A stretch of 36,559 bases of DNA, taken from NCBI GenBank assembly GCA_903913865.1, contig CAIWMU010000102.1, positions 1 through 36,559 on the forward strand, written 5' to 3'. Shown piece after piece: positions 1-36,559 of this stretch (positions are counted from its first letter, which is position 1; every line of letters begins with the position of its first letter). This DNA comes from an uncultured Verrucomicrobia subdivision 3 bacterium. Its GTDB lineage: Bacteria > Verrucomicrobiota > Verrucomicrobiia > Limisphaerales > UBA8199. Under the pieces are notes generated by a model, which worked only from the letters and a program-made list of their open reading frames with translations, did not search any database and had not been told where the DNA came from. A program made the position numbers and the translations under genes.

Positions 1-3000
1 CGGCTCTTGTCCTCCGCCGAGACGGTCAGGACCGCCTTGCTGACTGTCAGCGTGGCGCTGTTGGTGGTCACACTGTAATTGCCCAGTTTCCCATCCGGAT
101 CACTCAGCGAGGGGACGATGTTGTAGGTCCCCACAGGACTCGCCGCCGTAGCAACCGTGGCATACGCCCCACTGATGTTGTCGTTGTTCACGATCCCGGC
201 AACCGTTCCCGTCAAGACCGGATTCCCGGCCCCATACACCCGGTTCGTCGCATTCGCCGTGATCGTCATCTCAGCCCGGTTCACTGTCAAAACCCCATTC
301 GTAAAGCTAAACCCATAGTTTGTGGCGCTGAGCGAGCCAATCGCTGCCGTGATCGGGTATGCTCCGACCACACTGGCGGTGATGGCTGTGGTCGTGATGG
401 ACGGGGCTCCACCCAGAAGAGATACGCTCTCTCCGTTCAGCCAACCGCTGTAACTGGCGGTGAACACGGGATTGGTCTGGCCATACACCCTGCTCTTATA
501 GTCCGCAGCCACCAACAGCGTTGCCTTCCCCACGGTCAGGGTGTTTGTCACGCTCCCGGCGTAGTTGGCCTCATCAACCGTCCCAACCACCGTGTAACTC
601 CCGGCAACAATGGGTGCATCGGCCGATCCGCCGTAGCTGATCGTAACCGCCAACCCCGTGGGTGTGGTTGTCGAGGTCACGATCCGTGCCGTTCCACTGT
701 AGGTCTGACTCAGGGCACCCAGCTCAACCGTGGCGGACGCCTTGTCCACCACGATCGCAAAAGTGTTGGTCGCCGTCAGTAAGCCATCACTGGCCACCAG
801 CCTCACCCAATTGCTCCCGGCCGCCGTCGGGGTCCCGGAGAAGGTTCGGGTGTCTGAAATCAGCGTGATCCCGACCGGCAGACCGGAAGCGGTGTAACTT
901 AGGGGGTTGCCATCAGCGTCGGAGAAGGTCCCCGACGGGAAGGTGTAGCTGAAGGCTGCGGCATAGGTGGCCGATTGATTGGTGACGGCTGTCGTAACCA
1001 CGGGGGCCTGATTCACCGCCAGTGTGCGGAAGCTGATAGTGGAACCATGATTCGTCCCTGCCACATTGGTTCCCACCACACTGTAGTAATAGGTCGTCTC
1101 AGGCAACAACCCGGTCAACTGATTGCTCACAGTCACAACACTCAAACCTGGCAGATCACTCTGGACCAGAACCTGATCAGCCAGATTCGTTGTTGATCCA
1201 TATTGGAGGAACACCCCTGATGGGGTTCCTTGCGGATTGATGCTGGCGTTCAGGAAAGCCGAGTTGCTGCTGATGCCGCTCGCTGGAAGGGTTGTCACCG
1301 TGGGACTGGTAAATACCGTGACATTCACTGCTCCTGTGCTGCTCTGGTAATTGGTTGCGGCAAACGGCGTGAAGGTGACGCTCTGAGCAACCCATCCGGC
1401 ATCCGGCGTGGTGGATGGCACCGTCCAGCTGAACACTCCGGCAGGAGTGACCGTCCCTCCCGTCAACGTCGAGCTAGCCAACGTCTCTCCAAAGGGGATG
1501 GCACTTGCGGTGGGCCAAACGGTAACGACGGGCAGGGCCTTCGTCACAGTGAGGCTGACCAGTCGGTTCGTGGTGGTGTAGTTGTTGGTGTCGGTTGGTG
1601 TGTAGATCACACTCTGCGACCCAACGCCAACGCCCGGGGTATGCGTCGGTGCCGCCCAGCCAAAGAAACCGGCTGGCACACCGATGCCGCCACTAAGGGA
1701 CGATGCCAGGAGTGTCTGCCCGTAGGCGATGGAACTGGCACCCGGCCAGACGGTCACAGTCGGCACGCTCTTGTTGACTGTCACGTTCACAAGAAAGTTG
1801 GTCGTGCTGTAGTTGGTGGTGTCCGTGGGTGTGAAGGTGACGCTCTGCTGCGCTGTACCGGCGTCAGGTGCGGTCGCTGGAGTTGTCCAACTGAAGCTGC
1901 CTGCAGGAGTGGCTGAACCGCCACTGAGCCCCGAACCTGCCAGTGTTTGACCATAGGCAATGGGAGCCGCAGCAGGCCAGGCAGTCACAACCGGGGTCGC
2001 TTTGCCAATAGTCTGCATGAGGGCAACGGCATTGGAGGATCCATTGTAGTTGCAGTCGCCGCTATATAGGACAGTGATGTTGTGTATTCCAAAAGCCAGC
2101 CGGTTGGTGGTGAAGGTCGCAACACCGGCCATCAACGCCCCCCTTCCGAGCGGCGCTCCACCGTCGCTGAATGTTACGAAGCCAGAAGCCTGTCTGGGGA
2201 CCACCGTTGAAGTGATGGTCACACTGGCTCCGTAAACCGAGGGATTCAGGCTTGATTCAAGGGTGATGGCTGAATCAGCCAGCGTGCGTGATCCGGTTGC
2301 AGCCAGCGTTGTGAAAGACATCGTCTCGCCCATGGCGGTTGATACGCCGTTACCCGCCACGGCACGGTAGTAATAGGTGGTGTCAGGGAGAAGGCAGTCC
2401 GCAATCCCGCTGATGGGCTGCGGGGTGCTGCCGGTCAGGCCGGTCTGGGCCGGTGCCACCATCAAATCAGGGCCTGGTTGCAGGGAAATCTTGCGGACAC
2501 AATAGTAGTCGGCAACATACAACAGGGTTCCTGAGCGGTTCACCGCCACTCCCCTGGGCCAACTGAATTGGGCGGTGGCGGCGGGGCCATTCATCAATGC
2601 ATACCCATTGGTATTTCCGGCAATGGTCGTCACAACCCCATTTGTGGTCACCATCCGGATCAAACTATTATAGGAGTCAGCCACATAAATATTACCAGAG
2701 CCATCCACCGCCATTCCTTCCGGATGGTTGAATTGTGCCGCAACACCCGCCCCGTCTGCATAGCCAAAATTTGTCGAGCCTGCCAGGGTCGTTACCACCC
2801 CGTCCATCGTGACCTTACGAATACAATTGTTACTGTATTCCGTGACGTATAACACGTTCGCTTCCAGGTCCACAGTAACACACTGCGGACCATTGAATCT
2901 CGCCCCACTTCCGGTGCCGTCAACGTAGCCCGCATTCGTGGACCCGGCAAAAGTCGAAACCACCCCTTCACTCGTTATCTTGCGGATGCAGTTGTTGCCA

Positions 3001-6000
3001 TAGTCCGCAAGATATACATTGCCCGCATTATCAACCCCCAAACCGGCCGTGGAGCAGAACCGCGCAAGGTTGCCCGGGCCATCGACATAACCGGGGGCGG
3101 ACTGGGAGGAGTTGGTCGCGCCGGCCAGCAATGTCACCATCCCGTTGGTCGAAATCTTCCGAATGTTGTTATAATAATAATCAGACACATAAATGGTGCC
3201 CATGCCGTCCACGGCAATGCCGAATGGGTACACAAACCTCGCCGTGGCGATCGGACCGTCCAGATAACCGGAACCACTACCAGCGAAGGTCGTAACAAGC
3301 TGGTCCGGAGCGACTTTGCGAATCCGGGAAGTGTAGGTATCAGCAACCAGCACACTGCCTGTTTTGTCCAGGGCCAATGAAAACAAGTCCTGAAATTTCG
3401 CTTCAATGCCGGGCCCATCTGCATATCCACCGCGATTTGTGCCTGCGAGAGTGCTAAACATGAGCTGCGCGTTTGTCGCATACTCAAACAAAGTCCACGT
3501 CGGCGCGTCGTTGGGATTGACACTGCCATTCAAAGTAGCAGTGCTGCCCCCTATCCCGGTGGAAGGTGCCGTTGTCACACTGGGGGAACCGTAAACGGCC
3601 AGTGACAGCACGACAGTGTTCGTGCATCCAATGTAATCACTGTACCCCGAATACTCTGCCGTTATGTCGTGGATGCCTAAACTCAGCGTGGTAAGAGAGT
3701 ATGAGAAGATCCCGCCACTCAGGTAGGTAGTGGATCCAATCCTCACACCGTCAGACTTCAACGTCAGGCTGCCCGAATTGACAGGCGGTGTAACACTCGC
3801 GGTCACGGTTACCAAGTAGCCGAGGCCGGTTGGATTCCGGCTGGATGTGACAGTGACGCTTGTGGGACACTTGCCCACCACCTGCTCGAGGGCGGGTGAA
3901 TTGGTCGCCCGTTGGAAGAACAAATCCCCACTGTATTCGGCGGTAATGCTGTGGGCACCCGCCACCAGATTGCTGGTCGTGAAAGTGGCGATACCCTCGC
4001 TTAACACGACCGTGGCAAGGTTGGCACCACCATCCCGAAAGACCACTCTGCCAGTCGCTATGCTGGGGGAAACCGTCGCAGTGAACGTCACGCTATCCCC
4101 ATAGATGGATGGGTTCAGTCCGGAGTTCAGGACAAGTGTGGAAGGGTTGGGGGGAGCCGTGGTTGTAAAGCCATGCGTCTCACCATAGTTCGTGCCCGCA
4201 CTGTTTGTGACCACAACCCGGAAGTAGTAGGTGGTGTAGGGGAGCAGGCCGGTTATGACATTGCTTATGCCGAGATCATTGCTGCCCGTAAATCCGGTTT
4301 GAACCGGCAACGAAACGACGGTTGCTCCCAGTTGGCTCACCAGTTTGCGGATGGTGTGGTTCCCTGAGTCCGCAACATACAAATTGCGACCACTGTCCAC
4401 AGCAACGCCAGTCGGCCGGTTGAACTTCGCCGCACTCCCGATTCCGTCGGTGGTGCCAGTCGAGTTCGTGCCAGCCACGGTCGTCACAAATCCTGCGGTA
4501 TCGATTCTGCGGATCCGGAAATTATCCCGATCTGCCACGTAGATGTTACCGTCGTAGTCCACCGCAACGCCGCATGGGTGATAAAACTTCGCCGCACTCC
4601 CGATTCCGTCCGCCCAACCGGCACTACCATCACCCGCCAGAGTCGTGACGACTCCCTCCTGCGTAACCTTGCGGATGCAGTTATTGGTCAGATCGGCAAC
4701 GATCACGTTTCCCAGCTTGTCCAGCGCCACCCCAAACGGGTTGTTGAACATCGCAAGGCTCCCCGCTCCGTCCACGAAGCCGGTTGAGTTGGTACCTGCC
4801 AGCGTCCTCACCATGCCCGCCGCCGTAATTCCCCGGATGCGTTGGTTGCCGCTGTCCGCCACAAAGAGGTTGAGGTCATTGTCCACCACAACCCCGGAAG
4901 GCAGATGGAATCTCGCCTCTCCGGCGAACGCATCAAGGTAACCATCTGTGTTCGTGCCAAAACCCGGAAGCATACCAGCAAACGTCGTTACCAACCCCGC
5001 CTGCGTGATCTTCCTGATGCAGGGCAGGTTCCCCTCGGCCACCCACACGTTGCCAGCGTAATCCACCGAAACACCCGCCGGCCAGTTGAACCTGGCAGCC
5101 CGTCCCAGTCCATCCGATGCGCCGCTATTGTTTGTGCCCGCTAGCGTGGTGACCACACCGAGAGGCGAAATTTTGCGGATGCAGTGATTGGCCGAGTCGG
5201 CCACGTAAACATTATTCGAGCGATCCACCGCCACCCCTCTCGGAGTGTAGAACCGTGCGGCGCCACCGGTGCCGTCACGGTAGGCACCATATCCATCATA
5301 AGTGCCGGCCAGCGTGGTCACATTCCACCCCCCTGCATTGGTTGAGTATTGTATAAAGGCTCCCGTGGCGAGATGGCTGGCGTTGACAAGGCCACTCACC
5401 GTCGCGTTGGTCCAGGTGACATCAGTGGCTGCGAGGGTCGATGGCACCGGTGCGTTGCACATAAGGATTTCGACCGCCGGTGAACTTCCCGAGGCGGCAT
5501 AGTTTGCGTCCCCCGAATATTCGGCCGTAATACCACGCCACCCGGTGACCAGATTTCCTGCGTCAAGAACAGCCCTGCCACCGGCCAGGGCAACAGTGCC
5601 CAGGATGTTCGTCCCGTCCTTGAAAGTCACAGTGCCAGTGATGGGCGTCTGTGAGTCAACGGTTGCCACAATGGATGTCAAACCAACGGAAGTTCCAACA
5701 GCTGCGAAATTCGTACTCGCTACGAGGCTGGTTGTTGTTCTGCCCTTGGTCCAAAAGCTCATCGTTAGGCCATTTTCTTTTGGCACGTTTACTCCCACAG
5801 CTCTGTGGTAGTAGGTGGTCGCCGGCAAAAGGCCAGTGATCGTGTTGCTGAAAATCATCACACTGGAGCCGCCAAGCCGGGTCCAAACGGTCGTCGAAGC
5901 CACCGGCGGGGCCATTTGGTATTCAAGTTCACGAATGCAGTGGTTGTAAAGATCCGTCAAACGGATGTTTCCCCGGTCGTCCAAAACCACACTGGTTGGA

Positions 6001-8144
6001 ACGTCGAAAGCTGAGAGAGTGCCAACTCCATCCACGAACCCGCTAAGGCCGCACCCCGCCAAAGTGTTCACGATTCCCAAGGGTGTCACCAACCGGATTC
6101 GGTGGTTACCAGAATCCGCCACCACCAAACTGCCCACCCGATCAATCGCCACTCCCGTCGGCGATTTGAACCTGGCACCCGCGCCCACCCCATCACTCCA
6201 TCCAGCAACGTTCGTGCCTGCCAGCGTTGTCACCACTCCCGAGGGGGTCACTTTACGGATACAATGGTTGCCAGTGTCGGCAACGAACACGTTACCTGCA
6301 CCATCGACTGCAACCCCCTGGGGGGCGTTGAATTGCGCCAGGCTCCCAACTCCGTCGGACCAGCCAGCAGTGTTGGTCCCCGCCAGAGTTGTGACTTTCC
6401 CATAACGGTCGATCTTTCGGATCCGGTTGTTGCCTGTGTCGGCCACATAAACCGTTTCACCCCATTCATTAGCTGCTTGGACTGCGATCCCCCTTGGGGA
6501 AGTGAAATGAGCCACCGAACCGTCCCCGTCTTGAAAACCGTCCACACTTCCAGCCACCGTAACAACCTGACTGGTCTCAGTTAAACTACTAGGAGGAGGC
6601 AGGGAGATTCCCCGTATCCGGTGGTTACCCGTATCCGAAACGTACACCGAGATCCACCCGTGCCTGTCGGTATCAACCGCCACGGCACTTGGGCAGCGGA
6701 AGCGGGCACTCAACAGGTTTGTCCCATCCCATGTGCCGGGACTCCCCGGCCCGCTCCCCGCAAGCGTAGTCACCATCCCATTTGTTGTAATCACTCGAAT
6801 AACGTGGTTGCTGCTGTCCGCCACATATGTATTGCCAGCGATGTCCATCGCAAGCCCCGCCGGGTAGCTGAACCGGGCCACTGTGCCAGTACCAGGCCAT
6901 AGGCCGTTGAAGGAACCGGCCAGGATGCTGGATGCCCAATTCCCATTGGTCGTGTATTCCGAAAAAGCATCCGTTGGAACTCCGTTGGGATTCACCGTCC
7001 CGCCCAATGTCGCGGAGGTCGCCCCGATCTCTCCCGCCGGCAAAGTGGTGACGGTTGGTCCCGCACACACCGTCTGCACTAACGGAGTCGCGTTCACCCA
7101 GCCGTCATATTTCAAGTCCCCCCCATACGCGGCCGTGATGTTGTGCGTGCCGACCGCAAGCTCATTCGTGGTAAAACCCCTCGCAGTGAACGTCGCAATC
7201 CCCCCGGCCAGGCTGCTGGTGCCAAGGGTCCTGGTCCCGTCTTTGAACGTCACAGTTCCGGTGGCATCGCCCGGCCAGACCGTCGCCGTGAATGTCACAT
7301 CACGCCCAACAGTCGAGGGATTCACGCTGGAAGACTCCGTAACCATGGACGGTGCCTTGGGCCCAAACGCCTTGAAGGTCGCCATTACCCCTTCCCATCC
7401 CGTATAGACACCAGCCGAAAAGGGACTCAGCTCACCCTCCAACCAGGGGCGTTCAACCGCATTTGCGACCCGACCCAATGCGAAAACCTTGGTCTTATAA
7501 CTCCAATTGACATCAGTGCGAATGGCAGTCGCAGTGTCCAAAAGCGAAAATGAATTCAACAGGGATGTCAGAGTTGGAATGTTGTCTGCAAGGCGGATTC
7601 CCCCAATCCATAACTCCTCAGCCTGCGTGGTGGTCTCCGTGATCCCGATCGATATATTCGTTCCCGTGCCAACAGCACTGTTGGTCCGGTCCAGACAATC
7701 CACCACCCGTAATCCTGAGTACTCCATGACGACCGCTGCCGCAGGCATGGGCTGGAGAAACCAGTCGAAATTAATTGTTAACAGGTTGGACGCCCCTATG
7801 ACACGGGGTGCGTACCAAACTTCAAGCGAAACCCCTGAATTAAGCCCCACCTCTGTTGCCCTGACCCAGTTGGCACCCACTTGCGTTATCGACTTGACCG
7901 GTGCGCTCGCTCCGATAACCGCGATCAAAGTGTTCAAATTCGTTGGCCCGTCCGGCAGGGCACAGACCAGGTTTGTAGCCAGGGGGGCGATGGCGGTTGC
8001 GCTTTGCACCAGTTGCACATCCGCCGCACCACCCAGCACCCTCGACAAGAGCAAACAACAAAAGATTGCCAGACGCCCAAAACGGGATGGAAAAGCATCG
8101 TTCGAGGCTGAGTTTACGCTTTTTAATGAAGTAACATTTTTCAT
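1..8144 (-). CDS. Giant secreted NHL/Ig-like/MBG repeat protein (3' end outside window)
   Basis: An open frame of 2,714 codons runs from ATG 8144 off the left edge without a stop. The N-terminus has a long n-region and a hydrophobic stretch (residues 25-41, ending LGGAA), so it is probably secreted. Residues 42-260 are an unrecognised beta-rich domain. After that come: Big_3_5-type Ig (269-359), FN3-like, NHL block 1 (405-750), FN3-like, Ig (809-896), FN3-like, NHL block 2 (939-1269), FN3-like, two Ig (1339-1519), FN3-like, NHL block 3 (1562-1886), FN3-like, Ig (1956-2046), three tandem Ig-like repeats with a YGQTL-type motif (2046-2282), FN3-like, a He_PIG-like domain (about 2380-2460) and MBG repeats to the edge. 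Each NHL block shows six NHxIRK-type motifs, the blade count of a six-bladed propeller. Proteins of this kind are extracellular and their ligands are mostly unknown. No catalytic domain is visible. A sorting signal, if any, lies beyond the window. No clear Shine-Dalgarno site precedes the ATG. Confidence 0.9.
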   Translation of the reverse strand, partial: MKNVTSLKSVNSASNDAFPSRFGRLAIFCCLLLSRVLGGAADVQLVQSATAIAPLATNLVCALPDGPTNLNTLIAVIGASAPVKSITQVGANWVRATEVGLNSGVSLEVWYAPRVIGASNLLTINFDWFLQPMPAAAVVMEYSGLRVVDCLDRTNSAVGTGTNISIGITETTTQAEELWIGGIRLADNIPTLTSLLNSFSLLDTATAIRTDVNWSYKTKVFALGRVANAVERPWLEGELSPFSAGVYTGWEGVMATFKAFGPKAPSMVTESSSVNPSTVGRDVTFTATVWPGDATGTVTFKDGTRTLGTSSLAGGIATFTARGFTTNELAVGTHNITAAYGGDLKYDGWVNATPLVQTVCAGPTVTTLPAGEIGATSATLGGTVNPNGVPTDAFSEYTTNGNWASSILAGSFNGLWPGTGTVARFSYPAGLAMDIAGNTYVADSSNHVIRVITTNGMVTTLAGSGPGSPGTWDGTNLLSARFRCPSAVAVDTDRHGWISVYVSDTGNHRIRGISLPPPSSLTETSQVVTVAGSVDGFQDGDGSVAHFTSPRGIAVQAANEWGETVYVADTGNNRIRKIDRYGKVTTLAGTNTAGWSDGVGSLAQFNAPQGVAVDGAGNVFVADTGNHCIRKVTPSGVVTTLAGTNVAGWSDGVGAGARFKSPTGVAIDRVGSLVVADSGNHRIRLVTPLGIVNTLAGCGLSGFVDGVGTLSAFDVPTSVVLDDRGNIRLTDLYNHCIRELEYQMAPPVASTTVWTRLGGSSVMIFSNTITGLLPATTYYHRAVGVNVPKENGLTMSFWTKGRTTTSLVASTNFAAVGTSVGLTSIVATVDSQTPITGTVTFKDGTNILGTVALAGGRAVLDAGNLVTGWRGITAEYSGDANYAASGSSPAVEILMCNAPVPSTLAATDVTWTNATVSGLVNASHLATGAFIQYSTNAGGWNVTTLAGTYDGYGAYRDGTGGAARFYTPRGVAVDRSNNVYVADSANHCIRKISPLGVVTTLAGTNNSGASDGLGRAARFNWPAGVSVDYAGNVWVAEGNLPCIRKITQAGLVTTFAGMLPGFGTNTDGYLDAFAGEARFHLPSGVVVDNDLNLFVADSGNQRIRGITAAGMVRTLAGTNSTGFVDGAGSLAMFNNPFGVALDKLGNVIVADLTNNCIRKVTQEGVVTTLAGDGSAGWADGIGSAAKFYHPCGVAVDYDGNIYVADRDNFRIRRIDTAGFVTTVAGTNSTGTTDGIGSAAKFNRPTGVAVDSGRNLYVADSGNHTIRKLVSQLGATVVSLPVQTGFTGSNDLGISNVITGLLPYTTYYFRVVVTNSAGTNYGETHGFTTTAPPNPSTLVLNSGLNPSIYGDSVTFTATVSPSIATGRVVFRDGGANLATVVLSEGIATFTTSNLVAGAHSITAEYSGDLFFQRATNSPALEQVVGKCPTSVTVTSSRNPTGLGYLVTVTASVTPPVNSGSLTLKSDGVRIGSTTYLSGGIFSYSLTTLSLGIHDITAEYSGYSDYIGCTNTVVLSLAVYGSPSVTTAPSTGIGGSTATLNGSVNPNDAPTWTLFEYATNAQLMFSTLAGTNRGGYADGPGIEAKFQDLFSLALDKTGSVLVADTYTSRIRKVAPDQLVTTFAGSGSGYLDGPIATARFVYPFGIAVDGMGTIYVSDYYYNNIRKISTNGMVTLLAGATNSSQSAPGYVDGPGNLARFCSTAGLGVDNAGNVYLADYGNNCIRKITSEGVVSTFAGSTNAGYVDGTGSGARFNGPQCVTVDLEANVLYVTEYSNNCIRKVTMDGVVTTLAGSTNFGYADGAGVAAQFNHPEGMAVDGSGNIYVADSYNSLIRMVTTNGVVTTIAGNTNGYALMNGPAATAQFSWPRGVAVNRSGTLLYVADYYCVRKISLQPGPDLMVAPAQTGLTGSTPQPISGIADCLLPDTTYYYRAVAGNGVSTAMGETMSFTTLAATGSRTLADSAITLESSLNPSVYGASVTITSTVVPRQASGFVTFSDGGAPLGRGALMAGVATFTTNRLAFGIHNITVLYSGDCNYNGSSNAVALMQTIGKATPVVTAWPAAAPIAYGQTLAGSGLSGGSATPAGSFSWTTPATAPDAGTAQQSVTFTPTDTTNYSTTNFLVNVTVNKSVPTVTVWPGASSIAYGQTLLASSLSGGIGVPAGFFGWAAPTHTPGVGVGSQSVIYTPTDTNNYTTTNRLVSLTVTKALPVVTVWPTASAIPFGETLASSTLTGGTVTPAGVFSWTVPSTTPDAGWVAQSVTFTPFAATNYQSSTGAVNVTVFTSPTVTTLPASGISSNSAFLNASINPQGTPSGVFLQYGSTTNLADQVLVQSDLPGLSVVTVSNQLTGLLPETTYYYSVVGTNVAGTNHGSTISFRTLAVNQAPVVTTAVTNQSATYAAAFSYTFPSGTFSDADGNPLSYTASGLPVGITLISDTRTFSGTPTAAGSNWVRLVASDGLLTATNTFAIVVDKASATVELGALSQTYSGTARIVTSTTTPTGLAVTISYGGSADAPIVAGSYTVVGTVDEANYAGSVTNTLTVGKATLLVAADYKSRVYGQTNPVFTASYSGWLNGESVSLLGGAPSITTTAITASVVGAYPITAAIGSLSATNYGFSFTNGVLTVNRAEMTITANATNRVYGAGNPVLTGTVAGIVNNDNISGAYATVATAASPVGTYNIVPSLSDPDGKLGNYSVTTNSATLTVSKAVLTVSAEDKS

Positions 8145-8164
8145 ATGGAAAATAATCTGGCCGG

Positions 8165-8200
8165 GTGATCGTGGCAGCAGAACGAATGAAGGTCGATCAC
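8165..8200. promoter_or_regulatory. Possible operator upstream of the giant gene
   Basis: GTGATCG (8165-8171) and its exact complement CGATCAC (8194-8200) form a 7-bp inverted repeat spaced by 22 bp, about 20 bp upstream of the giant gene's start codon. Half-sites two helical turns apart would suit a dimeric regulator. A 7-bp match can occur by chance, so this is only a candidate. Confidence 0.2.
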
Positions 8201-8944
8201 GGATTTCGGGTTCCCCTCATCTGAGCATCGTTTAAAACCCTTTTCCGAAAAGCTGCCGCTGCAGAGTCTGCTCGATTGGGAAATTACCCCGTTGAACACA
8301 CCAGTCCGCACCGTCTTTGTGCTGGCATCACCGGGTTGACTTCTTGGTCCGGTCACCGAACCATCAATTGCAACGCCGAGTTTGCCTCTCACAAACGGAA
8401 CAGCCCCATGTTCGAGCTCTGATGTAAGGCACATAAGAGCGCCTGCACGACGGTTTGCTCTTCTGATGGGGCGGAAAGATGCGAACGCAGTTGGGCTCGT
8501 GGCACTGATGGAATACCTTCCACTTGCCCTGCTTTGGACACCGCCTTCTTCGGAGCCGCAACAACCTCCGCCAAGGGAACATCCCGAGCCCTCCAGGCGA
8601 GTGCACTCCCCCCACTTTAAAGACAGCACGAAGGTTCCTCGGATCAGGTTGGACAGATTCCTTTGCAAGACTCAAGGATGGTTACACTTTTGACTGCAGG
8701 GTGCCACCAAACCAGACGGCCGGTATCCCATGAGGTTGAAACAAAAATCAACAGCAGGAGACAGGGTTATGTCATCAGCTTCATTCGCAAAATTTGGATG
8801 AGTTTGTCTTCTTATGTGTACATCACGCTTATGATTATGCATCCAACCGAGAAATTCTCACGAACAGATACCACTCTTCAACATAATTCTGCATTATGCT
8901 ACCCTTTTTTTTCATTTTGGCCTTTGATGGAGAACTTTTGATTG

Positions 8945-8991
8945 TTCAGGGTACCCTGGTCAATTAAGAAGTCTTGACAGGGTACCCTGAA
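8945..8991. repeat. Inverted repeat built from two copies of a 12-bp palindrome
   Basis: CAGGGTACCCTG, itself a perfect palindrome, occurs at 8947-8958 and 8978-8989. Flanking bases extend this to an inverted repeat with arms 8945-8963 and 8974-8991, differing by one inserted G, around a 10-nt AT-rich spacer. Each palindrome can bind a dimer, or the whole unit can fold as a hairpin. No T-run follows, so it is not a simple terminator. It sits in an AT-rich non-coding stretch with no adjacent intact gene on either side. Confidence 0.6.
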
Positions 8992-9131
8992 AGTTTTCCT
9001 ATTCCCCTCCCCTGCACCGAAGGTGCGAACCATGTCAACCTGAGATACTACCCCCGGAAATTGGGCATTGGAATGGTTCGAGGACTTAAGGACCGGCTTG
9101 ATCTGATGAATTCCCCGGGGATGATTATCAC

Positions 9132-9211
9132 GGGCTTTCAGCCCTTTGGATCCAGTTCATGGCAACACCCAGGCCGGTTGGCCTGGGCTTACATAGTGTA
9201 CGCCGTTGGCG
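9132..9211. repeat. REP-like triple-hairpin element
   Basis: Three perfect hairpins lie within 80 bp: GGGCT-TTC-AGCCC (9132-9144), CCCAGGCC-GGTT-GGCCTGGG (9168-9187) and CGCC-GTT-GGCG (9201-9211). A fourth short G5/C5 hairpin follows at 9224-9235. From memory, similar strings of small hairpins are dispersed in many copies in Planctomycetes and Verrucomicrobia genomes. There is only one copy here, so its multi-copy nature is inferred. Confidence 0.5.
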
Positions 9212-9284
9212 CGGTGTGTAGGTGGGGGAGCCCCCTGACGCGGCAAACCGGTCTGCATCAACCCAAAACTGACTTCCCCATCCC

Positions 9285-9316
9285 CATCTGCGGTAATCTG
9301 CGCCCTCTGCGGATAA
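9285..9316. repeat. Triple ATCTGCGG-type short repeat
   Basis: Three imperfect tandem units, each containing TCTGCG and spaced 10-12 bp apart, span 9285-9316. From memory the pattern resembles a degenerate tandem motif dispersed in many PVC and Acidobacteria intergenic regions. Its function is unknown. It lies in the same non-coding stretch as the triple-hairpin element. Confidence 0.4.
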
Positions 9317-9369
9317 CCCCTCCCCTTCCCCATCTTCCCATTGCTGGGGCCCGACGCCAACAATACCGA

Positions 9370-9720
<351 letters not shown>

Positions 9721-9728
9721 TCAAGGTT

Positions 9729-9804
<76 letters not shown>

Positions 9805-9985
9805 TTTTAATTTCACCCCAACGAAACCATCCGGACATCAGCAATTCCGGGTTATCCGGACCGGGGTGGTTCCTGAACAGAACACCCGGAGTCGCCTGTT
9901 GATACGATGCGGCACCATAATGAATAACCGAACCGGAAAGCTTGGGCTTGAAACCGGTGCCCCGAAGATTGAAACTCCCCAGCTC

Positions 9986-10783
9986 ATGAATCGCATTGAT
10001 GAACGGTTTGCCAGGTTGGCGAAGGAAGGCCGGAAAGGGCTGGTGGTCTATATCGGGGCCGGAGATCCCGATCTCGAGGCCACGCGCCAACTCGCCCTGG
10101 CGTTTGACGGGTGCGGGGTGGACGTTCTCGAACTCGGCGTGCCGTTCAGCGATCCCCTGGCGGATGGTCTGGTGAACCAACTGGCTGCCCAGCGGGGACT
10201 GGAATCGGGCACCACCCCGCCAAAGGTTCTCGAAACAGTCGCCGCAATCCGCAAGGATTCCCAGATTCCGATCGTTCTCTACATCTATTTCAACCTGATC
10301 CACCGTTGGGGGGTGGCGGAATTCATTGCGGCTGCCGCGAAGGCCGGGGTGGACGGGCTGCTGGTGCTGGACCTTCCCCCGGAGGAGAGTGGCACCTACG
10401 AGGCACTGATGGCGGCAGCAGGCTTGTGCAACATCTACCTCGTCGCACCCACAACACCACCGGAGCGGATCGCAAGTGTCGTGAAGCGCGGACGCGGCTT
10501 CATCTACTATGTTTCCCGCGAAGGGGTGACAGGGATGCAAACCACAGTCGCCGACACCATCGGGGCCAGGACGGCGGAAATCCGCTCCCACACCACCCTG
10601 CCTGTGGCGGTGGGCTTTGGCATCTCCACACCGGATCAGGCGCGGGCGGTGGCCGCAAGCGCGGATGCCGTGGTGGTGGGCAGCGCGATCGTCAACCAGA
10701 TTGCCCGTCTTGGAAAAAGCCCGGAAATGGTCCCGCAGGTGGCCCAATTCGTGGCGGCACTGAATGCTGCGGTAAAGGAATAA
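9986..10783 (+). CDS. trpA: Tryptophan synthase alpha chain
   Basis: A 265-residue TIM-barrel protein that cleaves indole-3-glycerol phosphate to indole and glyceraldehyde 3-phosphate, normally working with TrpB. The catalytic residues fall at the textbook positions, Glu49 (in LELGVPFSDP) and Asp60 (in DPLADG), which supports ATG 9986 over upstream in-frame starts at 9866 and 9920. The GFGIS motif of the C-terminal phosphate-binding region is present. The usual DGP after Asp60 reads DGL here, in the string DGLVNQLAAQRG. No other trp gene is in the window; manC follows 60 nt downstream on the same strand, so the two may be cotranscribed. Confidence 0.93.
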   Translation: MNRIDERFARLAKEGRKGLVVYIGAGDPDLEATRQLALAFDGCGVDVLELGVPFSDPLADGLVNQLAAQRGLESGTTPPKVLETVAAIRKDSQIPIVLYIYFNLIHRWGVAEFIAAAAKAGVDGLLVLDLPPEESGTYEALMAAAGLCNIYLVAPTTPPERIASVVKRGRGFIYYVSREGVTGMQTTVADTIGARTAEIRSHTTLPVAVGFGISTPDQARAVAASADAVVVGSAIVNQIARLGKSPEMVPQVAQFVAALNAAVKE

Positions 10784-10843
10784 GGGCGCCCAAAATTAAC
10801 CACTGCAAAGGCACGGAAAACATCCGCTTACTTAAAACATCTC

Positions 10844-11977
10844 ATGGACAAAAAAAACAAAGCTCCGGAACGGTTCGTCATCATCATGGCGGGCGGCAAG
10901 GGTGAACGCTTCTGGCCGGTGAGCCGGGAGAAGACCCCCAAACAACTCATCACCCTGCTCGGCGGGCGGTCCTTCCTGCAACAGGCGGTGGACCGGGTGC
11001 TGCCACTGGTCCCGATTGGGAACATTTTTGTCATTACCAATGCGGTTCAGGCACCGCTGGTCCGCAAGCAACTGCCCTCGCTCCCGCCGGAAAATGTCAT
11101 CGCCGAGCCGGTGGGCCGCGACACCGCCGCCGCTGTGGCGCTCGGGGCAGCCCTCGTGGGATCCCGCTCAACCCATGGCGTCATGGCTGTGCTGCCCGCC
11201 GACCACGTGATTCCGGAAGAGAAGAAATTTCAACAAATCCTCGGGGACGCCTTCGATGTGGCCGCACGTGGCCGCGAGATCGTGACCATAGGCATCAGCC
11301 CCACTGAGCCAGCGACCGGCTACGGCTATATCAAGACCGGCGGCCCCCTTGAGACACCGAAGGGATGCAGAAAGCCCAGAACGATGTTCCACAAGGTGGA
11401 ACGATTCGTCGAGAAGCCGGATCTGGCCAAGGCAAAGGAATATCTGACCGACGGCGGCTACCGTTGGAACGCGGGAATGTTCATCTGGTCCTTCGGCACG
11501 GTCTCGGAAGGCCTCAAGGCCCACCAGCCGGAACTTTACGCCGCCTGCCTGCGCTGGCTGGAGGCCGCAAAATCCCCGGCAAAACTGCGCACCCTGCTTG
11601 CCAGGGAATACCCGGGGATCAAGAAGATCTCCATCGACTACGCGCTGATGGAGCATGCCCGCAATGTGGTGGTGGCGGATGGGGCTTTTGACTGGGACGA
11701 CCTCGGCTCCTGGACCGCGCTAGCCCGGCACCTGAGTGCCGATCCCAATGGCAATTGCGCCGTGGCGGACTTCATCCATGTGGATTCGTCCCGGAATATC
11801 ATCTTTGATGGACGCACCGGCACCCGCCGCACCCCCATCGCCCTCGTGGGTTTGAGCGATACAATCGTGGTCCAGACGAATGATGCCACGCTGATCGCAC
11901 ACAAGGGTGAGGCGCAGAAAATCAAGGACCTTGTCAAACTGCTGGCGGCAAATCCCAAATTCAAGAAATTGATCTAG
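10844..11977 (+). CDS. manC: Mannose-1-phosphate guanylyltransferase
   Basis: A 377-residue nucleotidyltransferase that makes GDP-mannose from GTP and mannose 1-phosphate for polysaccharide and glycoconjugate synthesis. The nucleotide-binding signature AGGKGERFWPVSREKTPKQ spans residues 16-34. PADH (118-121), FVEKP (188-192) and WNAGMF (208-213) are all present, followed by the conserved DWDDLGSW string. The length fits the single-domain guanylyltransferase; the C-terminal phosphomannose isomerase domain of bifunctional ManC/AlgA is absent. The stop is followed 8 nt later by the DUF4337-like gene, whose Shine-Dalgarno AGGA overlaps the manC stop, so these two are translationally linked. Confidence 0.92.
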   Translation: MDKKNKAPERFVIIMAGGKGERFWPVSREKTPKQLITLLGGRSFLQQAVDRVLPLVPIGNIFVITNAVQAPLVRKQLPSLPPENVIAEPVGRDTAAAVALGAALVGSRSTHGVMAVLPADHVIPEEKKFQQILGDAFDVAARGREIVTIGISPTEPATGYGYIKTGGPLETPKGCRKPRTMFHKVERFVEKPDLAKAKEYLTDGGYRWNAGMFIWSFGTVSEGLKAHQPELYAACLRWLEAAKSPAKLRTLLAREYPGIKKISIDYALMEHARNVVVADGAFDWDDLGSWTALARHLSADPNGNCAVADFIHVDSSRNIIFDGRTGTRRTPIALVGLSDTIVVQTNDATLIAHKGEAQKIKDLVKLLAANPKFKKLI

Positions 11978-11985
11978 GATCACAC

Positions 11986-12957
11986 ATGAAGATCACCATA
12001 CCGGAAGAACTCAAGTCCGACATGCCCCCCACAAGGTGGGGCAAGATTCTCTCGGCCACGCCGGTGATCCTCACGGTGCTTGCCACGATGCTCGCGGGGC
12101 TCTCCTCCAGCGAGATGACCCGCGCCCAATACAACCGTTCCCTCGCGGCCCAGCAGCAGTCCAAGGCGGGCGACCAATGGGGCTTTTTCCAGGCGAAACG
12201 GCTTCGCGGCTCCATGCAGCGCGGAAGTCTCGATCTTCTGCAATCGTTCAACCCCGCAGCCCCCCTCACGGCCGAGGCCCTCCATCAGGAACTGCAGCGT
12301 GAATCATCCTCGGGATCCGGCACCGGGGCTGCGGAAGCCCTGACCCTCCTCAGTTCCCCCGCAGGCAAAGGAATCCTTTCCTCCCTGATCGATGCCCAAC
12401 TGCCCGGGATCAGCCCGAGGCCGGCAGTCGATAAAAACATCCAGACTGCACTGGACGCTGTCGAGAAGTTTGAGCCGGAAGTTCAGGTTTCCATCCTCAT
12501 GGGCAGCGTCACTCCGGCGATGCTGGATCAGGAACTGGCGGTCGCGCGTGCCCAGTCCCGGGAACTGGATGAGGCCACACGCCCGATCAATCAGGCCCTC
12601 GAAAAAATTGAGAGCCTTCTTGCCTCGCAGGTCACCGGCAGTCCGGGGGATGCTGTCCGCCGTGCATTCACCGTGGCACGGCTTCGCTACACAGGGGCAC
12701 GGTATGAGTTGGAGGCGCGGTTGAATCAGGCGGTCGCAGCGGTCTATGAGCTTCAGGTTCGCAAGAGCAACCTGATTGCCGAGCGGCACCATCGCAGGAG
12801 TCAGAAGTTCTTTTTTGGCATGCTCGGTGGCCAGGCGGGGGTGATCATTTCCACGTTCGCCATGGCGGCCCGCAAACGGAATCTCCTCTGGACCGTTGCA
12901 GCAGTGGTGGGCATCCTCGCCCTGATTTTGGCGATCTACGTTTACCTCTACGTGTAG
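11986..12957 (+). CDS. DUF4337-like membrane protein
   Basis: A 323-residue protein. A hydrophobic segment at residues 22-40 is followed by SEMTRAQYNRSLAAQQQSKA and then DQWGFFQAKRLR, the layout of DUF4337 proteins (a TM, then a helix rich in Ala/Gln, then a D-x-W-x-x-x-QAK motif). The middle (90-230) is a predicted helical region, and a strongly hydrophobic segment lies at the very C-terminus (about 301-323). Function is unknown for the family. The gene is 8 nt behind manC with AGGA 7 nt before its ATG, so it probably shares that transcript. It is longer than most DUF4337 proteins (about 180-220 residues), the extra length being the central helical part. Confidence 0.65.
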   Translation: MKITIPEELKSDMPPTRWGKILSATPVILTVLATMLAGLSSSEMTRAQYNRSLAAQQQSKAGDQWGFFQAKRLRGSMQRGSLDLLQSFNPAAPLTAEALHQELQRESSSGSGTGAAEALTLLSSPAGKGILSSLIDAQLPGISPRPAVDKNIQTALDAVEKFEPEVQVSILMGSVTPAMLDQELAVARAQSRELDEATRPINQALEKIESLLASQVTGSPGDAVRRAFTVARLRYTGARYELEARLNQAVAAVYELQVRKSNLIAERHHRRSQKFFFGMLGGQAGVIISTFAMAARKRNLLWTVAAVVGILALILAIYVYLYV

Positions 12958-13026
12958 CAGGACCAGAACCGGGGGCCGCGTGATTGCGCGACCCACCGGA
13001 GTCAGGCCCTCCAGCTCCGCTGCCCG

Positions 13027-15480
13027 CTATTCACGGACCGTTGCGTCCAGCTTGCGGGTCAATTCCTGAACCAGCTTTTCATGGGCGGCATTCACCTCTG
13101 CATCCACGAGCGTCCGCTCAGCGTGCCGGTAGGTGATGGCGTAAGCCATGCTCTTGCGCCCCGCCGGAAGGTTCTTCCCGCGGAACACATCGAACAACTC
13201 CACCGATTCAAGATTCGCCGGTCTGGACTGCTTGATCAACTGGGCAACCGCCTCATGCGTAACCGCCTCCGGCAGCACAAGCGCCACATCCCGGCGGATG
13301 GCCGGATAGGCGGGGAGCACCTTTGAGGACTTCGCCGGATTCCGCCGTGCCAGAAGCACATCAATGCTGAACTCGGCGAGAAAAACAGGATCCCGCAGAT
13401 CGTATTGGCGCGCCAGTGCGGGCAGGACCTGCCCGACCTCTCCCAACACGAACTTCCCCAGATGGATCGTGGCCGACTCCAAAAACAGACTGGTCCCCTG
13501 CTCCCGGCGTTGGAACGAGATGCCACGGGCGGAAAACTGCTCAAAAAACTCGTCCAGCAATCCCTTGAGATCGTAAATGTCGTAGCGGGCCTCCCGGTCC
13601 TCCCCGGACCAGAAAAGGGGATGCCGCTGCCCGGTAAGAGCAATCGCTGCACGCCGCTCCTCATTGATGGAGGAGTTCGCCCCGGGGGCAAAGACCCGCC
13701 CCACTTCGAAAAGGGCCACATCATACAGCTTGTGGCTCAGGTTGTGGCGCATGCTGTCCAGCAATCCCGGCATGAGGCTGGGCCGCAGGACGTTCATGTC
13801 GCTACTGAGCGGATTTTCCAGTGGTAGAAACCTCTCGCCAGCCACCAGCCTTGCAGCGGCATCAGCAATCAACGTCTGGCCCTGCGCCTCACAAAGACCC
13901 AGACCAGCCAGAATCCGGCGTGCTTCGGACAACTCATCATGCACCCGGTCGTTTGGGTTCGCGCCGATGGCCCCGCGCGGGGGTGTGGACGGAATTTTGT
14001 CGATGCCGTAAAGCCTGACGACCTCCTCGATGAGGTCCACTTCACGCTTCAGATCCACCCGGTAGGTGGGAACCTTGACGGTCAGGGTGGCCGGGGCGGA
14101 TTCATCCCCCACCGGTTGCGGCTTGCGGGACGCAGGCTTCAACCCGAGGCGGGAGAGGGATTCCTCAATCTGCGCGGCGGTGAGGCTCAATCCGAGCAAT
14201 CCGTTTACCTTTTCATGGCGCAGAGTGATCTGCTTCAGTTCCACCTTGCCGGGATAGGCATCCACAACACCGGCACACAGGCTGCCACCGGCTGTCTGGA
14301 GGATCAACTGGGCCGCCCGTTTGCTGGCGTAATCACAGGCCCCGATGTCGGAACCGCGCTCAAATCGATAGGATGCATCCGTGCGCAACCCCAGTTTCTT
14401 GGATGTTGCCCGAATGGTCTGCGGCTTGAAGCAGGCACTTTCCAGAAGCACATCACAGGTGCCCTCATTGATTTCCGTGTTCAACCCGCCCATGACCCCT
14501 GCCAGGGCGATCGCCCTCTGATCATCGGCGATGAGCAGGGTCTGGCTGCCGGGAACCCGTTCCTGGGCATCCAATGTTGTAAATGTCTCACCCTCGGCAG
14601 CGCGGCGGACCACGATGGTCGGCACTCCTGATGCCCCCCTGGCGAGCAGATGATAATCAAAGGCGTGCAGCGGCTGACCTGTCTCCAGCATGACGTAGTT
14701 GGTCACATCCACCACGTTGCTGATGCTGCGCACCCCGACCTTCTCCAGCGACGAGCGGAGCCAATCAGGGCTGGGCCCAATCTTCACCCCCTTGATCACC
14801 CGTGCAGTATAGCGGGGGCAGAGCTCCGGATCCTGCAAGGTGACCGCCACCAGCTCCGACACTGCAGACTGGCTTTCCTCCAACTCGACTGAAGGGACAC
14901 GGAGTTCACCACCGGTGATCGCGCTGATCTCGCGGGCAATGCCAATCAGGCTGTTCAAATCAGGACGGTTGGGGGTGATCTCCAGATCGTAAACCACATC
15001 ACTGCCGGACTTGCCGAGATACTGTGCAAACGGCGTTCCCACCGGGGCATCTGCAGGAAGGATCAGCAGGCCATCCACCTCGTTTGGCAAACCGAGTTCC
15101 TGGGGTGAGCACAACATCCCATGGGATTCGACACCGCGAATTTTTCCCACCTTGATGGTCAGCGGTGCTTCCCCGGCCCTGGCGGGCAGTGTCGCACCCG
15201 GCAGCACCAGCGGCACCTTGTCCCCTGCCTGAAAATTCTGTGCCCCGCACACAACCTGCCGCTCCCCCTTGCCATCATCCACCCGGCAGATGGAAAGTTT
15301 GTCGGCGTTGGGATGACGATCGCGTGTGACCACCCGGGCCACCACCACCCCTTCAAGTTCCCCCCCGGTCTTCACAACCCCTTCGACCTCGATGCCAATC
15401 ATCGTGAGCCGCTCCGCCAGTTCCTCGGGCGACCAGTCGAAATCGACGTATTGCCTCAGCCAATTCAAAGTCACTTTCAT
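13027..15480 (-). CDS. pheT: Phenylalanine--tRNA ligase beta subunit
   Basis: An 817-residue subunit of the PheS2PheT2 enzyme that charges tRNA-Phe. The N-terminal tRNA-binding OB domain (about residues 40-150, with [13 protein letters not shown]) is followed by the B3/B4 editing region, the B5 domain and the catalytic-like core. A C-terminal anticodon-binding FDX-ACB domain occupies about 720-817 ([14 protein letters not shown] to [17 protein letters not shown]). Length and domain order are standard. It starts with ATG 12 nt after pheS and is the last gene of rpmI-rplT-pheS-pheT. It converges on the DUF4337-like gene with 69 nt between and no clear terminator. Confidence 0.96.
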
Positions 15481-15492
15481 AGCGCAGCAGGA

Positions 15493-16533
15493 TTAAAATT
15501 GTCGCAGGAAGCGAAGGTTGTTCTCGTAAAACAGACGAATGTCGGAGATGCCGTAGCGGATCATCGCGATGCGCTCGATGCCAAAGCCAAAAGCCCAGCC
15601 GGTCCACACTTCGGGATCGTAGCCCACATTCTCAAAAACCTGCGGGTGAACCATTCCGCAACCCGCGATCTCCAGCCATTCCTTGCCCATCTTGCGGGTA
15701 AGGGAGCTGCTGAAATCAATCTCGAAGCTCGGCTCTGTGTAGCTGAAATAATGTGGCCGGAACCGGATTTTTGTCTCGGGCCCCATCAGCTCACGGAAAA
15801 CGAACTCCACGGTCCCCTTCAAATCCCCCACGGTCACATTCCGATCCACATAAAGCCCCTCCACCTGGTGGAAGGTCGGGTTGTGGGTCGCATCCGCATT
15901 GTCCCTCCGGTAAACCCGGCCCGGAACAATGATCCGCACCGGCGGAGGCTGGCTCTTCATCACCCGGATCTGAACCGAGGATGTGTGGGTCCGCAGCAAT
16001 CCCCGTTGGGGTGCATTCTGCTGACCCGCCGTAGCCGAGGGAACCGCCCCGACATAGAAGGTGTCCTGAGAGTCCCGGGCCGGATGATCCGCCGGGGTGT
16101 TCAAGGCATCAAAACAATGGTATTCATCCTCCACCTCGGGACCATCCGCCACGGCAAACCCGATCTTGCGGAAGCTGCGGACGATGTCCTCCGTGACCTG
16201 CGTCAGCGGATGGAGCTTGCCCACCACCCGGCGCCTGCCCGGAGCGGTGAAATCGGTTGGATCCTTGGGCAAGGCTGCCCTGAGCTCCAGTTCCCCTCGC
16301 TTTTGTACCAGGGCGGCCTCCAACTCGTTCTTGGCCAGATTGATCGCCTTGCCCGCAGCCGGCTTTTCCTCCTTGGGCAATGCCCCCAGCCCCTTCAGCA
16401 GAGCGGTGAATCTGCCATTTGAACCAAGGTGGTTGACACGCGCCTGCTCCATCGCAGCCAGATCGGTGGCCGCGGCAAATTCCGCCAGCGCAGCCGCCTT
16501 CAGCGGTTCAATTTGATCTATGAATCCAGCCAT
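15493..16533 (-). CDS. pheS: Phenylalanine--tRNA ligase alpha subunit
   Basis: A 346-residue class II synthetase catalytic subunit. The N-terminal coiled-coil arm (about 1-90) is followed by motif 2 (RRDNADATHNPTFHQVEG), the Phe-pocket strand YTEPSFEIDF, and motif 3 (GFGIERIAMI) near the C-terminus. ATG 16533 (MAGFIDQ) is preferred; a TTG six bases upstream is in frame. No good Shine-Dalgarno site precedes it. A terminator-like hairpin sits between rplT and this start, so pheST expression may be uncoupled from or attenuated relative to the ribosomal protein genes. Confidence 0.96.
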   Translation of the reverse strand: MAGFIDQIEPLKAAALAEFAAATDLAAMEQARVNHLGSNGRFTALLKGLGALPKEEKPAAGKAINLAKNELEAALVQKRGELELRAALPKDPTDFTAPGRRRVVGKLHPLTQVTEDIVRSFRKIGFAVADGPEVEDEYHCFDALNTPADHPARDSQDTFYVGAVPSATAGQQNAPQRGLLRTHTSSVQIRVMKSQPPPVRIIVPGRVYRRDNADATHNPTFHQVEGLYVDRNVTVGDLKGTVEFVFRELMGPETKIRFRPHYFSYTEPSFEIDFSSSLTRKMGKEWLEIAGCGMVHPQVFENVGYDPEVWTGWAFGFGIERIAMIRYGISDIRLFYENNLRFLRQF

Positions 16534-16563
16534 ATGCAAATGTGGGTTGGGGGAACGGACCTA

Positions 16564-16601
16564 AATAAAAAACGGGCGGCCCAGGTTAAGGTCGCCCGTT
16601 T
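16564..16601 (-). terminator. Intrinsic terminator or attenuator between rplT and pheS
   Basis: On the minus strand AAACGGGCG (16601-16593) pairs with CGCCCGTTT (16578-16570), with further partial pairing inside, and the hairpin runs directly into TTTTTTATTT. It lies 31 nt after the rplT stop and about 30 nt before pheS. It either ends an rpmI-rplT transcript or acts as a partial terminator controlling pheST. No phenylalanine-rich leader peptide was recognised. Confidence 0.75.
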
Positions 16602-16631
16602 GCCCATGCCATCACGGCAGAGGAAATGGAG

Positions 16632-17003
16632 TTATGCCTTTACGGCTTTGGCTTTCAACGCCTCCTGGGCGATTGCAATCAGTTGGGTAAAAGCTGCGGC
16701 ATCCGTCGCGGCGAGATCGGAAAGGACCTTCCGGTCGAGGGCAACCTTGGCAGCCTTCAAACCTTCGATGAAACGGCTGTAGGTCATTCCAGCGGAACGA
16801 ACTGCAGCGTTGATCCGGATCTGCCACAGATAGCGGAAGGTCCGCTTTTTGACACGGCGGTCGCGGAAGGCATATTGCCGGCCGTGATCGACTGCATCTG
16901 AGGCATAACGATAGAGCTTCGAACGGCGCATCCGGAAGCCCTTGGCAGCCTGGAGCATCCTTGTGCGGCGTTTTCGCGAAGCGGGAGCATTTGTAACACG
17001 CAT
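16632..17003 (-). CDS. rplT: 50S ribosomal protein L20 (bL20)
   Basis: A 123-residue, strongly basic protein matching bL20: KRRTRMLQAAKGFRMRRSKL near the N-terminus, then RKVKKRTFRYLW-like FRDRRVKKRTFRYLWQIRIN and INAAVRSAGMTYSRFIEGLK. It binds 23S rRNA early in 50S assembly. It lies 35 nt behind rpmI. In other bacteria L20 represses its own operon by binding leader mRNA; no such structure was identified here. infC, the usual first gene of this operon, is not upstream. Confidence 0.96.
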   Translation of the reverse strand: MRVTNAPASRKRRTRMLQAAKGFRMRRSKLYRYASDAVDHGRQYAFRDRRVKKRTFRYLWQIRINAAVRSAGMTYSRFIEGLKAAKVALDRKVLSDLAATDAAAFTQLIAIAQEALKAKAVKA

Positions 17004-17038
17004 GGTCTAGTAATTCCTAATGGTTGAAAGTGGTGAGA

Positions 17039-17248
17039 CTACCGGGTGAACGGAAGGCTCTGCTTGATCCGATATTCGTCCGTCGCAGAAACCACGGAAG
17101 AACCCCGCAAATTGCGGCGGCGCTTCGCACTCTTGGTCTGGCACAGATGCCGCCTGCCTGCGCTGGAGCGCAATACCTTGCCCGTGGCGGTTATCTTAAA
17201 CCGCTTGGCCACGGATTTCTTTGTCTTGATGCCTTTTGGACGTCGCAT
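17039..17248 (-). CDS. rpmI: 50S ribosomal protein L35 (bL35)
   Basis: A 69-residue basic protein with the bL35 pattern: KGIKTKKSVAKRFKITATGK followed by SAGRRHLCQTKSAKRRRNLR. It is the first gene of the rpmI-rplT-pheS-pheT unit here, behind a good sigma70-type promoter at 17282-17310. It lacks the usual infC neighbour. Confidence 0.96.
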   Translation of the reverse strand: MRRPKGIKTKKSVAKRFKITATGKVLRSSAGRRHLCQTKSAKRRRNLRGSSVVSATDEYRIKQSLPFTR

Positions 17249-17281
17249 AATCAGTTCAAATCTATTCGAAAAAGAGCGGTC

Positions 17282-17310
17282 AATATATGTAGGCCACCGG
17301 GGTGAGGCAA
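17282..17310 (-). promoter_or_regulatory. Sigma70-type promoter for rpmI-rplT
   Basis: On the minus strand, TTGCCT (17310-17305) and TATATT (17287-17282) are separated by 17 nt. Transcription would start about 27 nt before the rpmI ATG, leaving little room for a structured L20-binding leader. Confidence 0.55.
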
Positions 17311-17461
17311 GCCCAATTTAAGAATATTTTCCATGTTTGGTCTCATGAATCACGCAAAACATCAAAAACACCCCCCGGGGGCCACGCAAAGACCTCAAAA
17401 CCATCCTGTTTTGATCCCCTCTGGAGCAATCGGGTGATGGGTTTCCTTCAATGGCCCGGGA

Positions 17462-18544
17462 TCAGCGCTGAATTCGTGCCGATCCTCCCTGGGCGAACGC
17501 CCGAACCTGATCCACTGTGGCCATGGTCGTATCCCCCGGAAAGGTGGTCAACAGCGCGCCATGCGCCCATCCGAGATTCACCGATTCCTGGGCGCTCTCC
17601 CCCTTCAAAAGGCCATAAATGAGCCCGGCGGCAAATCCATCCCCGCCACCCACGCGATCCACAACATCCAGCTGGCAGGTCGGCGACATGCAGGCCTGGC
17701 CATCAATCCAGGCCACCGCACCCCAGTCGTGGCGGTTGGTGGAATGGACCTCCCGCAGGGTTGTCGCCACGATCTTGATTTGCGGATGCTTGCGGGTGAC
17801 TTTGTCGATCATGCTGATGAACGCGCTTGGGTCGAGTTTCGACTTGGCCGCCACCTCAGGTCCGGGAATGCCCAAACCCAGCTGCAGATCCTCCTCATTT
17901 CCCACGAGCACATCCACGTTCTTCACGATCCGGTCCAGCACCGCCACGGCCCGTTCGTGCCCGCCGGAGATGTTCCAGAGCTTGGCCCGGTAGTTCAGGT
18001 CAAAGGAGGTGACCGCCCCGGCCGCCTTGGCAGCCTGCATCGCCTCAATGATCAGTTCGGCAGTCGTCGGAGAGAGGGCGGCAAAAATGCCACCACTGTG
18101 AAACCAGCGGACGCCCGACCCGAAAATCCCCTTCCAATCAAAATCCCCGGGCTTGAGCTGCGCTGCAGCCTCGTTGCAGCGGTTGTAAAACACCACCGGC
18201 GCGCGAACCCCCTGCCCCCGGTCGCTGTAAACCGTGGCCATGTTCGGCCCGTGCACGCCATCGTGCTTGAAGTGCTTGTAAAACGGCTTCACCCCCATCG
18301 CCCGCACCCGTTCCGCGATCAGGTCCCCGATCGGATAGGAGGACATCGCCGAGGCGATGCCGGTGCGGAGCTGGAAGCAATCCGCCAGATTCGCCGCAAC
18401 GTTGAATTCACCCCCGCTGACATGAATGTCGCAATGGTTCGCCTTCCGGAAGGGAATCAGCCCCGGATCCAACCGGTGCACCAGCGCCCCAAGGGACAAA
18501 AAGTCCAGCGATCCGTTTTCAAGAATGTTCAGTCCGTATTTCAT
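17462..18544 (-). CDS. kdgK: PfkB-family sugar kinase, probably 2-dehydro-3-deoxygluconokinase
   Basis: A 360-residue ribokinase-fold kinase. The substrate-side motif HVSGGEFNVAANLA (residues 41-54) and the PfkB signature DRVGGGDGFAAG (296-307, catalytic Asp302) are clear; the anion-hole GAGD is GGGD, seen in several KdgK-like members. KdgK phosphorylates 2-keto-3-deoxygluconate in hexuronate or Entner-Doudoroff type catabolism. The substrate assignment rests on overall resemblance to bacterial KdgK, so another sugar acid is possible. The next gene upstream ends 129 nt away on the same strand; no sugar-acid enzymes lie nearby to confirm the pathway. Confidence 0.8.
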   Translation of the reverse strand: MKYGLNILENGSLDFLSLGALVHRLDPGLIPFRKANHCDIHVSGGEFNVAANLADCFQLRTGIASAMSSYPIGDLIAERVRAMGVKPFYKHFKHDGVHGPNMATVYSDRGQGVRAPVVFYNRCNEAAAQLKPGDFDWKGIFGSGVRWFHSGGIFAALSPTTAELIIEAMQAAKAAGAVTSFDLNYRAKLWNISGGHERAVAVLDRIVKNVDVLVGNEEDLQLGLGIPGPEVAAKSKLDPSAFISMIDKVTRKHPQIKIVATTLREVHSTNRHDWGAVAWIDGQACMSPTCQLDVVDRVGGGDGFAAGLIYGLLKGESAQESVNLGWAHGALLTTFPGDTTMATVDQVRAFAQGGSARIQR

Positions 18545-18673
18545 GGTCCAAATTCAAAAGTGTTCCCTCCGGAAAAAGCCCCACGCAGGAAAACGGCCCC
18601 ATGCACAGGCAGAGGCCAGTCCCGGGATCGGCTTCCGGAGCAATCCACAGATTTGATACTAACCGGCGGCCCC

Positions 18674-19672
18674 CTAGTCGATTCCAAATTCGCGTGCCGC
18701 AGCAGCCAGTTGCTGCATCCGCCACGTATTGGCGGGGTGGGTGGAGTAGATTGTCCGATACTTCACAAAAAACTCTTTCCTGCAGGCCTCCCAGTCCGCC
18801 ACAGCCGCTGCCGGGTTGATTCGATCGGCAAGCTGCGCCCCGACCGTCATGTTTGCAAGCGCCAGCATCGCCGGCTTCTGTTTTCCCACGCAGTAGAGGC
18901 CGATCCGGTCCGATGTGAATTCACACCGGCGGCTGTGCCAGAGATGAATCCACGGAGCCCATGCCCCCAGCCGCGCGAACGTCCTGGTCCAATCCAGATG
19001 CCCGGCGGCATGGTGCCCGATCTCATGGCCGACCAGCCACATGAGTTGATCCATATCCCCCATGAGAAGGATGGAATCGATCGCCCCCGAATAGAGCACC
19101 ACCACCCGGCGCCCCGCCAGTTTCGCGGCAAACGCATTCCAGATGTTGTGCTGCACCACATAAACCTCCGGCGGCGCGATCTGCAGCCTCTCCGCACAGG
19201 TCATCACCGCCTGATGCACCTCGGGCAACTGGCGTTCCCAAACCCGGATGCCGTTGGTCCGGATGTCCGCCGCAAAGAACATCTGGGCAAACCGGCCCGC
19301 CAGCCAGAATATGCCAATGATAATCAGGGGGAAGCCGAACCCCGCAACCACCCACAGAAGGAGCAACAGCCATGCGGGGATCGAGAAAATCCAGAGCCAC
19401 ACCAGCGCGGTCTTCTCCCCCTTGTCCCTGAGTTCCTCCAATGATAGCGGCCCTGTCTGGCTGGGAGGGGGAGGCATTCTGGGGGGAGTTGTCACAACAA
19501 CAGGGAAACTGCTCTGGAAGCAGGAGAATGATCCTGCGGGCTTTCCATCCGTGGAACCTTCCTCCAAGAGGACGGTTTGGGCATCAATGGCCCTTGCTTC
19601 GATTCGGTTGCGGATTTCCTCCTCGGAAAGAGGACCGGTCCGGCTGCCTTGCTCAACAACGTGCCATTTCAT
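18674..19672 (-). CDS. M48 membrane metalloprotease with N-terminal GYF-like domain
   Basis: A 332-residue protein. Residues 1-48 (WHVVEQGSRTGPLSEEEI onward) look like the GYF_2/DUF4339 module that precedes membrane segments in many proteins. A second GPLSLEEL string follows a proline-rich linker. Two hydrophobic segments (about 88-110 and 112-128) precede an M48 peptidase domain with HEIGH at 216-220 and the third zinc ligand in EFTSDRIG (Glu251). The ATG at 19672 is chosen because AAAGGA precedes it and because the GYF-like domain begins there; an upstream in-frame start at 19807 adds only unrelated residues. M48 enzymes of this layout act in membrane or envelope protein quality control; the substrate is unknown. 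Confidence 0.82.
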   Translation of the reverse strand: MKWHVVEQGSRTGPLSEEEIRNRIEARAIDAQTVLLEEGSTDGKPAGSFSCFQSSFPVVVTTPPRMPPPPSQTGPLSLEELRDKGEKTALVWLWIFSIPAWLLLLLWVVAGFGFPLIIIGIFWLAGRFAQMFFAADIRTNGIRVWERQLPEVHQAVMTCAERLQIAPPEVYVVQHNIWNAFAAKLAGRRVVVLYSGAIDSILLMGDMDQLMWLVGHEIGHHAAGHLDWTRTFARLGAWAPWIHLWHSRRCEFTSDRIGLYCVGKQKPAMLALANMTVGAQLADRINPAAAVADWEACRKEFFVKYRTIYSTHPANTWRMQQLAAAAREFGID

Positions 19673-19873
19673 AAGGATCCTTTCAAAGCCCCGCCTGCAC
19701 CAGCGAAAGTCCGATGCATTCCCGGTCTGGCAGAGGTGAACAGGATCACTTTCCGCCCGCACCGTCAGCAAAGCGACAACTTCGGGAGTCCCAATCAGAC
19801 TCCTCATCGTGGCGCATTCAGGATGAAGGGACGGTGATGGATCGGAGCCGGGCTGTCAAGCGCCGCGGAAGCC

Positions 19874-21730
19874 TCACACCCCGCGCACTTCAGCCAGAAT
19901 CCGCTGTTCCGCCTCCTCGTTGCCGAGATTGTGGCGCGCACGCATCACGGAGACTCCCACCACCGGGGGATAGGCCTGGTCCGCCTTCATTCTCGGCTCC
20001 ACATATTCGATCACCTCAAAGAGGAGTCGGTTCGCCGCCTGGTAGTCCAGATGGGTCAGGCGCTGCACATAGCGGGTCGCACGGTCGATCAGCTTCAGGT
20101 TGCTCGGCACGACATAGATCATGTAATTACCCATCACCCGTCCCAGCCGCACCATCGTGCAGGTGGAGAGCGTGTTCAGCACCATCTTGACCCCGGCCCG
20201 CATGACCCCTTCCAGAAGAAACCCGCTCTGCGGCACTGCGACCGCAACGAGCGTGGCCTCAGAATCCCAGCCAGCCAGGAAACTGCGGACCTGCTCCACC
20301 GAGGGCCCGGAGCCGAAATACAGCACCCCGATTTTCGCCCCCGCTGCCCGTGCCGCCTCCAACTGACTTCGATGAAACCCGCCCGGGCTGAGCAGTGATT
20401 CCAACTCCGCCTCCACCACCAGACCGACGGCACTGTCCCCCTGCCCCAAAGGCCGGGTCGCCAGGCCATCCATCCCCACCTTGAACCGCATCAATTCCGC
20501 CCGGCTGATCTTGCGGACGATCTCGCAGGTGCGAGCCGCCTTGTCCTCCTCCACCAGGCTGCGCACCAGATCCTCCCCCCATTCGACGCATTTGGGTTGG
20601 CGCTTGATGATATGCTCCCACGCCTTGTGGGTTTCGGCCTCCGGCACGAACAGGAACGCCCATGATTCAGTGGCCAGGGTGTCATCAAACTTCCGGAATG
20701 GCGGGGTGCAATAGGTCGGGGAGCGCTCGGTGGTATCCGTCAGCATGTCGATCCCCAGCCTGCCCGCATAATAATTGTTCTTGTGGCCCCCGCGATAAAC
20801 TCCCTCCTCCATCCTGACCAGTCCGCCCACCGCCGCGCAAACCTCCGGCGTCAGCATCGTGGCGTGAAGGTCTGAAAGATGCCGCTCAAACTCCTGCGGC
20901 ACGGTGGCGGGATCCCCCGCACAAACTCCCCCACTGCCACCCGATCCCATCTCCCTTAGCAATTGCCTGAACACCATCTCCATCACCGTCACCATCACGC
21001 AAAGTTGTATCGTGGTGGCCTGCATCCGCGTGGAACCGGTGATGGACATCGGCCCCGTGGTGAGATTCACCTTCTCAATGCGCGGATCCTCGATCACCTC
21101 ACGGCTGCGGGTGACGTGCTTGCACAGAAGATCATCGGGATTGTTGTAAACGAAATAAACCTTGGCCCCCACCTCCACTCCCTTCCACGCGGTCCCGATC
21201 ACAAACGAGGTCTCCCCCCCCTCGGTGATGGCAAAGACCACATCCCCTGCCCCGACTCCCAGATCCCCGATCTGTTGCCTGCCGAAGGCTGTAAAATCCT
21301 CGAATCCCTCCACGGATTTGATGAGGGCATAATCCCCCCCGGCCATCACGCTGAAGGCCCGGTTCTCCATCACCGCCCCGCGCTCCCCCTGTTGCTGCCA
21401 GAAATCACGCCAGATGGAAACCAGTTGAATGCTGAGGCGCCCCGTCGAACCGCATCCGGTGAAAAACACCCGCCCGCCCGAACGAACAGCCTTGAGAATC
21501 GATTCCTGGATGGATGCCGCCCTGCCCGAGGCTGCAAATTCCCTGTATTTCTTAAGCACATCCCCGTCCGCCTCGAACAGCAGGCGCACACCGTCCGCAG
21601 CGGATGCCCTCGCGGTTTCACTCAAGTTGGCTGTCACGGGATGGGAGGACTCGGTGGTCAGCGCCCCCAGTCGAAACTGGTCGCTAATCTTCAGAAAATC
21701 ATCACTGCGCCGGTTGGATGCTTCGCTCAT
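19874..21730 (-). CDS. Two-SIS-domain protein of the MurQ/GCKR type
   Basis: A 618-residue protein. The N-terminal SIS domain has FFTGCGSTGRLSIQL (MurQ: GAGTSGRL), KSVEGFEDF (MurQ: AVEGAEDD) and the sugar-phosphate loop ITGSTRMQA (MurQ: LTGSTRLKA). A second region ends with LSTCTMVRLGRVMGNYMIYV, matching the MurQ/GCKR C-terminal helix. MurQ is about 300 residues; twice that length with two SIS halves matches the vertebrate glucokinase regulator GCKR. The first MurQ catalytic Glu (in AAEC) is replaced here, since the segment reads LVSIWRDF, while the second (in VEGxED) remains. It may therefore be a sugar-phosphate sensor rather than an etherase, or an etherase with altered chemistry. The neighbouring KdgK-like kinase is a possible partner. 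Confidence 0.72.
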   Translation of the reverse strand: MSEASNRRSDDFLKISDQFRLGALTTESSHPVTANLSETARASAADGVRLLFEADGDVLKKYREFAASGRAASIQESILKAVRSGGRVFFTGCGSTGRLSIQLVSIWRDFWQQQGERGAVMENRAFSVMAGGDYALIKSVEGFEDFTAFGRQQIGDLGVGAGDVVFAITEGGETSFVIGTAWKGVEVGAKVYFVYNNPDDLLCKHVTRSREVIEDPRIEKVNLTTGPMSITGSTRMQATTIQLCVMVTVMEMVFRQLLREMGSGGSGGVCAGDPATVPQEFERHLSDLHATMLTPEVCAAVGGLVRMEEGVYRGGHKNNYYAGRLGIDMLTDTTERSPTYCTPPFRKFDDTLATESWAFLFVPEAETHKAWEHIIKRQPKCVEWGEDLVRSLVEEDKAARTCEIVRKISRAELMRFKVGMDGLATRPLGQGDSAVGLVVEAELESLLSPGGFHRSQLEAARAAGAKIGVLYFGSGPSVEQVRSFLAGWDSEATLVAVAVPQSGFLLEGVMRAGVKMVLNTLSTCTMVRLGRVMGNYMIYVVPSNLKLIDRATRYVQRLTHLDYQAANRLLFEVIEYVEPRMKADQAYPPVVGVSVMRARHNLGNEEAEQRILAEVRGV

Positions 21731-21882
21731 GGCAATTCAGGTAAAAGGTCCAGTTGTCGCACCCGACATCGGGCGCAACCTGCCCGCGTAGGTTGGTGGG
21801 ATGGCGCCAGCGGTCAAGTGAAAAGCATCCCGGCATGAGGCGGTCATGCAGCCATGGGCCACAGGCGATGGCTGAACAAAAA

Positions 21883-22296
21883 CTAGGAGGTGGCGAACGG
21901 GTTGACCACCACCACACCATCGTAATCCTGCCCGGCGTTCAGATCCTCGGACAGCACCTCGCGGCAGCCCATGGCACGCGCCGCCTCAAGAATGGCTGCA
22001 TCCCAATAGGAGATTTGAAAACGCGCCTTGGCTGCAAGGGCGGACTGGAACAACCGGACGGTGTTCTCCTGGACGGGAAAGCGCAGCCAATGCTGAATGA
22101 GGGAGGATGCCTCCTTGTGCGAGATCGGCTGGTGACGGGTGGGACGGGTCGCTTGGACGTAGAACTCCTGAAAGACCTGGACAGAAAAATGGAGATCATC
22201 ACGCCGGAGAACTTGGCGCGCCACATCAGACTTCGCCCGATCCCGGTCACCCGGGCAGACGGCATACAACAGGATGTTGGTGTCAACGAATGGCAT
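21883..22296 (-). CDS. vapC: VapC-type PIN-domain toxin
   Basis: A 137-residue PIN ribonuclease. The acidic residues of the active site are visible: Asp5 (MPFVDTNILLYA), Glu44 (VFQEFYVQ), Asp99 (SYWDAAIL) and Asp118 (VLSEDLNAG). Such toxins cleave tRNA or rRNA when released from their antitoxin. ATG 22296 begins the PIN fold directly; upstream in-frame codons belong to the antitoxin gene in another frame. It overlaps the antitoxin by 14 nt, the usual coupled arrangement. Confidence 0.9.
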   Translation of the reverse strand: MPFVDTNILLYAVCPGDRDRAKSDVARQVLRRDDLHFSVQVFQEFYVQATRPTRHQPISHKEASSLIQHWLRFPVQENTVRLFQSALAAKARFQISYWDAAILEAARAMGCREVLSEDLNAGQDYDGVVVVNPFATS

Positions 22297-22540
22297 CGCG
22301 GTCGTGCAGTTCGTCGCGGCTGAGGTTATCCGCCGACGAGAAGCCGGGGTGCCGCTCCCGAATGGAATCGAGCAAGGCCTCATGCTCTCGCTTGTGGATC
22401 GAGCCCACATTCAGGGTGGCAGCAGCCTGATCAATCAGAAAGTCCCTCACCAGAGCAGAAACAGAAGTGCCCCTCTCTGCCGCTTTGATTCGGGCCTGAC
22501 GATAAACCTCGTCATCCACGGATATCGTAATATTTTTCAT
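22283..22540 (-). CDS. vapB: Ribbon-helix-helix antitoxin (VapB-like)
   Basis: An 85-residue protein. Residues 1-40 (MKNITISVDDEVYRQARIKA, then ERGTSVSALVRDFL) are a ribbon-helix-helix DNA-binding domain; the hydrophilic C-terminal half is the likely toxin-binding tail. It precedes and overlaps vapC. RHH antitoxins repress their own promoter, and an array of 8-nt repeats directly before its ATG (22542-22589) is the obvious candidate operator. Confidence 0.85.
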   Translation of the reverse strand: MKNITISVDDEVYRQARIKAAERGTSVSALVRDFLIDQAAATLNVGSIHKREHEALLDSIRERHPGFSSADNLSRDELHDRDAIR

Positions 22541-22541
22541 A

Positions 22542-22589
22542 ATCTCACAGTCTCACATTTTCACAGCCTCACAGAAACACTGTAACACA
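22542..22589 (-). repeat. Six 8-nt periodic TGTGANNN units, candidate vapBC operator
   Basis: Read on the minus strand, six consecutive 8-nt units end one base before the vapB ATG. The four nearest the gene begin TGTGA; the two distal ones are degenerate (TGTGT, AGTGT). GTGAG in the last unit is also the only Shine-Dalgarno-like sequence before the start codon. The array could bind several antitoxin dimers, or could be a simple expanding repeat. Confidence 0.6.
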
Positions 22590-22695
22590 GGACCTGCTTT
22601 TTACAAGCCATCCAATTGCGTTCACTCAAACCCAAAGGCTTTTGATTTTTTTTTGCCTGACATCATGGCCCGCCTCCCTAACATCCTGCTCTGTT

Positions 22696-23628
22696 ATGTC
22701 TTTTTTGCAGGTCAGCCGGTTGGTTAAATGCTTCGGCGCCACACGGGCCGTGGACGGGGTGAGTTTTGAAGTGCGGCCCGGCGAAATCTACGGGCTGCTC
22801 GGCCCCAATGGCGCGGGCAAAACCACCACCATCTCCATGATCTGCGGTCTGCTGAAGGCCGAGTCCGGGGAGGTCGTCATTGATGGCACCGGGTTCTGGA
22901 CCGATCCATCACGCGCACGCCGGCTCATGGGGGTGGTGCCCCAGGAGATCGCTCTCTATGAGGAATTGTCCGGACGGGAGAACCTTGAATTTTGGGGACG
23001 CCTTGCGGGTCTTGCTGCAAAGGAGGCAAAGCAGCGGGCGGCGGAGTTGCTCGAGGCACTGGCGCTGGCAGACCGTGCCCACGATGCCCTGAAAAAATAT
23101 TCCGGCGGCATGAAACGGCGCATCAACCTCGGCTGCGCGCTCCTGCATCGTCCACGCCTGCTCCTCCTGGATGAGCCAACGGTCGGCATTGACCCGCAGG
23201 CTCGCCTAAAGCTGCTGGAGTTCATCCGCGATCTGGCGGCATCCGGCACCGCCATTCTTTACACCACACATTACCTCGAGGAGGCTGAGACACTGTGCCA
23301 GCGCATCGGCATCATTGATCAGGGCAGGCTTCTCGCGGAAGGGACACTGGCTGAGCTGCAGCAACGGCTCGGTGGCCGTCACCTGTTTCAGCTCGAAGCC
23401 AACCTCGCCGGGGTGCAGCCCGATCAATGGCCCGGTTTCGCCCAACAGTTCCAGATCCTTCAGCGGTCCGACCGGCATCTGCTCCTCGCTGCGTTGAACG
23501 ACTGTGATCCCGCCGCTGGACTCAAAGCCCTGCTCGCGCTGCCTGTCCAGGTGGACAACGTCAGCATCAAGCGGCCCAGCCTGAACGACGTCTTTCTGGA
23601 ACTTACCGGCCGCGCGTTGAGGGAATGA
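22696..23628 (+). CDS. ABC exporter ATP-binding protein (DrrA-like)
   Basis: A 310-residue ATPase with Walker A GPNGAGKTT (36-44), signature SGGMK (136-140), Walker B LLLLDEPT (155-162) and the switch His of TTHYLEEAE. The C-terminal extension of about 90 residues is typical of the DrrA/NatA class that pairs with ABC-2 permeases. The ATG at 22696 is chosen because the domain starts just after it; an upstream in-frame start at 22642 adds 18 unrelated residues. The stop overlaps the start of the first permease (ATGA), so the three genes form one translationally coupled operon. The substrate is unknown; drugs, lipids or sodium are transported by relatives. Confidence 0.92.
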   Translation: MSFLQVSRLVKCFGATRAVDGVSFEVRPGEIYGLLGPNGAGKTTTISMICGLLKAESGEVVIDGTGFWTDPSRARRLMGVVPQEIALYEELSGRENLEFWGRLAGLAAKEAKQRAAELLEALALADRAHDALKKYSGGMKRRINLGCALLHRPRLLLLDEPTVGIDPQARLKLLEFIRDLAASGTAILYTTHYLEEAETLCQRIGIIDQGRLLAEGTLAELQQRLGGRHLFQLEANLAGVQPDQWPGFAQQFQILQRSDRHLLLAALNDCDPAAGLKALLALPVQVDNVSIKRPSLNDVFLELTGRALRE

Positions 23629-24884
23629 CCATGCTTCAGGTTCTCCTTGCCAAAGATTTCAAGCGCGCGCGCCGGAACCCGGTGCCTTACCTGATCCATC
23701 TCTGCGTGCCACTCCTCATCACGGCCCTCCTGGGCCTGGTGTTCTCCGGCGGCCAGGATCGCCCGCTCGCCCGGATCAAGTTCGCGGTGGTGGATGAGGA
23801 CCAGTCCATCCTGACAAGGTTGCTGAGGGGGGCGCTGAACCAGAATCAGGCAAGCGAACATCTCGAACCGGTGTTCCTGGAGCGCATACCGGCGTTACTG
23901 GATGTGACCAACAGTCTGCTCAGCGCTGCGGTTATCATTCCCAAAGGGTTTACGTCCGACTTCCTCGGCGGCGGCAGACGCGTGAAACTGGAGTTGATCA
24001 AGAATCCCGCACAGCAAATCCACCCGGCAATCGTTGAGGAACTGCTCGCCACTGTCGTGACCGGCATGAACGCACTTTCACGGAACTTCGGCGATGACCT
24101 CACAGCCTGGCGCAGGATTTTTACCGGCACCAATCCGCCGGGCATGCTCGAGGTGGGAGCCCTCCTCACGAAAACCGCCGGCCAGCTCGAGCCCATCCGC
24201 CACCGGCTCGATCCCATCCCGGTCACATACGAAAAGGAGACGCAATCCGCCCCCGGCGCGGGGAAGGCCGGTTCCGACTGGAACATGTTCGCCTACCTGC
24301 TGCCTGGCATGGCAGCCCTGTTCCTGCTGTTTCTGGCAGATGCAGCCATGCGCGATGTGCCTCGCGAACTGCGCCTGCATACGTTCGACCGCATCCGGAC
24401 CCTTCCCGCGAGTGTCGGCCTGTTCCTCACCGCCAAGGTGCTGTTCGCGTTGATCATCGTCACGCTTTGCGCGGCCATTCTGCTCGGCGGCGGAGCGGTG
24501 GTTTTCAGTTTTCACTGGGAGCGCCCCCTTGAAGTTGCGGTTCTGGCAATCGCCTATGGGCTGTTTGCAGGCGGCCTGATGGCATTATTGACCGGCCTCT
24601 GGCCCGGGGAAAAGAAGGCGGATGTGCTCAACAACCTTGTGGCACTCATGCTGGGACTGGCTGGCGGCTGCACCTTTCCCGACAGTGCCCTGCCCCCGTT
24701 CATGAGGGAGCACATCAGCCCATGGCTGCCCACCCACTGGTTTATCGAAACGGTGCGCGCCACACAACTCGGGGCCACGGAGTGGTGGATCACCGCGATG
24801 AAGCTCGCGTTGCTGGGAATCGCCCTGCTCGCACTGGCGACCTGGCTGTTGGGCCGGAAGCTGGAAGCCGGGGTGCGCGAATGA
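23625..24884 (+). CDS. ABC-2 type permease, first subunit
   Basis: A 419-residue membrane protein. A transmembrane segment near residues 24-42, a large extracytoplasmic domain (about 45-220) and a cluster of five or six C-terminal transmembrane segments beginning at AYLLPGMAALFLLFLADAAM match the ABC2_membrane_3 pattern. The GGCTFPDSALPP stretch is the usual loop before the last membrane segments. Its start overlaps the ATPase stop by 4 nt and its stop overlaps the second permease start by 4 nt (ATGA). An ATG 6 nt downstream is an alternative start. Confidence 0.88.
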   Translation: MTMLQVLLAKDFKRARRNPVPYLIHLCVPLLITALLGLVFSGGQDRPLARIKFAVVDEDQSILTRLLRGALNQNQASEHLEPVFLERIPALLDVTNSLLSAAVIIPKGFTSDFLGGGRRVKLELIKNPAQQIHPAIVEELLATVVTGMNALSRNFGDDLTAWRRIFTGTNPPGMLEVGALLTKTAGQLEPIRHRLDPIPVTYEKETQSAPGAGKAGSDWNMFAYLLPGMAALFLLFLADAAMRDVPRELRLHTFDRIRTLPASVGLFLTAKVLFALIIVTLCAAILLGGGAVVFSFHWERPLEVAVLAIAYGLFAGGLMALLTGLWPGEKKADVLNNLVALMLGLAGGCTFPDSALPPFMREHISPWLPTHWFIETVRATQLGATEWWITAMKLALLGIALLALATWLLGRKLEAGVRE

Positions 24885-26011
24885 AATCCGCCTTCCTCAT
24901 CGGCCACAACGATTTGCGGTTGTTCCTGCGCAACCGGGCCTCCATCGTGTGGCTGTTCCTCATTCCCACCGCCTTTGTCTATTTCATGGCCGTCCCCAAC
25001 CGGGGTCCAGGCAGCCCCTCCAACCCCCGCCCGGCGGTGCTGGTCGAGAATCGCGATGCCGGTTTTCTCGGCTCCGTGTTTCTGGATGAACTCGGCGCGC
25101 AGGGCCTGAATGTGCTCTCCCCAACCAACTCTGCCGATGCCAAACGTGGCATCCGGATCCCGCCCGATTTCACCACAAACATCCTCGCGGGGCGGCAGGG
25201 CAAGGTCGGATTCTTCAAAGTCGCTGGCGGTGGCGATGCCGAGTCGGCCATGGTGGAGATCCGGCTCGTTCGTGCGTTGATTGCCATCAATTCCCACCTT
25301 CTTGAGCAATCAGCCAGCGACCGGGGACGACCACCCACCGCAGAGTCCCTGCGCGCCTTGCAGCACAAGGAGAATCCGGTGACGCTCGATGTGCAGTTTG
25401 CAGGCCGCAAGCCTATCCCCACCGGCTATAGCATCTCACTGCCGGGAGTGATCGTGATGTATCTCATGATGAACCTGCTCATCTTCGGCGGAGTGGCCAT
25501 GGCATGGGAACGGCGGAGCGGCGTCCTGCGCCGAATGATCGTGCACCCCCTCCACCGCCCCGCGCTCATTGCTGGAAAGCTCTACGGGCTCATGCTGCTG
25601 GCTGCGGTGCAGATCACCTTCTTCCTGCTGGTCGGACGCTACTGGTTCCATGTGAACCTCGGCGATCATCTTTGTGGCATCCTGCTCGTGCTGCTTGTAT
25701 ATGCCTGGGTCGCGGCCTCACTTGGCTTGCTGGTCGGCTCAATCATCCAAAGCGAGGACAAAGTGGTTGGCCTGTGCGTCCTGTCCAGCCTCACCATGGC
25801 CGCACTCGGAGGCTGCTGGTGGCCGCTGGAGATCATGCCCGACAGCCTCAAAATCATCGCCCACTGCATCCCCACGGGTTGGGCAATGGACGCCTTGCAC
25901 CAGATGATAACCTTTGGAGGCGGCTTGCCGGCCGCAGCCCACGCGATCGGCGTGCTGGTGCTCTTTGGTCTCGGTGCAAACGTGCTCGCCGCAAAATGTT
26001 TCCGCGTCTGA
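24881..26011 (+). CDS. ABC-2 type permease, second subunit
   Basis: A 376-residue membrane protein of the same layout as its upstream neighbour: MKSAFLIGHNDLRLFLRNRA, a membrane segment (about 22-42), an extracytoplasmic domain (about 45-185) and a C-terminal bundle with LALGGCWWPLEIMPDS-like GGCWWPLEIMPDSLK before the last segments. The two permeases are clearly related but diverged, so the exporter is probably a heterodimer with a shared ATPase. It starts inside the ATGA overlap at 24881; the longer open frame upstream belongs to a different reading of the first permease. Confidence 0.88.
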   Translation: MKSAFLIGHNDLRLFLRNRASIVWLFLIPTAFVYFMAVPNRGPGSPSNPRPAVLVENRDAGFLGSVFLDELGAQGLNVLSPTNSADAKRGIRIPPDFTTNILAGRQGKVGFFKVAGGGDAESAMVEIRLVRALIAINSHLLEQSASDRGRPPTAESLRALQHKENPVTLDVQFAGRKPIPTGYSISLPGVIVMYLMMNLLIFGGVAMAWERRSGVLRRMIVHPLHRPALIAGKLYGLMLLAAVQITFFLLVGRYWFHVNLGDHLCGILLVLLVYAWVAASLGLLVGSIIQSEDKVVGLCVLSSLTMAALGGCWWPLEIMPDSLKIIAHCIPTGWAMDALHQMITFGGGLPAAAHAIGVLVLFGLGANVLAAKCFRV

Positions 26012-26186
26012 AAGTGCAAGCAGCGCACTACGGCACGCATCCTCCTGCACCCCTGGGATCTATCTGCTGTTGGGGCCGGGCAGCCTGTGGTTAGTAGTTT
26101 CCGCTTTGGGTTTGTTATCACTGCGTGTGCTCGGCACGATGGAAACCCATCAATTCAACCAATGTTTACAGGGGGATGGTAAAAAA

Positions 26187-26260
26187 TGGAGCGGGTGATG
26201 GGAATCGAACCCACGTGGCCAGCTTGGAAGGTTGGAGCTCTACCATTGAGCTACACCCGC
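26187..26260 (-). tRNA. tRNA-Gly (anticodon TCC)
   Basis: On the minus strand the acceptor GCGGGTG (26260-26254) pairs with CACCCGC (26197-26191), with encoded CCA at 26189-26187. The anticodon loop is CTTCCAA, giving TCC, which reads GGA and GGG. The anticodon stem has one A-C mismatch. D and T arms are regular. A plus-strand open frame across it is an artefact. Confidence 0.94.
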
Positions 26261-26599
26261 AACCGAGGGAAGTTTAACGACCCGCCCGTTCTTGTCAATC
26301 CCTGCTCTCATGTAAAATTCCGGAACTACGCACCACGCCTCCCTGTCCCATGTTCCACCACCGCCAGAGGGATGCCGCTCAATCGGCATCCCCGGAAGTT
26401 TGGCCCACTCAGGTCCCGTTTCCAACCGCCCGAAGGTACCAACGGACCGATCTGGTTCTGGTTCAGCTTCTTGCGCCCGGATGCGCGCCGGGGTTGGGAA
26501 CCTGAAGGGGAATTGAGCGCTGGATTTTCTGGAATTGGGCCCCCTGGCATGCCGGAAATTTTTTGCAATTCCCGGGCATGTGCCCCAAGCTCTTGGCGG
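26261..26599. other. Gap upstream of the receiver-domain gene
   Basis: Apart from the tRNA-Gly promoter at its left end, nothing is recognised. Open frames on both strands continue through it but only as extensions of tRNA artefacts or shadows of the downstream gene. Confidence 0.4.
26271..26298 (-). promoter_or_regulatory. Sigma70-type promoter of tRNA-Gly
   Basis: On the minus strand a perfect TTGACA (26298-26293), a 16-nt spacer and TAAACT (26276-26271) lie about 10 nt before the mature tRNA. Confidence 0.6.
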
Positions 26600-26974
26600 A
26601 TGATTAAACCGCTCGCGATTGTCGCGTATGAGAAGCTCCTGCCTGGCACCCAACTGGTGAACCGTTTGCAGGATCTGGGCTACCGTGTCGAGACGCTGGC
26701 GGATATCACAAAACTCACCGCCACGGCCGAGGCATCCCGTCCGATGGTCGTTGTGGCAGATCTCGGGGACTCCTCGGAGCGGGTTCTGCAATCGATCAGC
26801 CATCTGCGCCAAAATGCCGCGACATCCCACCTCCCGGTTGTGGCCTTCAGCAAGGAACCTCTCGCCTCCAGGGAGGGCCCGGCCAGCAAGGCGGGGGTCA
26901 CTCTTCTGGTCAGTGACACGGCCATCCTGAACCATCTCGCCCAGTGCCTTGAACGGGCGCTTCAACTGGACTGA
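26600..26974 (+). CDS. Degenerate receiver (response-regulator-like) domain protein
   Basis: A 124-residue protein made only of a CheY-like fold. VVVADLGDS places Asp54 where the phospho-acceptor Asp is expected, and LPVVAFSKEP matches the strand carrying the conserved Thr/Ser. The N-terminal acidic pair that binds magnesium is missing (the strand reads LAIVAYEKL), and the conserved Lys is not evident. It is probably a protein-interaction module rather than a regular phosphorylated switch. No output domain and no histidine kinase lie nearby. ATG 26600 is preceded by GGCGG. A long antisense frame over the same bases is taken as a shadow. Confidence 0.65.
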   Translation: MIKPLAIVAYEKLLPGTQLVNRLQDLGYRVETLADITKLTATAEASRPMVVVADLGDSSERVLQSISHLRQNAATSHLPVVAFSKEPLASREGPASKAGVTLLVSDTAILNHLAQCLERALQLD

Positions 26975-27067
26975 ACCTGCCCCGACCCCGGTCGAGAAGG
27001 AATCCCCCTCTGGAAATTCCTAAAAATGGCCATCTTTTGGCGACCTGTCATAAACTTCAGACAATGC

Positions 27068-27096
27068 TTGACTTGTTCCAGCGAAACGCTTCTTAT
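27068..27096 (+). promoter_or_regulatory. Sigma70-type promoter upstream of the cold-shock gene
   Basis: TTGACT (27068-27073), a 17-nt spacer and TCTTAT (27091-27096). Transcription from about 27103 would give a leader of about 175 nt before csp, containing a terminator-like hairpin and a second stable hairpin. Confidence 0.5.
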
Positions 27097-27137
27097 TGCC
27101 TCGAAAAGGTGAAGGCATAAGTTGCGCTTGAATGCAT

Positions 27138-27183
27138 AAGGAACACTGCCGGAACTGGCGGGATGTTTCCTTTTTTGTCTTTT
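27138..27183 (+). terminator. Terminator-like hairpin in the csp leader
   Basis: AAGGAACA (27138-27145) pairs with TGTTTCCTT (27164-27172) with one bulge; an inner GCC/GGC pairing adds to the stem, and a T-run (27171-27176, then mixed T to 27183) follows. It lies between the candidate promoter and the csp gene, so it may be a transcription attenuator or the 3' end of an approximately 80-nt small RNA. Confidence 0.6.
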
Positions 27184-27207
27184 GGCGAACGCCAACAGGG
27201 CCGATCC

Positions 27208-27236
27208 CGCCACTTTTGCAACCAGTAAAAGTGGCG
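27208..27236 (+). promoter_or_regulatory. Stable leader hairpin upstream of csp
   Basis: CGCCACTTTT (27208-27217) and AAAAGTGGCG (27227-27236) form a perfect 10-bp stem with a 9-nt loop, ending 41 nt before the csp start codon. A smaller TTGGCG/CGCCAA hairpin precedes it at 27182-27195. Cold-shock mRNAs commonly carry temperature-sensitive leader structures. Confidence 0.55.
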
Positions 27237-27277
27237 AACAGCCCCGTGGTGATGCCTTCAAGAAAGGGAGAAATAGT

Positions 27278-27496
27278 ATGGCCACTGGCAAATTAAAATG
27301 GTGGGACAATAAAAAGGGCTTCGGGTTCATCACCCAGGATGACGGCCAGGATGTGTTTGTCCATCACACGTCGATTCCGGGTTCAGGCTTCAAAACCCTC
27401 ACCGAGGGTGAGACTCTGATCTTCGACGTCATACCAAGCGAAAAAGGCCCCAAGGCGCAGAATGTGCGGCGTGCGGAGGATGCTTCCCCCGCCTGA
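27278..27496 (+). CDS. Cold-shock protein (CspA family)
   Basis: A 72-residue single cold-shock domain with RNP1-type KGFGFI (residues 13-18) and RNP2-type DVFVHH (25-30). It binds single-stranded RNA and DNA and acts as an RNA chaperone or antiterminator. ATG 27278 follows a strong GGGAG site by 7 nt, which excludes the longer upstream frame. The structured leader before it suggests post-transcriptional control. A short GCCTGA/TCAGGC hairpin straddles its stop codon, without a T-run. Confidence 0.95.
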   Translation: MATGKLKWWDNKKGFGFITQDDGQDVFVHHTSIPGSGFKTLTEGETLIFDVIPSEKGPKAQNVRRAEDASPA

Positions 27497-27620
27497 CCGT
27501 CAGGCAGACCCGCTCCGGATTTCCAAACCCCACGCCCCGGGGATCTGCGGAATGTGGACCACACAGTCCACTGAAGGGATGATGTTTGCGCTCCGCCCCA
27601 ACCCGCCCTAGCTTGGGGCC

Positions 27621-28817
27621 ATGTCCGACGCCATCATCGGCCCGGTGGTGAGTCTCTATGTGCACGTCCCTTTTTGTGCACGAAAGTGCTCCTACTGCGC
27701 CTTCTATTCCGAACCCTCCACCGGGGAGGAGATCAACCGGTATGTGGCGGCGTTGACCCGGGAGATGGAATGGATTCAATGCCAGAGGCCGCTTCAGACC
27801 ATCTTTTTCGGCGGTGGCACCCCCTCGATCCTGAATTTGAGGCAGTGGGAGGAGATCCTGACCACAATGCACCGGCTCAAACTGCTCCCTGCGGCGGAGT
27901 TCACCGTGGAGTGCAACCCGGCCACCGTATCCCTGGACAAAGCTCGCCTGCTGCACGATCTGGGTGTGAACCGGATTTCGATGGGAGTGCAATCCCTCGA
28001 TGAGGCTTTGCTCGATCGACTGGGCCGGGTGCACAGCCGGGAGATGGTGTTCAAAAGCTGGGACATCCTCCGCAAAGCCGGGTTTCAAAACCTGAATCTG
28101 GACCTGATGTTTGCGATTCCGGGCCAAACGATGACGGTCTGGGAAAGCACACTCGCCGAGGCCCTTGCCATGGGAAGTGAGCACATGTCCACCTACGAGG
28201 TCATTTACGAGGATGACACCCCCCTCTACGCCCAACTGCAGGCTGGCGAGGTGGCGGAGGATGAGGATCTTTCCTGCGCAATGTTCGAAAAACTGGTGGA
28301 GCGCACCGTTTCCTGCGGATTCGAGCAATACGAGATCGCCAATTTTGCACGATCCAGCATCCCTGCAGGCCTGACCGCAACGACGATCCCCCCCATCCCG
28401 GATGTCCCCCGTCTGGCCTGCCGCCACAATGTGAATTACTGGCGCGGAGGTCAGTTCCATGGACTCGGCCCCGGCGCCACCGCCTATGTGGCTGGAGTTC
28501 GCAGCCGCAACTGGGCCAACACGCAACTTTACTGCGAGCAAATCGAGAAAGGATGTCGGGCGGTTGAAAGTTCAGAATGCCTCCCTCCCCGCCGACGCGC
28601 CGGGGAAACAGCCGCCTTCGGCCTGCGGATGCCCGCCGGTTGGCCTTTTGCCACATTCCTGGAAGTGACCGGCTACGACCTGCAAAAAGAATGGGGAGAT
28701 GCCATCCAGGAACTGGTGGCACAAGGTTGGGGTGAACTGTCAAAGGACAGCTTCCGCCTCACTTCAGAAGGACTCAGGTTCGCCGACTCGGCAGCGCAAC
28801 TGTTCCTGGGGGACTAG
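27621..28817 (+). CDS. hemW: HemW-like radical SAM protein
   Basis: A 398-residue protein of the HemW/HemN family. The 4Fe-4S cluster cysteines are Cys19, Cys23 and Cys26 in HVPFCARKCSYCAFYS, and the SAM-binding GGGTPS follows at 64-69. The later strings NRISMGVQS, DLMFAIPGQT, the CRHNVNYW motif and the C-terminal HemN_C region are present. HemW is a haem-binding chaperone that inserts haem into respiratory enzymes; it lacks coproporphyrinogen oxidase activity. The fourth position after the cluster is Ala rather than the usual Asp (YCAF for YCDF). About 20 extra residues, rich in Pro, Ile and Thr, are inserted just before CRHN. It converges on the next gene with 2 nt between. Confidence 0.9.
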   Translation: MSDAIIGPVVSLYVHVPFCARKCSYCAFYSEPSTGEEINRYVAALTREMEWIQCQRPLQTIFFGGGTPSILNLRQWEEILTTMHRLKLLPAAEFTVECNPATVSLDKARLLHDLGVNRISMGVQSLDEALLDRLGRVHSREMVFKSWDILRKAGFQNLNLDLMFAIPGQTMTVWESTLAEALAMGSEHMSTYEVIYEDDTPLYAQLQAGEVAEDEDLSCAMFEKLVERTVSCGFEQYEIANFARSSIPAGLTATTIPPIPDVPRLACRHNVNYWRGGQFHGLGPGATAYVAGVRSRNWANTQLYCEQIEKGCRAVESSECLPPRRRAGETAAFGLRMPAGWPFATFLEVTGYDLQKEWGDAIQELVAQGWGELSKDSFRLTSEGLRFADSAAQLFLGD

Positions 28818-28819
28818 CC

Positions 28820-29209
28820 TCAGGGAGTGGCCGCTGCAGGAACCTCAGGTTTGATTTCCTTGAGGGTCGCGGACGGTTCCCGGACGGCGACACTGTGGTC
28901 GGCACTCAGCACGGCTCCATTCGTGGAGACAAAGAGTGGCGGGTAGAGGGTGGATTTGCGGAAATAGATGCTGTAGATCACCTTGCCGGAATTGGTGGTC
29001 TTCCGGATGTCGTCAATCTCCTCCCCGCCGGTCTGCGCGCGAATGGTGTTTTGCACTTCGGGTGGCAGAGTCATGAACAGGGCACCAGAGGAGACGAGCG
29101 GAAAGGCATAGGAACTCCGGGCATGCTCGTTCTTACTGCGGGCGCAGCCCACCAGAAGCCCGATCAACAGAAGCATCCCAACGCCCACAATGGTGAAATT
29201 ATTTTTCAT
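28820..29209 (-). CDS. PepSY-like lipoprotein
   Basis: A 129-residue lipoprotein with lipobox LVGC (Cys22) after a hydrophobic N-terminus. The mature part (LPPEVQNTIRAQTGGEEIDDI, then a strand pair ending LFVSTNGAVL) resembles the PepSY-like domain found in small periplasmic proteins. ATG 29209 gives a normal signal peptide; an in-frame codon 21 nt upstream adds acidic residues unfit for one. Its role is unknown; such domains may inhibit proteases, and the divergent neighbour encodes an envelope protease. Confidence 0.7.
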   Translation of the reverse strand: MKNNFTIVGVGMLLLIGLLVGCARSKNEHARSSYAFPLVSSGALFMTLPPEVQNTIRAQTGGEEIDDIRKTTNSGKVIYSIYFRKSTLYPPLFVSTNGAVLSADHSVAVREPSATLKEIKPEVPAAATP

Positions 29210-29400
29210 ATCTTCAGCGAACGCTTCCACTCTAACCCCACCCCCTCCCCGGGGCGAGTGAAAAGAGGGGCCCGGCGTAGCCCGATTCCCCCTTGGGGAG
29301 CATCCCCCACCCCCCTGATCACCCGAGCCGCATGAGGATCTCCAGCCAGCTGCAGTGATTAAGCTGTTGAAAAATGGAAAAGTTATGATTCTTTGGAGGC

Positions 29401-30231
29401 GTGCGAAACCTGATCAAACTCCCGAAGATGTGGCAAGCCTCCATCCTGACCACCTGCCTTGCGGTTCTATGCCTGCTCGCGCAGGGCTGTTCCACCGTGC
29501 CGGTTACGGGCCGCCGCAGCCTGAACCTGATTCCAGCCGGGGAGGAATTGCAACTGGGCCTGACCAGCTTTGAGGAAACGAAAAAGGGAACCCCCATCAG
29601 CAAAAACCGCGCCGCTAATGAGCAGGTGCAGCGGGTCGGGAAACTGGTCGCTCAGGTGGCCTCTCCCGACCTCCCCAACGCCCAGTGGGAATTCGTGGTT
29701 TTCGAGAGCAAGGAGGCGAATGCCTTCTGTCTGCCGGGTGGCAAGGTAGGTGTTTATACCGGCCTGCTGCCCATCACGCGCACGGATGCCGGGCTGGCCG
29801 CAGTCATAGGCCATGAGGTGGGCCATGCCGTGGCCCATCACGGGGCCGAGCGGATGAGTGAGGCCTTGATGATTCAGGGGGGAGGCGAGTTGCTCAAAGC
29901 CGGAATGTCAAAGCGTGATCCGAAGGTTCAGGAGGCTGCCGCCCTCGCCTACGGTGTTGGCATGAAAATGGGCCGGGAACTGCCGCACAGCAGGCAGCAG
30001 GAACTGGAGGCCGACCAGATCGGCCTGATTTACATGGCCCGTGCCGGTTATGACCCGGCCGAAGCAATTGCCTTTTGGAAACGGTTCTCGGAGGCGAACG
30101 GGCAGGCGAAAACCCCGCCCGGCGTCATTGAACGTTGGTTGAGCACCCATCCGGTGAATGCCGAACGGATCAAGCAACTGGAACAACTCCTCCCCAAAGC
30201 CCGGGAGGAAATGAAAAAGCCGGCCCAATAG
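29401..30231 (+). CDS. M48-family lipoprotein metalloprotease (BepA/YcaL-like)
   Basis: A 276-residue periplasmic protease. A lipobox LAQGC (Cys30) follows a charged n-region and hydrophobic stretch, then the conserved PVTGRRSLNLIP motif. The zinc site is HEVGH (138-142) with Glu203 in ELEADQIG. It ends near GVIERWLSTHPVNAERIKQL, the usual M48 tail without TPR repeats. Such enzymes clear misassembled outer-membrane proteins. The GTG at 29401 is preferred because it supplies the positive n-region (RNLIKLPK); GGAGG is only one base upstream, so ATG 29428 with a poorer signal peptide remains possible. The next gene begins 2 nt after its stop. Confidence 0.87.
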   Translation: MRNLIKLPKMWQASILTTCLAVLCLLAQGCSTVPVTGRRSLNLIPAGEELQLGLTSFEETKKGTPISKNRAANEQVQRVGKLVAQVASPDLPNAQWEFVVFESKEANAFCLPGGKVGVYTGLLPITRTDAGLAAVIGHEVGHAVAHHGAERMSEALMIQGGGELLKAGMSKRDPKVQEAAALAYGVGMKMGRELPHSRQQELEADQIGLIYMARAGYDPAEAIAFWKRFSEANGQAKTPPGVIERWLSTHPVNAERIKQLEQLLPKAREEMKKPAQ

Positions 30232-30233
30232 GA

Positions 30234-31544
30234 ATGACCCGCTTCCACAAGCATCACAACCGGGACCAAAGCCAGGCTGGATCCGCCCTCCTCTGGTTGC
30301 TGGTCCTGGCGAGTATCGCAGGTCTGGCCGTGTTTTTTTGGTATGCGGGGCAGGAGCAGGTCATCCCGCTCCCCACCACACCATCGGCTGCAAAGTCCCA
30401 AACCGCTCCAAAGCCGGCCACCAACAGCGCACAGGAGTTCACCCCGGTACATGTCCTCAGAAAGGACAGCGATACCCCTCTGGTGAAACCCCGCACCCTC
30501 AGCAAGGGGGATCCCATGCCGGCGGTGGTTGCTCAGACGAATCCTCCCCCAAGCCCTCTGCCGGCGGTCACCAATACCGTCCGGACTCCCCCGCCACTGT
30601 CATCCACCAACATCACGCCCATCACTCCCGCCTCCAATTCGACACCCAAAACCTTCTCCACCCTCTCCACGAACGCCCCCGGCTACCCACGCCCGACCCG
30701 AACCATTCTTGAAGCCCAGATCGCCATGGATCGCCTTGGAATCTCCAGCGGTTCACTGGATGGTGTCGTCGGATCCCAAACCCGGTCCGCCTTCCGCGCC
30801 TTCCAGAAAAGGACCGGCCTCGTTCCTTCAGGGGAATGGGATCTCCCCACCCGTGGTGAACTCCTGCTCGACCGCCCGCCCATCACATCCTGTGTTCTCG
30901 CCACAAACGATCTTGCGGAGATCCAACCCCTCAGTCCCTCCTGGCTCGGCAAGTCCCAACAAAGCAGGCTCGCCTTTGAGTCCGTTCTGGAGAGCCTCGC
31001 CGAGAGAAGTCACGCCCACCCTGAACTCATCCGCCACCTCAACCCGGGCATCAACTGGACCAACGTGACAGCTGGCACAACGGTCCAGATACCCGATGCC
31101 TCCCCTGCCCCACCCGCCACCAAAGCGGCCTGGGCCGTCATCCGGCTGGGGGAGAAAACCCTGGAGGCCTTCGATTCAGCCACCAACCTCCTGCTGCACT
31201 TCCCGTGCAGCATCGCCCGTTATGTCGAAAAACGGCCTCTCGGGGAACTTCACGTTACCGCCATCGCCCTGAATCCCAATTACACCTTCAACCCCGCCCT
31301 GTTCCCGGAATCGCCCGAGGCTCAAACCATCACCACAAAGCTCATCCTGCCCCCGGGCCCGAACAATCCGGTCGGGGCCGCCTGGATCGGTCTGGACAGG
31401 CCCGGTTACGGCATGCACGGCACGCCCGGTCCCGAACAGGTGGGGCGGACGGAGTCCCATGGCTGCTTCCGCCTGGCAAACTGGAATGCTGAACTGTTGG
31501 CAAGGCATTCGTTCCTCGGCATGCCGGTCCTCGTGGAACCTTGA
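30234..31544 (+). CDS. L,D-transpeptidase with peptidoglycan-binding domain
   Basis: A 436-residue envelope enzyme. A signal anchor (about 18-37) precedes a long Pro/Thr-rich linker (about 45-155). A peptidoglycan_binding_1-like module follows (IAMDRLGISSGSLDGVVG, SAFRAFQKRTGL), then a LysM-like segment (HAHPELIRHLNPGINW). The C-terminal YkuD domain carries HGTPG (395-399) and catalytic SHGCFRL with Cys411. It makes 3-3 cross-links or attaches proteins to peptidoglycan. It starts 2 nt after the M48 lipoprotein gene, so the two are cotranscribed and probably act together at the cell wall. Confidence 0.9.
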   Translation: MTRFHKHHNRDQSQAGSALLWLLVLASIAGLAVFFWYAGQEQVIPLPTTPSAAKSQTAPKPATNSAQEFTPVHVLRKDSDTPLVKPRTLSKGDPMPAVVAQTNPPPSPLPAVTNTVRTPPPLSSTNITPITPASNSTPKTFSTLSTNAPGYPRPTRTILEAQIAMDRLGISSGSLDGVVGSQTRSAFRAFQKRTGLVPSGEWDLPTRGELLLDRPPITSCVLATNDLAEIQPLSPSWLGKSQQSRLAFESVLESLAERSHAHPELIRHLNPGINWTNVTAGTTVQIPDASPAPPATKAAWAVIRLGEKTLEAFDSATNLLLHFPCSIARYVEKRPLGELHVTAIALNPNYTFNPALFPESPEAQTITTKLILPPGPNNPVGAAWIGLDRPGYGMHGTPGPEQVGRTESHGCFRLANWNAELLARHSFLGMPVLVEP

Positions 31545-31598
31545 TGGTGCCGAAACGTTTCTCTGTGAGTTCCGCTACGCCGCCAGCAAAGTGAATTC

Positions 31599-31850
31599 TT
31601 ACCGACCCGGCGAATGGGTGATGCCCACCCGGGCTGGAGTGTTTGTCACGACAATCGGAGGAAGTTTCTGGATCCGGCGCTGCTGCAGTTGATCAATCAT
31701 GTGGAGATCCCGTCCCAGGTAGTGCAGGGTCCGCACATTCCCCATGAGATAAATCAGCAGCAGGGTGATGATCACAATGATGACAATGGTCGCAAAACCA
31801 CCCCGGTCGCAGCGCGGGGATGTCCGGAATTTGGAGCAGGGAATGTTCAT
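31599..31850 (-). CDS. Small GspK/PilX-like pseudopilin-type protein
   Basis: An 83-residue protein with one hydrophobic helix right after RGG (FATIVIIVIITLLLIYLMG, residues 19-37). The placement resembles the N-terminus of GspK or PilX, which lack the Glu5 of ordinary pilins; here position +5 after Gly18 is Val. A short amphipathic helix follows (LGRDLHMIDQLQQRRI) and then a tail; the large globular domain of GspK is absent. It is the last gene of the pseudopilin operon and overlaps the preceding gene (ATGA). It may be a minimal tip or initiation pseudopilin. This reading is inference from helix position and context. Confidence 0.6.
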   Translation of the reverse strand: MNIPCSKFRTSPRCDRGGFATIVIIVIITLLLIYLMGNVRTLHYLGRDLHMIDQLQQRRIQKLPPIVVTNTPARVGITHSPGR

Positions 31851-32347
31851 GGCGTTGCGGGGTTCGCGGGCACGGCAATGAATGTGAAAACCGGCTTGAA
31901 GCGCGGGGTTTTTGAATGGGTTACCAGCTCCAGATCGCAGCGCCAGGCTGTCACCTTCTCACGGGGATCGGGCTCGAAGCTGATTTCGTGAAGATTCCCC
32001 AGCACCGGTACCCACGGTCCTGCCCCGACTTTGCGCAACAAACTCGTACCTCCCGACCGGTAGTCAACCTCCCCCTGCCCCCCCTGCAGCCGCAGAATGC
32101 GCCCCTCCCCGGTTTCGCCCCACTCCACACGGGTCGCGCAGCGGATATCGGCCCGCCACCGCTCGCCAACGCGCATCGCGCGACCAAAATCATCGGCGCT
32201 GCGCCGCAGGGCGACCGAGTTTGTTAAACAGCGGTCGAGGCCAAGATACGCGGCTGCCAGCACGATCACCAGCACGCCGGCATACACCAGCACCTCGATC
32301 ATCATGTAGCCGCAACGGCCCTGTCTGTTCTGGAATCTGGTCTTCAT
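31847..32347 (-). CDS. Pseudopilin, GspJ/PilW-like
   Basis: A 166-residue pseudopilin. The class III signal is RCG then YMMIEVLVYAGVLVIVLAAA, with cleavage after Gly13 and Glu18 at position +5. The beta-rich C-terminal part (about 60-160) resembles GspJ/PilW globular domains (SLLRKVGAGPWVPVLGNL, WRCDLELVT). ATG 32347 is fixed by a 4-nt overlap with the upstream gene's stop. It overlaps the next gene by ATGA as well. Confidence 0.8.
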   Translation of the reverse strand: MKTRFQNRQGRCGYMMIEVLVYAGVLVIVLAAAYLGLDRCLTNSVALRRSADDFGRAMRVGERWRADIRCATRVEWGETGEGRILRLQGGQGEVDYRSGGTSLLRKVGAGPWVPVLGNLHEISFEPDPREKVTAWRCDLELVTHSKTPRFKPVFTFIAVPANPATP

Positions 32348-32715
32348 GGCAATTTCACCTCCCGCCAGACGATGGGGTGCTGGCTGGCATCCCTCCATTC
32401 GAGGCGAAGCTGGTGCGGTTGGCGGATCAAAACAAATGCTCCCGGAGGCAGATTGGTCGCGGCCCTCGCCTTTACTGGATACGGATTTGTCCCCTCGGGA
32501 AAGAGCTGCCACTCCCCTGCAACAAGGGTTTCAAATTCACCATCCACAATCTCCATCGCGACAGCATGGTGATACTGCGCACGGGCCAGTCGGCGCTCGG
32601 AGGAGATGGAATAGGCAAGCGGCAGAAGCGCCGAGGTCAGCAGCGCCAGTGCCGCCAGCAACTCGATCATCAGCCAGGCCTGGCTGCCTTTTGCATGATT
32701 TCGCCGGATTACCAT
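32344..32715 (-). CDS. Pseudopilin, GspI/PilV-like
   Basis: A 123-residue pseudopilin. The hydrophobic helix begins AWLMIELLAALALLTSALLP, with Glu18 at +5 if cleavage follows Ala13 (Gly10 would put Glu at +8), an unusual but tolerated site. The small globular part contains FETLVAGEWQLFPEG. The ATG at 32715 overlaps the upstream gspF stop by 7 nt; the gene ends inside the next start codon. Confidence 0.75.
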   Translation of the reverse strand: MVIRRNHAKGSQAWLMIELLAALALLTSALLPLAYSISSERRLARAQYHHAVAMEIVDGEFETLVAGEWQLFPEGTNPYPVKARAATNLPPGAFVLIRQPHQLRLEWRDASQHPIVWREVKLP

Positions 32716-33887
32716 AATGATGCGGTTTGGATGAGGGCAATAAGGGCAAGGAAGATGGCGATCGCCGTCATTCCGACCACCAGCCCGTTGTAAAGCACCA
32801 GCACCGTGGTGGCCACCTGCGCCGCCGCCTGCTCCTGTTGAAAGGCGCTCGCATCCAGGGCATCGTGCCACCCTGCAAGTATCGATTGAAAGTCCGACCC
32901 GCGCTTCAGGGCGTTGGCCAGCCTCCATCGCAGTTCCCCCGCCCCATCGATCGACTGGATCGCCTCCGGCAGAGCGACTCCCGCGCGAAGCTGGTCGCAG
33001 ACCCGTCCCGCCCGCTTCTCAAACATCACATTGTGGGTGGACTGCCCCGCAAGCGTCACCGCCTCCTCCTCCGCAATTCCCGCATCCAGAAGCACCGCGA
33101 GCATGGCGCTGAAATCCCGCTGCAATCTCTTGCGCCGCCACGGCATCATCCAGAAAATCCCATCCACCACCTCGGGGGAAATCCCCCTCAACCACCGCCC
33201 AAGCCTCGGGCCTCCCGCGTAGCAAAGCGCCATCGCCCAGACCAGGGCGAGAAAAACCATCTGAACACCCACAAACTGCATCTGGCTTCCAAGAACGAAG
33301 CGCGTGAACGCGGGAAGCGTCCCGTTCGCCAGCATGTCTTCGAACACCGCGCGAAACACCGGGATCACCTTGATCTGGCAAAAGATGGGCAGGAATATCA
33401 TGACCGGAGTGAAGGCGAACGTGATGATCAGCAGGTAATTCAGCGCCCCGCGCACCTGCGAGAGCGCGTCATCCTGCAGCTTCCGCGCCGCCGGGATCAC
33501 CTTCCGCACATCCCCCAGCCGCTCGCCGATCGCCAGCATGGCCACCACCTGCTGCGGCAGTAACCGTGGCACGGCTGCCAGGGCAGCTCCCAGATTCTTC
33601 CCGCTCGACATCTCCCGGGCCAGTTGTTGAAACCTCCGGCCCAGCGTCTTATCGGATATCGCCGCGGTTTGTGTGATGATCTGCCCGGCGCTGATCCCCT
33701 CCTCCACACCGAGTTGCAACAAATCCAAAAACACCCGGGCCCTCTCAGCCCTCCGGAGCGGCAGGCTCAGAAAGAAATAGACGATGTAGATCCCCACCGT
33801 GCACAGCAGCAGATAGACCACCCCGGCCAACATGGCCAGCACTGGCAGGAACGGACTCTCCAGGACATCGTTGTAGAAATCGTTCAT
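32709..33887 (-). CDS. gspF: GspF/PilC-type platform protein, second copy
   Basis: A 392-residue inner-membrane protein with two GspF-type cytoplasmic helical domains, around residues 50-150 (LDLLQLGVEEGISAGQII, ERLGDVRKVIPAARKL) and 255-350 (MLAVLLDAGIAEEEAVTLAG, LRAGVALPEAI), each followed by membrane segments. An extra hydrophobic segment at the N-terminus (about 15-45) distinguishes it from the first copy. GspF couples the ATPase to pseudopilus assembly. ATG 33887 with GAGGA five bases before it is favoured over GTG 33902. It starts 7 nt after the first gspF. Confidence 0.85.
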   Translation of the reverse strand: MNDFYNDVLESPFLPVLAMLAGVVYLLLCTVGIYIVYFFLSLPLRRAERARVFLDLLQLGVEEGISAGQIITQTAAISDKTLGRRFQQLAREMSSGKNLGAALAAVPRLLPQQVVAMLAIGERLGDVRKVIPAARKLQDDALSQVRGALNYLLIITFAFTPVMIFLPIFCQIKVIPVFRAVFEDMLANGTLPAFTRFVLGSQMQFVGVQMVFLALVWAMALCYAGGPRLGRWLRGISPEVVDGIFWMMPWRRKRLQRDFSAMLAVLLDAGIAEEEAVTLAGQSTHNVMFEKRAGRVCDQLRAGVALPEAIQSIDGAGELRWRLANALKRGSDFQSILAGWHDALDASAFQQEQAAAQVATTVLVLYNGLVVGMTAIAIFLALIALIQTASLW

Positions 33888-33894
33888 GAGATCC

Positions 33895-34866
33895 TCAATC
33901 ACCCAGCGCGTTCAAGAGTTGCACCATCGACTGCACCACCGGGGCCACCTGCCAGAAGACCACCTGCCCCAGGAGGAGCACCGAGACCGGCAGTGCGCAG
34001 TAAAGCAGCAGTTCCGATTGATGCGCCGCCCTGGATTGGTAAAGATTCGCCGCATTCTGGAATCCCCCGGCCACATCCTCCCCCCGCTGGCGCAGCAACC
34101 ACATGAACAAAGGCGGGAACGGGCGGGCATCCCCGCTCCACTGCGATGGGCCGCCATCCCCGGCTGCCACCCGCTCTTTCCATCGCGCCAGAGTGGCGGC
34201 GGCAGGCGTCCCCTCCTCAAGGCTCCCGGCAAATGCCAGTGCCTCAGGCAGGGGCGTCCCGCCACGCAACATCAGCGCAATGGTGGAAGCCAGTTGCGCG
34301 AGGCTCGCCTCCCGGAATGCCGGCAGCCTCCACCTCAACCATGTCCGGGCCCGGGGCAGCACCATAACCAGAGTCGCCACCACCCCCAGAAGCCCCAGCA
34401 GCACGGGAGTCACCCAGAGGAGCAAAACCATTCGATCGCTGTTTGGCACCAGCCCGCCATGATTATCAGCGAGGAAATGGCTGAAAATGACGGAAAGCAG
34501 GGTCGTGAGACCGAACGCCACCAGGATGACAAGGAGCGGATAAACCATCAACCCCTTCAGCCGGGTCCAGAGCACTCCCGTCCGCTGGTAATGGTCGGCC
34601 AGTAATTGCAGCATCGCCGGCAGGTCGTTCCCCCGGGCACCGATCTGAACCATCCGCCTGTAAAAGACCGGCAGCTTGCCCCCATCCAGCGCCTGCGCCA
34701 AAGGGGTGCCCAGGGAAAGCTCATCCTCGAGACGCGCCAGTTCCGCACGCAACCCGGCATCCCGCAACCCCGCTGCCAGCTGGCGCAGCGATCCCTCAAG
34801 GGGCATCCCCTGCTTCAGCATCAGCCCAAGCTGCTGATTGAAAAACGCCAACTCGTCAAGTTTCAT
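33895..34866 (-). CDS. gspF: GspF/PilC-type platform protein, first copy
   Basis: A 323-residue platform protein with the two GspF domains (residues about 5-110, FFNQQLGLMLKQGMPLEGSL and VQIGARGNDLPAMLQLLADH; and about 195-290, STIALMLRGGTPLPEALAFA) and membrane segments at about 105-130, 150-172 and 295-315. It is shorter than ordinary GspF (about 400). It follows gspE by 51 nt and is followed by a second, diverged gspF. The pair probably forms a heteromeric platform. Confidence 0.85.
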   Translation of the reverse strand: MKLDELAFFNQQLGLMLKQGMPLEGSLRQLAAGLRDAGLRAELARLEDELSLGTPLAQALDGGKLPVFYRRMVQIGARGNDLPAMLQLLADHYQRTGVLWTRLKGLMVYPLLVILVAFGLTTLLSVIFSHFLADNHGGLVPNSDRMVLLLWVTPVLLGLLGVVATLVMVLPRARTWLRWRLPAFREASLAQLASTIALMLRGGTPLPEALAFAGSLEEGTPAAATLARWKERVAAGDGGPSQWSGDARPFPPLFMWLLRQRGEDVAGGFQNAANLYQSRAAHQSELLLYCALPVSVLLLGQVVFWQVAPVVQSMVQLLNALGD

Positions 34867-34917
34867 AACAGTTCATCTGCACCTGTTTCGACCGGGCAGC
34901 GACCAATCCGTCACGCA

Positions 34918-36036
34918 TCATAAACCCCGGAGCACTTCCGCCTCCGTCGTAAGTCCTGCAGCCACCCGCTCCCTGCCGCAATCAGCAAGGGTCGGCTCCG
35001 CCCGGATTCCGCGAAACTCCCGGCTCAAAACCAGATTTCTAACCTCATCCCCCGGCGCCAGAAATTCCGCAAGCACCAGCCTCCCGGCAAAGCCTGTGCC
35101 CAGGCAGCCCGGGCATCCCCCCCCGGCGCACCCTCGGCACAACCGCCGCACCAGCCGCTGGTTCAGCACCAGGCTGGTCGCCGAGGCAATCGCCGAGGCG
35201 TCCGGGCAGAAGGATGACAACCGCTCAAACACCCCACGGCACGACCCCGCGTGCAGCGTTGAGATGATCAGGTGCCCCGTTAACGCCGCCCGCAGCGCAA
35301 TCTGCGCGGTGGACTCGTCCCGGATCTCCCCGATCACCAGCACCTGGGGATCCTGTCTCAGCAAATGCCGGGCCGCGCATGCAAAATCCAACCCGCGCGC
35401 CTCGTTCACCTCTGTCTGCATGATCCCGGGCAGCACCCGCTCCACCGGATCCTCCACGGTGATGATGTGCCGCCCCTTCTCTGCCGCCAATTCCCGCAGG
35501 CAGGCATGGATGGTTGTCGTTTTCCCGCTCCCGGCAGGCCCCGTCAGCAGCAGAAGCCCTGAACTCTGCTTCAGGAACCGGCTCACGGCCGCCCGGGCCC
35601 CCTCAGGCAACCCCAGATCCCCCACCACCCGCTCCTGATCCCCCTGAAACAACCGCAAAACAATCTTCTCCCCGGTAACCGTCGGATAGGTGGCCACCCG
35701 CACATCCGCCGCCGTGCCAATGTCCGCTTTGTCGATCCGCCCATCCTGCGGCAGGCTTTCCTGGTAGGTTTTCAGCCTGGCCAGAAATTTCACCCGCCCG
35801 CAAACCCGTTCCGCCAGTCCGGAGGGAAGCACCCCGGCATCCGTCATCACCCCATCCAACCTCAATCGCACCTCGGCAGCCTCCCCGCGCATCTGGATGT
35901 GGATGTCGCTCGCCCCGGCCCGCTCCGCCTCAGCAGCGAGGCGCGCCAGCAGCCCGGGGGCTGCCTCCGCCCCGGTGCATTCGGCCAACAGCCCGGCCAT
36001 CAAACCGCCTGACTCCATCAATGTTTGTTTTGTCAC
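34918..36036 (-). CDS. gspE: GspE/PilB-type secretion ATPase, short form
   Basis: About 372 residues from the suggested GTG 36036. It powers pseudopilus assembly. Walker A is GPAGSGKT (166-173), the Asp box region is TVEDPVE (194-200), Walker B region VLVIGEIRD (232-240) and the His box STLHAG (259-264). The tetracysteine zinc site is extremely compressed: Cys300, 303, 308 and 311, where most GspE proteins have a long loop between the two CxxC pairs. The N1 domain of standard GspE is missing. GTG 36036 is chosen because AGGA lies 6 nt before it; in-frame ATGs at 36018, 36132 and 36261 are alternatives, the last overlapping the upstream frame. Confidence 0.87.
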   Translation of the reverse strand: MTKQTLMESGGLMAGLLAECTGAEAAPGLLARLAAEAERAGASDIHIQMRGEAAEVRLRLDGVMTDAGVLPSGLAERVCGRVKFLARLKTYQESLPQDGRIDKADIGTAADVRVATYPTVTGEKIVLRLFQGDQERVVGDLGLPEGARAAVSRFLKQSSGLLLLTGPAGSGKTTTIHACLRELAAEKGRHIITVEDPVERVLPGIMQTEVNEARGLDFACAARHLLRQDPQVLVIGEIRDESTAQIALRAALTGHLIISTLHAGSCRGVFERLSSFCPDASAIASATSLVLNQRLVRRLCRGCAGGGCPGCLGTGFAGRLVLAEFLAPGDEVRNLVLSREFRGIRAEPTLADCGRERVAAGLTTEAEVLRGL

Positions 36037-36253
36037 AATGGTTCCTGTCCCGCTCAAAGGCACGCCCCTTTGACGCAGCCCCAACCAGTTTGACCAGACA
36101 CCCGGCTCATTGGCACGCGTCAATTCACTCATCCCTGCAGGGGGGCCTCGTAAATGCATCCATTGACTGAACAGAAAGGAGCGCGGAAGGGGGTATTCAG
36201 AATTCCGGAAAGGGGTCAACCCATGGTTTGGTGCGGTTCGCATGCGATCTTGT

Positions 36254-36559
36254 TCATTCATTTTCCACCCGTTGGTCCGGCTCCACCCGCCCCACCTCCT
36301 GATGCGCGTCCTCGTGCAACAGGGACCACAAGTCCATTTCCAGCGTGCAGCCTCCCGGTGGGATGGCAACCCATGAATGGCCGTGCGGTGCCGTGGGGCA
36401 TCAACATCCCGCAGTTGACCACGCACCCCTTGTTGCCCCGGTTGATGGGGCGAGATCCCCATCCCCAATGGACTGCCAGCCGGATGACGGAAAGGCGGAT
36501 GGACGAAATGCCCGTGTTGGTGCGAATCTCAAGAGGTGTTCTTTTGGTCGCCCCCTGTC
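36254..36559 (-). CDS. Unrecognised partial gene with an apparent frameshift
   Basis: A coding-like frame enters from the right edge (IRTNTGISSIRLSVIRL, then INRGNKGCVVNCGMLM). At a run of four C (36398-36395, minus strand) the plausible frame shifts: dropping one C continues as PHGHSWVAIPPGGCTLEMDL and ends RVEPDQRVENE before TGA at 36256-36254. Without the shift the frame ends in a Gly-rich tail and stops at 36258. GC-rich third positions continue across the shift in the corrected frame. It is either a pseudogene or a single-base sequence error. The product is not recognised. It lies immediately upstream of gspE on the same strand and may be the preceding gene of that operon. Confidence 0.4.

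Follow-up and report, generated by a model that had tools for sequence, protein, structure and literature searches.

In the type IV filament systems described so far, the membrane platform is either one two-domain protein or a pair of one-domain proteins, according to PMC12019362 and PMC6668835, in which the coupling of the ATPase to pilin extraction by the platform is presented as still debated. Pairs occur in Tad/Flp pili (TadB-TadC, CpaG-CpaH) and archaeal Epd pili (EpdJ-EpdK); the Tad platform has been proposed to be a heterodimer (PMC12019362), and the one-domain pair of both systems is held to derive from gene fission (PMC6668835). Both PilC paralogues are essential for Epd pili.

The window, a stretch of 36,559 nucleotides from an uncultured bacterium of Verrucomicrobia subdivision 3, contains a cluster of six genes, E-F1-F2-I-J-K (Table 1), that resembles several of these systems in part. 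With the type II secretion system (T2SS; E. coli K-12 gsp) it shares the order E-F then I-J-K, a GspE-like ATPase, a T2SSF-domain platform and GspI-like and GspJ-like predicted folds, but it differs in having a second platform gene and a K of very small size, in lacking any recognised N1 domain in E and any recognised G, H, C, D, L, M or peptidase gene in the cluster, and in the separate clades that its E and F proteins form. With Tad and Epd it shares two platform genes and one ATPase, but each platform protein of those systems has one T2SSF domain whereas F1 and F2 of the window have two each, and E matches the TadA-family model weakly. A short ATPase and a small operon are also found in monoderm competence pili (ComGA-ComGB), for which we know of no second ComGB; unlike these, the cluster encodes I and J proteins of GspI-like and GspJ-like predicted fold, and its host genomes have secretins. 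The ATPase and platform are homologous to those of type IVa pili (PilB-PilC-PilT) as well, but the gene lists, on reading, showed no recognisable PilT, pilMNOPQ or major pilin gene within the cluster, and the genome of the window has separate PilB/PilC-like genes, together with a gene taken for PilT, on another contig (C93).

Table 1. The six-gene cluster of the window (31599 to about 36018, minus strand)
Gene	Coordinates	Strand	Product	Evidence
E	34918..36018	(-)	GspE/PilB-type ATPase without recognisable N1	PF00437, 1.7e-87
F1	33895..34866	(-)	GspF-type platform protein, 323 aa, two T2SSF domains	PF00482, 2.9e-26
F2	32709..33902	(-)	second GspF-type platform protein, 397 aa, two T2SSF domains	PF00482, 4.7e-15
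I	32344..32715	(-)	GspI-like minor pseudopilin, 123 aa	prepilin signal and predicted fold
J	31847..32347	(-)	GspJ-like minor pseudopilin, 166 aa	prepilin signal and predicted fold
K	31599..31850	(-)	GspK/PilX-like, 83 aa, little beyond the N-terminal pilin helix	prepilin signal and position after J

Gene order and conservation

An earlier note on this DNA had described six genes in tight order with start/stop overlaps among the last four, and all six are present in that order: F2 and I overlap by 7 nt, I and J by 4 nt, and J and K by 4 nt, while F1 and F2 overlap by 8 nt provided that F2 starts at the GTG at 33902 rather than at the ATG at 33887. The start of E may be at 36036 (GTG), 36018 (ATG) or 36000 (ATG), and the contig ends at 36559, so that the upstream side of the cluster is unreadable beyond that point in this assembly.

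Orthologues were drawn from all open reading frames by iterated HMMs because automatic gene calls sometimes took the wrong frame. Among 293 genomes assigned by record title to the order of the window (Verrucomicrobiota; Limisphaerales/subdivision 3), 117 have an F1 orthologue, as do 2 of 197 genomes of another class. The 176 genomes of the order without a match at the threshold used may include some misses, as at most seven candidates per genome were scored; among the more complete genomes, 67 of 154 were positive. Two sets of loci were compared: an 80-locus set, kept from 96 relatives, and a 51-locus set from 50 genomes picked for family spread from the search matches. They share genomes and are not summed here (a pooled collection of 139 loci counts some genomes twice). 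Where flanking sequence sufficed, the order E-F1-F2-I-J-K was intact at 47/52 loci of the former and 32/42 of the latter, E being displaced or not seen at 8/42. The search for this order in other genomes that the earlier note proposed thus finds it recurring across an order of bacteria, over many families. Two copies are broken, either of which could be an assembly error: in one (G069/L156) F1 is interrupted by a stop and neither F2 nor I was found, and in the other (L119/L153, the same contig) F2 is split.

In 46 gene comparisons between eight close pairs of relatives, the window itself being excluded, dN/dS ranged from 0 to 0.42. Judged by gene order and these ratios, E-F1-F2-I-J-K is a conserved cluster under purifying selection in relatives of the window, not debris. 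That the cluster is a decaying remnant of a T2SS would accord with its small gene set and the two broken copies, but is extremely improbable, being already contradicted by the purifying selection in relatives and opposed by the breadth of families over which the order is kept and by the retained catalytic boxes of E.

The ATPase

E has the PilB/GspE-type ATPase characteristic of the type IV filament superfamily (PF00437). In an alignment of 21 E proteins of the system, the catalytic boxes are retained, the Walker A motif is GPAGSGK, TLHAGSC occupies the site of the canonical TLHTN, and both CxxC pairs are present, without the loop that normally separates them. Homology begins at the N2 region (position 113 of the GspE model). 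The frame in the window is open for approximately 168 codons upstream of the conserved core, and this stretch is not conserved even against a copy from the same genus (15/100, 12/44 and 7/25 residues identical, versus 274/347 in the core); of 43 E proteins from the 51-locus set, 35 have space for only 1-58 residues upstream of the core, and one of the remaining eight is cut short. There is therefore no room for N1, in agreement with the initial description of E as a short GspE.

E scores 306.8 bits against the NCBIfam GspE model, under the equivalog cut-off of 630.25, 221.5 bits against ComGA (cut-off 300) and 28.9 bits against the TadA family (cut-off 373.15), placing it outside the TadA/CpaF type. 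The canonical E and F proteins of the same genome, encoded on contig C67, are also below cut-off but far closer to the GspE and GspF models (600.9 and 342.1 bits). In the tree of E, which keeps the long rows PilT and PsCit and includes a C13 gene, the proteins of the system form a clade (support 100/100) apart from the canonical T2SS and type IV pilus proteins of the genome.

The platform pair

A profile search of the genome found four separate T2SSF domains in the window, at 34483-34836 and 33952-34287 in F1 and at 33387-33731 and 32748-33113 in F2, so that both proteins have the membrane platform domain typical of the type IV filament superfamily; PF00482 was matched by 20/20 members of the F1 alignment. 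F1 is without the N-terminal part of GspF, the GspF model aligning only from position 63, and has hydropathy segments near residues 120, 161 and 295, while F2 has an additional N-terminal hydrophobic segment near residue 27. Neither approaches the equivalog cut-off of the NCBIfam GspF model (80.1 bits for F1 and 55.2 for F2, cut-off 424), and the single GspF of a T2SS is replaced here by two genes.

In a rebuilt tree that leaves out L027, and L052_F1 as short, F1 and F2 each form a clade (support 100/99 and 100/100) apart from the canonical proteins of the genome. The two had been described as diverged GspF proteins of a duplicated platform; two diverged genes are indeed there, and a single duplication may or may not have produced both, a common clade of F1 and F2 having a p-AU of 0.393, which speaks neither for nor against it. 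Because each protein has two T2SSF domains, duplication or double recruitment is likelier than gene fission of the Tad/Epd type. In these trees, for which the references were few, neither E nor either F protein falls inside a known T2SS or type IV pilus clade with the same gene order, and the separate clades and conserved order support the suggestion that within the type IV filament family the set is a branch of its own.

F2 lies directly after F1 at 69 of 72 loci of the 80-locus set and 45 of 47 of the 51-locus set. At two loci, L214 (from another class) and L215, the F1-F2 pair is repeated after K, and the two copies of the pair are sisters in each quick tree. Duplication of the pair together at least twice suggests that F1 and F2 form a mixed platform, their contact being read from the pairing of the genes. 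It is very unlikely that they are instead two platforms served by one ATPase, either for two directions (extension and retraction) or for two filaments, with no mixed complex, since a mixed complex would account no less well for the duplication as a unit and the near-constant adjacency.

Pseudopilins

I, J and K had no significant match in Pfam or NCBIfam, so their labels as pseudopilins needed other proof, which was sought in prepilin signals and predicted folds. All three have conserved prepilin signals. Position +5 is D or E in 87/87 non-identical homologues of I and E or D in 94/98 homologues of J. The AlphaFold2 models of I and J (pLDDT 94.9 and 93.8) have a long N-terminal helix. Foldseek alone found no significant match for either in the PDB, and the named structural matches come from a second look with VIA. 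For I, the seven best rows, with a top Z of 8.3 against 5.4 for the first unrelated row, are chains from T2SS pseudopilin complexes that match GspI in size and are taken to be GspI by their length and names; for J the top row is a GspJ chain (XcpW, Z 11.6), with which a Thermus type IV-like pilin ties at 11.1, and the first row outside the pilin class is at 4.7. In their predicted structures I and J are thus ordinary GspI-like and GspJ-like proteins, as in a T2SS, and the proposal that the minor pseudopilins are reduced holds for K and fails for these two.

K was labelled GspK/PilX-like in the earlier note, a description that stands. Among 85 homologues the residue at the cleavage site is G in 72, the mature protein has a median length of 62 aa (range 47-122), leaving no full-length GspK with a large periplasmic domain, and position +5 has no acidic residue in 84, just as GspK/PilX tip proteins are without one. 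At this length K can hold hardly anything besides the pilin helix. We consider it very unlikely that K is itself the shaft subunit, about 62 residues long, and polymerises, as Flp pilins do in Tad, to give a thin filament in which I and J are minor components: its shortness in nearly all homologues and the lack of any other shaft candidate in the six-gene unit speak for this, but the acidic residue at +5 is missing and the place of K after I-J equals that of GspK in the E. coli gsp order.

Neighbouring genes and unrecognised components

In many relatives, a seventh gene after K encodes a small membrane protein, S, for which Pfam gives only weak hints (DUF4190, 0.0032, in 3/14 members; DUF4870, 0.0022, in 1/14). 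Besides S and a family designated A, families flanking the cluster recur in 7 of 51 loci at most, and the one met most often is a generic ABC ATPase. A search of 10 family loci gave no match to the M48 peptidase and L,D-transpeptidase that adjoin the cluster. A large NHL/Big-repeat protein (3-8216 of the window) had been put forward as a possible dedicated substrate, a suggestion that is not supported and is now dropped: its gene is approximately 23 kb away, and beside S and A the flanking families recur at few loci.

Reading of the gene lists revealed neither a recognisable G, H, C, D, L, M or peptidase gene in the cluster and its flanks nor a canonical T2SS cluster beside it. A linked major pseudopilin was considered and dropped: an expression search of the 51 loci found a GFxxxE-type open reading frame within 6 kb in only seven, so that by this search the system has no constant partner of this kind, unlike a T2SS with its linked GspG. 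The same expression recovers three pseudopilins of a canonical T2SS locus (L011). The genome of the window has one prepilin peptidase locus, 85 prepilin signals, and five secretin loci, all on contigs other than that of the window. No secretin was within 13 kb of F1 among the matches listed. Secretins (PF00263) are present in 51/51 tested genomes carrying the system, and as the survey took in only such genomes, this co-occurrence is uninformative on whether the system needs one.

These observations bear on whether the cluster is an auxiliary module of the canonical T2SS, another motor and tip swapped into it or regulating it while using the same GspG shaft and secretin. In its favour, contig C67 of the genome carries a T2SS cluster that includes E, F, a secretin and pseudopilins, all 51 tested genomes with the system have secretins, and the G, H, C, D, L, M and peptidase genes went unrecognised in the lists for the cluster and flanks. 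It is nonetheless an unlikely account, as an ATPase of its own and two platform proteins exceed the needs of a tip swap, E, F1 and F2 have diverged far from their canonical counterparts, and the gene lists showed no recognisable canonical T2SS cluster beside the system.

A proposed assembly machine

We favour, at a probability of roughly 60%, the reading that the six genes specify a self-contained machine of the T2SS kind for assembling type IV filaments. The system is best read as a novel form of type IV filament machinery that stands closest to the T2SS, and it probably builds a short pseudopilus. The single prepilin peptidase locus of the genome would provide the enzyme that cleaves I, J and K, whose helices would come together within the inner membrane to form an I-J-K priming tip in which K is a bare helix. 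The E hexamer would drive a mixed F1-F2 platform, as proposed for CpaG-CpaH of Tad, and this platform would extend a short periplasmic pseudopilus. With no constant major pseudopilin linked to the cluster, the shaft subunit is a guess: it may come from among the many GspG-like prepilins whose genes lie elsewhere, or the shaft may be very short. In many relatives S may take part of the role of GspL and GspM, and passage through the outer membrane, if any, would be via a secretin encoded elsewhere.

A more specific proposal, which we advance tentatively and at somewhat under even odds, is that the system is a separate class of machine, seen so far only in Verrucomicrobiota, with two full-length platform proteins mixed (four T2SSF domains), a GspK that is nearly helix only, a conserved small membrane partner (S), an ABC-2-type permease in some lineages, and no dedicated shaft subunit or outer-membrane channel.

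Significance

We found no description of a two-platform layout with a shrunken tip protein. Verrucomicrobiota have many pseudopilin genes whose role is unclear, 67 of them pulG-like in one isolate (PMC13274419), and the soil and water bacteria among which the present system is common are a large group with few cultured members. A GspK pared down to about its helix asks what purpose the large domain of GspK serves, and a pair of two-domain platform proteins side by side would let both parts of the platform be distinguished by mutation.

The gene cluster and its surroundings

The window is a complete contig of 36559 bases (C102 of the source genome, G000, which was assembled in 267 contigs) and contains a six-gene cluster, E-F1-F2-I-J-K, encoding a GspE-like ATPase (E), two GspF-type platform proteins (F1, F2), GspI- and GspJ-like pseudopilins (I, J) and a tiny GspK-like protein (K). 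A gap of 51 nt lies between E and F1; from F1 onward, neighbouring genes overlap by 8 nt (F1/F2, with GTG as the F2 start), 7 nt (F2/I) and 4 nt (I/J and J/K). Because the contig stops 0.5 kb upstream of E, the genes 5' of E can be judged from relatives only. Convergent with the cluster are genes for an M48 peptidase and an L,D-transpeptidase with a peptidoglycan-binding domain, for which no match was found among the 10 family loci searched. A giant protein of ~2,700 aa, with NHL repeats and bacterial Ig-like and MBG domains, is cut by the contig end.

Locations of the cluster genes, neighbouring genes of the window, and examples of the accompanying genes S and A in loci (L) of relatives
Feature	Location	Strand
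E	34918 to about 36018	minus
F1	33895-34866	minus
F2	32709-33902	minus
I	32344-32715	minus
J	31847-32347	minus
K	31599-31850	minus
M48 peptidase and L,D-transpeptidase	29401-31544	
Giant repeat protein	3-8216	
S	L120:10317-10583; L124:8023-8292	
A	L093:2705-4300; L106:2802-4367; L124:8308-9870; L216:2251-3888	

ATPase, platform proteins and pseudopilins

The E protein matches PF00437 (1.7e-87), and its top-scoring NCBIfam model is GspE (306.8 bits, under the cut-off of the model); the closest solved structures are PilF/PilB and GspE, with PilT ranking behind. The 21 aligned E proteins of the system share the motif GPAGSGK, a TLHAGSC motif replacing TLHTN, and two CxxC pairs from between which the usual loop is absent; no conserved stretch was found among system E proteins upstream of the core. 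F1 and F2 of the window have two T2SSF domains each, F1 aligning to the GspF model only from model position 63 and F2 bearing an extra hydrophobic segment at its N-terminus. According to simple hydropathy, four hydrophobic segments are present in 38 of 44 F2 proteins and three in 37 of 48 F1 proteins.

Phylogenetic trees were built with the source genome's own proteins, those of E. coli K-12, five family GspF rows, plasmid-borne E and F of Pararhizobium and Tropicibacter, and plasmid-borne E of Pseudomonas; owing to this narrow choice, the placement of E and F is relative to these few references, not to the whole superfamily. The system E proteins form a single clade (100/100) on a long stem, separate from 12 reference rows. 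In the F tree (47 rows), F1 (16 rows, 100/99) and F2 (17 rows, 100/100) each form a clade, and a joint clade of the two is neither rejected nor favoured (p-AU 0.393). The dN/dS ratios of 46 gene comparisons, from eight close pairs of named relatives (loci from titled records), range from 0 to 0.42.

No usable match to I, J or K was found in Pfam or NCBIfam. The prepilin signal is kept in all three, with D/E at +5 in 87/87 I and 94/98 J proteins, but the +5 residue of K is non-acidic in 84/85; mature K spans 47-122 residues, with a median of 62. I and J were modelled with AlphaFold2 (pLDDT 94.9 and 93.8, respectively), and neither model had a significant match with Foldseek by itself. In structural alignment, the I model fits best to chains the size of GspI in T2SS pseudopilin complexes (Z 8.3 over 74 residues at 2.5 A; highest unrelated structure at Z 5.4), and the J model to GspJ (Z 11.6, 108 residues, 2.9 A), tied by a Thermus type IV-like pilin (Z 11.1; first non-pilin-class structure at Z 4.7). 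XcpV/EpsI correspond to GspI, and XcpW/EpsJ to GspJ.

Gene order, duplication and distribution

Synteny was counted in loci whose sequence extends 2.5 kb or more upstream of F1 and 4.5 kb or more downstream. The strict order E-F1-F2-I-J-K occurs in 47 of 52 named loci (48 once a split F2 is merged) and 32 of 42 unnamed loci (those picked for family spread). The ten unnamed exceptions comprise a split F2 (L119), K under threshold (L113), displaced E (L089, L112) and six without E in the stretch; the five named ones are the same split F2 (L153), a displaced E (L165) and three without E (L134, L137, L172). F2 directly follows F1 in 69/72 named and 45/47 unnamed cases, L104 and L122 (the latter on the same contig as L177) being scored as misses solely through a broken F2 alignment. 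Two loci from distant lineages (L214, L215) have the order E-F1-F2-I-J-K-F1-F2, and quick trees place their two copies of each platform protein as sisters; thus F1-F2 was duplicated as a pair, independently in two lineages. Four genomes (G046, G078, G227, G234) have a second F1-F2 pair whose copies are not sisters in quick trees, so that an older origin is possible for some second pairs. L156 (genome G069), with a stop within F1 and with F2 and I not found, is apparently a broken copy, or an assembly error.

In 29/46 unnamed and 44/63 named loci with room, K is followed by S, a small membrane protein with two segments; S is present in 81 loci of the combined set of 139, which counts some genomes twice. 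Fourteen aligned members have invariant S, G, P and WNxA, and no good match was found in Pfam. An ABC-2-type permease of ~520 aa, A, adjoins S in 17 of the same 139 loci; no ATPase gene was recognised beside it by eye, and the order in L216 is E-F1-F2-S-A. Neither S nor A was found in the window.

Of the 13 genomes of the window's family, 10 have an F2 orthologue (at least 41% identity); across the order, F1 (E <= 1e-25) occurs in 117 of 293 genomes, representing 61 of 118 genera. A phylum sample of 387 genomes, few from the window's order, gave one other genome above 130 bits for F1 (G585, of another class); the remaining matches, at most 70 bits, are at the level of ordinary GspF. The class of G585 has the F1 system in 2 of 197 genomes (G585 and G706), both with the complete gene order; a third match there (76 bits, 25% identity) looks like ordinary GspF. 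From a scan of titled genomes, 80 of 96 relatives were retained. Most bear the titles Verrucomicrobia, subdivision 3, Limisphaerales or Pedosphaera, and the closest titled record is Verrucomicrobia subdivision 3 bacterium UBA693 (70% in F1). Five loci (L139, L155, L166, L191, L200) carry F1 under the titles Methylacidimicrobium, Proteobacteria, Akkermansia and Planctomycetota; these assemblies are probably mislabelled.

Filament machinery elsewhere in the genome

The source genome has a T2SS cluster on contig C67, PilB/PilC-like genes on C93, further ATPases, five secretin loci, all on contigs other than the window's, and a single prepilin peptidase locus against 85 prepilin-signal places. The genome therefore supplies a peptidase, candidate shafts and channels, none of them recognised next to the cluster. 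Secretins are present in 51 of 51 tested genomes with the system. Among the matches listed, about a dozen genomes have secretin domains inside open frames of 2,646 to 5,155 codons (e.g. G051:C60, G114:C276, G093:C76), possibly giant secretin-containing proteins.

Relation to known systems and proposed function

Pseudopilin expansion in Verrucomicrobiota is already published: passages of PMC13274419 describe an isolate that has an ordinary T2SS as well as 67 pulG-like pseudopilins, and according to a passage of a second paper, pseudopilins are enriched in two Verrucomicrobiae populations; none of these passages describes the cluster. Neither Verrucomicrobia nor Planctomycetes appears in the main text of PMC6668835. 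Full-text searches, with most subscription papers and bioRxiv outside their coverage, found no account of Limisphaerales type II secretion or 'two GspF', nor of Verrucomicrobi 'type 4 filament'. No description of the cluster was found in the literature searched, and an earlier one may exist in subscription papers or bioRxiv preprints.

Paired platform proteins have precedents: passages of PMC12019362 propose that CpaG-CpaH of Tad acts as a heterodimeric platform, and according to a passage of PMC4371748, Epd pili require both PilC paralogues. Platform proteins of Tad and Epd have one T2SSF domain each, attributed to gene fission in section 10 of PMC6668835, whereas F1 and F2 of the window have two. 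The cluster is not classed as a T2SS, because a single GspF, a full GspK and a linked GspG were looked for and not found; we file it under the type IV filament superfamily, as a variant closest to the T2SS. E is probably the assembly motor, and the near-constant adjacency of F1 and F2 and their duplication together suggest a mixed membrane platform built from both. I, J and K are probably counterparts of the three pseudopilus-priming proteins of the T2SS, with K reduced to about its helix, and the product would be a short periplasmic pseudopilus with a borrowed or very short shaft.
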